64,000 bases of DNA from Zopfochytrium polystomum (Eukaryota; Chytridiomycota; Chytridiomycetes; Chytridiales; Chytridiaceae). The translations under genes were made by a program, and so were the position numbers. The notes beneath the pieces are model-generated. The model saw nothing but the letters and a program-made list of their open reading frames with translations. It was not told the origin of the DNA and did no database searches. Positions within the stretch are counted from its first letter, which is position 1; every line of letters begins with the position of its first letter. The stretch is from positions 31,347 to 95,346 of the forward strand of contig JAIVFJ010000234.1 of assembly GCA_025765615.1 (NCBI GenBank). The letters are read 5' to 3'. Shown piece by piece: positions 1 through 64,000 of the stretch.

Positions 1-30
1 AGAAAGGTCCAGAAAGGGCAATTAGTAATA

Positions 31-175
31 CAATGATACCTATGATACCAATGATACCAATGATACCAATGACAACAAGACAAGTCAGGTAAGCAAAGAA
101 GGTTCCAGAAGGTTCCAGAAGGTTCCACAAGGTTCCATGAAGGAATGTTCCAGAAGGTTCCAGAGGTTTCCAGAG
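31..175. repeat. Two short minisatellites
   Basis: Positions 31-72 hold about four copies of a 9-bp unit (AATGATACC with drift). Positions 101-175 hold about seven copies of a decamer close to GGTTCCAGAA. Neither is coding. The short reading frames over this stretch are by-products of the repeats. Confidence 0.85.
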
Positions 176-579
176 GGTGATTCATGACAGGTAGGAGCCG
201 CTTGATGGAAGGATAGAGGGTAAATCTGTGGTGGTGCCTCTAGGTTCCTGTCAATACATCTATTCAAATCCAGGTCTCTCAAGGTGATATGAATGAGCTG
301 GCTGGTCAGGTACTGCTGCAGAAATGGTCTCTCAGGTATGCCCCCATCTCCCTGGTTGTTGGCTCCTGTGGCCTCTGGTGGGCCTGGTCTTCACTGGGTT
401 CAGACCCTCTTTCTCTCAGATTAATGCCTGTGATGTCATGGTGCCACATTTGGGTGAGGGAGTGGGTGTTAACCTTCCTTGCTTCTAAGATAGGGAATTC
501 CTCTGGCTTGGTGAAGCAGATGTCTGTGTCCTAGTAGGGTGAAGTAAGAAGAGTCCCACTGTCTCCCACCCCTGTGTGC

Positions 580-1902
580 CCCCTCCTTGGATTGAGTTGG
601 AACTTCTCCTTGGAGTGAGACAAGTTCTGTCTGGTTCTGTTAAGTGGAAAACAGTTCTGATTTAATTCAACAGACACCTCTGCACACTAACTGTTCCTTG
701 TGTTTGCCCTCTGTGTCCAACCCCCTCCAACTTAGGGCTTGTCTTTGACAGAGAGGGAGCCTTGCTCCATGGTGGTGGCTCCAACAGACCGGGGTCTGGC
801 CACTTTCCTCCCCACTCTCTTGTCTTCTTCAGTTGGATTGGAGTGCTGCACTTAGTGCCGCTCCCTGGAGCTTGTTGCATCTTGCACCTCCAGCATTGTT
901 ACCGGATTTCCTGGTCCCCTTTGGCTTTGGCTTTTGCCTCCCATTGGGCCCACTCTGTGTCATGGACCAGAGAACCCTGCACATTCTTTGCTGGTGTGCC
1001 ACCTTTTCACAGTTGCCTTTGGTCTGAGTGTGAGAGTCTTCTCTTTGTGTGTAGTAAGAGAGTTTCTTTGTGTTTCTTGGGCTTCTTAAGACTCCAAATA
1101 CACTGTCCTGTCTAGTGACCCCTAGACATCTCCTTTTTGCCCTTTTTCACTTTTCAGGATTGGTATTTAGGCCATTGCTCTATTTGCCACCCTTAGCCCA
1201 GGGTGAGGATTTAGAGAGCACAGTCTCACACCCCTCCTTGGATTGAGTTGGAACCTCTCTTGGGAGTGAGACAAGATGTGTCTGGTTCTGTTAAGTGGAA
1301 AACAGTTCTGGTTTGATCCAACAGGCACCTCTGCACACTAACTGTTCCTTGTGCTTGCCCTTTGCGTCCAACCCCCTCCAACTTAGGGCTTGTCTTTGGC
1401 AGAGAGGGAGCTGGTGCTCCAAGGTGGTGGCTCCAACAGGTTGGGACCTGGCCACTTTCCTCCCCACTCTCTTGCCTTTCCCCTTGGCTTCTGCCTTGGG
1501 AAGGAGCTGGCACAGATTGGTTGGTGCTGCCTTAGATGTCCTCTTTGTTGCCATGAGTCTCATTCCTTACTGAGTGATTCAGTCCCTTTGGCTTTGCCAT
1601 TGGGGTTTCTCTGTGTCTTGGACCAGAGGCATTTTACACTTTCTTTGTGATTGTGCCACCCTTGTCACACTTCTCTGATGTTTCCCTTTCAGATGTGTGA
1701 TGACTGCTTGTTTTTGTGTTTGAAGAGTTTCTTTTGTGTTTGATGATGGCCTTTAGAAGACTCCAAATACATTTTCCTGTCTGGTGACCCCTAGACACCT
1801 TCTCTTGCCCTTTTCATTAAATAGGATTGGTATTTAGGCCATTGCTCTATTTCCACCTCCAGCCCAGGGTGAGGAGATTTAGAGAGCACACTCTCACACT
1901 AG
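580..1902. repeat. Diverged direct tandem duplication, unit about 650 bp
   Basis: Copy A (about 580-1229) and copy B (about 1230-1902) align along their whole length at an offset near 650 bp. Shared landmarks include CTCCTTGGATTGAGTTGGAA (from 583 and 1233), a block on the Cys/Pro-rich strand around 670-740 and 1325-1395, and the closing block GGTATTTAGGCCATTGCTCT near 1160 and 1830. The copies differ by many substitutions and small indels, so the duplication is old. No frame stays open through both copies in a way that suggests a protein. Confidence 0.85.
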
Positions 1903-3717
1903 CTTTCTTTCTCTTGAGGAAAAATTGGGAAGAAAAGAGACTGAACCATTGACAAAAAAAGAAAAGACCTTTGTGTCTCTTTTTCCCCTTCTTTCTTTGT
2001 CTTCCAAGTCTCAATAAAACAGTAAGGCCGTGATGATTTGAATGTTCAGATGACACTTTTTACCACAGTGGCAATGCCCAAATTTAGGCCCTTTTCGTCT
2101 TTCCTTTTCTTCTTTGGCTTCCAGAATCTCAATAAAACAGTAAGGCCAATGTTTCGACTTTCAATAAAATGATAAAAATAGTTGGGGACAGCCATGGTCA
2201 CCACATGACAAAACTTATCACAACGGCACTAACTCCGGAGAAAATTATCCAGAAAACCAGGTTCGGATATCAAAAGCCGGATATTTGCTCGGGTTTTCTG
2301 ATTTTTTCCGAACTTTTAATCAAAAACGTTAAGGGTTTTCGTGCTCACGTACAGGAGTAACATCTCGATTTTCTCCGCGCTTTCGCCAAAGTTTCGAATT
2401 TTTGACACGGTTACATAACTGTATCCGCCGGAGGCCAGCCTTACTTTCACATCTACTGCATCGACTTGTTTGATCTAATGCATTGTCTTGACAGTTTGGT
2501 TTATTGGCGGTCCCCATCCAAGTCTTCAGCTTCTAAGGCAATATGAAAGTCATTTATTGAAAATCAAAGAGGAACCGATTTGCCTCATGAATCGACCCTA
2601 CTGGCTCATCAATCTCAATTGAGTTCTGCTGCTCTGAGAATTGTTCCAATGAACTGTGGGAAAGTTGCAGGCTTGTTTCCTCTGCCACCCCTTTGAGATA
2701 GATCTTAAATGCATCTTTCAGTTCCCACCTGTCTAAGGAAAGATCATTGAATCAACCAAAGGCTGTGGACGTGGTGATTCTTTCCGACAAGATGAGGAGA
2801 CTAATAGCTGATTGGAATTCCAGGCCGTATTGAAGTCATCCCAATCTGCATGTAACCGAGTTCTCTTCCTGTTGCCATCTCCCCAGCAGAGATATTGCTA
2901 AAAGTGACAACTGGACTCTTGCAAGTTCTGGGTAAATTTAAATTGGAGGATAGTGTTTGACATCGTCATCAGACACTGCATCAGGTAAATTTTGTCACAA
3001 TCAGTCCAAATTTCTCAGGACTTTTCTGAACTGTTGCCTTTTTCACTGCACCTTGTGGGAACTCTGCGTATCAGAACACAAAGAGCCAGCTGATTTGTGT
3101 CATCACTCGGGTGGCGTTTTTTCGCGCACAATAGGGCAACCTCCATCGGAGTACTTTTATATAGTAACCAATACCTGGAAGTTAGGATGATTTCCAACAC
3201 TTGCGTCAGGTTTGATTCAGTGTCGAATAATACACAATCTGCGAGGCTAGAATTCCATGAATCACAAAGCATCTCAAGTTGAATAACTCCAAGCTACTTA
3301 TTACTCTCCCGCATCTGGGTATAACAAGGCCACCTTGGAACGGTTTCTGTGCAATTCCCCCAAAACTTGATGAACGAGCTGCGTTTGAATCAGGCGCAGC
3401 TGGAGCCATGGTGATAGCACGGGCGGAGGAAGGGCAATGCAGACCTAGACTTAGTGATTTCCGTTATTTCCTATTTCTTCTAGTTATGATAGTCATAGAC
3501 GAGATCATGTTACTGGTTCCTCACGATCGAAGACCTTTCCCCATTAGACCGTGGTGTGCATCGAATACCGCTGGGTGGGTTCTTTCCTATGGCGGATCCC
3601 AACCCGAGTGAAAATTCCATGCTTGCAATGGCGTGAAGCAGTCGACAACAGGAAAACGAAAAGTCACGCAGGTGTTCAGTTACGAGAAAAAAAGAGAAAT
3701 GTATTCTGTTGTGCAAT
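1903..3717. other. Gene-poor left flank
   Basis: AT-rich sequence without a convincing gene. A 21-nt element TCTCAATAAAACAGTAAGGC occurs twice (near 2010 and 2127). The short reading frames here show no domain, no codon bias and no splice continuity. It ends just downstream of the first P450 stop codon. Confidence 0.6.
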
Positions 3718-5994
3718 TCAGTTTTCAAGTGAATCAAGTCTGAACAGAATGCTTTCGGGATGAGGTTTGGCAAGCAAGAACCCAATTTGTGGCTTGATCG
3801 ATATCTCGTAGTTTCTCACTGTCGATTGAGGGGCGAGGTAAAATGTAAAGGGAAAATGTTAGCCACATCCCCGTGAGGGTGCAACTTTTTTCTTTTTTTT
3901 TTCTTCTGGTACAAACCAAGAGAAACGACCCACTCTGGTATGAAGAGACTTACATAGTACGATCAGAGCGGACCGAAGCATGGCCATCCCCATCTGCGCT
4001 CCCGGGCACTGCCTGCTTCCTATACCGAACATGACAAACTGGCCGGCGGGCAGCGCGATCCCGCCGCCGCGGGCAGGATCTATAAACCTGTCCGGGCGAA
4101 ATGATTCAGCATCGGGACCCCAGTGGGCCGGGTGACGGTGGTGGCCGTCGAGGTTGAAGCGGACGCTGCAGCCGGCGGGCAGGACGAGTGGCGTATGTGC
4201 TTCTACAGTGTCGACGTCCAGCGGGACGACGACGTCGTGCTGCATTCGCCGCGGCCATGGGAACAGCTCGTTGGAGATAGACCGCGAGGACTCGCGGATC
4301 AGCGGGTCGATTGCCCCGGCGAGCTGCCGGACGTGCCCTGCAGTCGGCGTTGTCGCTGCGCCGAGGACCGTGACGATTTCTTTGCGCAGCCGGACTTGGA
4401 GGGATGGTTGGAGAGCGAGGTGATGGCAGGCGATGCTGGTGAGAAAGGACACGTTCGCAGTGGCTTGTGTATGTGTGTGTGTGTGTGTGTGTATGTGTGT
4501 GCGTGTGTATGTGCGTTGTGTGAGTGTGTGTGGATGCGTGTCAAAGCGTAGTTGTGGTCAATAGAGCCCTCTTACAGAGCATTCAATCTAATGCAGAATA
4601 TGAGTTACCTGCAAGTATGATCTCTGCAAGATTATGCTTGACCTCTTCTTCCGACAGCACACCATCCCTGAGTGCGAGTGCCATGCGGGTGGGAACATCC
4701 TTGGGGCCGTCCGCGCCAGTAAGGCTCTGTTCGGAGTTTTGCGTCTCGGACAGACGTTTCTGACTGGCCTCCACGAAAGCAAACAAGGTTTCGTGGATTT
4801 TGGCAACGTAAGCTTCGCCTTCCATGCGGTTTCCGTTGAAGAAGCGCATGTTGAAAAGTCGTTCAAATAGATGAAGTTCATCACCTCGTTGCACCTGAGT
4901 GAGAAAGAGGGGGGAAATTTAGTTGTGGCATTCAATGATCTGATAGGAGCAAACCTTAAAATCAACCCCATACAACTCCTGGCCGACACAGTCCATCGCA
5001 AAGCGAGCCACATAGTCTGCCAACATAAATTTGGAGTCCAAGCGTTTTTGTTCAACGGTTGTCTTTAAGAGGTCCGTCATGGTCGGAATAATGTCACCGT
5101 CCCACTTTCGACCTTGGAAGACGGGCATAAGCACCGATTTGACCCGAAGGAATGAATCGCCGAACGTGAACTGGATATTCCTTCACCCCAAATGTTTAAA
5201 CTAACAGTAATAATGTGTTGATACTTACTTTCCAACAAGGGAAGTGAATATTCCGGGAGCCGGAGGGGCTTTGGGGTGGTCGATTTCTGTCAGAGGAAGA
5301 ACAGGTATCAGTTTAAGGGATGGAAACAAAATCTATACAAACCGATGATTTTCCCGTAAATCTTTGCGTATTCGATACCACAAACGTGGATGACCCATCG
5401 ATCCGAGCGCTAAAGGAATACAAAGCAATTGATTCACGGCCCGACGCGCATTCGAAATACGAAATTTGCCGACTCACCGCAAGGTAAGTCCTCAGTATAT
5501 TTTGGCGACGCAGTTCCTTCAGCAGCGGCTCGGCCTGCGTCCATTCGTTTCCAATGTTGAACGTCCGCAGGAACCATGTCTTGATTCGCGCTCCTCGCGA
5601 AAACATAGGAATTCGGAGACTTGATGGGGAGAGGCAAGGGTTGTTGTTGTTGTGTAAGATTATCAGTTACCAAATTGCAGGTTTTCAAAACTGAAAAGGG
5701 GGGGGTAGAGACGAGGATTGCTCACGTTCCAGCGGACGACGCGGCGATTTTCCTCCGAAGAGAGAGCTCGAATGAGATGAAGCCAGCCAGCTCGCCGAGA
5801 GCGACGAGGCCGGCGCCCGCCACGACGAGCGACGCAGCGGCACGGAGGAAGAGGCGCAGAATGGGGCGGCTGCCAGCGCCGCCCTCGCTGACGATGCTGG
5901 CGAGCATTCGAACTACGAGGCCGCTTGCCGCGGTGCCGGTGGCGACGGCGGCGGCGGCGGGAAGAGGCGTTGTTGGTGGTGGAGACGAGGTCAT
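3718..5994 (-). CDS. Cytochrome P450, copy 1 (8 exons)
   Basis: Heme-thiolate oxygenase-type protein, predicted 552 aa, ER-anchored by an N-terminal hydrophobic segment in exon 1. Exons: 5726-5994, 5478-5619, 5343-5409, 5229-5286, 4955-5180, 4609-4894, 3954-4463, 3718-3818. All junctions are GT..AG and the exon sum divides by three. Exon 7 carries the K-helix ExxR as ESSR, a PERF-like FRPDRF, and the heme loop FGIGSRQCPGAQMG with the Cys ligand. The I-helix stretch at the exon 6/7 junction reads LAATANV and lacks the usual acidic residue and Thr. The start was chosen at MTSS, matching the paralogue at 14-16 kb. It is transcribed away from the fusion gene at 6423, with a 428-bp shared upstream region. 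CYP family and substrate cannot be assigned. Confidence 0.88.
4464..4520. repeat. (GT)n tract inside P450 copy-1 intron 6
   Basis: On the plus strand this is a (GT)n run with interruptions. On the gene's own strand it is a (CA)n run that reaches the splice acceptor at 4464-4465. The homologous intron of the second P450 also contains a CA/GT microsatellite, but at its donor end. Confidence 0.8.
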
Positions 5995-6247
5995 ATGTTG
6001 GTTCGGGCTTTGGCCTTTCTCTTTTCTTTTCCTTCTATTTTCTATTTTTACGTTTATAGCTGTTTTGAACAGTCTCCTTGTCTGTCTCTTTGTCTGTCTG
6101 CCCGTCTGTCTGCCTGTCTGTCCACTGCTTGCGCGTGTCTGCGCGACACGGCCAAGTTGGTTCTTCTCTACCACCTTCCATGACGGGAAGGTGGGGGTGG
6201 GGTGTCTCAAGAGGGCGAGACAGCGACAATGCACACACTCGCACACA

Positions 6248-6327
<80 letters not shown>

Positions 6328-6422
6328 TCTTTCTGTCTCTCCCTGTCTCTGCTCTCTGCTCTCTCTATATCAAAAAGCTCAGGAAGAACTGACACTGAAA
6401 CTACACCCACACTGAAGAAGCA
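5995..6422. promoter_or_regulatory. Divergent upstream region with (CT)n tract
   Basis: A 428-bp spacer between the start codons of P450 copy 1 (minus) and the dioxygenase-dehydrogenase-aminotransferase fusion (plus). It contains CTGT-type repeats (6060-6125) and a nearly pure (CT) run of about 75 bp (6250-6325). A shared bidirectional promoter is an inference from layout. No defined transcription-factor site was recognised. Confidence 0.5.
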
Positions 6423-9400
6423 ATGAACAGCACCAGCATTACCGCTAGCACCGCCAGGCATGCCGTCAAGTTCAATTCACTGATTGTTCGGTCAGCCGAG
6501 CCTGCTGTTCCCTCCGTCCTGCAAGGCCTCGGCCTGTTCCCTCTGCCAAAATTCAGCGAGGAGGAGGCCACAGCATCGGAAACAGCCGCACGCTCGCTGT
6601 ACGCCGCCCAGGACGGCTCCACAGTCTCCGTGAAGCTCGAGAACACATCCTGCGGAGGGCGTGTGCAAACCGTCGCAGCGGCCCAGTCCGGTCAGCCCAC
6701 CCCCGCACTGTCGGAGGTTCTGCGAGTCGACACGGTCGTCTTCACAATCGCCTGCTCCCTCGCGGACTTCGGGATCGTCCGCAGCGGCGGCGACAATCCA
6801 GAAGCCGTCGTGAAGACTGTCTCCGTCCCTGCCCTCGGTGCAGGCAATATGAGCTTCGCTGTTTTGCGCCCGGCGTGGGCTATGGGCTTGATGAGGTTTG
6901 TCGTCGTTTCCGTGGATGACTGTTCGCTCGGTTCGGGCAAAGTACTGGTATTTGACGACGACACGGAGACAATCGAAGCTGTCAGGTACAACATATCGTT
7001 CCAAGTAATCACGAAGTCTGACCAAAGGAACACGCAACCAACCCACAACCCTCCCCAGTGTCCCCCAGCCAATCCCTTCAGAGGTAGTTTGCGTGGATCA
7101 TGTCGCAATTGGTCTCCCCGAGCTTCTTGCCGCCAATGCTTTGGACTGGCTGACGCAAACGTTGCACTTTGAGCGTGTGCGCGGCGACAGTGAGCCGGAC
7201 GAAGGAGTAGCCGTGCGGCAGGGAACCAGCGGAATGCACATGCTGACCTGCCGGCCGGCGCCGGCCGCAAACTCTGCCGCAACCGGCTTCAGCGTCGTGC
7301 TTGTTGCACCGTTGCCGGGCGCGTGCGCGGGCCAGGTGGCCGACTTTGTGGAGCTGCACCGCGCAGGCGTGCAACACGTCGCGTTCGAGGCTAGTGACAT
7401 CCTCACGACCGTCGCGCGCATTCGCGCCGACGACTCCACGCTGCAAAGTGGCGCATCGGGCCTGCGTCTCGTCGATCCCCGCCCCGACACATGGGAGGAC
7501 CCGCTTGAGCGCGCTCTGCTCGCCCCGCCTTCTCTCGTCGGTACGCTGCTCGACGGTGTTGCCGCGTGCAAAGACAGCAAAGTGATCGTGGACATCAAGG
7601 TTCCCGGAGACGGCAGCGTCGTCCCGTCGATCTCCGAGGCCAGCGCTGCTGGGACGCTGCCCACGCACGGAGTGCTCCGCCAGATCTTCACCTTGCCGCC
7701 GTCACCCGATTGCGCCATCTTCTTTGAGCTCATTCAGCGGGAAAATTACACCGGCTTCGCACAGAAAAACATTGCCACGCTGTTTGAGGCGCTCGAGGCG
7801 GACCTGACGGTCTTGTATGTTGACGAGGGTCCTTGGCAATGCTACTCTGAAAGATTGGGTAGTCGAAACCCAGAAGGCGACTGGCAAAAAGGTCGACGTT
7901 CGCAGCATTAGGGCGGAGACAGAAACAGAACTTTGCAAGTACCTGAAGAGCTCATCGTTGAGGTTTGATGTGGTAGTTTCCAGCTTCACCCCCGTCTCGG
8001 AGACGGTTCTGGAAAGCTTTACTCACAAGCCAAAGATAATTCAAGCCCAAGGATCGGGTTATAATCACATCGACATCGAAGCGTGCCGTTCCCGAAACAT
8101 CAAAGTGTGTAATAACATTGACTGGTAAGGTGGTGTGAGGTTCAAGCAGTTTGCCTAAGACACATCACTTTCTTCCGAAAAATGCAAGGTGTTCCACTGA
8201 AGTCGCCGAGTACGTTATGGCTGCTATCCTTGGCTCAGCGGGTCGCCTCAACGAGCTTGGGGCTCTTATGGCGGAAGGAACCTGGGACCGCAACGCCGTG
8301 CCGCGCTCCTCGGTCAGGGAGGCCACCCTTGGTATAGTTGGTTACGGCAAGATAGGGCAGACCGTCGAGTCCTTCGCCCGAAGCTTTGGGATGCAGGTTG
8401 TTATCTGCGATCCACTCCTTCAGCGCTCGGTCCCGCTCCATGACCTCCTTCGTGCAAGCGACTACGTCAGCCTCCACGTGCCGCTCACTTCGGAGACCCG
8501 CGCACTGGTGGGGGCCGCAGAGCTGGCGCTGATGAAACCCGGCTCGGTCCTCATCAACACTTCGCGCGGTGGGGTGGTCAGCGAGCAGGCCATCCTCGAG
8601 GCACTCGACGACGGCGCCACGGTCCGCGCGTACGTCGCGGACGTCTTTGCCAACGAGCCCCTGCCAGCTTCGCATCCCCTAAGAACCCACCCTCGCGCGG
8701 TGTTGACGCCACATGTTGCGGGCAAGACCGTTCAGTCCTCTGCCAAGGCCGCGACGCAAATTGCCGAGAACCTGCGGCGGCTCCTCGCCGGTGAGGAGCC
8801 ACTCCTGAGGGAGGTGGCGGGGGACGACCTCGACCGTGATGTCAGCGACGCTAGTGACAGTGACGAGGCGACCGTGGTGGTTCCTGACACCTCCGAACGT
8901 AAGACTGTGACCAAAAGCGACGGCGGCCCCGAGGAAAAGGCTCTGGAGCCAAGAACCATGCGCGATATCTTCGACCAGCTGTGCCGCCCCGGCTCGAGTG
9001 TCATGAACCTTGCGGCTGGGATGGTGGAGTTCGAGCCGCCTCAGGACCTGAGGCAGCTAGCCTCCGACATTGTCCTTGGAGTCTCGTCCGCTCAGTTTTC
9101 GGAGATCCCGTGAGCTGGCACCATTTCCGAAATTGCATCCCACTAGCTACTTGTCCTCGCCTTCTTTTTCAGTCCTTCACTGTTAACCGAGACTTTATTC
9201 CTTGCCGCTCACCCTACAGGGTCTTTCACATGTACAGGGAGCGCAAGGGAGACTCTATCTACGTGCGCGGAATCCAAAAGCTTCAAGAGATGCACTACGG
9301 CCTGGGGCCAATTGACCATTCCAACATCCTCGCTACGTCGGGCGTGTCGGGCGGCACGATTTCCGTCTTTCTGGCGCTGAACGAGAGGCTTGGTGACGCA

Positions 9401-10445
9401 GCGACTGTTCGAATCGGACTGCTGGATCCGTTTTACATCTACCACCGCGATCAAGCCTTATCCGTGTTCGGTGCGCGGGCAGAGTTTGTCCACTTGCCGC
9501 TTGGCGCGGACGGCTTCGCGGTGGACGGCGATGCGCTCCGCAAAGCGGCCAGCACGCTGGACGCCGTGGTGTTCACGAATCCCGGAAACCCAACTGCCCG
9601 CGCTTTCACACCGGATGACATTGCAGCCGTCGAGGCAGCGGCACGGGCGAACCCCCACTGCCTGTTTGTATCGGACGAGGTCTACGCCGACATGATGATA
9701 CGCGGCGCGCGGCTCTGCTCCTTCCGCTCTCCGTTGCCGGAGAACATTGTAGTCCTTCGCGGTTTCTCAAAGGCGCTCGCCGTTGGAGCGTGGCGCTTGG
9801 GGTACGCGTTGGGGCACAAGAAGACTTTGGAGACGATGGCCACTGCGCACGATCGCGTCTTCATTTGCGCAAAGTAAGGCTCTATTTGCACAAGAATATC
9901 TCACAACCATTCTGCTTTGGTCTTACACCGATTGATCTATTTTTTTTCTTCCCGTCAGCTGGACGCAGATGGCTGTCGGTTCGTACATTGTTAACAACTA
10001 CGAGAGCTTCAAAAACCACACGCAACGAATCTCCAAAGTCCTCGAGGCGAACGAAACACTTCTCGCGGATGCCTTCGAAAAGGTGAAAGGTCTCTTCCTC
10101 GGCGCCTCCTGTTTTGATTAGCGCAACACTCCCCTCTTTCCCTCCTCCCAACAAAATCACCAGGGTCTCGGATGGACCCTGATCCGCGGAGACGGCTCCA
10201 TGTTCCGCCTCGTCCGGCACACATGCGAAACGGACGGGCAAGCATTTCAGCGAGTTCTGGACTGCGGGTTGGCGGTAGTTCCCGGACGCATGTTCTCCTC
10301 ACCTGCCGCCGGCCGCGTCGGCCTGGTGCGCATCCATCTCGCTTTCTCCACTGCCAAGGCCGAAATTATGGCGGCGCGGTTGCTGCGTGGTGGAGTAGAA
10401 GGCCCCGCTCCTTCAGCCGCCGTCCCTGCCGTCGCCGGGCGTTGA
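6423..10445 (+). CDS. Trifunctional fusion: HPPD/HMS-like dioxygenase + D-2-hydroxyacid dehydrogenase + PLP aminotransferase
   Basis: Predicted about 1200 aa. Exons: 6423-7004, 7084-8124, 8189-9109, 9220-9873, 9959-10082, 10164-10445. Domain 1 (about 1-430) is a 4-hydroxyphenylpyruvate dioxygenase-family protein with three Fe ligands in context: His200 (VDHVAIG), His292 (QHVAFEASDI), Glu409 (FFELIQRE). The family's C-terminal GFGxGNF motif is GFAQKNI here. Domain 2 (about 440-790) has the Rossmann motif GIVGYGKIGQ and the Arg (NTSRGG), Glu (FANEP) and His (TPHVAG) of D-2-hydroxyacid dehydrogenases. An acidic linker leads to domain 3 (about 840-1190), a class I/II aminotransferase with NPGNPTARAF, SDEVYADM and the PLP lysine in GFSKA. 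Exon 2 needs one base skipped near 7827-7829 (GGG) to join domains 1 and 2; all later phases then close. Likely chemistry is 4-HPP to hydroxymandelate, hydroxyphenylglyoxylate and hydroxyphenylglycine. Tyrosine/4-HPP/hydroxyphenyllactate metabolism is the alternative. Confidence 0.82.
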
Positions 10446-11491
10446 TTCCGCCAGAAGGGTCTATGTCTGCAAATGCTATTAATACTGGCGAGACGTCGCC
10501 AACCTCTTTTTTTTTTTTTTTTTGGTCAACCTTGTGCTGCCTTGGCCTTTTTGTCTTCGTGTCCACACACGAACTCTTACTTTGGTTTTTCTTTTCTTTC
10601 CTTGTTCTTTTGTTCAGTCTGCACCCCACTGGGACTGGGTGTGAAGCATGTCTTGGTCGCTTCCCTTCATCGGACCTTGACCCCACCGGTCAGTCCGCCA
10701 CTGTTGAGATTTTTGTCATGGCCGTATGTTCGACCTCGTCCTTGTGTGGCTCAAATAATAATCCATTAGAAGAACATTGTGTGCAGAGTATCAGTTGACT
10801 CTCTCGTGAAGGACTGACCGGTTTTGGAGCTAAGGACCATCGGTCACTATGCTAAACCTCTGGACGCCTTGTTCGTCCCTCTCCAGTCTGCCTCATCGGC
10901 TGTCCGGCAGACATGACTTCACGCGTTTGGGCTCGACTGTCGATTCAAATGGGGCATGATGGGATGCAGGCAACGTTTGGCCAAGGAGTGGCAGCATTGC
11001 AGGTCGTGGTGCGCCGGTGGATGAAAAGGGATACCACTAGAAGCCGCTACACAGTTCGCCACTCGTTGTCGTGAAAGACACGGACCAAGTGGTACTTGCG
11101 CCGACGGGGGTAAAAAGAGTAGCTCGTGTGTTTCCTTGTAAGGGTTGGGTTGTCCGCCCATTTTCATTTTTGAAACGCGAAATCAAGACTGAGATCAGAC
11201 GTTAGGAAGAGGTCAGATATCCTCAGGTGTTCTGTTTATTTCTGCTGGCAGTGAGAATGGGGAAACTGAATAATATTGATAAGGAGTATAACACTACTCT
11301 GATCACAGATTCTTGAGAAACCAAATCGACCGGCGTGTGCAGGTGAAAAACAGAGGTGAGTACTTCGTGCGCAAAAATTGCTGTTTTAATCCGCTCCTCA
11401 AAAAGCAATGCCAAAACAGAGCCATCAGTAGCAGCGAAGTATGGGACTCATCTTGCTCGCAAAAGGAAACCACAACGACCAAGCTTCAGGC
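10446..11491. other. Convergent intergenic region
   Basis: Lies between the 3' end of the fusion gene (plus) and the 3' end of the beta-repeat membrane protein (minus), so it should hold both 3' UTRs and terminators. There is a poly-T run at 10507-10524 on the plus strand. No gene was found. Confidence 0.6.
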
Positions 11492-13581
11492 TCACAAGAA
11501 CGCCGCACGCGTCGAGCCGACGACAGTGACGGCTGCGAGGCCATGGATAAAATCGTCACCGTACCCACGCGTTCCGTTGATCTGGCTCTTGGTCCTATCC
11601 AAAGTGAGGTGACTACCGGACACGGAGACGCTGCCAAAGTCCGATTTGATGAGGAACTTTCCGAGAAAGTCGGTCTTTTGAGTGTTTGACAATCGAAGAG
11701 TAAGAACAAGGCAACTAAAGGGAAGCCGGCGAAATGACTACCGCTTCCACGGCTACCGAACCGGAGCTTGACTCCACTTCGACGTTGCTGGGAATCGCAG
11801 GATCCATGAGAAGGTTGGAAACGTGGACGGATCCAGCACGCGTTTTTCCTGTGAGGTATTTGAACCGGCCAGAAAACCCGTCCGCGCTGATCGATCCCGA
11901 ACCAGAAACAAGTGAAGCAGTATCGGCGACGACGGCATCCTGTCGAGAATAGATAGCATTGAATAAAGCTGTTGCTGATCATCCGCTATCTATCTCACCT
12001 TTACGCGGACAGAGCCGGATGAACTGAGCAAAGCAAGAGACCGAACGTTTACAGTCTGAGGATGAGCAATTAGACCCAAGGCAAGTTACGGCCGGTCGGT
12101 CGAGAGACGCAGTGACTCACAGTGACGATTATGGTTCCTGCCATCGACTCTGAATCAACCCTTTCTGCAGTCACGTTCTATTGGTTGGCACACCGATAAT
12201 CGACGAATTAAATATTAATGAAGTAGAATTCACATCAGAATATAATCACACTAAGTGCTAACAATGTTCCCACACACTCACCATACCTCAAGGTGAATCG
12301 ATCCTGCTGATGAAAACGAAGAAAACTCTTTTGAGCTGATGTCCTAGATGTGGAAGAGTGGTTGGTTCAAGTAATTCCCGTCAGAAATAAATGGCTGCAC
12401 CTTGGCAGTGAGGCTTCCAGTAGTGCTCCTAAGGTCAATCGATGGTGCGTCGACCGCGTTGATGAGGACAGCGCCTGCCTCCGACTTCGCAGCAAAGATC
12501 GCCGCGGTGAATCCTCCAGCGCGGATTGATCCGACCAGAGTGGTCAACCTTACCCGGCTTGTTTTTGCGAGAGGTTCATCGGCGAGCACCGCCTCGATCG
12601 ATATCATGTCCCCCGAGATGAACAAATCCGGCAGCGTTGCCCTGGCTGCGAGGCTGGCCGGGATCCGGATCCGTGATGCGACGACGATGCACCCGTTGTT
12701 GTTGTAGTACCGACGGCGGTCGCGATCCACTTCCTGTCGCACATTCTTTCCTGGGTGCGGGCGGTCGCGCGGCTCGTCGCGGTGGTCGCGGCAGCCGTCG
12801 CCGAGGCAGTGCGGGGTTTCGACGACAAATCTGTGGCGGCCGGATCTCTCGACGTACGAGACGTTGACGAGCTGCGGCAGTATGTTGGGAGTTAGGTGGA
12901 AGTGGTTCTCGACGGTGATTTGAGTGATGGCCGAATCGAGTTCGACTTGGACAATTCCAACCTGGAGGAAAGTCGCAGGGCGAGGAACTGTTGGAAAACC
13001 GTCGAGCAATCATTCTTATGTGGCTTACCCCAACGCCTTTCACGTCCACGATCAGTGTAGATGCAGACGATGGCACCTCGACTTTTCCTAAGTCTGGGTA
13101 GATTGCCACACTTGCTTCGTTGGGCAGGCACTGGGTCACGGGTTCGAACTCATTTGCGGGGTTCACTCCCGGGAGGGCCGTCGTGGCTCTTGATAAACGA
13201 AATGTCGAGTCAGAATTACGATGAAACAACAGGGGTGGCGGAGACACATACTTTTGAGACTGGGCGCGAAAGAAAGTAGAACGCCATCAAGACAAGAACC
13301 ACGCCGAAAAGGAAGCCGCGTCTCAGGCGAAGGGCGTATTCGTCGACGATAACGACTTTTGAGCCTTGCGGAATGAGGATCGGTGTGAACTCGTTCGGGA
13401 CAGCAACGTAGCATTGGTTGCGCTGCTGTTGCTGCTGCTTCACGCGGCGGTCACCGCCACCGATGTCGACGATGTCGCCGTAGAGCGGAGGTGGAATCAT
13501 CGTCGATTCCGGGCAGTCAGAGGAGAGCATCTGGGAAGCCTCAACCGAGTCCACGCCCACGATCGTTGTTGCGTCTGTCAT
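11492..13581 (-). CDS. Single-pass membrane protein with beta-solenoid-like (DUF4097-type) repeats
   Basis: Predicted 514 aa, 8 exons: about 13252-13581, 13029-13130, 12401-12961, 12287-12343, 12121-12177, 11999-12055, 11742-11939, 11492-11674. Every junction is phase 0 and the sum divides by three. Exon 1 encodes a Gln-rich cytosolic N-terminus and one hydrophobic helix (GVVLVLMAFYFL) preceded by basic residues, giving a type II-like topology. The rest consists of short repeats ending in S-S-G-S-V/I-x-V, as in putative adhesin/DUF4097 folds. Three consecutive exons are each 57 nt and encode one 19-residue repeat each. The exon 1/2 acceptor is the least certain junction (13131 chosen; an alternative lies near 13187). 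Function unknown; an extracellular or surface role is an inference. Its start lies 396 bp from the P450 copy-2 start, in divergent orientation. Confidence 0.75.
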
Positions 13582-13906
13582 CGGACAAAGAAAAATATGA
13601 TCTGCCGCACTTAGTGGTGGTCTCGGATGGATGGGAAGTTCGTGGCGGTGTGTCTGGCTGCTGCTGTTGTTGCGGTATAGTGGTGGTGGTGGTGGTGGGG
13701 GCGTCGGCGGCGGTTGCGAACGCGGTTGAAAACACGAGAAACACGGATGAAGTGACGCGGGTCCCATCCCTGCTTAAATAACAAAAAAAAAAAGAAAAAA
13801 TCTTGCCAAAATAGGAAGGTGGTGGCAGGCAAGCAAAAAATAAGTTGTTCCTCGCCTTTCCTTCAGGCTTCCTTTTTTTTTTTTCACTGGCACGTACACA
13901 CACGCA

Positions 13907-13947
<41 letters not shown>

Positions 13948-13977
13948 GCTCAACAAGAAATGAAAATCCTCTTTCAA
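13582..13977. promoter_or_regulatory. Divergent upstream region with (CA)n tract
   Basis: Spacer between the beta-repeat membrane protein (minus) and P450 copy 2 (plus). It contains poly-A near 13781-13800, poly-T near 13873-13885 and a (CA)n run at 13908-13942 immediately before the P450 start. Its arrangement parallels the microsatellite-containing divergent spacer at 5995-6422. Confidence 0.5.
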
Positions 13978-15353
13978 ATGACCAGCAAGCAGCAGCCCGC
14001 CGTCACGACGGCGGTCGCCGTCGTAGCCAACGTCGCTGCGTCGGCTTCCACTGCTGCTGTCGCTGCCGCTGTGGCTGCTGCAGGGCTGCTGCTTGCTGCT
14101 TGGCGATGGCGCAGGATCGTCCGCTCCTTTCTCGTCTTCTCCTACCGCCAACGTCGGCTCGAGCTCGCTTCGGCTGAAGGAACGTAAGTTGCTGCCTGCT
14201 CGTGACTCCCGCTTGGTGCGACTTATTCCCCTCCTTCCCTGCCAGCCGCCGAATCCCGACGTTCTCGATGTGGGGTCGTATCTGGAATCACTTTCTGCAT
14301 TCGAACCGAATTGGAAATGAATGGCTCAGGGAGGAAGGCTTCCTCCGGCAGCTGCGGCGGGAAAAGATTATCAAGTATTATAACATGGTGGGGGCTGGCG
14401 ATCTCAATACTCAACTCTTCAAAATGTAACACACTTATCGCGGTTTGTTTAATCACTCAGAGGCGAGACTGCTGGACCATTTACCTTTGCGGTGCAGAAA
14501 ACGCCAAGCTGTACGCAAAGGTTATAGGTGAGTACCGTCGCTCGGCTCTGGTCATACCCATTCAGACCGTTTGCGTGGTTTTTGCAGAGAAGAAGAACCC
14601 AAAAACTCCTCCAGTGCCCGGGGATCCCTTTGCGGTCATGCTGAAACAGTAGGCGTTCATGAGCTTTACCCTCTCTTTGTTTTGAATCACCCTTCATCTC
14701 GCAGAAACATACAGTTCTCGCACGGCGAAAAGTACGCACGCCTCGCAAAGATCATACTCCCGCCGTTCCGGCGCGCGGCTTCCGGGTGGAACATCGAAGA
14801 GCTGGTGCGGCAATCCGAAATCATGGTCGACTCCATCGAGCGACTGGCGATGGAAGGACTTGGGGCTTCGCCAGCAAAGAAGCAGCCGGCGCCTATTCAT
14901 ATGGGTTCGGTGTGCTCCAAATTCTTTATCGACTGCGTCGGATCGCAGCTGTTTGGCGTTGATCTTCAGGTGCGAAAATAGCTCTCCACATGTGGGGAAC
15001 AAGGGGGGCTCATCAATTTCGTTTTGGTTAATCAACCGACGCCCCTCCCTGCCCTGGAACCCGCCCGATATGTAGATACAAACAAACGACCCGTACGACC
15101 TATGGCGACCTCTGAAAATCATGCAAGACCACGGACAGCCGCTGAATGCCCGATACGAGGCCGTTGCGGCCATCCACACCAATCTCTACAAGCTGGTGGA
15201 GCAGCGCCGTGAGGAGCTTTTAACCGCTGGGCAGCCTCTGTGGTGGGACCCGCTCGACACCTCAAATTCCTTGTCCAACATCGTTCGCGCCGTGAACGAT
15301 GGCGAGCTTTCCGAGGAGGAGGCGAAGCACAACCTGGCTGAGCTTTTTCTCGC

Positions 15354-15388
<35 letters not shown>

Positions 15389-16160
15389 TGTTTCCATATG
15401 TTCCAGCAGGCTGCCCTTGCTTACCGGCCAACTCTTTTCACGTCTCTAAACTCTTCGACACAGGCCACGCCAACGCATGCCTCATCCTTTGCATCGCGCT
15501 CCGATACCTCTCCCTGCACGTCGACAGCCAGCACAAAGCGCACGAGGCGGCGGCAGAGCTGCAGCAGCAGCCCTTATCAACAGCGTCTAGGACGTTCGTG
15601 GACTGCGTGGCGATGGAGGCGGCGCGGCTGTTCAGTAACGGCACGTTCCCGTGGCCCAGCGAGCTTGTTGAGGACCTGGCGTCAGACGACGGCCGCTGGC
15701 TGCTGCCGCAAGGCTGCGTAGTGCGCTTCAGCCTCGACGGCCACCACCGCGACCCGGAAGTCTGGGGTCCCGACGCCGCCGCCTGGCGCCCCGAGCGGTT
15801 TCTCCCCGCCCTGACCACCCCATCCACCAACGCTGGCGGAGCGGCCCGAGCCGCCTTGCGACCGATACCCACGATGGGCTGGGTCCCGTTCGGCGTCGGC
15901 GCCCGCGCGTGCCCTGGGTCTCAATTGGGAATGCTGATGCTGAGGGTTTGCCTGACTGCCATCGGTGGGTCCTTGATGAAGTTTTGTTTTTTTTTCTTCT
16001 CCTTTAGGCTCCTTTTTCCGTTGACGGTCATCCTCCAAAACAAAAAACATCCCCGCCAACAGTCCGCAACTACCACGTTTCGATGGAGACGTCCCGCGTG
16101 CCGTGGACCCTCGAGGAAATACACTTTGAGCACATGCTGTTCCGCCTGGAAAAACGATGA
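13978..16160 (+). CDS. Cytochrome P450, copy 2 (8 exons)
   Basis: Predicted 539 aa. Exons: 13978-14183, 14246-14387, 14461-14527, 14588-14648, 14705-14969, 15076-15355, 15464-15964, 16063-16160. Each intron has the same position and phase as in P450 copy 1; exons 2 and 3 are identical in length (142 and 67 nt). N-terminal membrane anchor in exon 1. Exon 7 carries ExxR as EAAR, a WRPERF motif and the heme loop FGVGARACPGSQLG. The I-helix reads LAGHANA, lacking the acid-alcohol pair of the common AGxET/DT motif. Intron 6 begins inside a (GT)n microsatellite, so the exact donor is ambiguous by multiples of two. The last-intron acceptor AACAG at 16062 was chosen because the nearer TTTAG gives an immediate stop. 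An in-frame ATG at 13960 is an alternative start. Substrate unknown. Confidence 0.88.
15356..15384. repeat. (GT)n tract forming the 5' splice site of P450 copy-2 intron 6
   Basis: About fourteen GT dinucleotides start at the exon 6 boundary. Every GT in the run is a potential donor. Only donors that keep the Ala|Gly codon split (position 15355/15356) match the paralogue. Confidence 0.8.
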
Positions 16161-16847
16161 TGTGGTGCACTTGGTTGGATTGGTAGGGCGAGGGTTGGAA
16201 AGCTCCGTTCTCGACTCGTTTCCTGTTCGTTTGGTTCTATTTTTTAATTATCTTCTTCCCGCTTCGCTCGTGTTAAGGCTTGCGACCTCGTGATAATGAA
16301 ATGCGCCCACTTCCTCCTTTTTTCTTCTCCTTTTTTTTTCTTTTTTTTTTTGCGCTGTCGAACGACAGCGGGCCGGTCCTACCACTTCAATGAATTCCTC
16401 GCTTCTGAAGGTCCACCCAACCTTAGACATATGCGTCTGCGATTTTGGTGCGCGGCTCGGCAAGCCAGGGACTATCGTTTCCGCCATACGCGGGCGGGTA
16501 CGCGGCGGAACATCCGAGACGATTCTTTGCCTCGAGTACTGGGTTTGGTGGGCGAACTGCAACGTTTGAAATGAAGGAAAACTAGCAGTGGACGGTCGGT
16601 CTGTGGGTCCAGCGTCCAATAAATTCAACCGCCCAGCCGCGTCGATAGTTGAAACTTCAACTACCCATCAATGTACATGTATATCCACTGAGTAGAAAGC
16701 CATCATTATCTCGATGTGAATGGAACAGTGCTGTTTTATTGCGCAACGGACAAACGGGCTTTTAAAAAAACAAACGTGGAGAAAAAAAAAAAACAAACTA
16801 CCAAGAAAATATTCTCGCATCGAATCAGCCTGGGCAAAACACCCCCC
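16161..16847. other. Convergent intergenic region
   Basis: Lies between the 3' ends of P450 copy 2 (plus) and the SWIB protein (minus). It contains T-rich stretches (16318-16350) and A-rich stretches (16766-16800). No gene recognised. Confidence 0.6.
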
Positions 16848-18044
16848 CTACTCGACCTTTGTCAAATGCTTTCCAATGTACTTGTTCATCGCAAAGCTCG
16901 AGCACCGGTCGACGCCAAACACGGCGCGCAGCGCCTGGTCGCAGTTGATGAACCGCCGGTCGGCGGGGTCCTGCAGCTCGTGGGCGCGCACGTACTCCCA
17001 GATCTTCTTGACGACCTGCGGGCGCGATATCGGGTCCGAGCCGCCGACCACCACCGCGAGGTCGGCGCTGACGGCAAGCGGCTGTTGCAAGCCTCCGCCA
17101 CCGCCGCCGCCGCCGGCTCGCTTCGACTGCGACTTCGCCGCCTTGCTCTTTGCTGCTTTCCGCGGCTTCTTTGCCGCCTTTGCGTCCTCCAGTCCGTCGT
17201 CGCTGTCGCCGTCGTCGCCGTCGTCGTCGTCGCCGTCGTCGCTGCCGTCCTCATCACCACCACCGCCTCCGCCGCCCTCCCCCGTGGCGTCGCCGACGCG
17301 GGTCAGGTGCTTCGACAGCAGCTTGTTCATGCGAAAGATGCCGACCGAGTCGACGCGGAACACGTCGCGCAGCGGGCCGTCGCAGAGGATCTTTTGCCGG
17401 TTCGCCGGGTCCTGCAGGTCCTTGCCCTTGATGTAGGCCCACAGCCGCTTGACGACCTCGGGGCGCGAGAGCGCGGGCGTGGCGTCGGAGGCGGCGGCGG
17501 TGTTTGCCTCGTCGGGCGGCGCGATGACGGCCGCGAGCGCCGGCGAGAGGTAGTACGGTATCGCGAAACCGCCACCGACGCGCCGCTTTTTGGTCTTTGG
17601 CGCGCCCGCGGAGGAGGCGGTGGCCGCCGACCGGCGGGGTCGCTTGCGGGACGCGCTTGTTGTCGTCGCGTCGCCTCCGCCCCGCGTCTTCTTGACGGCC
17701 TTCCGGTCGTCGTCGTCGTCCTTGTCGTCGTCGTCCTTGTCGTCGTCGTCCTCGTCGTCGTCGTCCTCTGCAGCCGCTTCGGCGGCGAGCGCATCAAACA
17801 CCTCGGTGATGACAGAGTTGATTGCGGGTTTGAGTTCGCCGTCGAGGTCGAGGTGCGGAAATTGCGGCTGCAGCAGTTTGCGGACTTGTCGGGATGTGAC
17901 GGTGTCCAGGTCGGCGCCGCGGAGGGATTCGCGGATGCGGTCGCGGATGTCGGGGATGAGGGCGGCAAGCTTGTCATCCGGGTCGGCGGCGGCGGCAGCA
18001 GCAGCAGCGTCGCTGCCGCCGTCTTCGGTTTTTGTGGCGCCCAT
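16848..18044 (-). CDS. DEK_C plus two SWIB/MDM2 domains, chromatin-associated protein
   Basis: Intronless, 398 aa. The N-terminus (about 20-90) matches a DEK C-terminal-type helical domain (DIRDRIRESL, VRKLLQPQF, LKPAINSVI). It is followed by a long Asp/Lys-rich stretch with basic patches (RKRPRR, KTKKRR) that look like nuclear localisation signals. Two SWIB domains follow, each preceded by a low-complexity linker and each with the family pattern LxDPxxRxxIxCDxxLRxVFxVDxxxxFxMNKxxxKHL (about 205-275 and 330-398). The chain ends right at the second SWIB domain. DEK_C plus SWIB combinations are typical of fungal and plant transcription/chromatin factors such as UAF30-like proteins. The start was chosen at MGATK because upstream sequence is a GGAGA repeat and CT-rich UTR. 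Confidence 0.88.
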   Translation of the reverse strand: MGATKTEDGGSDAAAAAAAADPDDKLAALIPDIRDRIRESLRGADLDTVTSRQVRKLLQPQFPHLDLDGELKPAINSVITEVFDALAAEAAAEDDDDEDDDDKDDDDKDDDDDRKAVKKTRGGGDATTTSASRKRPRRSAATASSAGAPKTKKRRVGGGFAIPYYLSPALAAVIAPPDEANTAAASDATPALSRPEVVKRLWAYIKGKDLQDPANRQKILCDGPLRDVFRVDSVGIFRMNKLLSKHLTRVGDATGEGGGGGGGDEDGSDDGDDDDGDDGDSDDGLEDAKAAKKPRKAAKSKAAKSQSKRAGGGGGGGGLQQPLAVSADLAVVVGGSDPISRPQVVKKIWEYVRAHELQDPADRRFINCDQALRAVFGVDRCSSFAMNKYIGKHLTKVE

Positions 18045-18413
18045 TGTTTGCGCCGGAGGGGTGGAGATCGCGAGGAAAGAAGAGGAGAGGAGAGGAGAGG
18101 AGAGGAGAGGAGAGGAGAGGAAAGGACAGGGGAGGACGAAGGGGCGATCAAGTGAGAGAGAGAGAGTGTGTGTGTGTGTGTGTGGTAGTGAGGGAGTGCG
18201 GAGGCAGCAGTTAGTATAGTTAGTTAGTTTGTGAAGGCGAGGAGGGGGAAGCGCGGGCCCTCCTCGCGTTCGTTGGTTGTTTTCTGTGCGAGCGGACACA
18301 AGTCGAAGGGAGGAGGAGGAAGTGCCGAAATACACATGTATCACGTGCCGCAGTACCACCAACCAAACCAAACCAAACCAAACCAAACCAAACCAAATCA
18401 ACCGACAAAAAAA
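18045..18413. promoter_or_regulatory. Divergent spacer with (GGAGA)n and (AACCA)n repeats
   Basis: A 369-bp spacer between the SWIB gene (minus) and PEN-2 (plus). It has a (GGAGA) pentamer array at 18077-18121, a short (GT) run at 18165-18183 and a pentamer array (AACCA/AACCAAACC) at 18359-18397 just before the PEN-2 start. Confidence 0.55.
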
Positions 18414-18874
18414 ATGGCCACCAAGCCCCGGAGCGACGTCGAGCGCATGGAGCCCGCCGAGGTGCACAAGCTCGCCCGCAACTACTTTGTTGGCGGCTGC
18501 CTGTGCCTGCCGTGGCTGTGGCTCGTCAACTTCATCTACATCTACCCCGCCGCACGCAAGCGATCCGACCTGCCCGCCTCCGTCCGCACCTGTGAGTGTA
18601 GTTTGTGTGTAGCGTTGCGTCTGTGTGTTGTTGTCGAACTGATCTCATTTGTGGATCGATTTCTTCCCGCCCACAACCACCCCCCTTCTGATGCCCTCCG
18701 TTCGATCGATCGCCCCCCACCCACCCACCCACCCCGCCAGACCTCTACCTGTCGCTGGCGGGATCCGTCGTCTGGACGATCGCCCTGACCGTCTGGATGT
18801 CGCTGTACTTTACCCGCCGCAACTACTGGGGCTCTTTTGGCGACCTGATCTCGATATCGCTGCCAAAGGGCTGA
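18414..18874 (+). CDS. PEN-2: PEN-2-like gamma-secretase subunit
   Basis: 103 aa, two exons: 18414-18591 and 18741-18874, intron GTGAGT..CCAG in phase 1. PEN-2 is the small membrane subunit that promotes presenilin maturation in gamma-secretase. The protein shows the family pattern throughout: RNYFVGG near residue 23, LPWLWLVNFIYIYP (first hydrophobic hairpin), a second helix VVWTIALTVWMSLYF, and the C-terminal signature WGSFGDLISISLPKG, equivalent to the family's WGxxGDxxSxxxPxG. Its length matches animal and plant PEN-2 (about 100 aa). No other gamma-secretase subunit is in this window. Gamma-secretase components are absent from most Dikarya, which helps place the organism. Confidence 0.92.
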
Positions 18875-18994
18875 AAACGAACCCTACCATACCAACCAAA
18901 CCAGCCAACCAACCAACGGAAAAAAAGAAAACTGAAGGCGAGAATCAGAGAGCGACCGCACAGGGGGCAAGATCTGGATTGCGGATGGGTTTTA

Positions 18995-19029
<35 letters not shown>

Positions 19030-19635
19030 CCGCCCCGTCTCCCCACATATTTCAATGTACAGTACAACATCCAACTCCCCAACCCCTTCGCTCCCCGACA
19101 CTCGGTCCATAACCCTTTGTCTTTTAAATTGTTTTTTGTTTTACGGCCAAGTCGCCAAAACGAACTTTTATAAAGCCCAATCTCGCAGGCCGGGTGGGTT
19201 ATTTCTTGTTCGTTTCTTCGTTTCCGCAACACGAAAAACGATGCGAGTGCGGCGGAGGGGCGTTTTGGGTGAGGTGTCAACACAGGCATCAAAATGTATA
19301 TTATATTGGAGGGGGGACAAAACAAAAACAAAAAAAAAGGGAAAAAAAAAACGCCAAATATGCCCCAAGCCGGGAGAGGGGCGAAGTTTTTATGTGGAAA
19401 GACTCCAGATGGAGTGCAGAAGCTAACTTATTGGACTTGGGATACCAGAGTGGATACCACGGGGGAAAGAAAAAGGGGGGGAAAATTGGACACACACCCA
19501 CAAACAACCACACCAAACAGAAAGAGAAAAAAAAAAAAGAAAAAAAAAAAAAAGAAAGAAAGAAAGAAAGAAAGGGAGAGAGAAAAATAGAGCAGGGGCT
19601 GCACCACACCCACACACAAGGGCTCAGCGTCATTT

Positions 19636-19669
<34 letters not shown>

Positions 19670-19913
19670 TATTATTTACCCTACATTTCTTTTTGATTTT
19701 TTTCTTTCTACTTCTTCTTTTCCGAGGGGGGCGTATTCGTTTCAACCAACACGTCGAACAAGAAAAACAAGAGGAAGAAAAAAAAAAAAAAAAAAAAAAA
19801 GAGCAGACGAATCGAGAAGAACAAGAAAAAAAAACGCAAGTGCCGCAGCAAAAAGAAGACCGAAAAAAGGACGGAGAGTCAACGCGAGTTGGACTCCTTG
19901 GAGGGGGGAACCA
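18875..19913. other. Low-complexity intergenic region
   Basis: Dominated by poly-T (19000-19029), A-rich/purine stretches (19320-19350, 19520-19590, 19778-19801) and a (CA) run (19638-19662). Contains the 3' ends of PEN-2 and of the GT71-like gene. Reading frames here are products of homopolymers. Confidence 0.7.
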
Positions 19914-21827
19914 TTACTTTAACCTTGTTGTTGTTGCCGTCTTTGTTTTGTTGACGAGCGCGTGGGCCGACTTGTAAATCCGGTGGAAGAGAGGGCTCAG
20001 GTGCGGCGCGGTCTCTGTAAAGTCTGCGCAGGGGAGAAGAACGGAGGAGGAAGCGAGAAACCGGGTGAGCGGGCAGGAAAAAGCACAATAGACAGAACGA
20101 AAAAAAAAAAAAAGAGGAAAAAAATAGGACAACTCACTCCACGTCTTGAGCACCAGATCCTCCCTCTCGACCAAATCCACGCAATGCTTCAACCCCAAAT
20201 AATCCCCCAAATAGAAAAAATTCAAGCCGTCCCTCCCGCGAACGGTCTCGCCAATGACGGGGGCGACGTAGGTCCTCGCGACGGCGAACGGCTCGAGGTC
20301 CTCGCCGTAGCAGTGCTTGACGCCGTTCCAGTGCATGAACGCGGGCTTGGGCACGTACGAGTTGTCGAGGTCCGACGCGTCGTCGTCGTCGCCGTCCTTG
20401 AAGTCGAGCTGCAGCATGTTGAGCCCGCAGAACTTTGCCGTCGACGGGATCGACACTTTGGTCGGCGAGCTCGCGTTGGCGAGGAGCCGGATCCCGCCGC
20501 GTGGGTGCGTGTCGTTGATCAGCTGCCCGACGACTTGGAGGTAGTGCGGGACCATGAAAAAGGGCGTGCCGGACGCTTTCCAACCCCAGAAGAAGAGCTC
20601 TTTGTCGCCCCAAAAGTACTTGAAGGGCCGGTGGAGAGAGGGAGGAGGGGGACGTTTGTTTTTTTTTTGTTTTGTTTTGTTTTTTGTTTTATTTTTGTGA
20701 GGCAACCCGGAAACTCCAACAGTTGCAGATCGCAGCGGGCGAACTCACGTTAAAATAGTACTTTGCCTCAGCCGCCAGATGCTGTGTGAGCTTGATCGCT
20801 GTCCAAGTCTTCATCTTGTCGATAAAGATGATGCCGCTCTCGATCTCCTGTCCGTCAAAGTACTCGTCCTCGAGATCCATCGTTTTCCACAGCCCGCTAT
20901 CCTTTGGCCGCTTGTTAAAGTCCGGCCAGAAAATGGCGCCGTAGCGATCAAACGTTTTCGAGTCGAAAAAGAGGTTGGGGTCGACCAGCGGCATGACGTC
21001 CGGGTCGAGGAAGAGGACCTGCTGGAACGGCGCAGAGAGGATCGCGTCGACTTTGGGCCCACCGAGCGTCAGTTCCCGCTCGCCCCAGTCGTACAACTGG
21101 ATCGTGTGCGTCATGTCGACGAGGGTGATGTTTTGTGAACTGTGACGGGAGGTGGGGGAGGTGAAGGCACAAAAGATCAGCGCAACTCCCACGATCGAGT
21201 CACCCTCAGATGTCCGTCCAGACCCCCTCCCTACCTCAGCATCGCCAGCGTGCCCTCCGAGATCTGATCGCGGAGGTACGCAAACGCGACGGGTAGCTCG
21301 CAGCCCATTTCGCGGAGGAACATTGCGGCCATGACGGCGTTGGGCGCGCTCTTTTCGTGGCCGGTGAGGACGACGCCGCGCGACCCCGGTTTCCAGTGGA
21401 CGGCGTGCGGGTTGTAGGGTTTGAGGGCCTCGAGGTAGCGGATCCACTTTGATCGCTGGAGGGCGTCGCGGTATTCTTGGGCGTAGCGGGAGAGGGAGGA
21501 GGAGGCGGAGCGGAGGGAGAGGAAGAGGACGAGGGCGAGGGCGAGGAGGGTGAGGACGCGCCGAAGGAGGCGGGAGGAGCGCAGGTATGGCGGCACGGCG
21601 GCGAGCAGACGGGACGCGGAGGAATCGGCCGTCGACCAGGACGACCACGACGACCACGAAGACGACGACGACGACGACGCGACGGTGAGGCCCTGCCACC
21701 AAGCGAGGCTGTTGCTGCTGCTGCCACTGCCGCTGCTGCCGCCGCTGCCGGACTTTGACGACGAGAGCGGGTGATCTGTCGCCATGAGGCCGCCGGGCGA
21801 CGGCTGCTGCGGCGGCGGCTTCCGCAC
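19914..21827 (-). CDS. GT71-type (MNN1-like) alpha-mannosyltransferase, type II membrane protein
   Basis: Predicted 524 aa, four exons: 21235-21827, 20749-21139, 20138-20618, 19914-20023; the exon sum divides by three. It has a short Ser-rich cytosolic region and one signal-anchor helix (LLALALVLFLSL), as expected for a Golgi glycosyltransferase. The luminal domain opens with a donor-site region (GVVLTGHEKSA). It then shows the DxD-containing core QVLFLDPDVMPLVDPNLFF, followed by GAIFWPDF, the E-x-ESG-x-x-x-x-DK segment (QEIESGIIFIDK) and WGDKELFFWGW, a pattern typical of MNN1/GT71 enzymes that transfer alpha-mannose to protein glycans. A second in-frame ATG at 21785 is a possible start. It is oriented tail-to-tail with PEN-2. 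Acceptor specificity cannot be read from the sequence. Confidence 0.82.
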
Positions 21828-22459
<632 letters not shown>

Positions 22460-25095
22460 CTACCCCTCTCTCGCACCGCCGTTACCGTTACCGTTGCCGT
22501 CGTCGTCGCCGTCGTCAACATCGTCGTCCTCGTCCGAATCCACCGTCTGCGGTAACGCCGTCATCCCGGCGGGCGGCGCGTCGAACCCAAACAGGCCGCT
22601 CGCGGACGCGCTCCCGCCGCCGCTCCCACCGCCGCCGCCGCCGCCGCACCGCCGTCCCCACAGGTCGGCCGGCCACCCGCCGCGCCACCGGAAAAGGAAC
22701 CACCACACGGCGGCCCCCGCGGCGAGCACGGCCGCGGCGGCCGCGGCTTCTGCCGGCCGCTCGACACACCCGAGGGCGACGGCGCCGGCCGCGATGGCGC
22801 AGAACGCCCACGCCGCCGCGTCGCGGGCGAGCCGGCGCGCCGCGGCGGCGGCGGCGGCGGCAGCTGGTTGTCCCAGAAACGACGACGACGACGACGACGA
22901 CGAAGACGGAGACGCCCCAGCCGCTGCGGACAGCGGCACGCCGAGGCCGACCCACTCTTCGCCGTCGTCGTCGATGGGCGTCCAGTCCCCGCCGCCGCCG
23001 CCGACGCCGGAGCGGGCGGCGTCGCCGGCGAGCCAGTCCGGCTGCCGGCGGTGGTGGTGGTGGTTTCGGCTGCGGCGCCGAAGCACGGCGAGAGCGGCCA
23101 CCGCGCCGCCGTAAAAGGGCCACGTGAGGAGCGCCCGGAGCGTCACGAGGCGGTCGAAGCCGGCGCCGGCGAGGATCATGGCCGACGCGAGCGCCGCGAT
23201 AGCGAGGAGGGCACGCGCGGGGACGGCCCCCGGCGTCGGTGGCGAGGTCGCGGCGGCCGCTGAATATGATGAGGACGAAGAGGAGGAGGACCCCCACCAC
23301 CAGACTCCGGATTGCGCAAAGGCGGCCGGCGCGTACTGTAGGCGGGCGGCGGCGGCCAGGGTGCGCGAACCGGTGAAGAGCGCGGCGTTGAGGGTTCCAA
23401 GGGTGGAGCCGAGGACGATGAGGGGGATGATGACAGCGGCGGGCGCGCCAAACAGGTGCCGGCCAAAGTCAGTCGCGAGGGTCGTGGACGTGCGGATGAC
23501 TGTGTCGGAGATGAGCGCGTAGACTTGTAAAGGGGAGGAAATGTGCTTGGTCAGAAGAATGACAAGTGGGAGAAAGGAGACTTGGTTGAATAAGACTCAA
23601 TCTCGAGTTCTGAGCGACTTACGGCCAAAATTGAAGAGGAGATACACAAAGATGACGATGCAGGGACCGATTACGATCGCCCGCGGCAGGTCCCTTTCGG
23701 GATTCTTTAGCTCGCCCGTCACCAAATTCAAATTGTTCCTACAGGCAAATGATGTAAGCACCACACATAAACGTTTTTGGGTTGGAAGAGAAGGACCACC
23801 GAACATAAATTGAAGCACTTACCACCCCTCATACGCCCACAGCGCCGTGAAGAGCGCGACAGCGTATCCGCCTGGGCTTGCGCTGCTCTCCCCAAACTTT
23901 GCCGGATCAAAGTTTCCGAACCGCGACGGGCCGTCCTCGGCGCGGGCGACGGCCCTCGCAAAGTGCGCGACGCCAACAGCCCCGACGACCAGCAGCGCAA
24001 GGATCTTTGCGATGGTGAAAGCGTCCTGGATGCGCGCGCCGATGCGCGTGGACGCGAGGTTGGCGGCGGTGAGGGACCACAGCAGGAGGAGCGCGGCGAC
24101 TCGGGCGACGACGGCGGTCGCAAGGGCCGTATTGCCGTTGCCGCTGGCGTCGTCGCCCGGCAGCGGGCCGGGCTTGTGGCCGAGGACGACGAGGCGGGCG
24201 GCGTACTCGCCAAAGACGATGGCGATGACGGCGAGCTCGGCTGGACGAACAAGGAGGTTGGTGGACCACGAGAAGAGGAAAGAGGGAAGTGAGCCGAACG
24301 CGTCTTGGAGGTACAGGAGCTCGCCGCCGTTTCCCGGGATCGAGGCGCCGAGCTCGGCGTAGCATGAGGATCCGAGGAGGACGATAAATCCTGCGACGAG
24401 CCACACTGCCATCTGCGAAAAAAAGAGTGTAAGCACGCGACCATGTAGAGGGGACGCATACAGCGCATGCTATGCTCTCGGAATACTTACAGCCGCGTAC
24501 GCCGATCCGACGGTGACAAAAACCGGCCCAGGCGACGCAAAGATTCCGCTTCCAATGGACAGGCCGACTATCAGGCTGATTCCCGTGAGGAGCCCGATCG
24601 ACTGCCGCGACTACCGGCAAAAACACAGGACTCAGATCTCTAAATAGACACCTCCTGAGCAGCCCGTCTCCGCAGCACCCCACAAACCTCGTTAGCGTCG
24701 GGCGCGAGGGTGCTCGACAGCGGGATCATGAGCGTGTCGCCAAAGTCGAAAAAGGCGCTACCGTCGCTGCTGAGCCTGCTCATGGACGATCGCATCGTTG
24801 CGGCCGCGCCGAGGCCAGAGTCAGACAGTGGAAGCTGGAAATGGAACGCGGCGCTGGATGGGGCGGCGGCGCCGGCGGCGGCGGCGCCCGGTGCGCTCGT
24901 TGTGTGGGAAAAGCCTCGATCCCGCGCGTGATCGCCGGAGTCGCCGCCATCGTCGTCGTCGTCGCTGTCGAGCGCGCTGGGTACGGGAGCAGGCTTGAGG
25001 CGGGCGTTTCGTGGAGATCGCGGGGAACGCGCCAACGTTGGGGACGGCGCTGGCGACGCCCCAGCACTTGACACGGCAGCCATTGCGGGATTCAT
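22460..25095 (-). CDS. Amino-acid permease, APC superfamily, LAT/y+L type
   Basis: Predicted 765 aa, five exons: 24688-25095, 24491-24610, 23823-24412, 23623-23738, 22460-23523; phases and total length close. The N-terminus (about 1-130) is a Ser/Asp-rich cytosolic extension. TM1 carries the LAT signature ISLIVGLSIGSGIFASPG in exon 2. Exon 3 holds TM2-TM6, including CYAELGASIPGNGGELLY (the family's YAELGxxxPxSGGxY) and ALWAYEGW; NNLNLVTGELKNPERDLPRAI in exon 4 is the classic TM6-TM7 motif. The C-terminal part has further helices interrupted by unusual His-rich and Ser/Asp/Gly-rich loops and ends in a Gly/Asp-rich tail. Heteromeric-type transporters of this family exchange neutral or cationic amino acids; substrate and heavy-chain dependence are unknown. 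The start could be 25083 or 25095. Confidence 0.88.
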
Positions 25096-25894
25096 GTTTT
25101 CTGACAATCGCTGCCCCAGTCCAGCCGAGTATTTACAGCCCACCAAACAGTTTTTCGCGGACTGCTTGCCCTCGCTTGCCCGCCCCTCCCAAGCAACCCG
25201 TCATCCACCAAGAGGTACTCCCAGTGCACTACGTGAACCAACAGAGAATATTTGGTTTACCCCCGACATTCACGACGACGGCGAGTCCGCTCTCTGCACA
25301 CAAGGAAGCAGACCTGGGCGAATGCCCTGCACGAGCTTCCCGCTTTTGGAGGGACAGTGGGTTGATGGGAGTTGGGTGCGAGCCTTGGAGGATGATGGCG
25401 TGAAGGTAATTGGAATCGAATTTGATCCTTCTGTTATTTAGCCTATTTTGGAGGGGAGTGCGAGTCATTTCAGACCTCCTATCGCGACAAGGACGTAAGC
25501 GGGTAGTGCACATGTCGCTGCTTTTTTTTTTAAGACGAGTGCACCCCACGCAGCTCACCGAGCAGGACAGCACAAAATAATATTTGAGCGAGAGAGGGAA
25601 CCACAGGACGTGCAGTATGTACTGTTTGTGTCTGCTCACGTGACTGCAAGGATGTGTCACGTGCCTTTCTTGTTTGCCCAACAAAGAAAACAAAAACACG
25701 AGGACACGAAAAGGAAAAAGAAAAAAAAAAAAAAAAAAAAAGGAGAAAAAAAGGCACAAGCATACGCACGCAGTATGCTGAGATATCTACGCTCCATTGT
25801 TCTTCCGTCTTCTCCCGGCGTGAGGCGCCACGGACGAAGTTGGTTTGAGACGGACTCGAAACAGAGAAGGGGGAAAAGAAAAAAGAGAGAGAGG

Positions 25895-25969
<75 letters not shown>

Positions 25970-26063
25970 GTCAATCAGGGATTACGAACCACTGCAAATA
26001 AAGCAAACAAACAAAAACAAGCGAAAAAAAAAAAAAAACTTCAAAAAACCAACGAACATACAT
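25096..26063. other. Intergenic region with (GA)n tract
   Basis: Upstream of both the transporter (minus) and the GH28 gene (plus). Contains poly-A at 25724-25741, a (GA) run at 25900-25966 and an A-rich block near 26023-26038. No gene recognised. Confidence 0.65.
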
Positions 26064-27333
26064 ATGCCCTCCTCGCCGCCGTCCGTAGCCCGCACCAGCC
26101 GCTGCGCGCTGCCACCACTCTCCCTACCCCTCCCTCCCATCCTTCCCTCCTCCTCTTCCTCCTCGCCACCGTCCTCTCCACCCTCCTCGTCCTCCTCCAG
26201 CACAAGCACAAAACCCGCCGACGTCGCCGCCTTCCTCGCCTCGCCTGGACGCGCATCACCATCCAAGGCCCTTCACGGTAAACACAAAGCTCGACCTGTC
26301 CGCGCTGAAACCTGGCGCGACCGGCTCGTCATCTGGGCCAAGTCGGACAAGCTGACGAAAAGTGACTTTTTGTTCGCCGTCGGCGGCAGCGCGATCACAT
26401 TTGACGGCACCGGCGCCACGTTTTTTCGGTAACGGCGTACTGGGATACCAAAGCCACCAACGGCATCGACAATAGTTGAGATGTTTTGTTGTTTTCTTTT
26501 TTTTTGTTTTTTTTTTTTTTTTTTGACGTGCCCCATTATTTGAATGCTTGCTGCCGTATGCGTGGCGCATATTCCGATTTCATAGAGCCCAAATTCTTCA
26601 AGCTCACGACCACGGGCGGGTCCCTCGTCAAGGGCCTCACCATGCAAAACTCGCCCGTCTACGTCTTTGGTATCGGCCGCTCAAACGCCACCTTGGACCG
26701 CATCACCATCGACAACTCGGCCGGAGACCAGCTGTCCGGCGGCAAGACGATGGGCCACAACACGGACGGATTTGGTGGGTGCCCGCTGGAACCCGCCATG
26801 CCCCATTTATCTTTCTTCTAACCAAACACAAGACGTCAGCGGCAGGGACATCACCATCCAAAACTCGGTCGTCAAGAACCAGGACGACTGCCTGGCCGTC
26901 AACAAGGGCGGCGCGATAAAGTTCCTCAACAACAAGTGCTCCGGCGGCCACGGCATCTCGATCGGGTCCGTGGACACGGGAAACTCGGTCGACGGCGTGG
27001 ACAACGACGTGCGGATCAAGACCGTGTAAGCACGACTGGAGGGAGCGTCAAGAACGCGTGTTCCACGACGTGGCGCTGGCTGGCATTCCCAAGTACGGCG
27101 TCGCCGTCGAGCAGGACAACGAGAACGGCTCGCCGACGGGCACGCCGACGCCAGGGATCCCCATCTCTGGGCTGACGCTCAGCAACGTCCACGGAACCAT
27201 GGCGGCTGGCGCAAAGTACAGCACTTACATTCTCTGCGCCGCGTGCTCCGGCTTTTCGTTTACTGGCGTCAACATCACATCTAAAAATCCTAGCTGCACC
27301 GGAGTCAGCAAGACCCTGGACGGGTGCTCTTGA
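26064..27333 (+). pseudogene. GH28 polygalacturonase, frame-broken
   Basis: Homologous to secreted endo-polygalacturonases (pectin hydrolysis). Exon blocks and splice signals survive: about 26064-26474, 26586-26774, 26833-27333. The catalytic regions are intact: NTDGFDVSG (26762-26844, split by an intron), [18 protein letters not shown] and RIK near 27017. The protein cannot be read in one frame, though. Frame changes are needed near 26245 (before TRITIQGP), 26271 (before FTVNTKLDLSALKPG), between about 26310 and 26360, near 26425-26438 (around GNG/YWDTK), near 27027 and near 27055. Five or more single-base breaks over 1.2 kb, when neighbouring genes are clean, point to a decayed gene rather than random sequencing error. 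The signal peptide region is also scrambled. Confidence 0.8.
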
Positions 27334-30244
27334 CTCAAATTCCGCAATCGACCCGTCAGGGCTTCATAATTACAGACTGGAGCTTGCGGTGAAGACGCGA
27401 ATGCAATTGCTTTTGATGTTTCATTACCAGGGAATAAAGAACAAAGGAGGGTAGGTGTCCTGTGGGTTACTCCCACAAATCTATTTATTGAGTTTTTGTG
27501 CAAGGGCCAGATAACTCTTTGGCAGTCTTGCGCATCATGTTTACTTTCACGTGTGAATTAGACTGACTTTGCGCGCACAAGTACAAAATAAAAATTTAAT
27601 TTAAGAGTTCAAGCCTCTCTCGTTACAAATTGCCACGAGTCCAAATAGGGAGACTCCAGAGTCAGAATAACCCGTGCACACTCCCCGCTTGCGCAGAAAC
27701 AACCTGAAATTGCCCAATGTTACACACCATTCCCCGGATTAACCATGTAACTAGACACAAACCGTCCCATCGAAAGAAACAAAAAATTTTACACTTCCAC
27801 TCAACAGAAATGAAACGCAGCGCCAATATCAGACAACACGTGCAGTCATCAAAGTTCCATCCTCAAATCGCACAAAAGTTCTTTGAATGTCCAAGTTACC
27901 GGCTCGACCGGCCGAAGCCCGGTCGAGGCAGAAACTTGCACCTCCAAAGTACTCTTGCCAACATCGATGCCCAAGTGGTGAGTGGGGCAAAAGGTTCCAC
28001 ATTTCCTGGTCCTTTCAAAAAGTCCAACATTTCCTGGGTCCTTTAAAAAGTCCAAGTTACTCGTCCACCGCGAGATACTGCCGAGGAGCAACATGGACCT
28101 CAAAGAGCCGGGGAAAGGGATCCGCTCGTCGGCTATTTGGGCGGTAAAACGCACCTAAGGGTCTCCCCCCAAGGTTCTAAAACGTCCAAGTTACGAGCAC
28201 GCACGCACCCGCAGGAAGCGTCTCGCGTGGACGAAACTTGGAGGTTTCGCAAGAAACGCTGGGAAGCAAAATGGGTCATCTGCAAAACCAAAAAAAAAAA
28301 AAAACCAAAAAAAAAAAAAAAGCCAATGAATGACTGCCGGTTTGGAGGATCCTGGACACTGAGCAGTGCCATTAATGGGGAGATACTCTCCGGTCCCGTC
28401 GATGCGATCGAAGCTTGCATCTCTCGGCTTGATTTGGCTTTGTCGACCAACCACCAAGTTCTTCAATAAAACTCCAAGTTACAGGCCCAAAGCATTTTTT
28501 CCTGCGGCAGTGGGGCCGAAGCTTGGGCTCTGAAGAACGTGAGGTTGCCCCCAAGGGTCTGGAACTAGAGGGCGGGGGGAAAGGGTACTGATGCAACTCG
28601 CCGTCGACGCTGGATATTCTCTAAAAAACTCCAAGTTTACCGTCCTGCCCATGCCGGAGGGTAAAGACTTGGGGTCTCAGAAGACTTCCCTTGCCAGGAC
28701 TGCCCATCGCCTGAATCAAAACACTAACCGTTGTGTGTACGCAGGGGTCTCGTCGTCCGCGCGGCCATGCTGAACATCCACCACGGCGTAGAAAGCAAGG
28801 GAAAAGGAACGGTCTGCAACAATGCCAAGTTCTTTAACTAAAAGTCTAAGTTACTGGCCCCCGGATGACACGTGCGAAAGGGCATGAAGAACTCAGACTT
28901 GAAGAATGTGGGTCTGGAGTGATCCGAGAAAGAGCTAGCCTGCAGGAGGAACAATTTCCCATCCAATCGTTCCCGCAGGGCGGAGAGGGTTGGGTTGGGA
29001 GTGGGGAGAAGGGCAGGCATCCCTGAAAATTTAAGGGGAGGTGGGATGGAGGAGGGGATATGGGGGGGGGGCACAGCCACCAGCCGCACAAGGCCGGGGT
29101 TCTCCTAAAAAATCCAAGTTACTCGCCAAGCAGCACGCACTCCCACAAGATGCGGGCGGAGCGGCATGTTTTTGGGAAGAAACTCGGATCAAGAAGAGCC
29201 ATGGACCTTGTTTAGTAATGGGGTTAGGAAAAGGAGCGAGGGGAGGATTGGAGTAAGTAATTGGGACGAGATGTTCGATGGAAGAAAGCGTTTTCGCCCC
29301 GCAGTTGGTAGGGAAGGGGAATGGTGGGGAAGGTGGGGAACGCGATTACGAGGGGTCGTTTGGGGAAAGGGGGTTGGGAAGGGAAGGAAGATTGGGGAAG
29401 CCGTGAACAAACGCGGACTCCTAGGTTCTCCGTAGAATCCAAGTTACTCGTCCCTGTCAAGTGAAGTACGATCCCGCGGAGGAGCAACTTGGACTTCAGA
29501 GAGCACGGGGATCGAGGGCGCGTGGGTCGAAGCGGCAGTGAGAGAATTTGGGGGGTGGGGTGAAGGCGGAGAGTAGATCTGTGGGGACTGGAGGTGGTGG
29601 GGGAGGAGGGGGAGCATCGGTGGGCATCGAGTTTTTATACCTGAGACGGATCCCAGCAGGTGCAAAGCCTGGCTTGCTGCTGCTGCTCGCTCGCCCCGGC
29701 TCTCCGAACCAGACTTGTCGTTGCTTGGGCCAGTCTTGCGCCGTGCTGCTCGTCTCTCACAGAAAGGCAAAAAACGCAACGTGATTCGCGTTTGTGTCTT
29801 TCGCTCAGTCTGACGGTCTGTCAGACTGCAGCAACCCACCCGAACGAAAAAAAAACCCGAGAACCCGGCACGCGATCAGCACGAGGCATGAATACTTTTC
29901 TTCTTCTTCTACTTCTTCTTCATTTCTATATAACTTTGCGCAAGCCCCGCCCGCCCCCAAATAGGCAAAGCTGTGACGAGAGAGGTGCTTGGTGTTTCGT
30001 GCAATGCTGACATCCTTTCGGTTCTGTACACAACGAGTATCTCCACGAGACAAAATCCGCGTTCAGCCCTTCGCACGTCATTATTTGCATGTACTTACTA
30101 ATAAGAAAGAGGGGACGTTCACCAACCCCACGCGACCAGACAAGACAAACAAGATAAAACAAAGGGCTTGATGAGCACACAACTATTTCCATTGTAACGC
30201 AGAAAGTGGACGGACAAAAGAGCGACAAATCTTAAGTGGAGGAA

Positions 30245-30299
<55 letters not shown>

Positions 30300-30592
30300 A
30301 GAGAGATATCCAAGTTCTCCATACATCCAAGTTACTCGTCGGCCAGGATCGGGGGTCGCGAGACGGGGAGGCGTTAGTCGGTGCTGTCGCAGCTGGTTGG
30401 GTGGGAAGGGGCGAAACGGAAGGATGGATGGACGAGGGTGTAACGACGACGGCAGTCTTATCTTCTTTGTCATTCTCGCCGAAGCGAAAGATGCACAAGC
30501 TGTCGTTAACCAGGTGGAGCCATCCAGCAGGGCGGCGTCGGTTGTGTTCAGTTTAACGACCAACGTGGTCACGTTGACGAGCTAGTCGATGG
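27334..30592. other. Gene-free region dominated by degenerate repeats
   Basis: No convincing gene. It holds most copies of the TCCAAGTTAC-containing repeat described separately, a (GA)n run (30250-30306) and GC-skewed purine-rich blocks (28980-29080, 29220-29400). Reading frames here are short and lack domains. Confidence 0.6.
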
Positions 30593-32025
30593 TCACATCG
30601 TCGTCGTCTTCGTCGTCTGTCCCCAAAACCAAGGCGGCGTGAATGTACGAGTCGGTGCTGGAACCGCCGGAAAAATCCTGAGGTATCCAGACCGTGCGGG
30701 CGGCCTAGACGGATTGCTCGTCGACCCCATCAACAGAACCACGGCAGAGTCCACTTTCCGCTTTGACGTGACGGACAGGTCTCTTATCTTGAAGTCCTTT
30801 GCGTACGAGTAGTAAACGCTCGAATCCTTCGTCACCGCGACGCGGGCGACATCGACGGGGTCGAGCGGCGTCAGGTCCCGTTCTTTGATCGACGCCGTCA
30901 AGGCGAACCATTCCTTGCCGGTCGAATCCAAGGGTGGCTGAAAGCCATCGTAAATCGTTGCGCCCATGACGGCGGTGACAGTCCAGTTAGCCGGGAGACC
31001 CGACGGCGGTTCCAGGTCGAACGCGCGGGTGGGCTCGACGCGCGAAGCGGAGTAGACGATGGGGCGTTGGATGGTCGAGGCGATGAAGGTTTGAAAGGCG
31101 CGCAGGGTGCCGTAGATGAAGAGGGCGCCGACGGCGACGGGGACAATCGAGTTCTGCTGTCGACGCATCTTGTCCTCGTTTCGCTGCTGCTCGGAGCGCC
31201 ACAGCGACGCGCCGGCGAAGCCGAGCCTGATGGCGATGCCGACGGCGGGTATTCCGGCGGCCAGGAAGTCCATGGACATGAACAAGAGCTTTCGATGGCG
31301 GCCGCGGTTACTCCCACCGAAGTGGCCAAAAGGGCCGCGAAGATGCGACTGTCGATGTACACCATTCCGAGTCGTATGGCGATGAACGGCCGTCGAGAGG
31401 TCGAACGTGGGAAAGTTGGCGGGGCGGGGCGGGGGAATCCCAAAGCCCTCGAGGTGCTTGGTGTAGACGTCCCACGGCACGACGGCGGAGACGACGGTCT
31501 TCCCTGGGTGGACGGAGACCTCGGCGGTCAGGTCGTCGATGGTGATGGTCTCGCCGCCGAGCTCATACGCCTCCTAGACGGGCCTTCCCGCGTTGGCGAG
31601 GAGGGCAGCGGCGACGGCGGCGTCTGCAAAGCCGAGGCGGAGAGTTCTGCGCCGGCGACGGCGTTGAGGGTGGCGCCGTGGGCGAGGGCGGTGGTGAGCT
31701 GCTCGGTCCAGTTCTCGTGCTATCCGTTGCGGAGGAAGTCGTGGTTGAGGGCGGGCGCGGCGGCTGCGATGTAACCCGTGCCTGTCGACATAATGAAAGC
31801 TGCCTTCACGAGCATCATCCGAAAAGAAAGGAGGGCCAAAGAAAAGATTGCTCCAAGAGCTTCATCGTTTAGAAAACCTTCCTTCTAAAATGTATGTGAT
31901 AAACCCCCAACAAAGAAAAAAGCAGGATAGGGAAACAAAAAAAAAAAAAAAAAAAAAAAAAAAAGGAAGCAAAAAAAGCAGCTGGTTTGAGGACACCGTC
32001 CACCCTCGAAAAAAAGTCCAGTTAC
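27890..32025 (+). repeat. Dispersed degenerate repeat with core TCCAAGTTAC
   Basis: Ten copies in the same orientation: 27890, 28051, 28185, 28473, 28630 (one extra T), 28845 (TCTAAGTTAC), 29113, 29438, 30326, 32016 (GTCCAGTTAC). Most are preceded by a GTTCT-to-A-rich stretch and several are followed by TCGTC or TCGCC. Between copies, further blocks recur, such as GAGGAGCAAC(A/T)TGGAC near 28084 and 29478. Spacing varies from about 130 to 1700 bp, so this is a diverged repeat family rather than a clean satellite. Confidence 0.8.
30593..31793 (-). pseudogene. Eroded membrane-protein gene, family not recognised
   Basis: A long coding-like stretch on the minus strand starting at ATG 31793, with GC-rich third positions. 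Two in-frame TAG codons (about 31724 and 31576) and at least two frame changes (near 31630 and 31400) break it. Recognisable protein-like segments include EAYELGGETITIDDLTAEVS, VPWDVYTKHLEGFGIPPP, a helix FIAIRLGMVYIDSRIFAALL in another frame, a second helix VPVAVGALFIYGTLRAF, and a C-terminal segment IRDLSVTSKRKVDSAVVLLM. The order suggests a membrane protein with an N-terminal soluble domain. It lies inside the TCCAAGTTAC repeat field. I do not recognise the family. Confidence 0.5.
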
Positions 32026-32085
32026 GGTTCTCCGTAAAGTACCTAGCCTTCACCCCAACCCGCGAACTGCAAACACCTGGCTGCA
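31794..32085. other. Short spacer
   Basis: Contains poly-A (31940-31964) and the last copy of the repeat core at 32016. It includes the 3' flank of the alpha/beta hydrolase. Confidence 0.5.
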
Positions 32086-33900
32086 TCACAGCCACCCAAA
32101 CGTCTCAGCAAACACCTGATCCAACCTGTCGGGCGCCTCGTCCTTGATGCCGTGTCCGGCGCCCTTGATCACGGTCAACTTGCTCCCGGGGATCTTTCGA
32201 TGAATCTTGACGGTGGCGTCCAGCCGGACGATCTGGTCGTCGGTGCCGGCGACGATGTGGACGGGGATGCCGAGCTCGCCGATGGCGCGGAGGCGCGCGG
32301 AGGAGACGTGGTGGTGGAGGATGGCTTTCGCTTGCTTGAGGAAGGCAGGCTGGGGCTGGCGGCCTTTTGTTTGGACGAGGCGGGTGAAGTGCTGCGGGGG
32401 AAGGGAGGGGAGGGCGAGGTGTGTTGAGTGCATGAGACCATGTCGAAAACAACCTCCCACCACTGTTGCTCTCACCTCGGTGACGACGTCGCGGTTCGTG
32501 ATCCTCGAAGCGCCGTCGTCGGACCTGCTGTACGGGCGGCGGCCCCTCGGCGAGCCCTCGACGGAGCTCGCGTCGGCCTCCCACGCGCCGAGGCTCCTCG
32601 CCTCGCCGGCGACGCTGCCGTTCGAACCGTCCCTCAGGCTGCCGCGGGGACCGACGCTGGCGTCTCTCTCGCTGGGAGCTCTCGCGCTGGTTCTGCTGCT
32701 GCCGCCGCCGCCTGCGGCCTCCCTGCTGCTTCCGCGGCTGCTGCCCATAGGGCTCGCTCTGCCTCTGGCGATGGCCGGCTGCTCGAGCCATGGTTTCGGG
32801 TACATGATCTTGACCTTCCAAAAGACGTCGACGTCGTCGGGGAGGCGTTTCTGGCCCGCGCGGGTGCGGAAGGCGTGTTTGATGGAGGTCCAGGTGGGGA
32901 CGGCCCGGCCGGCGTGGGTGGAGATGAGGACGGCGGCGCGGAAGCGGCGGCGCGAGTTTGGCAGGAGGAGGAGCTCGAGGGCGACCATGCCGCCCATCGA
33001 GAGGCCGACAAGGTTGACGTCTGCGGTCCAGCCGACGTGGTCGAGGACGCGCTCGCAGTCGCTGGCGAGGTCGCGGATGGAGAAGGGCTCGAGGGAGTCG
33101 TCGGTGGAGGAGGCGCCGGCGCCGCGGTTGTCGATGGCGAGGATGGCGAGGTTCGGGCGGGAGCGGAGGAGGCGGGTGATGGTGGAGTACCATGCGGAGC
33201 AGGAGGCGGAGAGGCCGGTGAGGAGGCAGAGCCGCTCGGTGCCGGTGCCGTGGAGCTCGTAGTAGATTTGGATCGGGGATTGTGCTGTGGCGGGGGTGGC
33301 CGGCGTGGGCGGCGGTTTGTGCTTGGTGAGAAGGAAGGAGGGTTTCGGTTTCGGCGGGAGGGTTGAGGCGGAGGAGGTGGAGGGGGTGGGCGGCTGCTGT
33401 GGGAGGAAGACGACAAAGCCCGAGGCGACCGGAACGGGATCGGCCTCCTCCTCGTCGCTGTCGTGGCCATCTTCGCCGCCGCGCAGGTCATGGTGATCGC
33501 GGTGGTCGTCGTCGTGGCCGTCGTGCTCGTGGCGGTGGTGCACGTGCCCGTCGCCGGCGTGGGGCAGCGGCGGTGGCAGCTGCAGGGTCATGTCGGGACC
33601 GCCAATGTGCCTCGTGGGGTTGGTGGTTGGGGTGGCTTTGTCGTGCAGTGATGTCTTTGCCGGCGACGGCAGCGACGGCAGAGGTGCGACTCCAGCGGCC
33701 CCGCTTCCTCCTCCTCCGCCCGTGGCTGTGCGAACGGTGACGGCACTCTCAAACGATGCGGCGGGCGAGGAGCGGGCGGTGGAGTGGGCGGCGGCGGCGG
33801 CGGCGGCGGCGGGGGGTGGTTGAAAGGAGAAGGGAACCGCGAGCGTTGTTGAGGGTGAAGTCGAAGGCGAAGTCGCGGCGGCGGCGGGAAGAGAAGCCAT
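32086..33900 (-). CDS. Alpha/beta hydrolase with long low-complexity N-terminus
   Basis: Predicted 576 aa, two exons: 32476-33900 and 32086-32391, intron in phase 0. The catalytic fold starts near residue 215 (IQIYYELHGTG, then LAILAIDNRGAGASS). The nucleophile elbow is GLSMGGM, the acid lies in the region AGTDDQIV and the catalytic His is in GAGHGI near the C-terminus: a complete triad. A Ser/Gly/Arg-rich insertion of about 110 residues sits in the lid region before the intron. The N-terminal 200 residues are Ser/Pro/Ala-rich and include a His/Asp-rich block (HVHHRHEHDGHDDDHRDHHD). This looks like an esterase, lipase or hydrolase of the abhydrolase_1 type; the substrate is unknown. The start is the ATG at 33900, after an upstream CT-rich leader. 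Confidence 0.82.
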   Translation of the reverse strand: MASLPAAAATSPSTSPSTTLAVPFSFQPPPAAAAAAAAHSTARSSPAASFESAVTVRTATGGGGGSGAAGVAPLPSLPSPAKTSLHDKATPTTNPTRHIGGPDMTLQLPPPLPHAGDGHVHHRHEHDGHDDDHRDHHDLRGGEDGHDSDEEEADPVPVASGFVVFLPQQPPTPSTSSASTLPPKPKPSFLLTKHKPPPTPATPATAQSPIQIYYELHGTGTERLCLLTGLSASCSAWYSTITRLLRSRPNLAILAIDNRGAGASSTDDSLEPFSIRDLASDCERVLDHVGWTADVNLVGLSMGGMVALELLLLPNSRRRFRAAVLISTHAGRAVPTWTSIKHAFRTRAGQKRLPDDVDVFWKVKIMYPKPWLEQPAIARGRASPMGSSRGSSREAAGGGGSSRTSARAPSERDASVGPRGSLRDGSNGSVAGEARSLGAWEADASSVEGSPRGRRPYSRSDDGASRITNRDVVTEVRATVVGGCFRHGLMHSTHLALPSLPPQHFTRLVQTKGRQPQPAFLKQAKAILHHHVSSARLRAIGELGIPVHIVAGTDDQIVRLDATVKIHRKIPGSKLTVIKGAGHGIKDEAPDRLDQVFAETFGWL

Positions 33901-34087
33901 TCCGGGAAGAAGGAGGAAGGGGCTGCTGCGTGTGCGAGTGCGTGTGTGTGCGATCGAGGAGCAACAACAACAGTATGATGTTGGTGATGAGGACGGATGT
34001 GGGTGGGCGGAGGTTGAAAACAGAGAGAGACGGAGTGAGAGACAAACCGAGAGAAAGAGGAAGCTACAGAAGAAGACACAGAACGAG

Positions 34088-34126
<39 letters not shown>

Positions 34127-34569
34127 GCCTGCATGCATGGATGGAACGACGGGAGCTTCCCCTCGGTCCGCCTCCTGCCTGCCGATGCCTGTCTCCGTCC
34201 TCTCTCGCGGCGGCGGAATTCCTTCCAACCACGAAAACACAGCCACACAGCCACCCAGTCAGTCACCCACCCACCCACCCAGCCACGTCAATGTCAGTAT
34301 CAGCATCCCAATACTTGAGAACGATGGTATGACTGTGTAATCTATTCTTCTCCTTCTCCTTCTCAACACATGCTTGCGACGTACTGCTCCACCCACCCTG
34401 CTTCATTGGAATGCACGGCAAATGAGCGCGGAGGCGTGTCGCCGCGGTTAGCGATTTTGGTGCGGCTTGGTGACCATCAAGCGCGCTCTCTCTCAACCAA
34501 CCTGTCTCCAAAATCTGCGAAACGCCTCTGCACCGCTGCCGCCCGCCGCCGCTCCCGGATCGAAAAAAC
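33901..34569. other. Intergenic region with (TCTG)n
   Basis: Contains a (TCTG) tetranucleotide array at 34090-34127 and CCA/CCAC repeats near 34250-34285. It holds the 5' leader of the hydrolase and the 3' flank of the kinase-like gene. Confidence 0.6.
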
Positions 34570-35814
34570 CTACCCAGTCTTGCGGCCCTGGGCGATGATT
34601 CCCAATTTTTCAGTAAAGCTGTAGACTCTACAAAACAAACCCCAAACCTTTGCAGGAGCCGCCGCGCTCCTCGCGCACGCGGTCGGTGCACGGCGACGCA
34701 GCCGCGCCGCGGTGGCGCGAAACGCAAAGCCGTACTTCTCGCACATGCCTTGGACCGAGAGGCGGGCCCAGGCGTCGGCGCCTTCGATCGTCACATCTCC
34801 TTTCTTTTGCGCTGATTTTTTTCGGAGGAAGGGTTAGTTGGTGTTAATGATAATAAAATAAAATAAAAAAATATGTAGATGCGTCCGCTTACCAATGCCC
34901 CAGTCAACGAGCTCGACTTTTGCTGCGGGATACTGCAGAAAAGTACAATAGATTAAAACAAACAAAAAAAAAAAACGACTCCTTGCACCCGCCCCAAATC
35001 CCAGCGTCCAACAACACTCAACTGGCTTCCCACTCTCTTTATTCGGCTTCGTGACCCTGATATTTTCCGGATGCACGTCACCGTGATCGTATCCGGCGCG
35101 GTTCTGCTGGGCCTGAATCTGTTCGTGAATGTGGTCGCTCAACCTCGGCTTCTGGCTCTCCTTCACGGGGTCGGTTTTGCGGCCGACGCGCTGGAACGTA
35201 TTTCGCGCCGAGGAGTCTTTGCTGGCGGACTTGAGGAAAGAGTTGAGGTTCATGTCGCCGACCTTTTTTTGAACCATTTTGTTGCCGTCGACGGCAATGA
35301 GCTGGCCGGCTTTTTATTTTTCGTTTTTGGCAGGGAGTTGAAGATTTCGGTTTTTGGTAAGTTGGTTTGAGCGGAGATAATCGACACCAAATATTCGACA
35401 GACCGGCGCGCGTAGCGTCGACTTCATCGTTGCCAAATTGCGTGCCGTCCTTAGTCTTTTTGTAAACTGCATTGTACGTCTGGCCATCTGTGGAGGCCTG
35501 GCGCACATCGCCATGGCCGTTGACCTTAGCCTTGTATTTCTTGCCGACCTGCAAGTACAAAACAAGCTCAAGTAACCGCTTTATCAAGAACAAATGAAAG
35601 AGGGGGGGGGAAGGTTGGGGGGTGGGGATCAGAGTTCTCCGGGCGTGTGTACCTGGACATTGACGCCTCCGATGGACTCGACACGATCGGATTTGATTGG
35701 AACCGACCCCTTCTTGAGCAGCGACGTCAAGCCTGCGTTGGCGACGGTCGCAAGTGCAAGAACGGCGAGGATTACAAGCGCGACGGATGCGACGCGAGTT
35801 GGGATGCGGAGCAT
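34570..35814 (-). CDS. Secretory-pathway kinase-like protein
   Basis: Predicted 291 aa, five exons: 35653-35814, 35404-35548, 35023-35309, 34893-34932, 34570-34811; phases close. The N-terminal 28 residues form a clean signal peptide (VALVILAVLALATVANA). The body carries minimal protein-kinase-fold motifs: a possible beta3 Lys in NAVYKKTKDG, the catalytic-loop equivalent HGDVHPENI and the metal-binding segment VELVDWGIG in place of DFG. The C-terminal exon is basic and Ala/Arg-rich. The HGDxHPxN plus VDWG pattern resembles small, divergent kinase-like families seen in zoosporic fungi. Substrate and activity are unknown, and it could be a pseudokinase. The exon 2 donor (GTCTGT) is non-consensus, so that junction is less sure. 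Confidence 0.65.
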
Positions 35815-37143
35815 TCGGCTGGCGGCGGCGGGGTGTTGGCGACCGCGCGGGTGTGAGCAGCGGGTCACGGACTGGGTAGACGGAGCAGTAGGCCGCATTT
35901 TCTGCCTGGTATAATTTGGCGCCAAGGAATTTGAACTGAGGAATTGCGAAATGTTTTTGGACGGAAAAAATCTACGGCTGAGGACAAACAATGATTGCCC
36001 TTTCCGAGCCAACCCCGTCATCCTTCCGCCGACCGGAACTCGGCTTAAAGCCAGTAGCGCTACCAAAAAGGAAGTCAAAACCAACAGGCGCAAACCTTAA
36101 AAGAAATTTCTAACTCAGCCCAGCGCTTCGCTATATTTGGAACGGAACAGAGAGCCAAGGTGGGATGCCGCAAACAATACTCCGAAACACCGTGCAGCTT
36201 CGGAGCTGCCTTTCGGGTTGTCACCATCGGCACTGCTCCTTTCAATCGCTCTTTCCTGCATCTTCTGCATAACCAAATGAAACCAGAAATGCAACACTGT
36301 TTTTCGAGTCGCCATCTTAGACCTGGCGTTGTTTGCAGCGGTGGTGCCGCACCTTCCTCCCCCGCCGTCGACACCAATTAAAAACGCAACGGCCCGATCT
36401 CGACTGTGCTGCACAGGTTTCAGCCAAATAAGTCGGGATGGCAACCCAGTCAGCGAGCAAGTTCGCTGGAAAAATCCGAATCGGACGACACCAGTAGAGG
36501 CGTCAAATTCATCCAAATCTAGTTTTTTAATTACAAGTTCTAAGGCGCAGCATTGGTGTGGATGCTTGGGTCCTCCCCTGCCCGGCAACTCGTTCCTTGT
36601 CGATAATAGGTCCAGCTGCGGTGGCTGACAGGGCTCGAACTGCTGATTGGCCTCTTTCTCTGGAGTTTCAGCTTTTTTATTATTCTCAACTTCGCCTTGT
36701 TGTACCTGTTCACATGTAAATTATCATTTGTGAGGCGGGGAATTTTTGAAAGAGCGCCTCGTTTTTTTTTGTTTTTTTTTTTTTGTTTTTTTTTCTCCCC
36801 TCAAATTTCGTTCTTCTTCATTTTTCCTCCAATTGGCCAACATCCAAGAGCACGATGGTGAAAAACCGAAAAGGCCAGCTATTGATGAGAGTCCCAACTC
36901 CAAGGACACAACAGCGATTGGTCCACACACTCAAACCAACTAATGCACGTACAAAAAAAGAAAAAGGAACCCCTCTCGAATATACATTTTTACTGAAAGC
37001 TAACAATAGATCCAGGCCCTATAGCAGACTGACTACCCCATCCAATCATTTTCAAACCCTTGGCCGCCCTGCACTTGCACACAGCGCCGTCGACGCCTAA
37101 CCGCTACGGCTGCCTTTGATCTTGCTTTGTCCCAGACGGCAAG
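35815..37143. other. Intergenic region
   Basis: Upstream of the kinase-like gene (minus) and the first seven-TM gene (plus). A poly-T block lies at 36763-36795. Reading frames at 36115-36588 lack domains or splice continuity. Confidence 0.6.
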
Positions 37144-38931
37144 ATGTCGTCCAACAGGTTGCTGTCCTCGTTCTAATATTCCCTTTTCACGCCCGGCTGA
37201 CGAAGAAACCGAACACCCTCGCACCCCTCTCTCTCTCCTCCCCACCTCGCAGCATAAGCAATCAAGCGCTCATAGGTCCGCTGCTCATCGCCGTCATTGT
37301 TGAGTATCTTCCTGCACGGCACAAGCCCTCTTCCCCTCCCTTCCCCCCCCCTCCACCCAAACCGCTGTTCCCAGACTCACTCCCCCTACCCCCACCCGGG
37401 TTCACAGGTGGTTTGCTTCCGGGAGCAGCTCGGCCGGATCGACAACCGGCACCTCCACAGCACGCTGGTGGCCGCGATGGCGCTCGGGTTCGTGAGCGGG
37501 GTAGCAAAGACGGTTCTCTCGCGGGTTTCGGTGCCTCCGGAGCAGCTGAACTCGTACATGAACGCATGGCTGCTGCCTTCGAGTGGGTTTGAGCAAAATA
37601 TGGAGTAGCGGGGAGGTGTTATTATTAACTGTTCACTCACAAATGTTGCCTTTTTTCCTTTTGATCTTTTGCAACGTAAACATAGTCTGCGACAGCCTCG
37701 TGGTAAGCGCGCGAAGTTCTCTGCCCTGGAAGCTTTCGTCTCACTTTTTTTTCCCCTCTGAATAGTTTTGCCTTATCAGCTACCACAATACGTACCGCGC
37801 CATGATCCTCCTGCGTCCCGACAGCCGCAAACTCCCGTGGATTGTCGCGACCGCCATAACAACGATAGAACTGGGGATGCACGCGTGAGTGCCCGAAGCT
37901 TTCCAACTCTATATTAATCTTTGGGCGGCGTTGGCGCATCGTTGAACCCTCCGTCAAAAATCTGAAACCTTACGATCGTTTCTCTCTCGCACCCGCCGTC
38001 CTTACTCCCTCGATTACAGAGCTGGTAGGACAAATCTTTGACGGTTGAGCTTGTGGCGAAAGCATTTGTTCTGAAGCGCTTACGTTGCTAAATTTACCCC
38101 AGCCGCCGTCGTCATCCAGGAAAACATGCTTGTGAGCCCTACTTTTCATTTTTCTTAAAATTCAACACCGCATCACACTCCGTCCCGTCACACCCCCGAA
38201 AAAATCCAGAAATACTACACCCTCGTGCGCGACACTCTCACGCAGCAGCTTACGGGGGCGCTGATCATCTACGTGAGCGTGGTGGACTCGTTCTTCTTTG
38301 TGTCGACGCAGCTGCGGATCGTGTCGGTGATGAAGCATGTGTCGACGGGCCGCCTGACGAACGGGCACTATGTGGACGCCGCGTTTCGGGGGCTGTGCTT
38401 CTCGGGCGCTATTTTCCTGTACTTTATCACGCTCAGTGAGTTCCCTCGATTCTTCGTTTATGTTTCCGGTTTTTGGTTTAACGCGCCCGGGGCCTGTTTT
38501 TGTTTGTAGACGGACTCTTCTTTGATCCTGACGAAGGTGAGCGTTCTTCGCGTTAAAAAAAATAGTGGGGTCCCAGTCGAACGTGATTTAACAGAGACCA
38601 TTTCTTTCAATCTTCCACTCCCCCCGCTATCTTGCATCTCTTTCCCTCAGGACGGTAAGCAAAACCAGCTAGCAGCATTGTTCATTTGATCCTTTCACGG
38701 GTAGCCCCTTGCCTTCCATTTTGACGCCTTTCCCCCAACTCCGAATCCAGTTGTTTCCTGTCTACCTCGCCGCCGATCCTCTTCATCGTCCTGCTCACAG
38801 ACTCGGACCGGATCCGGAAGCTGGTGTTTGCGCTCCGCGGGGACGCGAAGGCAAGCGACGGCGGGTCGGTCAGCCTGCGTGCGAGGGGAGCGACGGGGCA
38901 GCAGCTGTCGCGGGACGCTTTACAGGCGTAA
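37144..38931 (+). CDS. Predicted seven-TM membrane protein, tandem copy 1 (11 exons)
   Basis: Predicted 280 aa. Exons: 37144-37157, 37253-37298, 37408-37582, 37686-37702, 37766-37884, 38020-38024, 38103-38131, 38210-38435, 38510-38536, 38651-38654, 38751-38931 (14, 46, 175, 17, 119, 5, 29, 226, 27, 4, 181 nt). Every intron is GT..AG and the frame closes only with the 5-nt (AGCTG) and 4-nt (GACG) exons. Seven hydrophobic stretches are visible, e.g. IGPLLIAVI, LVAAMALGFVSGV, IIYVSVVDSFFFVS, GLCFSGAIFLYFIT, PPILFIVLLT, and the motifs VCFREQLGRI, FFDPDEG and TDSDRIRKLV shared with the other copies. This is the most divergent copy; its tail lacks the DERxSGG motif. Family not recognised; a receptor or channel role is conjecture. 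Confidence 0.85.
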
Positions 38932-39682
38932 AGTTTTTTTCTCCACCTCTCCGTTTTTTTTTGTTGTTTTTTTTTTCATGCTGTTGCTTTTTTCTTTTCT
39001 TTCTCTCGGTGGGCCAAGTACCTCTCCTGACCGGGTTGTCGAAGGGTTTTGGAAGTGCGTTGGGTTCGAAGCGGGATCGAGTTGTCCAAAGAGACTCGTC
39101 AAAATATTTTGACGCTAAATATATAGATCGAGTTTGAATAAATGTCACTTATGGACGACACTTCGGGGGTTGCTGCAGCCTACAGTGAAGGGCGTGATTG
39201 TGATGGTTTGGCAGCCAGTGCTTTTTGGTGCGACTTGGGAGTGCCTGTAGGGCCGGAGAGCTTCGGGAAGAGGGTGGGGAAAGGGGGAAAGCTACTTGCG
39301 AGCTTCTCGGGGAAGAGTTTATCCGCCCCCTTCTTGGCTCTTTACGTAAACTTACAATACACGCCTGATCGATCCTTCTTTTCACATGAGCGAGGACGTT
39401 TTCGAAGGAGGCGGATGCTTTGATTATTCATCAGCATAAGCGCCTAATTTGGAGGGTGTGGTGGGCAGCTGCACGTTTGTCTCTTTTTCCCTCCCTCAGG
39501 CTTGCACGACCTTCCAAATAAGGTTCTGCATGGCGCGCGCGGGAAAAAAGCGGGGATGTGGCGGGGGCGACAAATATCTACATGCAAACGTGAAACGTGG
39601 GTGCCGTCGGACAGAGGATTCAAAAAAAATGCAGTTCAGATTGGTGGACTGAGAGACAGAGGGAGATTGAGACAGAGAGAGC

Positions 39683-39730
<48 letters not shown>

Positions 39731-39886
39731 GAGAGTGAGCGACAGACAGACAGACTTGGATTGTGATATTGCCCGCAGCATTTCCGTTGGTAACCCACCT
39801 CCTCGTGCGTGCGCCAATGGAAGGCGGAACGAAAAAGGGGAAGAATTCAAATCAACAATGGCAAACAGAACAAACACTGTGCGAAC

Positions 39887-39931
<45 letters not shown>

Positions 39932-40243
39932 TGTGTGTGTGTGTGTGTGTGTGTCCCCCCCCTCCCCAACCACAGCCTGTCTGTCTCTCTGTCTGCCTCG
40001 CCCAGACGTGTCGATTCTCTCCTCTCCGAGACGTTCCTGTTCGGCCCCAATCCCTTCACGAACTCACTCGCCTGCTCTCGATCTATCTCTCTCTCAGGCT
40101 GACCATCCATCCAGAAGCACCCACACCCCACGCACGCAGCAGCAGGCACCTTAAACTCCCGAGCTGCGGCAGCCCCGCCCGTCCGCACCAAACAGCAGCC
40201 TTCCTTCCTCCAAACGGCCCAGGTCCGCCCTCACGACAGTCGA
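38932..40243. other. Spacer between seven-TM copies 1 and 2
   Basis: Contains (GA) runs at 39690-39730 and 39891-39929, the latter continuing into (GT)n to 39953. No extra gene was found. Confidence 0.65.
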
Positions 40244-41409
40244 ATGTCAGCCAGCGACAGGTCGCCTCCGTCCCCTCGCCAGCCAAATCTTACCACACTC
40301 TGAATCGATATCCGCACCCCAACAGCAACCAGTACCTGGTCGGCTCTCTGCTGGCCTTTGTGATCGTAAGCCCGCCTTCCTTTTCTTCTCCACACCGCAG
40401 TCTCACACTCCCCTCCCCCGCCCCCCACCACAAGGCGGTCTGCTTCCGGGAACATGTGGGGCGCATTCAAAACCGACACCTGTTCGTGTCGCTGGTGGGC
40501 GCCATGGCGCTCATGCTCTCGAGCTTTCTGGTGAAATCCATCCTCGCTCGGATCACGGTTCCGGACGACCAGCTGAGCGCGTACTGGAACACGTGGATTA
40601 TGCCTGAAAGTGAGAAGGGGATTGGCGGCGATATGAACGCAATGCTTTTGAAATTAGCTAATTGTGGGGTTCCCCCTTCGGCCGTCTCGCGAGAAAGCGT
40701 TTGACAGCCTCATGGTAATGTTTCGCGGGAACAAAGAAAAGACGTTCGTGCGAAACTGAACGCCCCCCCCTTAGTTTTGCGCAATAAGTTACCACAACTC
40801 GTACCGCACCGCGGTCCTTTTTTGGCCAGACCGACAGCGGTATCCGTTGATGATCGCCACGGCAGTCGTGACCGTGGAGCTGGCTCTCCACATGTGAGTT
40901 TTTCTAGTGTTCGCGTGATTTTCGCTTGGAAAACCCCAGCACCTAACCGATCCTCGCGATTCTCTGTACAACACTGTCGACAGAGCCGGTGAGCCAGACC
41001 TCCCCCGCACCGCTCGAACGTCCAGAAAACTAAACCCACACTTATTAAATTTCTTCCGCAGCCATCATCGTCATCCAGATAAACCTCCTAGTGCGTCCCC
41101 AGCAACGCCACCCCCACTTTCAAATCCCCAAAGCTAAAACCCAGCACCCCCCCTCATTCCAGACATACCACACGCTGATCCGCGACTCGCTCACGCAAAA
41201 GCTGTCGCTCGCGCTGATCGCGTACGTGAGCACGGTGGACTCGTTCTTTTTCGCCTTGACGCAGTGGCGGGTGATCTCGGTGATGCAGGACCTGCACAAA
41301 GCGCGGGCGCCGCGGTTGCAGTACGCGGACGCCGTTTTGCGCGGGGTGTGCTTTTCGGGCGCGATATTCCTGTACTTTGCGTCGCTGAGTTGAGTAGGAA
41401 AGGGATCTC

Positions 41410-41444
<35 letters not shown>

Positions 41445-41923
41445 GTTGCTAAAAGGTGTAATTGCTCTTTCACCTTTTCCAACCCAACCAGGCGGACTGT
41501 TTTTCGATCCGAATGAAGGTGACGCGTCCAGATTTTCATTTCTTTTTTTTTTTTTTTTTTGTGTTGGCGAATTGTCAACTGACGCCCCCACACCCCCTTG
41601 ACAATCCTGCAACTTTAGGACTGTAAGCTTCTGCCCCCGTTCCCCACCCCTCACAGAGAATCCCCTCACCCTCCCCGTTTCGCAGGTGCTTCATCTCGAT
41701 ATCACCCGCCGTCCTCTTCATTGTCCTGCTGACCGACTCGGACCGGATCCGGAAGCTGGTGCTGGTGCTGACCGGGCCGCAGCCCGCTCAGCCGGCGTAC
41801 TACGACGAGCGGTCGTCCGGCGGCGCGGAGTACCGGATGAGCACGTTTGTGGCGGGGGCGCGGGAGAGGGAGCGGGAGTGGCCGGCGGAGAGGAGCGGGC
41901 GGACGGCGTCTGGGTCGTTGTGA
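40244..41923 (+). CDS. Predicted seven-TM membrane protein, tandem copy 2 (11 exons)
   Basis: Predicted 298 aa. Exons: 40244-40260, 40326-40365, 40435-40609, 40698-40714, 40775-40893, 40984-40988, 41062-41090, 41163-41388, 41492-41518, 41619-41622, 41686-41923 (17, 40, 175, 17, 119, 5, 29, 226, 27, 4, 238 nt). The 5-nt exon is AGCCG and the 4-nt exon is GACT, both with consensus flanking AG and GT. Conserved segments: SNQYLVGSL, CFREHVGRIQNRHL, SYHNSYR, YVSTVDSFFF, GVCFSGAIFLYF, FFDPNEG, TDSDRIRKLV. The C-terminal tail has YYDERSSGGAEYRMSTF and then an Arg/Glu-rich end, probably cytosolic. Intron 8 contains a long poly-T run before its acceptor. Confidence 0.87.
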
Positions 41924-42121
41924 ATATTTAGTGCTTGTTTCTTTTGTTCCTTCAATTTTTTTTTTTTTTGTGTTTTGTTTCGTTTTTTTTGTGGTGCGGT
42001 TTTGAGTAATTTGTAAGGTTTGATGTGGGGAGTGGGGGTGAGCTAGCCCATAACTATGGCATGGCCGGTCGAGCGCTCGCGTGAATTGTGCTCGCTTGCT
42101 TTTCCGTGTTTTTTTCGGCCA

Positions 42122-42160
<39 letters not shown>

Positions 42161-42773
42161 GACCAAAGGTGGAGAACTAGTTTCCTTCCGCCGCTTTTGT
42201 TTGACGCGCCATATTTCTTGGCAGACGCGGACGGCGGCCCCGAGGCAAGAGCACGTGTCGCGCCCTTATCTACTGTGCTAATGCGAATCAGCTGAGCAGC
42301 GTCGCGAACGACGGGACGACGAATCGATGACACGAAGGCATCGGACGACGCGAAAGGAAAATGAAACTTTTTTCCTGTTTCGAACTCCGAATCGAAACCG
42401 GACCAGGCGGGTCAACTCGGGCATTTCCAAAAATGGCGCCGAACACGAACGCGTTCCCAAATCCGTTTGCCGACGGTCCAATTGGGAAAGAAAAGAAAAA
42501 AAGCGCCTTTTAGAAGAGGAACTCTAGACACTGGCTGAGTAATTGAAGAGGGCAGGTGGAGGGGTCAAACCGAAGAAAGTCTCGCAGTCACGTTGGAAAG
42601 AAAAACAACGAGGCACTAATAATCATGCACGGTTCGCTTCATTCTTTCCTCTTTCGTCCAGATATTTCCTTATTTCATCCACTTCACCCAACGAAAATCC
42701 CGTTTGGCAACACTCCGGCACGCGCACGGCCAGGCCCATTCAGCATCAGTCAGTCACACCAGCAAAGAGCCCG
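41924..42773. other. Spacer between seven-TM copies 2 and 3
   Basis: T-rich runs at 41957-41970 and 42126-42156. No gene recognised. Confidence 0.65.
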
Positions 42774-44601
42774 ATGTCTGTCAGGTCTGTCTCGCTTCTG
42801 CAACCGGCCTTCAAGGGGGCAACCCGCTCAACGTCTCACCACCCGTCTCAGCGACAGCAACCAGTATATCGCCGGATCGCTCATCATCTTTGCGATCGTA
42901 AGTTCCACTTTCCCCCAGGGACGTGCGTGCTCCAATCTCTGCCGACTCCCCCTCTTTCCGGTGCCAACCTTCCAACCAAACCAAAAAGAGCCGCCCCGCC
43001 TCCCCTGCTCATCACCTGCCACCGTCTTCCCCTCCCCTCTTCCCCCACACACCAGGGTGTCTGCTTCCGCGACCAGTTGGCGCGCATCCAGAACCGGCAC
43101 CTGCTCGTGTCGCTGGTAGCGTCGATGGCACTCAGCTTTGGGAGCTGCGTGAGCCGGGCGGTGCTTGTGAGGATGACGGTTTCGGACGATCAGATGGTGG
43201 CGTACTTGAACGCGTTCGTGGTCCCGGCGGGTGAGTTGCCCCTCCAGGCCCATCCCAACCCCCTCCCAAACGGCCCCCTTCGGTGTTCTTTCTGTGCCCG
43301 ACAAAAAACGTTTGTGTGTCTTTCCCCCATGATTCTCACCTTTGGCCCACCCCCCTGCCACCCCCCGCGCGCTCCTTGCTCTTTCCAGCATTGGACAGCC
43401 TTTCGGTAAGTTTGCTTGTGGGGGTGGGGAGCAAGTGAACCGGCAAACCACTGATTTTCGCGCTGTTCTTTTTTTTTTTTTTTCTTTTTGTTTTTTTGAC
43501 AGTTTTGTGCATTCACCTACTACAACGTCTACCGCGCATTGATGCTAGTTTGGCCCGACCGGCAGAAGCACCCGTGCGTGATTGCGGGGTTTCTGATGCT
43601 GGTGCAGCTGTCCCTTCACGTGTAAGCGCAGTGATCAGTGCGCAGTTATGCCCCAGACACTTACAATTCCCCACCCCCACCTCCCCCCGACCACCCCCCT
43701 TGGAAACACAGTTCTGGTAAGGCGAATCACGTTGATACAGTTTTCCATCTGTGGCGCCCTAAAATAATCTTTCCCGACCATTTCAAGTCATGATCGTCAT
43801 CCGAGCAAATTTGATGGTGAAAAGATCCAACCTCCTTTCCGTTTCAACTTCAGTCCCTGACATCTTCAAATCGGATTCCGCAGAAATACTTCAAGCTTGT
43901 TCGAGACCCGCTCACGCAACGGCTGACCATGGCGATCTTCGTGTACATCAGCACTGTGGACTCGGTCTTCTTTGTCATAACGCAGTGGCGCATCATAACG
44001 GTGCTGAGGGAGGCCAACAAGGCGCAGACTCCGACGGTGCACTACGGGGACGCCATCCTCCGGGGCGTGTGCTTCGTTGGGGCAAGTTTTCTCTTTTCGG
44101 CGTCCCTGGGTGCGTTTTGCGTTTTGCCTTTTTTTTCCGTCCCAGCTTTTGTATTTTTTAGTGCCGAAGGTCGCGCTCTCACGTTGCTTACCATTGTCTT
44201 CGCACAGACGGACTTTTCTTCGATCCAAATGACGGTATGTGTGCCAAAAAAAAAAAAAAAAAAAAAAAAAAACTCGCTCAAACTATCCGCTGAAAATAAA
44301 ATCTGAACGCGGGCCTGTCAAAAATAGGAATGTGAGCACCAGACAAACGCAACCCGCCGCTTCACAAAATCAACTCTAACCCTCCCATTAAAGCTCCTTC
44401 ATTGCAACAACACCCTCCATTCTCTTCATCGTTTTTTTAACAGACTCGGATCGCATCCGCAAGCTCGTGACGGTGCTGCAGAGGGGCGTCGCCCACCCTG
44501 TTTACGTCGACGAGCGAAACTCTGGAGGTACAGCTTACGGATTGAGCACCTTTCCGCCTGGTATGAGGGCGGGAAGGAGCACCGTCACCCTCTCGAGATG
44601 A
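42774..44601 (+). CDS. Predicted seven-TM membrane protein, tandem copy 3 (11 exons)
   Basis: Predicted 288 aa. Exons: 42774-42784, 42852-42897, 43056-43230, 43389-43405, 43503-43621, 43712-43716, 43788-43816, 43884-44109, 44208-44234, 44328-44331, 44394-44601 (11, 46, 175, 17, 119, 5, 29, 226, 27, 4, 208 nt). The 5-nt exon is TTCTG, the 4-nt exon GAAT. The first exon carries only three codons plus two bases (ATGTCTGTCAG). Conserved blocks: SNQYIAGSLIIFAI, CFRDQLARIQNRHLLVS, FTYYNVYR, YISTVDSVFFV, RGVCFVGASFLF, FFDPNDG, TDSDRIRKLV, and the tail motif VDERNSGGTAYGLSTF. Copies 3 and 4 are closer to each other than to copy 1. Confidence 0.87.
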
Positions 44602-45380
44602 TTGGTGGCGGCCGACCCATTGTCCTTTTTCCTTGTGTGTACTTTCTCTCTTTTCGTTTTCTTTTTTTGTAAGTTTGGGAATATCTTTGTAAGAACCCGA
44701 ACGCTTGTTCAGTTGTTGACCTCGTAATAGAGCTAGTACCTCTCTTTTTTCCAAGCCGTGCTTCCCGGTTAACTATGATTTGCGGCGGGAGCCACTAACA
44801 GGTCGCTGCCGCGTAATTTTAACAGGGGTTGACAAATGCTACGGCTCTCTCTGACAAGCGATTGAACATCTGACCCCACGCGCGAGCGTGGGGGTTGGGG
44901 AAGGAAGCACCACCGCCAAAGAGGCTTCCGACAGAGCCAGCCAGCCCTCCAGACAGAGCCGATCACCTGGCAGATATTTAATGTTTGCTAGTGATGCCAA
45001 CCCTGCCGCGTGGGTGGGGCTCGACAAATAAAGGGACAAGACAATCGGAAGATCTCTTTCCGTGTCTCCAAACAATCTTAAATGTTTATTATTATGACTA
45101 ATGTTGCAGTAAATGTTTCAGTATGTCCGCATTTGGACAAGAAAAGAAAAAATGAAAAAAATTCCGCGCTCGTTCGGCGTGTTCGGTGCGGGGCTGCGTG
45201 CCTGTTGACTGTTGACGGCCACTGCCAAAACCGCGAGCCTGCCCTTATTTGCTTGCGTATTTGCTCGGTTGGGTCACGCCTGTATTCCTGCATATAGTAA
45301 TAGTAATAGTAATAGTAATAGTAATAGTAATAACGAAACTCTCTGCGTATTTGATATCGTTCGCTTTCTGTGCCCAATCG
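44602..45380. other. Spacer between seven-TM copies 3 and 4
   Basis: Contains a (TAGTAA)n array at about 45294-45333. No gene recognised. Confidence 0.65.
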
Positions 45381-46198
45381 ATGACGGCAAGGTGTGTCTG
45401 TCCCGCTCCCCTCCCCCCCCCCCCCCCCCGCCGCCGTGGGCACCCAAACTCAGCGTTCTGTTACCCCCGAACCCCCCCGAACCTGCAGCGAGAGCAACCA
45501 GTACCTGGTCGGATCGCTGCTCATCTTCGCGATCGTAAGTCGGCCCTTGTCAACACACCAAAGGAAATTTTGACACACCTTAACCAACCACGCTCCCCGG
45601 GGGGGGGACGATACAGGTCGTCTGCTTTCGCGAGCAGCTGGCGCGCATCCGGAACCAGCATCTGCTCGTGTCGCTGGTTGCGTCGATGGCGCTGAGCTTT
45701 GCGAGCTGCGCGACGAGGGCTGTCCTGATGAGAGTCACCGTGCCGGAGGACCACATTGAGGCGTATTTGAACGCATTCACTTTGCCGGCGAGTAAGCAGA
45801 ACTCCGCCTCGCCACCTTCCCCACCCCCCCCCCCCCCCCCCCCGCCCGCCCCTCCCGGCCGAAAACTTCGCTCTTTTCCCGTACAGCGTCCTGATTCTTG
45901 AACTGCCAATCATCCCTCCCTTCCCCCCTCCCAAGTTTTCGACACCCTATCGGTGAGTTGCCCGCCCGTCAGTCAGCCCCTTTTTTTTTTTTCCTTCTGA
46001 AAAACATTCGTCTACCAGTTTTGTGCATTCACCTACCACAACGTCTACCGCTCTATGCTGCTCGTTTGGCCGGACCGACCGCAGATTCCATGGATGATAG
46101 CAGGGCTCTTGACGTTTTCAGAGCTCTGCCTCCACATGTAAAGTGTATAGAGCGGCCATCCGCCAAAAGGTGTTCGCAAGATAAACCGACCCTCGCTC

Positions 46199-46235
<37 letters not shown>

Positions 46236-46407
46236 CTTTTCGTGCGCACCATGAAAATAGCCCCCGTAAGCGAAGTTGATTTCTTCGAAGTCGGGCAGGA
46301 CTTTACTAACAGCGTCCGTCCTACCAGCTCTTGTCATTGTTCGAGCGAATCTACTAGTCAGTACCATTCTCCCCATTCCCCCATACCCGCATACGGCCTC
46401 CCCTTCC

Positions 46408-46449
<42 letters not shown>

Positions 46450-47279
46450 CAAACACCGAGCGCGCCGTTATTTTAACCCTCTAGTCCTCACAGAAGTACC
46501 TTCGATTAATCCAAGACCCGCTGACGCAGCAGCTGACCCTGGCGCTCGCGGTGTACGTCAGCGCGATCGACTCGATCTTTTTCGTCGTGACGCAGTCGCG
46601 CATCATCAGCGTCATGCAGAAGGTGCAGAAGGCGCGGACGCCGAGGTCGCACTACGGGGACGCGTTGCTGCGCGGTGTCTGCTTCTCAGGGGCGATTTTC
46701 CTGTTCTTTACTTCGCTGGGTAAGTTCTTCCAGGGTTAGGAGGGGCAGGGGGGGGCGAATGTGGTGGTTGTCTTGCGGGGTGGGACGCCCTTTTTTTTTT
46801 TTTTTTTTTTTCCCTCATGCGCTTACTTTCCTTGCCTGTTTTTTTTTTTCCTTTTTCCCAGACGGAGCTTTTTTCGATCCAAACGAGGGTAGGTGGTAAA
46901 ATTCAATTGCCAGCGTTAATACACTTGATCTTCTAAATCGCACATTCCCCCTGTCGCCTCCACTAACTAAAACAGGATTGTAAGCATAAAAAAAAAAAAA
47001 AATTTAAAAAAAACCACTTTCACCGAAAAACCCAAAACCTGACCACGCTCCGCCCCCCCTCCCCCCCCCTTTCCAAGGACCTTCATGTCGGCGGCGCCCG
47101 CGATAATATACATTATCCTATTGACCGACTCGGAACGGATTCGCAAGCTCGTGCTGGCACTGCAGCGGGGACCTGTTCAGCGCGGTCAGGTGGACGAGAG
47201 GCTCTCTGGCGGGGCCGAGCTCCAACCGCGGGACACCTGGAGCAGGGGTGACCGGAGCACCCTCTCGCATTCTCGCTAG
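45381..47279 (+). CDS. Predicted seven-TM membrane protein, tandem copy 4 (11 exons)
   Basis: Predicted 286 aa. Exons: 45381-45391, 45489-45534, 45617-45791, 45936-45952, 46019-46137, 46261-46265, 46328-46356, 46494-46719, 46862-46888, 46976-46979, 47078-47279 (11, 46, 175, 17, 119, 5, 29, 226, 27, 4, 202 nt). The 5-nt exon is CCCCC, the 4-nt exon GATT. Approximate helices: 6-24, 38-58, 80-100, 108-130, 148-168, 193-209, 221-238, followed by a cytosolic-type tail with VDERLSGGAE and Ser/Arg-rich sequence. Several introns carry long C, T or A homopolymers (45827-45843, 46206-46236, 46411-46448), yet the exons are clean, so purifying selection is likely. Confidence 0.87.
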
Positions 47280-47866
47280 ACGATACGCTTTCTATTCCCC
47301 CCACTCCCCCTTGTTGACAGAATGTGATTCCGCAGAACGCTGGGCTAAAATGAGATACAGTGTAGATATTGTTGGTCGCATCTGTTCACGAGCTGCGATT
47401 TTATCCCTGAAATTCTTTCTTTCCTCGATCAGCTAACCACTCGCGCACAAGCTCATCGTTGGTTATGGAAATAAACTTCAACAATAGCTACATTTAATCC
47501 AACAGGAGGGCGTTCTGATCGGCCTGAATTCACCGCAGGTATGGGCCGCTGGAGGGAGTTGGTGCAATGGAGGAAAACAAAAAAAAAAAGAATCGAATGG
47601 ATACGAAGTTTAATATCGTCTTTTAATTCCTGCCTGAACCTTTAAATGATCAATGCCACTTAACCAGGGGGCATATGGCAGGAGCAGTTGGACATTAACG
47701 AAACGCAAAATGGGTTTCTAAAACAACAGCAAAAAGTTGCAGTTTGCTCAACTTCCCACTGGGGTAGAAAAGGACGCAAATGACCCCGTCGACTGAGGAG
47801 AAGAAAAGGAGGGGGGGTGGGTGGTCCAGTGAATGTCAACCCCCGCGAAGTAGACAGTCGCGACCT
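47280..47866. other. Convergent intergenic region
   Basis: Lies between the seven-TM array (plus) and the DUF4246 gene (minus). Contains the 3' ends of both. No gene recognised. Confidence 0.6.
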
Positions 47867-50083
47867 TCAGTGCTCGCACAGCGTGATGCCAAACACGCTC
47901 GCAAACCCACCACCGGGGACATTTTTGCGCTCGTCCGTCACCAAGAGCGCGACCTCGGCTGCCCTCGCAGCGTCCATCGTGCCGCCGGCAGCCTTCACGA
48001 TCTCGCGCACCACCTCGATGGGCGCGCGCCTGCCGAGGACCGCAGCCATTTCCCTCTCGACCAGGTCGGGCTGCTGCTTGGGCACGTCGCGCGTGGACGC
48101 GACCCGCACCGCGGGGTCGACGACGAAAAAAGCCAGCACGCAGCGGCGGCCCGGGCGCGACGCGTCCGCCAGCTCAAAGGGCTCGACGCGGTGCTGGTGG
48201 AAGTTTGGGAACACGACCGTGCGGCCAGGGAGCGCACGTACGCTGCCGCTCACGCGGAGGCGCTGGCCAGCTTCGCTGTAGAAGCCGTACACTTTCTCGA
48301 GGCCGTAGTGGACGTCCTGCGGGTAGTCGAACTGCGGCTCTTTGTAGATGTGGCGGAAGGTCAGGTGGGAGTCGGAAATGTTGTCCATGTCGTAGTAAAC
48401 AATGGCGGTGGCGGCAATTGCCTCGTTGTGCATGCCCTCGAGGTGCCACTTGCCGCCAGCGTAGCGCGGCTTGTCGGGAGTGAGGTGGATTTCGGCCATC
48501 TTAACAATAACTTGGAGCGCAGTGTTTTTCAAGTCCCTCGGCGTGACGAGTATGGGCGAATGGTCAAGCTTTTCTGGAAATTGCGGCTGAGAGACCTTGC
48601 AGTAAAGTGAGTGGTGTTTCTTAATGTCGCTCATAAATACTCGATCAGAGGAATTCGATATGGCATCGATCAGGTCCGGGTCGTTGCCGTGAGCAGCCAA
48701 TATCGCTTCTGACGCATATCCATATCTCCTTCCGAGAAAGCGGTACTTTTGCATCACATCGGAATCGACATCGTGCTCGCTGCTTTCTGTGAAGTCGTAG
48801 ATGCTGTAAGAAGCTGATATGCGCCTCTCGTCGGTCGCCGGCAATTTGTCGATGGACCCAACGCAGCACTCTATCATTGGAAGGATACATTCAAAGGTCT
48901 CTGCGATGGCCTGGAGCAGTTCCGGATGCTTCACATCATCGAGATTATTGACGTACGACTCGATCGCGACGGTACCGTCCTCCGCGATGCGGAACTCGGA
49001 CGGCAGCCACTGGAACTTTGCCGAGACGTCCGCCTCCATTTTCCACGGGAGCTGCAGGAACATGAATGGCGCGACCTTGGTCGGGGCGGCAGGCTTTGCA
49101 AAAAGCCTATCGCCCAGCAGCGCACCGGGCGTTCGGGAGTACCTTGTCTCACCAAAGGAAAGAGGGTAGTGCGAGGGGTGGACCAGGTCGAGAACAAAGC
49201 CATCCGAGCCGGGGTGCCAGTGTCCCGCGGCACGGGATGCCTGTGCAAGCGGGACGGTCAGATCGACCAGCTTCCGTCGAAGACCGTCAGCAACAGCAGT
49301 ATCGGAGACAAATACACCGTGCCACGCGGTCGGCCAAGCCACGACTTCGTGTCCAAACCGTACGCCCTTGTAGATCAGCATTTTGCTCGCCGCAATGAGC
49401 CGCAGCTCCTCAATGAGGAGCGACGCGCCCAGCTTTGCCGATTCCCGGATCTCGTCCTTGGTGTCGTCAAACTCGAGCGGGCGCGTCCTCTTTTCGAAGG
49501 AGTGTTTCCGATTGTGGCCGGCGCGGCCGTCGTCCTCGAAGCACTGCTTGCACAGGTCGTACGTCGGCGGGCAATCCGCGCAAACGAATCGCGATCCGGC
49601 AAACTCCTCGCTGCCGCAGCCGTCGCATAAGACTCCGTTCCAGACGACTTTGGCGGCCATCTCGGCGAAGGAGGCGCCCGAGTCCAGGTCCTCTTGCAGA
49701 TAGTACCGGAACGCGATTTCGAAGGCGCGGGCCATGTCGAGCAGAGCGGTCTCGGCCTCGGCGCGCCAGCGATCGGCGACGGTGTGCTGCGGTGTATTCG
49801 GGCCGGCACCGGTGGTGCTGGGGGCTGGCTCGTCTAGCTTGCGCCACCAATCGGGCTTGGAGCCAAGGACGGCGTTGAGGACGCGGACGTAGTGGACTTC
49901 GCGGATGGTGCAGCAGGGCAGCTCTGTCCCGCGCAGTACCTCGACGCGGGCGGCAACATCCTTTAAGGCGTCGCCCGGCGGCAGATCTTCTTGCGGCAGG
50001 TCTTTCTTGGGCGGTCCCTGCTCATCGTGCTGCTGCTGCAGCTCTTGTGGCGCCGACGGAAAGATCAGGGGCGTTATGTCCAT
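47867..50083 (-). CDS. DUF4246 protein with internal ZZ-type zinc finger
   Basis: Intronless, 738 aa; start at MDITPLIF (50083), since the upstream frame has only a GTG. The fungal DUF4246 pattern is visible: a FQWLPSEFRI..DGTVAIESYVNNL block, KWHLEGMHNEAIAATAIVYYD, FPNFHQHRVEPFEL and a C-terminal CVLAFFVVDP segment. The two His-containing blocks look like the core of a double-stranded beta-helix Fe(II)/2-oxoglutarate oxygenase, which is an inference. A ZZ finger (about residues 170-215) is inserted before this core: CDGCG, then CADC, then DLCKQCF, ending GHNRKHSFEK. ZZ domains usually bind protein tails, so a substrate-recruiting role is plausible. It overlaps no other gene; coilin follows upstream on the same strand. 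Confidence 0.85.
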   Translation of the reverse strand: MDITPLIFPSAPQELQQQHDEQGPPKKDLPQEDLPPGDALKDVAARVEVLRGTELPCCTIREVHYVRVLNAVLGSKPDWWRKLDEPAPSTTGAGPNTPQHTVADRWRAEAETALLDMARAFEIAFRYYLQEDLDSGASFAEMAAKVVWNGVLCDGCGSEEFAGSRFVCADCPPTYDLCKQCFEDDGRAGHNRKHSFEKRTRPLEFDDTKDEIRESAKLGASLLIEELRLIAASKMLIYKGVRFGHEVVAWPTAWHGVFVSDTAVADGLRRKLVDLTVPLAQASRAAGHWHPGSDGFVLDLVHPSHYPLSFGETRYSRTPGALLGDRLFAKPAAPTKVAPFMFLQLPWKMEADVSAKFQWLPSEFRIAEDGTVAIESYVNNLDDVKHPELLQAIAETFECILPMIECCVGSIDKLPATDERRISASYSIYDFTESSEHDVDSDVMQKYRFLGRRYGYASEAILAAHGNDPDLIDAISNSSDRVFMSDIKKHHSLYCKVSQPQFPEKLDHSPILVTPRDLKNTALQVIVKMAEIHLTPDKPRYAGGKWHLEGMHNEAIAATAIVYYDMDNISDSHLTFRHIYKEPQFDYPQDVHYGLEKVYGFYSEAGQRLRVSGSVRALPGRTVVFPNFHQHRVEPFELADASRPGRRCVLAFFVVDPAVRVASTRDVPKQQPDLVEREMAAVLGRRAPIEVVREIVKAAGGTMDAARAAEVALLVTDERKNVPGGGFASVFGITLCEH

Positions 50084-50363
50084 TTGGCAACCACTCGTCA
50101 CGTGCCTAATCTTTCAGTATTTCAACAACACAAAGAGTCAAGGTCGGGGGGGGTCCGTCTCTATTCGTGAGACTTCATTATACCAAAACTAGTTGTTGAC
50201 AGGTGCTCTACCGATGGAGACGAAACAGAGGACGAAGAGTGAAAGTGAACCAACCGATCGCAAGTTTAACATCAGCGAAGGCCAGCCTCGGCGTACTTGA
50301 CGCACTTGAACCGGGGCTCACATTGTCTCTTAGAAGGCTGAAGCAGTGCGAAATGGGGGATAG

Positions 50364-50394
<31 letters not shown>

Positions 50395-50525
50395 TGTTCG
50401 CCTTTCACTTGCCCACTTACAGTTCCACTTCTAGGCGACACCCAGCCTAGTACTGCTGCTGGCGCTCCTGCTGGACGACGCCATGTTTGTGCCCACAACT
50501 GTCGCAGTCCCTTTGCCTCGGTGAT
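50084..50525. other. Spacer, possibly holding 3' coilin sequence
   Basis: Between the DUF4246 start and the coilin model's stop. Contains a (GGT)n run at 50362-50392. A minus-strand open frame at 50208-50498 could be an alternative terminal exon of the coilin-like gene, but no domain supports it. Confidence 0.4.
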
Positions 50526-51608
50526 TCACGGAGGTGCTCCTCTCTTCTCTGCATACTTTGATGAGGAGGAGGCCTTCGAGGGGAGGGCGGGCGAAGCAGC
50601 TTCCTCCGACAAAGGGATAGTTCCAAGGCAATCCTCATCCGAATTGACAACGCCTCTTCGGACCGCGGACTCCTCCTCTTCCTCCTCGCGCACATCGAGC
50701 GCCTGTCTCTGCCGCTGCTTCTTCCTCGTCGGCAGCACCTGCTGCGCCTCCCTCCTCTCCTCGCTTGCCTCGTTCGCTGCGTCCCGAGAGTCCTCCCCCA
50801 CCTGCTCTCCCTGCTGCCTCTGGAGGTCCATGGCCTTGCGCTTTTTCCGCCTCTTTCTCCGCCGCGAGGTGGATGACGCAGGCGCGACCGCGGAATCGTC
50901 GTTGGACGGCGGAGTTGGCGGCGTGAGCAGGAGCGGCGCTTGACGCGGCTGCGCCGACGGGCCAGCCGCCGATGGAACAGCGTTCCTCGCGTCGTCGTCG
51001 TCGTCGTCGTGGGGGCGGAAATGACCCTTCACCGTCGCGCTAGGTATTTTCAAAACAAAGAATGGCGTCAGGGGGGAAGGGCGTGCTGGAAAAGCAAAGC
51101 GCGCAAAAAAAAACACAACCTACCTAACGAAATCGTTCACCCTCAACACCTCCTCGCACCGTATCCCCGGTAGCAGCTGAAACCCGTCCATCTCCAGCGA
51201 CGCGTAGCTTTCCTCTTCTTCTTCCTCTTCCTCCTCCTCCTCCTCGTTGCCGCCTCCTCCGGGGACGGTGGTCGTCCTCGTCGTCGTTGTCCGCCACAGG
51301 GCGCAGATGGCGCGGCCGAGGTCGGAGATCAGAGGGTACCGGGCGGTGTCGACGAGCATCCAGTGTTTGATTGGCGGAGGTTGCGCTGACCGTGAGGACG
51401 ACCGTGACGACTGATGAGATGATGAGGGAGGTGGAAGAGGGTGGTGCGAGGAGCCATGGAGGAGGAGGAGGTGCGGGAGGGCGGCGGAGGCGGCGGCGGC
51501 GGCGGCGGGATGGTGGTGGTGGTGGTGGTGTTGGGAAGCGGGGTCGTGTTGCTGCTGCAGCTCCTGCTGGATGACGACGCGGACGCGGATGAGGGGCGGC
51601 GGCGGCAT
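50526..51608 (-). CDS. Coilin-like Cajal-body protein
   Basis: Predicted 332 aa, two exons: 51124-51608 and 50526-51039, intron in phase 2. The N-terminus resembles the coilin self-association domain: it opens with basic/hydrophobic IRVRVVIQQEL, then a low-complexity His/Ala/Ser insert, then KHWMLVDTARYPLISDLGRAICALW (here split by position, about residues 88-112), an acidic insert, and YASLEMDGFQLLPG..EEVLRVNDFV, matching the family's LxLxxxGxLLPPxE..ILRDxD pattern. Exon 2 continues with an acidic run and basic nuclear-type patches (RRRKRRKKRK, RKKQRQRQ). A C-terminal Tudor-like domain is not evident, so the 3' end may be incomplete or the domain lost. Coilin scaffolds Cajal bodies, where snRNPs mature. 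Confidence 0.62.
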
Positions 51609-51817
51609 CACGCGAAATACTCGCTTGCTCGACAAGGAAGGGGGCCGCGAAAACTCCAAAAAAAAAGGTGTCACGTGTACATATTAATACATACACGTGC
51701 TTCGCCATCATCATCCATCCCTCCACAACGACCACTGCTCGCGCCCCAGACTTCTCTGCAGAGAAGTCTCCCCCGACTTGTCGAAAAATCAAATCACATC
51801 GGCAACAGAAGCGGATC

Positions 51818-52547
51818 ATGGCGACCCAAACTCGCGCAGCAACGATCACACGCACCACCGCCGAGACGGACATCTCGGTGGACCTCGCGATCGACCCCGT
51901 CGTCGATGCCGATGGATCTATCGTGCCCGAACAGTCCTTCAGTGTCGACACGGGCATCGGATTTCTTGACCACGTAATCGAAAGCTTTGGGGTGGACGAT
52001 TGTCATCCCCATTCTCGTGTTAATCACAATCCGATCGGTTTGGACATCTCCTTCCCTTCCAACCCCACCCTCCCAGATGCTGCACGCGCTCGCCAAGCAC
52101 GCCCGCTGGAGCCGCTTGCACATCACCTGCAAGGGCGACCTGCACATCGACGACCACCACACCGCCGAGGACGTAGCGCTCGCGCTTGGCACGGCGTTCA
52201 AGCAAGCTCTGGGGGCGCCGCGCGGAATCAACCGGTTCGGGCACGCGTACGCGCCGCTGGACGAGGCGCTCGCGCGGGCAGTCGTGGACATATCGGGACG
52301 GCCGCACGCGTCGGTGGATCTGGGGCTGCGGCGGGAGAAGCTGGGGACGCTGAGCTGCGAGATGGTGCCGCACGTGCTCGAGTCGTTTGCGACCGCAGCG
52401 GCGATGACGCTCCACGTGGACGTCATCAAGGGCGTGAACGACCACCACCGCGCCGAGGCTGCGTTCAAGGCGCTGGCGGTCGCGCTGAGAGAGGCGGTGA
52501 GGCGGACCGGCGGGTCGGATGTGCCGAGCACGAAGGGCGTGCTGTGA
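51818..52547 (+). CDS. HIS3: Imidazoleglycerol-phosphate dehydratase
   Basis: 208 aa, two exons: 51818-51973 and 52077-52547, intron in phase 0. Catalyses dehydration of imidazoleglycerol phosphate in histidine biosynthesis. Diagnostic motifs are intact: TGIGFLDHV running across the intron into [11 protein letters not shown], the Mn-binding HHTAED ([14 protein letters not shown]), [13 protein letters not shown], and the second metal motif [13 protein letters not shown] near the C-terminus. The length fits fungal single-domain IGPDs (about 200-220 aa). It starts about 210 bp from the coilin start in divergent orientation. The start ATG sits after an A-rich stretch and matches the expected N-terminus. 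Confidence 0.95.
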
Positions 52548-53540
52548 GTGTTTGGAGAAACGGTGAAAAGACTCTTGGATCTTCATTACACCTTCCGCTT
52601 TTCGCACTGAACGGTTGTAACAGCGTCCTGAATCATGGCAATGAGAATGCCACAGAGAGACAGAAACGAACGCGCTTTACAGTCTATTCTGCGAGTCCTT
52701 GCCCACACCGGTCCCACCTTTGTGCCTTACTGTTGTTCGAACTCGAATGATTTGCACTGCAACTCCAGCGACGCACTCGGCCACGGTCGGTGCCCCGGAC
52801 GCTGGCAACGAAGGGGTGGGTAGAGGAGACGATCGAATCGACAACGTTATCAAGTCCACTGGGGACGGCTCCATGTTCGCGAAAAAATAGACTTCTTTCC
52901 GCCCCTTGGAAACACCGTTTAACTATTGCAAGCGAAGTTAAGCAAGAGTAGGCCTATGGGAATGCCTTCTCGTAATAAGTGTGGTTGACTACTTGGGACC
53001 ATTGGCAATGTTAGTGCAAAAGCAGAAATTAATGTCGTTTCCGCGCAGGCTTATCAAAGTGCAACAAAAATGCCCTAATGGACCTGCCAGCTACTCATCA
53101 GCGATTTTCTCAAAGTATGTTGAAAGCTCATGAAATGTTTCATTCAGTCTTCTGTCAGCGGGGTTAGGATGTTCTGATTGAGAAGCCCAACAAAGCCACA
53201 GCGATCGAAAATGGGTGCTCTTGTGCGGTTGTCGCGAGGGGAGTACGGTTGAGGCACCTTTCAAAAGTAGTGGTTGGATAGTTTTGATATTTGGATGGCT
53301 TGGAAAGTTTGGGAAGGGTAGAATAAGCTTCGAACCAAATCTGGCACACAAAAAAAAAAGGCTCTCATGGGGCAACCATGTTGGTTCAATGAATTTCAGG
53401 TTTTTTCAATTAAGGAGGAGCCATGAGGGGGGGGGGGAGAAATAAAATTAAAAAACTGGCCAATAAGGGCCATTATCAGTTGTCCATGAACTTAGGGTTT
53501 AAAAATAATTATTATTACACCTGATTGTAATTGAATGTAT
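52548..53540. other. Intergenic region
   Basis: Downstream of HIS3. Low-GC in its second half, with a G-run at 53417-53430. No gene recognised before the tRNA. Confidence 0.6.
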
Positions 53541-53613
53541 GCCTGGTTAGCTCAATCGGTAGAGCGTGTGACTCTTAATCACAAGGCTGTGGGTTCGACC
53601 CCCACATCGGGCG
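53541..53613 (+). tRNA. tRNA-Lys (anticodon CUU), no intron
   Basis: 73 nt including the discriminator base. Acceptor arms GCCTGGT and ATCGGGC pair with two G-U pairs. The A box TAGCTCAATCGG and B box GGTTCGACCCC are perfect. The anticodon loop reads CTCTTAA, giving CTT for lysine. The anticodon stem GTGTGA/TCACAAG and T stem GTGGG/CCCAC pair well. No CCA is encoded, as expected for a eukaryotic gene. Confidence 0.95.
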
Positions 53614-54968
53614 ACACTTCCTGGAAGTTGTACCATAGATTTCCTAATTTAGGAGAGGAAGTCCCTTTTCAAAATTCCTTTGGACGTACTTCTCAAAGCA
53701 TGAGGCGCACTTCACACTTTTGAAACACTTTGTCCAGTCGTTGTGTGGTGAATTCGCATGGTGATTACACCTGGGGTGCCTTGAGGGCACCAACAGACTT
53801 CGAGATAGCTTGCTGAGAGCATGAGCCCTTTCCCTGTGCAAACAAGGTATCAAACCGAGGTAGAGCTTCACAGGTCAAGGTTGTGGGGGTATGTTGGCTA
53901 AGGAGTCGGAAAGATTCATGATTTTTTTTGTTGGTATTGAAGGGGTGCATAGAGAGCAGGCTTCCCTGGTGCAGCTGGATTGTCTTCTTTATTTCACACC
54001 GCCCTCGCGACCTCTCATCAAATGCAGTGACGTCAATTTTTTGTGGGCTGTTGAAATATTTTTGCAGCTGCTTCTGTTTATAAGCAGCAGTCAACGTCAA
54101 TCCTTTTAGCAGGCTGCTAAAAATTTTCACAAAACAATTTAACAACTTACAACCAACTAAAAGATTTGACGTCACAGGATTTTGATGAGAGCCACCAAGC
54201 ACTGTGGGAAAAAATAAGACGGCAAATTTTGTCCTAAATTACTGATTTTTATCAGCTGCCTGTGCCCCTTCTTATACTGCAGGTTGTCTCAGGAATCAGA
54301 CTTTTGCTGATAGCCTTTTAGCTCTGAGAGATAGAGTTTGGACTTTGGACTTCGAGGAGGCGTGAGGCATGCATGCCATCATTGTTACATCACTGATTTG
54401 GCCAGAAACGTCCATTGAGTTCCGCGTGCAAAGAAGAAAGTCAGGCTCCCTGTCAAGTTCCCGTAATCATTCCTTTCAAATTGCTGGAGTGAAGCACGCT
54501 GATGTGTGGATGTCACTTTGCACGCCATCATCAACGAGGACGGAACGCACATGGAGCGCCATCGTTCGGCGTCGATGGGATGACGATTGGACCCTGACAA
54601 CTCAGAGTTGACACAGCGGAGCAGAGGTGGGAGGAGCTCAAGTTTTCCTGCGTTTGCCGATTTCCTGACAGGAGTGTGATTATGAATGTGTGGGTTTGAC
54701 GGTTGGACCAACACTGTAGTTCCCCTGCCGCTAGATGCTAGATCGATTCTACAAGATCTCATGCCCCAGCGTTTTTCCCGGAAGAGTGATTGCCACTACT
54801 GGTAAAAACAAAAAAGAGTGGAGCCTCACCTTCTGCGACAGCTCCAGCCCCCCAAACAACACGCATCCCAACATTGATCCATGAAATGGAAGAAGCGCAT
54901 TATATTTCGGGGGGTTTTTTATGTTATTTCTTTTCCGAGGTTTTGCACGAACATTTACAACTACCAAA
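53614..54968. other. Gene-poor intergenic region
   Basis: AT-richer sequence between the tRNA and the WD40 gene. Reading frames up to about 145 codons exist but show no domains, splice continuity or codon bias. Confidence 0.6.
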
Positions 54969-57084
54969 TCAGTACTTTCCGAGCTTGGGCGTAAAGTTGA
55001 TCGGGTGCGTCTCGGGCGTCTGCCCATGAAATTCAAAAGGATACAAAAAAAGAGGAGTATTCATGAGTAAAAAAAGACTCGTCGACGAGATGAGGCACCA
55101 AACGAGAAAAGGTGGGGGGGGGGGGAAGCCAAGAAAAGAAATAACACTCACAGCACGGTCGTCCTCTTTCCAGATTTTGATCGTCTTGTCGCCCTCGCCG
55201 GTAATGAGCCTTGTGCCGGTGCGATCAAAAGACGAGCAGAAGATGCCATTTTCGCTGTCGAGCGAGCCAGGTTGGGGCTTTGTGACGGCGGTTTGGAAGT
55301 TGTAGCCTGTGCGGTAGTCCCAAAAGTACATGGATCCGTTGTCGCCTGAGTCGACAGAAAGGAAAAGGAGGAAAGACAACTGGTTGTGAGATCCTGGTTG
55401 CCCGATCAAACACAAAGGAAAAGAGAAAGGAAAGGAGGAACAAAAGAAGGGGAATTGAAAGATACGAAACCTCCTGAGAACAGAACATTGTCCTGATTGA
55501 TGGCCAACGTATTCACAATGGCCTGGTGGCCCGCCAAATTCTGAATAAAGTCGCCCTTTGGACACCGCCACTGCTTGATATTATCCGAGCTCGCGGACAC
55601 GAACGAAAACTCGTTCGGGCTGATCGCAACGGCCCTCACGCTCTTTTTGTGATTCGTCAGCGTCGCCATGGTCTTCCCCGCCGCGAGGTCCCACAGCCGT
55701 ACGGTTGAGTCCGCGCTGCCGGTGATGATCTGCGGGTCGGCCTCCTGGCATTTGACGTCCGCGACCGTGTCCTTGTGGCCCGACAGCGCAAAGATCTGGG
55801 CCTTGGTGCGCATATCCCAGACGCGGGCGGTGGAGTCGCGGCCGCCGGTGACGAGAAGGTCGAGGGTCGGGTGAAGAGCGAGGCAGTAGACGCCCGAGAG
55901 GTGGCCGTGGTAGTGGCGGATGACTTTATTGTACTCGAGGTCCCAGCACTTGACTTGCTTGTCTTCGCCGGCGGAGAAGAGGTACGGGTGGCGAGGAGAG
56001 GAGGCGAGGCCGCGAACAGAGGAGATGTGGCCAGTAAGGGAGAGTTTGAGAGTGCCAGAGGCCAGATCCCATATCTGTTGGGGAGTAGGAGAGTTGTTGG
56101 TCTTTGAGGCACAGCAGTGTGTGTTGTAGAGGAAAGCTCACTTTAATGACGCGGTCACCGGCACCAGTAGCGAACCACTCGTTCCCGGCATCGACAGTGA
56201 CTGATCGAACCCATCCGAGATGTCCGCTTATGACCTAATTTTCAGTCGCAAGGCGATTTCAGTTGGATATGGGCCAATTCCAATACCACCAGGGGCAACG
56301 CAAAACTTACCCGCATGAGCTTCCACGGCGCGTGCCATTCTGGCTTTGGGATCTTGCGATGGTCCTTGACCCTGACCAGCGCAGTCAACGACGACGCGGG
56401 AGCACCGGGCTTCAGAGGTACGTTGCCACGGAGTATTAGCGCATTCGAAGTCGGCCCTGACTTCTTGTTGCTGATAGACGAAGCATGCGAGAATTAGAGC
56501 GCACACTGGAATATCGTGCATTAATTCGACCGAGGCATGAAAACAAAACTAACCTGTCTGCGGCGTCAATGTCCTCGATAAGCGTCTCGGTGAGAGTCGT
56601 TGGCCCATCAGATCCTGCCGCCGCCTGCGCCGCCTTTGCAGACTTTCCAGCTGCAGCCGCCTTTGCAGCGGCAGCGCCGACCTGAGCCTTGACGACTGCG
56701 GGGAGCTCCCGCACATCGGCCCACTCGTCGTAGACTTTGGACGCCAGCTTAACTCGTTGGCTAATGGGCAAAAAAAAGAAGTCAATGTGTTACTCTCGCC
56801 GCACCTTGAAGTGAGAGACGCTGAAAAAAAAGTCAGCCATACCTGGGCGGATCGACGGGGATCTCGAAGATTGAGTAGTTTGCGAGGAAGACATCGCGGG
56901 TTCGTTTGACGGACGCCTCGATCAGATCGGCGAGAGGTTTTGGATTGGGGAGTTCCGTCGCTGCCGCTGCTGCTGCCTTGGCTGGATCTTCTGTGCTGCT
57001 GGTCGGCTCAACGATGGACTGCGGCTGCGGAGCGGGGTCCGCCGGCGTGGACACCGACGATCGTCGGCGCGTCCGAGCGGGCAT
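54969..57084 (-). CDS. PRP46: WD40 splicing factor PRP46/PLRG1 (PRL1) orthologue
   Basis: Predicted 516 aa, seven exons: 56843-57084, 56554-56760, 56311-56470, 56142-56234, 55471-56074, 55152-55345, 54969-55019; phases close. A helical N-terminus precedes the family hallmark [24 protein letters not shown] (two short matches spanning about residues 178-203). Seven WD40 repeats follow, beginning [15 protein letters not shown] and including [64 protein letters not shown] and QWRCPKGDF, and ending [10 protein letters not shown] plus the typical tail ETHPINF. PRP46/PLRG1 is a core subunit of the NineTeen/Prp19 complex acting in spliceosome activation. An upstream in-frame ATG at 57141 is possible. 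Confidence 0.95.
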
Positions 57085-58532
57085 CTCGTTTCTGCAGGTG
57101 CGGGAACTTTGACAAGTCGGGGCGGAAGAGACGTGTGACAAGTCTGGCTGGCGGATGGAAGGTATTATTGATGTAATAAATCCTTGAGTTTATGATTCTT
57201 AATTGCGAACACAGTCCCACCACCCTTCGCATGCTCTCTGTGCCATCCTCAGTCAGGCGTGCAACCACAACAACCCCGTGACTCGCTCGCTGTGTGATGC
57301 TGGTGCTCGCTCGCTCGCCGCCCGCGCAGTTTCGGAGTGGCGCAAGACAGAGAAAGTAGCTGTTGTATGTTGTAGGAGTAGTCAGTTGTAGTGGTAGTAG
57401 TAGAGGCAGTAGAAGCAGTGGTGGGTTGCGGTGACGGTTCTAGTATTGCAATAGTTACGTAATGCCAGTGGAAGAAGGAATGAACGGATGACGAAACGAT
57501 TTCATTTGTTCGGTGGGGATCGAAACTTCGAACCTTTTTCAGGTCCAAACCAATTCATATTAGACGATGCTCCAAATTTGTCTCCCAATGGTTTGTGACA
57601 AAGAATTCAAAAATTTTTTGTTGGCGGACTGATGAGGAGAGAGAGGGGAGAGAGACAGAGAGACAAAAAGGCAAAGTGGAAGAGAGACAAAGCGGGGGCA
57701 CGAAGAGGTCGACGGATCCGCGACGAGAAAAAAAAGGGCCGTCGCCACTTTCCCATACGGCGCCCCACCAACATCGCCCCGGATCCCCTTACCTTCATCC
57801 CCCCCCGTTCCTCCTCCTCAACCTTGCAATAGACCAACAAACCAACCCTCTTCTTATCTCTCTCTGCCACAGCGACCCGCCACGTAACCCAGGCGCCAAG
57901 GAGCAGAGAAGAGATAGATCATCACGACAACCGCGAGTCGATCCAACCAGCAAGTCCTTCGCCGACACCAACCAACCAAACACCCAACTCTCGCCACCGG
58001 CCGCTCTTATCGGGTACGGCAAACCCTCTCCGCGCAGACCTCCTCTTCCGCCGTTCCCTCCAACGACCCCTCCCACCCAGCCTGTCATTGGTTGGGTTCA
58101 GTGGCGCTGGCATTTCACCTAAAAACGGAAACTCGCTCGGAAGGAACCCTCCCTCCCTTCGTCCACGCGTGCGAAGATCTCGGCTCCCGCTGCAGGGAGA
58201 GCCTCCTTCCCCCACCCGCCCCTCGACCTCTCCAGAGGAACTGCACCTTGGCAGAAAAAGAAAAGAAAAAAGAAAAAGAAAAAAAAAGGAGTGTACCCGA
58301 CGGCGTGCAATGCAACAACCGCTATCCCCTCCTCTCGTTCGTTCGTTATTCATGTAGTTACCTCTGACCGTGTCTTTCCCAAAAAGAAAAAAAAAAAAAA
58401 ATTCAAACCAAAAACAAAAAAAGAGAAAAAGAAAAAAAAGGAAACAAAAAAGGAAAGGTTACAAAAAAATAAGGCAGGCAGGCAGACAAGAAACTTCGCC
58501 CAACCTTTTTCCTTTCTTCTTTTTTCCCATCC
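57085..58532. other. Divergent intergenic region
   Basis: Between PRP46 (minus) and the ZRSR2-like gene (plus). Contains TAG/GTAGTAG-type repeats (57376-57412), A/G-rich runs (57600-57740) and A-rich stretches (58262-58440). No gene recognised. Confidence 0.6.
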
Positions 58533-61500
58533 ATGACGGATCCGCCGCCGCCGCCACCGCCACCGCCGCCGTACCCTTTCCCGACGGGCCAGCTGCGCGA
58601 GACCTGGACCGCCGCGCCGCCGCGGAAAACAGCGGACGGGCAGGTAACAAACAAGAAGAGCGCCACAACAACAAGAACAAGAACAAACACCCCCAAACCC
58701 CACAAATAGTATCCAACTCACACCCCCCCCCACCCCCCCCCCCCCCCCCGGACCCTTCCAAAACCCAGCTGGTTTGCAAGTTCTACGCCAAAGTCGCCGT
58801 CTGCCGCTACGGCACCATCTGTCGGCGGCCGCACCCGGCCGTGGCGGCAATGAGCCCGGTGGTGCTGCTCCCGGGACTCTACATCGACGACGGCGACGAC
58901 GGCGACGACGACCACGACGACGCCTCCTTCTCCTCCTCCTCCTCCTCCTCCTCCTCTTCCTCACTACCACCACAACCACAACCATCGCCGGCAACCGCGG
59001 CGGACGACGCGAGCGCTCGCGCGGCGGCGCGGTACGCCGTCTTCTTTGCGGCCGCGCTGCGCGAGTTCGAACGGTACGGCAAAGTCGTGCAGCTCAAGAC
59101 ATGCCGCAACGCGCGGGCGCACCTGCGCGGCAACGTGTACGTGCAGTACGCGACCGTGGCCGGGGCCGACGCGGCGATCCGGGCTCTCGAAGGGCGTGCG
59201 TTCGGCGCCGGGCGCGGGCGAGTCGTGGTCGAATGCCGGCGGGTCGAGGTGGCGTCGTGGCGCGAGGCCATCTGCGGCAGCGGGAAGGAGGGCTGGCGGT
59301 GCATCAAGGGCGAGGAGGAGTGCGGGTACCTGCACCCGTACGAGAACCCAGGCGGCAGGTTCCGCGAGGCGGACTTTGATTGGGGCGGGGAGCGGAGGAG
59401 GGGTGGCTTTGGTGGTGGTGGTTATGGTGAGGGCGGAGGGCGGGGTCCGGAGGAAGGGTGGGCGGAGGATCACAGGGACGAAGAAGGGCGCAAGCGGCTC
59501 GACTCGTGTGCGAAAGACGACGATGCGTGGAGGCGGCAGCCGTCTCCTCCACAAATCCAGCGCCACAACGACTACTACGACGACTACGACGACGACGACA
59601 ACAACGACGACGACAGCGGCGCGCGCCGGCGGCAGCACGGCTCGGATGCGAGCGGGCAGCAACAGCATTACCACGACGCAGGCACGCGCTCGTGGGACGA
59701 CTGGCAAGAGCGCAGCGAGGTGCCGCCCGCCCGCAGCGGGTGGGACGCGGGGGCAATCAGCGGCGGTGCGGCGTCGCGCGACGTCGAATCGGCCGACGAA
59801 GAGTACGCTCTGCGGCGGCCACTGCGGCGGCGGACGCCTCTGGCACCAATGCAGCGCGACAACGACGACGACGACGATTGCAGCGTGCGGCGGCCGCCCG
59901 ACTCGGAGGCGCCGAGCACGCGGCAGCACCGAGACGGGCGGCACCATGCGAGCGACGCCGAAAACAAGAACAGAAACGAGCGCGACGGCAGTGGCGACAA
60001 CGGCCGAGACTTGCAACGCGGTCCTCCAGGACAAACTGCGCCGTATATGACCCGTCGCTTCTCCTCCTCCTCCGCGTGCGGCAGCATGTGGAACGCATGC
60101 GACGGTGGTGCAGAGAAGCGGAACGGCGCGGGCCGGTTCGGGTCGCATCAGCGGCAGCAGCAGCACAGCGAGCAGCGGTGGTATGAGCGTGACGTGGGGG
60201 AGCGTGACTCCGAAAAGCGGTTCGTGCGTGGGGGCCGAGCGGTCGTCGCCGCGGTCACGTGCCGATCATAAGTACGGATGCGACGGGCGCGAGATATCAA
60301 CCACGATAGACGCCAACGACGCGCGGACCCGTTGGAACGCGCGCGACAGCCGCAACGCCTATGGCAGCTTCCCACACTCGTCGTTATCGTCATCGTCCTT
60401 GTACTTGACCACCTCAAACTTCTGGCGAGGCAGCGGCGGCGGGTGGGACGTCGGCGGCAGCACGGAGAAGAGCAGCGGCGATGTCCGTGGCCGCTTGTAC
60501 CAACCGCAGTACCTCCGGGACATCAAGGACAGCGACAGCGGCCCCCGGCCGGCGTACTTTTCTCATCGGCATCTTGTTTCGAGCGACGGCGGCTCCAAGC
60601 GCCGTAGCACCCGCTGGGACGACGTCCCCGACAAAGGACTCCGCGCACACGAGTACGAGACCCAGCCGCCACTGAGACCGCACATTTCACACCAGTCCTC
60701 GCAGGGCAGCGATGGGCCGAGGCGCAGCAGCAGCTGGTTGCGCACGGACACTGTACGGATCCAGCCGCTGGTGATTCTGGAGAAACAGTCGCACACGCAC
60801 ACGACGGTCGTCAACCGCGTCCGGTCGTCGTCGTCGTCGGCGGCCTCGTTGTCGTCCGCCGTACGCGCGTCCGCATGCTCCTCCTCCTCAGCGCCGGGCG
60901 CCGTCTCGGCACAAGCCGAGCAGCTTTGCAGCTCGCAGAATACCGTCCGACGCCGCGAGTTGGAGGCGGACACTGGCGACAGCGAGCGGTCAGAGTCCGA
61001 GACGGGGTCTAGCAGCGAGGAAGAAGGGGAGGCGGAAGCGCAGCGGCGTCGACGGCGCCGGAAGTTGAGCGCAAAGCGCAACGGCGAGGATGCACGTGCG
61101 GAGAGGCGTCGCCGGCCGCGGCGGCAGGGCAAGTGGAGGAAGGATGAGGAATCGGAGACGTCTTCGTCATCGGCGTCGAGCGACGAAAGCGGCGACGTTG
61201 TCCAACGAGCAGCCAGCGGCAGCAGGAGGAAGAAGACGAAGAGGAAGTACAAAAAGAGGGACGAGAAGCGATCAACGAAGAAGAAGAAAGCGCGGCACGG
61301 CAAGCAGCAGCAGCAGCGCGGTGACGGAGTGGACGAGCGTGGGCGGGACCGCGGCGGACGCAAGCCACAACGGCGAAAGGACGACGTCGACGACAACGAC
61401 GAGTGCGAGTCGTCCGCCAGCGATTTGGACACCGACGTGACGATGCATGAAACAAATCGGGGCTGGACAAGGAAAGTACGGCGCCGACGTGCGGAAGCCA

Positions 61501-61955
61501 AGTTGGTCAAGGTGCAGCCGCCGTCCGACCGCATGGACCGCATGGATGGCCGCCGCGTTGCGGAGGAGCAACGAGCCGGCTGGTCCCCGCCGCCGCCGAA
61601 GCGGCCGTCGCCGCCCATTTCGCACTCGCCGGCGCCTAGGCCGCCTACACGGCCGCCCTTAACCGTTTCGCATCCGCCGTCGCGGCGGTCCTTGCTGGCT
61701 TCGCGTTCGCCGTCGCCGCCGTCCTTTCCCTCTTCTTCGCATCCGTATTTGCCGCCGTCCTTGCCCATGTTGCACCGGGGAGGTGGCGGGCGTGCCACAA
61801 CTGCGTCGGCGGCCTCGGCGGCGGCAGCGGCGTCTGTGCGGCATTGGCGGCAGACAGTCCAAGGCGCACAAGCAGACCGGGCAGTAGTGCCGCTGCCGCC
61901 GCCGCCGCCTATTCCGGAAGAGCTGGAGTTGCGGCGCCAGGAGCGATACTGCTGA
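58533..61955 (+). CDS. ZRSR2/Urp-like U2AF35-related splicing factor with giant RS-type tail
   Basis: Exons: 58533-58643 and 58769-61955; about 1098 aa if one base is discounted. After a poly-Pro N-terminus comes the first CCCH finger (CKFYAKVAVCRYGTICRRPH, about 40-59). A U2AF-homology RRM follows with ERYGKVVQLKTCRNARAHLRG and NVYVQYATVAGADAAIRAL, then WREAICG and a second finger ending CGYLHPYENP. The HLRGNVYVQY and AICG signatures are those of ZRSR2/Urp, which recognises 3' splice sites of minor (U12) and some major introns, rather than U2AF35 itself. The remaining roughly 850 residues are acidic and Arg/Ser/Lys-rich, e.g. KKTKRKYKKRDEKRSTKKKK. Frame is lost once, at the GGGGG run near 60230. 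Dropping one G restores an uninterrupted RS-rich frame to the stop at 61955. Confidence 0.83.
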
Positions 61956-62006
61956 GGGCGGGGTAGGTGTGTGGTTCGGGTTTGGTTCGGTGTTTATAAC
62001 ACGGCT

Positions 62007-62045
<39 letters not shown>

Positions 62046-64000
62046 GCCTCTCTGTCTTTGATGTCTCCTTTTCTCATACTGCACTTCAACACGATTGTTT
62101 GATTTGACCTATTATGGGAATGACCACGTTTTTGATCCTTCCAATGTCAGATTCCTCTTTGGCACCATATCAAAGTGTACAGGCACATCATCCATGTTCC
62201 AGATTTCCTTAGGTCAGCCTCAAACAAGGAAATCTAAGCAGGATTCGTATGAAACTTTGGAGTCTGAGGATGAAGTTCTGATCTCAGCAACAGTAAAAGC
62301 CCTTGTCTGTAGGGATTAACACAAATCAGGCTGGATTCGGGACCCGATTCAATTTAACCCCACTTTTCGAACTCGAATTGCAATTTTCTGCAGAAGACAT
62401 TTGACTCGACAAAATGGCGACCGGACATTCGAAAATTTTACTAATAAAATTAATTCAAATCGGTGGCGAATGGAAGATGAAAACCATTCGATTTGATTGG
62501 ATTCGATTCGAATCAAATGCGGATTTGGTCCAACTGATTTTATTTGTATCAAACTCCACACGTCTGTTTTTGCATTCCTGGCTCACTGACCAAGGCAGAG
62601 TCCAAATTGGACAGGGAAGTTGTTGTTGAGTCACGTGACTGCCACGTGACCTCCACTCAGGAACATGGACGGTACTGCTGTTACGTTACCTAATGCATTG
62701 GGTCCCGGCCCTCGGGGCGTCCCCCAGTGTTCAAAGTGGGAAGCTCACGTCCCTAGTGGGCCTAGTATCGCTCTGACCAAATTGCTTTATCTTGGCCCCA
62801 GCTCCGTCACCGTACCACAACACTTCAATTTGGAGAGGAGCAACCTGTACCCCTAAAACACCTGCGCCTGCAGCATCCACTGTGTGGAGGGTAAAGATCC
62901 TCGTACAATAGAAAGACGAGAAACATTCCAAACCCAGAACAAAAACTCTCCTATTGGAACTGAACTCGTTCCATTGCCTCAGCCATTCTCCTCTTTAAGT
63001 CCTCGAGCCCACGCTAACCCCAGCAATGAACATAGCCGCTCATGCTGTTTCTGTGGTAACGCTTTGGTTAGGATGTCCGCAACCATGTCTTGCGTCCTGC
63101 AACGTCCGTCACCTTATGCATTGGGTCGACCCCGGTGTCCACAGTTGTAAGCCTTTATTCCTAGAAGGAGCCCAGTAACGCTCCGTCCAAATTGCTTTAC
63201 CGCGGCCCTGACAACCCGTCGTACGCCGACTCCCGCTTCCCTTTGGAGGGAAGGGACGGGCACGTGGCGCCTGTCTCCCGCAGACACAAACTACCTCTGT
63301 TGCCCACAGGGCGTCGTCCCCTTCATGGGCCCGCAGCACAGTGAACGACAGGCACGTCATGCCTGTCCCACTGGGTCCTCACCATCTCGCCAAAAAAGGC
63401 CTTTTCATGGGACCACCCGAATGACAGCAAGCTGTGAATCTCTGGCTCGAAAGTCAGTTACTTTAATCTGCACATGTACCCTCGTGCCGCTCTCCAAATC
63501 CAAATCAAAGTAAAGAAATGTCTTTGGGAGACCAACGGTGCCATCAGGTGGTGCACCGCCTCCAAAACAAATGATGGTGCATAATGAACCCACACATCCA
63601 TCCAGTAGACTACAGAGACGGCAAACGTCTTGTGAGACTGAGATTGATGCAGTGCAACATCAGCCAACAGACTCAGTGGGCTCATTCCTCATGACAAGGG
63701 CATGGTTCACTGCGCTGGATGGGCAGCACAGGCACAGCCCTGCAGCAGATGATCTCCATCAAACTGTTCGGATCTCGTCCACCACATTCTTCTGGGCTTC
63801 AATCCACACAACAGTCGTTTCCTCTTTGTATTCCCCTTGATTGCATTGGCACTCTGAATCATCCACATGCAGTCGTGACTCGCACAGGAGCAAGGCACAC
63901 CCACGGCAGCAGCAGCCTTGTCACGAGCCCGCCGCAGGTGGGTTAGTAGTATTAATGCACAAACAAACAGATCCCCCAGGCTGCTGACAAGTCCACAGAT
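61956..64000. other. Right flank, repetitive and gene-poor
   Basis: Contains a short (CT) run (62009-62037) and AT-rich sequence with repeated GATTCGA/GATTGGATTC elements near 62340-62530. The stretch around 62680-62815 resembles 63105-63225 (shared TGCATTGGGTC, CCAAATTGCTTTA and CCGTC(A/G)), so a diverged duplication is likely. No complete gene was found. Confidence 0.5.

What the first reader, a model, noticed from the sequence alone, without database searches (positions are those of the whole stretch)
38020..38654. 5-nt and 4-nt micro-exons conserved in all four genes
In every copy the frame closes only if a 5-nt exon (AGCTG, AGCCG, TTCTG, CCCCC) lies between exons 5 and 7 and a 4-nt exon (GACG, GACT, GAAT, GATT) between exons 9 and 11. 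All eight are flanked by AG and GT(A/G)A-type sites. Exons 3-10 have identical lengths in the four copies, so the pattern predates the duplications and is under selection. Exons this small are at or below the size at which exon recognition is thought possible.
Basis: seen in the sequence. Interest (0 to 1): 0.92.

Follow-up and report, generated by a model that had tools for sequence, protein, structure and literature searches.

The report
Receptor-like genes with two tiny exons
A large family of receptor-like membrane-protein genes in a chytrid fungus carries, in almost every member examined, one exon of five letters and one of four, both needed to keep the protein readable; such tiny exons are known elsewhere, but two per gene across so many old gene copies is unusual.

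Summary
The window comes from the chytrid fungus Zopfochytrium polystomum. Four tandem genes (37.1-47.3 kb) each have 11 coding exons; exons 3-10 have identical lengths (175, 17, 119, 5, 29, 226, 27, 4 nt), including a 5-nt exon 6 and a 4-nt exon 10. Two further copies on other contigs share the pattern. In 46 family loci a spliced alignment finds the 5-nt exon at one place in 40 and the 4-nt exon at one place in 41; with hand-checked loci, 45 and 43. Median protein identity is 38%. Shuffled introns give such exons in 34/480 and 62/492 trials. Public protein models contain them independently: of 21 assigned to held loci, 7 hold both, among them that of copy 1. Two corrections: the frame argument is strict for the 5-nt exon in the window but not for the 4-nt exon of copies 2-4; and exons of 1-5 nt are documented in plants, animals and Fusarium. 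Flanking introns are short with ordinary splice sites, so stepwise intron-defined splicing is the likeliest mechanism. No RNA was examined. The protein is seven-helical, GPCR-like, without a named family.

The parts
37144..38931 (+). Copy 1, coding span ATG to stop, 11 exons, 278 aa in my model (public model P0001, 280 aa)
38020..38024 (+). Copy 1 exon 6, 5 nt AGCTG, intron phase 2 before and 1 after (H-AAA-A)
   Evidence: present in annotated protein P0001
38651..38654 (+). Copy 1 exon 10, 4 nt GACG, intron phase 1 before and 2 after (E-GR-C)
   Evidence: present in annotated protein P0001
40244..41923 (+). Copy 2, coding span, 11 exons, 298 aa
40984..40988 (+). Copy 2 exon 6, 5 nt AGCCG
   Evidence: present in P0002
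41619..41622 (+). Copy 2 exon 10, 4 nt GACT
   Evidence: the end of P0002 fits use of its acceptor followed by read-through into the next intron; not chosen by the family-wide aligner run
42774..44601 (+). Copy 3, coding span, 11 exons, 286 aa
43712..43716 (+). Copy 3 exon 6, 5 nt TTCTG
   Evidence: missed by annotated protein P0003
44328..44331 (+). Copy 3 exon 10, 4 nt GAAT
   Evidence: the aligner prefers a 4-nt longer exon 9 encoding the same residues, so support is from the family only
45381..47279 (+). Copy 4, coding span, 11 exons, 284 aa
46261..46265 (+). Copy 4 exon 6, 5 nt CCCCC
46976..46979 (+). Copy 4 exon 10, 4 nt GATT
   Evidence: only 3.3 half-bits better than the next-best model

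Best explanation
The 5-nt exon 6 and the 4-nt exon 10 are real, obligatory coding exons of a large chytrid gene family that encodes seven-helix, GPCR-like membrane proteins. Both were most likely present in the family's common ancestor and were kept through the later duplications, because either one, if skipped, breaks the reading frame. They are most likely spliced by ordinary intron definition in two separate steps: each flanking intron is short (about 50-160 nt at nearly all loci) and has ordinary donor and acceptor signals, so the spliceosome pairs the sites across the intron, and one intron is removed after the other. Shown from sequence: position, length, phase, frame and conservation. 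Inferred: ancestral presence, constitutive inclusion, stepwise order, intron definition.
For: Six hand models with identical exon 3-10 lengths. Leave-one-out spliced alignment, with splice-site weights built without the introns next to the tiny exons, recovers the 5-nt exon in 6 of 6 copies and the 4-nt exon in 5 of 6. Over 46 family loci it places a 5-nt exon at profile position 118 in 40 and a 4-nt exon at 214 in 41; exons under 12 nt elsewhere were 4 singletons, three unrelated and one a displaced 5-nt exon. Hand-checked, 45 of 46 and 43 of 46, both in 42; at 80% identity clustering 30 of 32 and 29 of 32 clusters before the last three loci were corrected. With the encoded residues made neutral in the profile, still 36 of 46 (35 at the same site) and 39 of 46. 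Masking the tiny exon's acceptor costs a median 28.6 and 29.5 half-bits. Public protein models include the 5-nt exon in 12 of 20 and the 4-nt exon in full in 9 of 19 testable cases. Splice-site strengths next to the tiny exons do not differ from the other introns (all p > 0.3), and median intron lengths are 62-99 nt against 78 nt for the rest.
Against: No RNA was available here. The iterated profile contains peptides from the earlier round; with a profile from the first five copies alone, by my count of the printed models 19 of 40 and 22 of 40 further loci show the exons. The aligner avoids stop codons, so open models are partly by construction. For 11 of 43 genes a donor 4 nt downstream would replace the 4-nt exon without changing the length, and the public model P0008 fits that route. 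For L060 and L062 the 5-nt exon scores no better than an alternative. Many public models miss one or both exons. In human brain constitutive microexons are said to have stronger splice sites than longer exons (PMC8831610, passage); none are stronger here.
Confidence: 0.88

Rival explanations
1. In some members there is no 4-nt exon: exon 9 is simply 4 nt longer, using a donor 4 nt inside the intron, and the AG-NNNN-GT match is chance or a relic.
For: The route exists in 11 of 43 genes, among them copies 3 and 4; the aligner prefers it for copy 3; public model P0008 fits it.
Against: Thirty-two of 43 genes lack such an equal-length route. The alternative donors are weaker than usual (0.8 bits in copy 4, -0.2 to 4.4 overall, against a median 6.3). 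In L051, L054 and L049, where the route exists, the public models P0004, P0007 and P0020 use the 4-nt exon.
Confidence: 0.1
2. The tiny exons are regulated cassette exons: skipping frameshifts the message, so inclusion switches the receptors on in some life stages.
For: Both lengths break the frame; skipping the 4-nt exon gives a stop within 34 codons in 40 of 43 models, and skipping the 5-nt exon gives a stop within the modelled stretch in 36 of 42. A switch-like microexon is reported for Trichoderma Xlr2 (PMC11121469, passages).
Against: Splice sites are as strong as at the other introns, and 7 public models include both exons. Frame-breaking alone is expected of a constitutive exon too. No search for regulatory motifs was made beyond splice-site strength and a branch-site pattern.
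Confidence: 0.1
3. Chance: enough AG and GT pairs lie in the introns for a frame-fixing micro-exon to be found anywhere.
For: Shuffled introns yield a 5-nt exon in 34 of 480 trials and a 4-nt exon in 62 of 492, and any exon under 12 nt in 127 and 128; the shuffled score reaches the real one in 14 and 28.
Against: The same two lengths recur at the same two places in over 40 loci although the introns have diverged (about 50% identity in global alignment among copies 1-4), and independent public models contain them.
Confidence: 0.02

Closest known systems
Conserved plant ultra-small microexons (PMC8831610; listing abstract and passages read)
   Same: Exons of 1-15 nt, conserved in length and phase, often misannotated; clusters of 4 nt (phase 2) and 5 nt (phase 1) exist, and some genes hold two.
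   Different: Those are compared across land plants and rest on RNA-seq; here it is one fungal species, many old paralogues, and no RNA examined.
Human MPC1 4-nt exon 2 (PMC9929638; abstract, introduction and one results section read)
   Same: Constitutive 4-nt, frame-breaking exon; minigenes splice even at 2, 1 and 0 nt.
   Different: Single gene with long flanking introns, and its authors describe an exon-definition signal; the chytrid exons have short introns, and my limited comparison found no special signal.
1-nt exon of Fusarium CYP621A (PMC12940212; abstract and introduction read)
   Same: Fungal, found by comparing gene copies, needed to keep a conserved motif in frame.
   Different: One exon in orthologues of one gene, confirmed by SRA reads.
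Trichoderma virens Xlr2 microexon (PMC11121469; passages read)
   Same: Functional microexon in a fungus.
   Different: Switch-like alternative exon of a transcription factor.
Class A and class D G-protein-coupled receptors and microbial rhodopsins (fold comparison)
   Different: 6-11% identity; animal receptors, yeast Ste2, rhodopsins and a designed bundle are tied, so class is undecided.

Membership tests
Ultra-small micro-exons (15 nt or less) | Internal exon of 15 nt or less between spliceosomal splice sites | tested here: met
   All eight in the window have AG before and GT after; 45 and 43 of 46 loci. In L066 and L070 the donor after the 4-nt exon is GC.
Ultra-small micro-exons (15 nt or less) | Length and phase conserved in relatives | tested here: met
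   Within-genome relatives only; median pairwise identity 38%, lowest 21%.
Ultra-small micro-exons (15 nt or less) | Conserved in other species | tested here: inconclusive
   Three protein searches returned Zopfochytrium proteins only; the second and third scored only the roughly 8,000 candidates sharing most words. No DNA of other chytrids was searched.
Ultra-small micro-exons (15 nt or less) | Inclusion shown in mRNA | not testable with these tools
   No transcript data; public protein models are only indirect support.
Recursive splicing (zero-length exon) | AG directly followed by GT with no exonic base kept | tested here: not met
   Five and four bases are kept in the models and needed for the frame, apart from the alternatives listed.
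G-protein-coupled receptors | Seven-helix receptor fold | tested here: inconclusive
G-protein-coupled receptors | Significant sequence match to a receptor family profile | tested here: not met
   No Pfam receptor family matched in 2 and 14 members scanned; no receptor in a PDB sequence search.
G-protein-coupled receptors | Coupling to a G protein | not testable with these tools
   Needs an assay.

The most novel reading that the evidence does not exclude
A chytrid family of roughly 70 receptor-like genes is controlled as a set by two frame-breaking ultra-micro-exons: their inclusion, tuned by one splicing condition such as the zoospore-to-thallus change, would decide whether the whole receptor repertoire is made or destroyed by nonsense-mediated decay.
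Probability: 0.08. Interest if true: 0.85.

Novelty: new member of a known kind. Interest (0 to 1): 0.55.

Why it matters
In the examples I saw in print, a 4-5-nt exon belongs to one gene and its orthologues. Here one genome offers over 40 natural versions of each of two such exons, with diverged introns, which makes it directly testable what a spliceosome needs to keep a 4-nt exon, and whether short introns (intron definition) are enough. It also shows how annotation breaks: of 21 public protein models assigned to loci held here, 7 contain both exons in full, so I infer that such repertoires may be undercounted or truncated in public sets.

Tried and rejected
Chance micro-exons: rejected for the family by the shuffles, the neutral-column control and the masking test, though a single gene could be explained by chance.

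Special splice signals: donor and acceptor strength, pyrimidine content and a CTRAY branch-site pattern were compared with the other introns of the same genes; no difference in site strength (p 0.33-0.83 for donors, 0.57-0.79 for acceptors), and CTRAY was found in 12-20 of 42-43 introns per class against 77 of 235. No special signal is claimed; other motifs were not searched for.

Loss of the exons in outliers: L067-L069 first seemed to lack the 5-nt exon; the public protein P0021 pointed to a model with it, which translates without stops. L045 and L063 were corrected by hand likewise. L036 has only a candidate: my script took it one base off (GCTTC where AG precedes CTTCC), the frame is the same, and it is not counted. 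L035 lacks the second intron (exon 10 fused to 11; P0015 agrees). L059 shows AG-GATG-GT but no AG before exon 11. L042 has a decayed 3' half in the aligner's model.

Homologues in other species: none found; the later two searches scored only the roughly 8,000 candidates sharing most words, so absence is weak. Pfam and PDB by sequence: nothing credible (best Pfam hit DUF4271 at 0.0022 in 1 of 14; best PDB hits diacylglycerol kinase at 0.06). A structural family that one search does not list is not excluded.

Literature: searches listed, by title and abstract start, no paper on micro-exons in a chytrid; some searches showed only 25 of 339, 10 of 446 and 12 of 33 papers. One search (microexon + chytrid) listed three papers, which I did not read. 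One search found seven papers naming Zopfochytrium, seen in the listing only. PMC12842992 (fungal GPCR classes) was seen as abstract and outline.

Full report
What was checked. The window lies in an 80.2-Mb assembly of 761 contigs. Protein hits on a contig of the same length as the window's (95,346 bases) name Zopfochytrium polystomum, a chytrid fungus of the Chytridiaceae. I rebuilt the four tandem genes and two further copies on contigs C134 and C109 (L003 and L004, 98% identical proteins) exon by exon. All six read from ATG to stop through 11 exons. Exons 3-10 measure 175, 17, 119, 5, 29, 226, 27 and 4 nt in all six. Exon 6 is AGCTG, AGCCG, TTCTG, CCCCC, TGCCT and TGCCT; exon 10 is GACG, GACT, GAAT, GATT, GAGT and GAGT. 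Exon 2 may start 6 nt earlier in some copies.

Is the frame argument sound? I listed every single GT-AG intron within 15 nt of the edges that would keep the frame without the tiny exon and without a stop. For the 5-nt exon there is none in 39 of the 42 genes then modelled with it, including all four window copies. For the 4-nt exon there is none in 16 of 43; 11 have a donor exactly 4 nt downstream (copies 3 and 4 among them), and the other 16 have routes that change the protein's length, such as a very weak +7 donor in copy 2.

A mechanical test. I wrote a spliced aligner with no minimum exon length, GT/GC-AG introns of at least 40 nt, and splice-site weights trained without the introns that touch the tiny exons. 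Leaving each copy out of its own profile, it recovered the 5-nt exon in 6 of 6 copies and the 4-nt exon in 5 of 6; in copy 3 it chose the 4-nt longer exon 9.

How deep does it go? A search of the assembly with the copy 4 protein gave 146 exon-level matches at, by my count by eye, roughly 70 places. With a profile of the first five copies only, my count of the printed models gives the 5-nt exon in 19 of 40 and the 4-nt exon in 22 of 40. With an iterated, leave-self-out profile over all 46 loci, a 5-nt exon sits at profile position 118 in 40 and a 4-nt exon at position 214 in 41; exons under 12 nt elsewhere were in L057 (11 nt), L069 (11 nt), L072 (2 nt) and L045 (a displaced 5-nt exon). In that run copies 2 and 3 were among the loci without the 4-nt exon. 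Adding hand-checked loci (L045, L063, L067-L069 for the 5-nt exon, copies 2 and 3 for the 4-nt exon) brings 45 of 46 and 43 of 46, both in 42. Median pairwise protein identity of the aligner's peptides is 38%, the lowest 21%; at 80% clustering there are 32 clusters, of which 30 and 29 have the exons before the last correction. No final model has an internal stop, but the aligner penalises stops.

Controls. Making the encoded residues neutral in the profile still gives 36 of 46 (35 at the same site) and 39 of 46. Removing the tiny exon's acceptor costs a median 28.6 (5-nt) and 29.5 (4-nt) half-bits, but under 4 for L055, L060, L062 and L072 (5-nt) and for copy 4, L049, L058, L064 and L065 (4-nt). 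Dinucleotide shuffles of the stretch between the neighbouring exons give the same exon length at the place in 34 of 480 and 62 of 492 trials, with a score at least as good as the real one in 14 and 28. A single gene is thus not proof; the family is.

Independent public models. Three protein searches returned 25 different proteins, all of this species. Of 21 that I could assign to a held locus, 20 were testable for the 5-nt exon and 12 contain it; 19 were testable for the 4-nt exon and 9 contain it in full; 7 contain both (P0001, P0004, P0005, P0007, P0018, P0019, P0020), the first being copy 1. P0002 (copy 2) contains the 5-nt exon, and its end fits entry into the 4-nt exon and a stop in the next intron. 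P0021 also fits the 5-nt exon in the model found afterwards. P0003 (copy 3) misses both and reads intron sequence; P0008 fits the +4 donor. I do not know which of these models rest on RNA.

How it most likely works. Introns next to the tiny exons have median lengths of 62-99 nt (47-226 overall; the rest of the gene 78 nt), and their donors and acceptors are as strong as at other exons. That fits splicing in which the two ends of each short intron are paired, one intron after the other, so exon length hardly matters. Plant work argues that the two introns flanking a microexon compete and that one is left for later (PMC8831610, passages), and human MPC1 minigenes give two separate lariats even with an exon of zero length, although its authors describe exon definition there (PMC9929638). 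Constitutive inclusion and the order of removal are inferred here.

Known or new. Ultra-small exons are a known kind: 1-, 4- and 5-nt exons in plants, 4 nt in human MPC1, 1 nt in Fusarium CYP621A. New here are the setting (an early-diverging fungus, a receptor-like family without a name) and the scale (two per gene in 42 of 46 loci examined). Seven searches listed, as far as shown, nothing on micro-exons in a chytrid; the library lacks most subscription journals.

Noticed in passing
L035 (C74), exon 10/11: The intron after the 4-nt exon is missing: exon 10 is fused to exon 11, the one clear intron loss seen; annotated protein P0015 agrees.
   Followed up: partly
L066 and L070, donor after the 4-nt exon CATG: Both use a GC donor (GCAAGT) directly after the 4-nt exon.
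   Followed up: no
L059, exon 11: AG-GATG-GT is present but no AG precedes the expected exon 11 start, so this copy may be damaged or use a non-standard acceptor.
   Followed up: partly
window 43503-44601, copy 3: The public protein model P0003 lacks the tiny exons and holds other residues at their places, an example of misannotation that tiny exons may cause.
   Followed up: yes
window 37144-47279: Exons 4 (17 nt), 7 (29 nt) and 9 (27 nt) are also micro-exon sized, so five of eleven exons are under 30 nt, besides a very short first coding exon of 11-17 nt.
   Followed up: partly
L074 (C203); C4 and further C203 matches not fetched: Groups of matches to a distant subfamily lie close together on C203 and C4; the one C203 member modelled (L074) carries both tiny exons.
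   Followed up: partly
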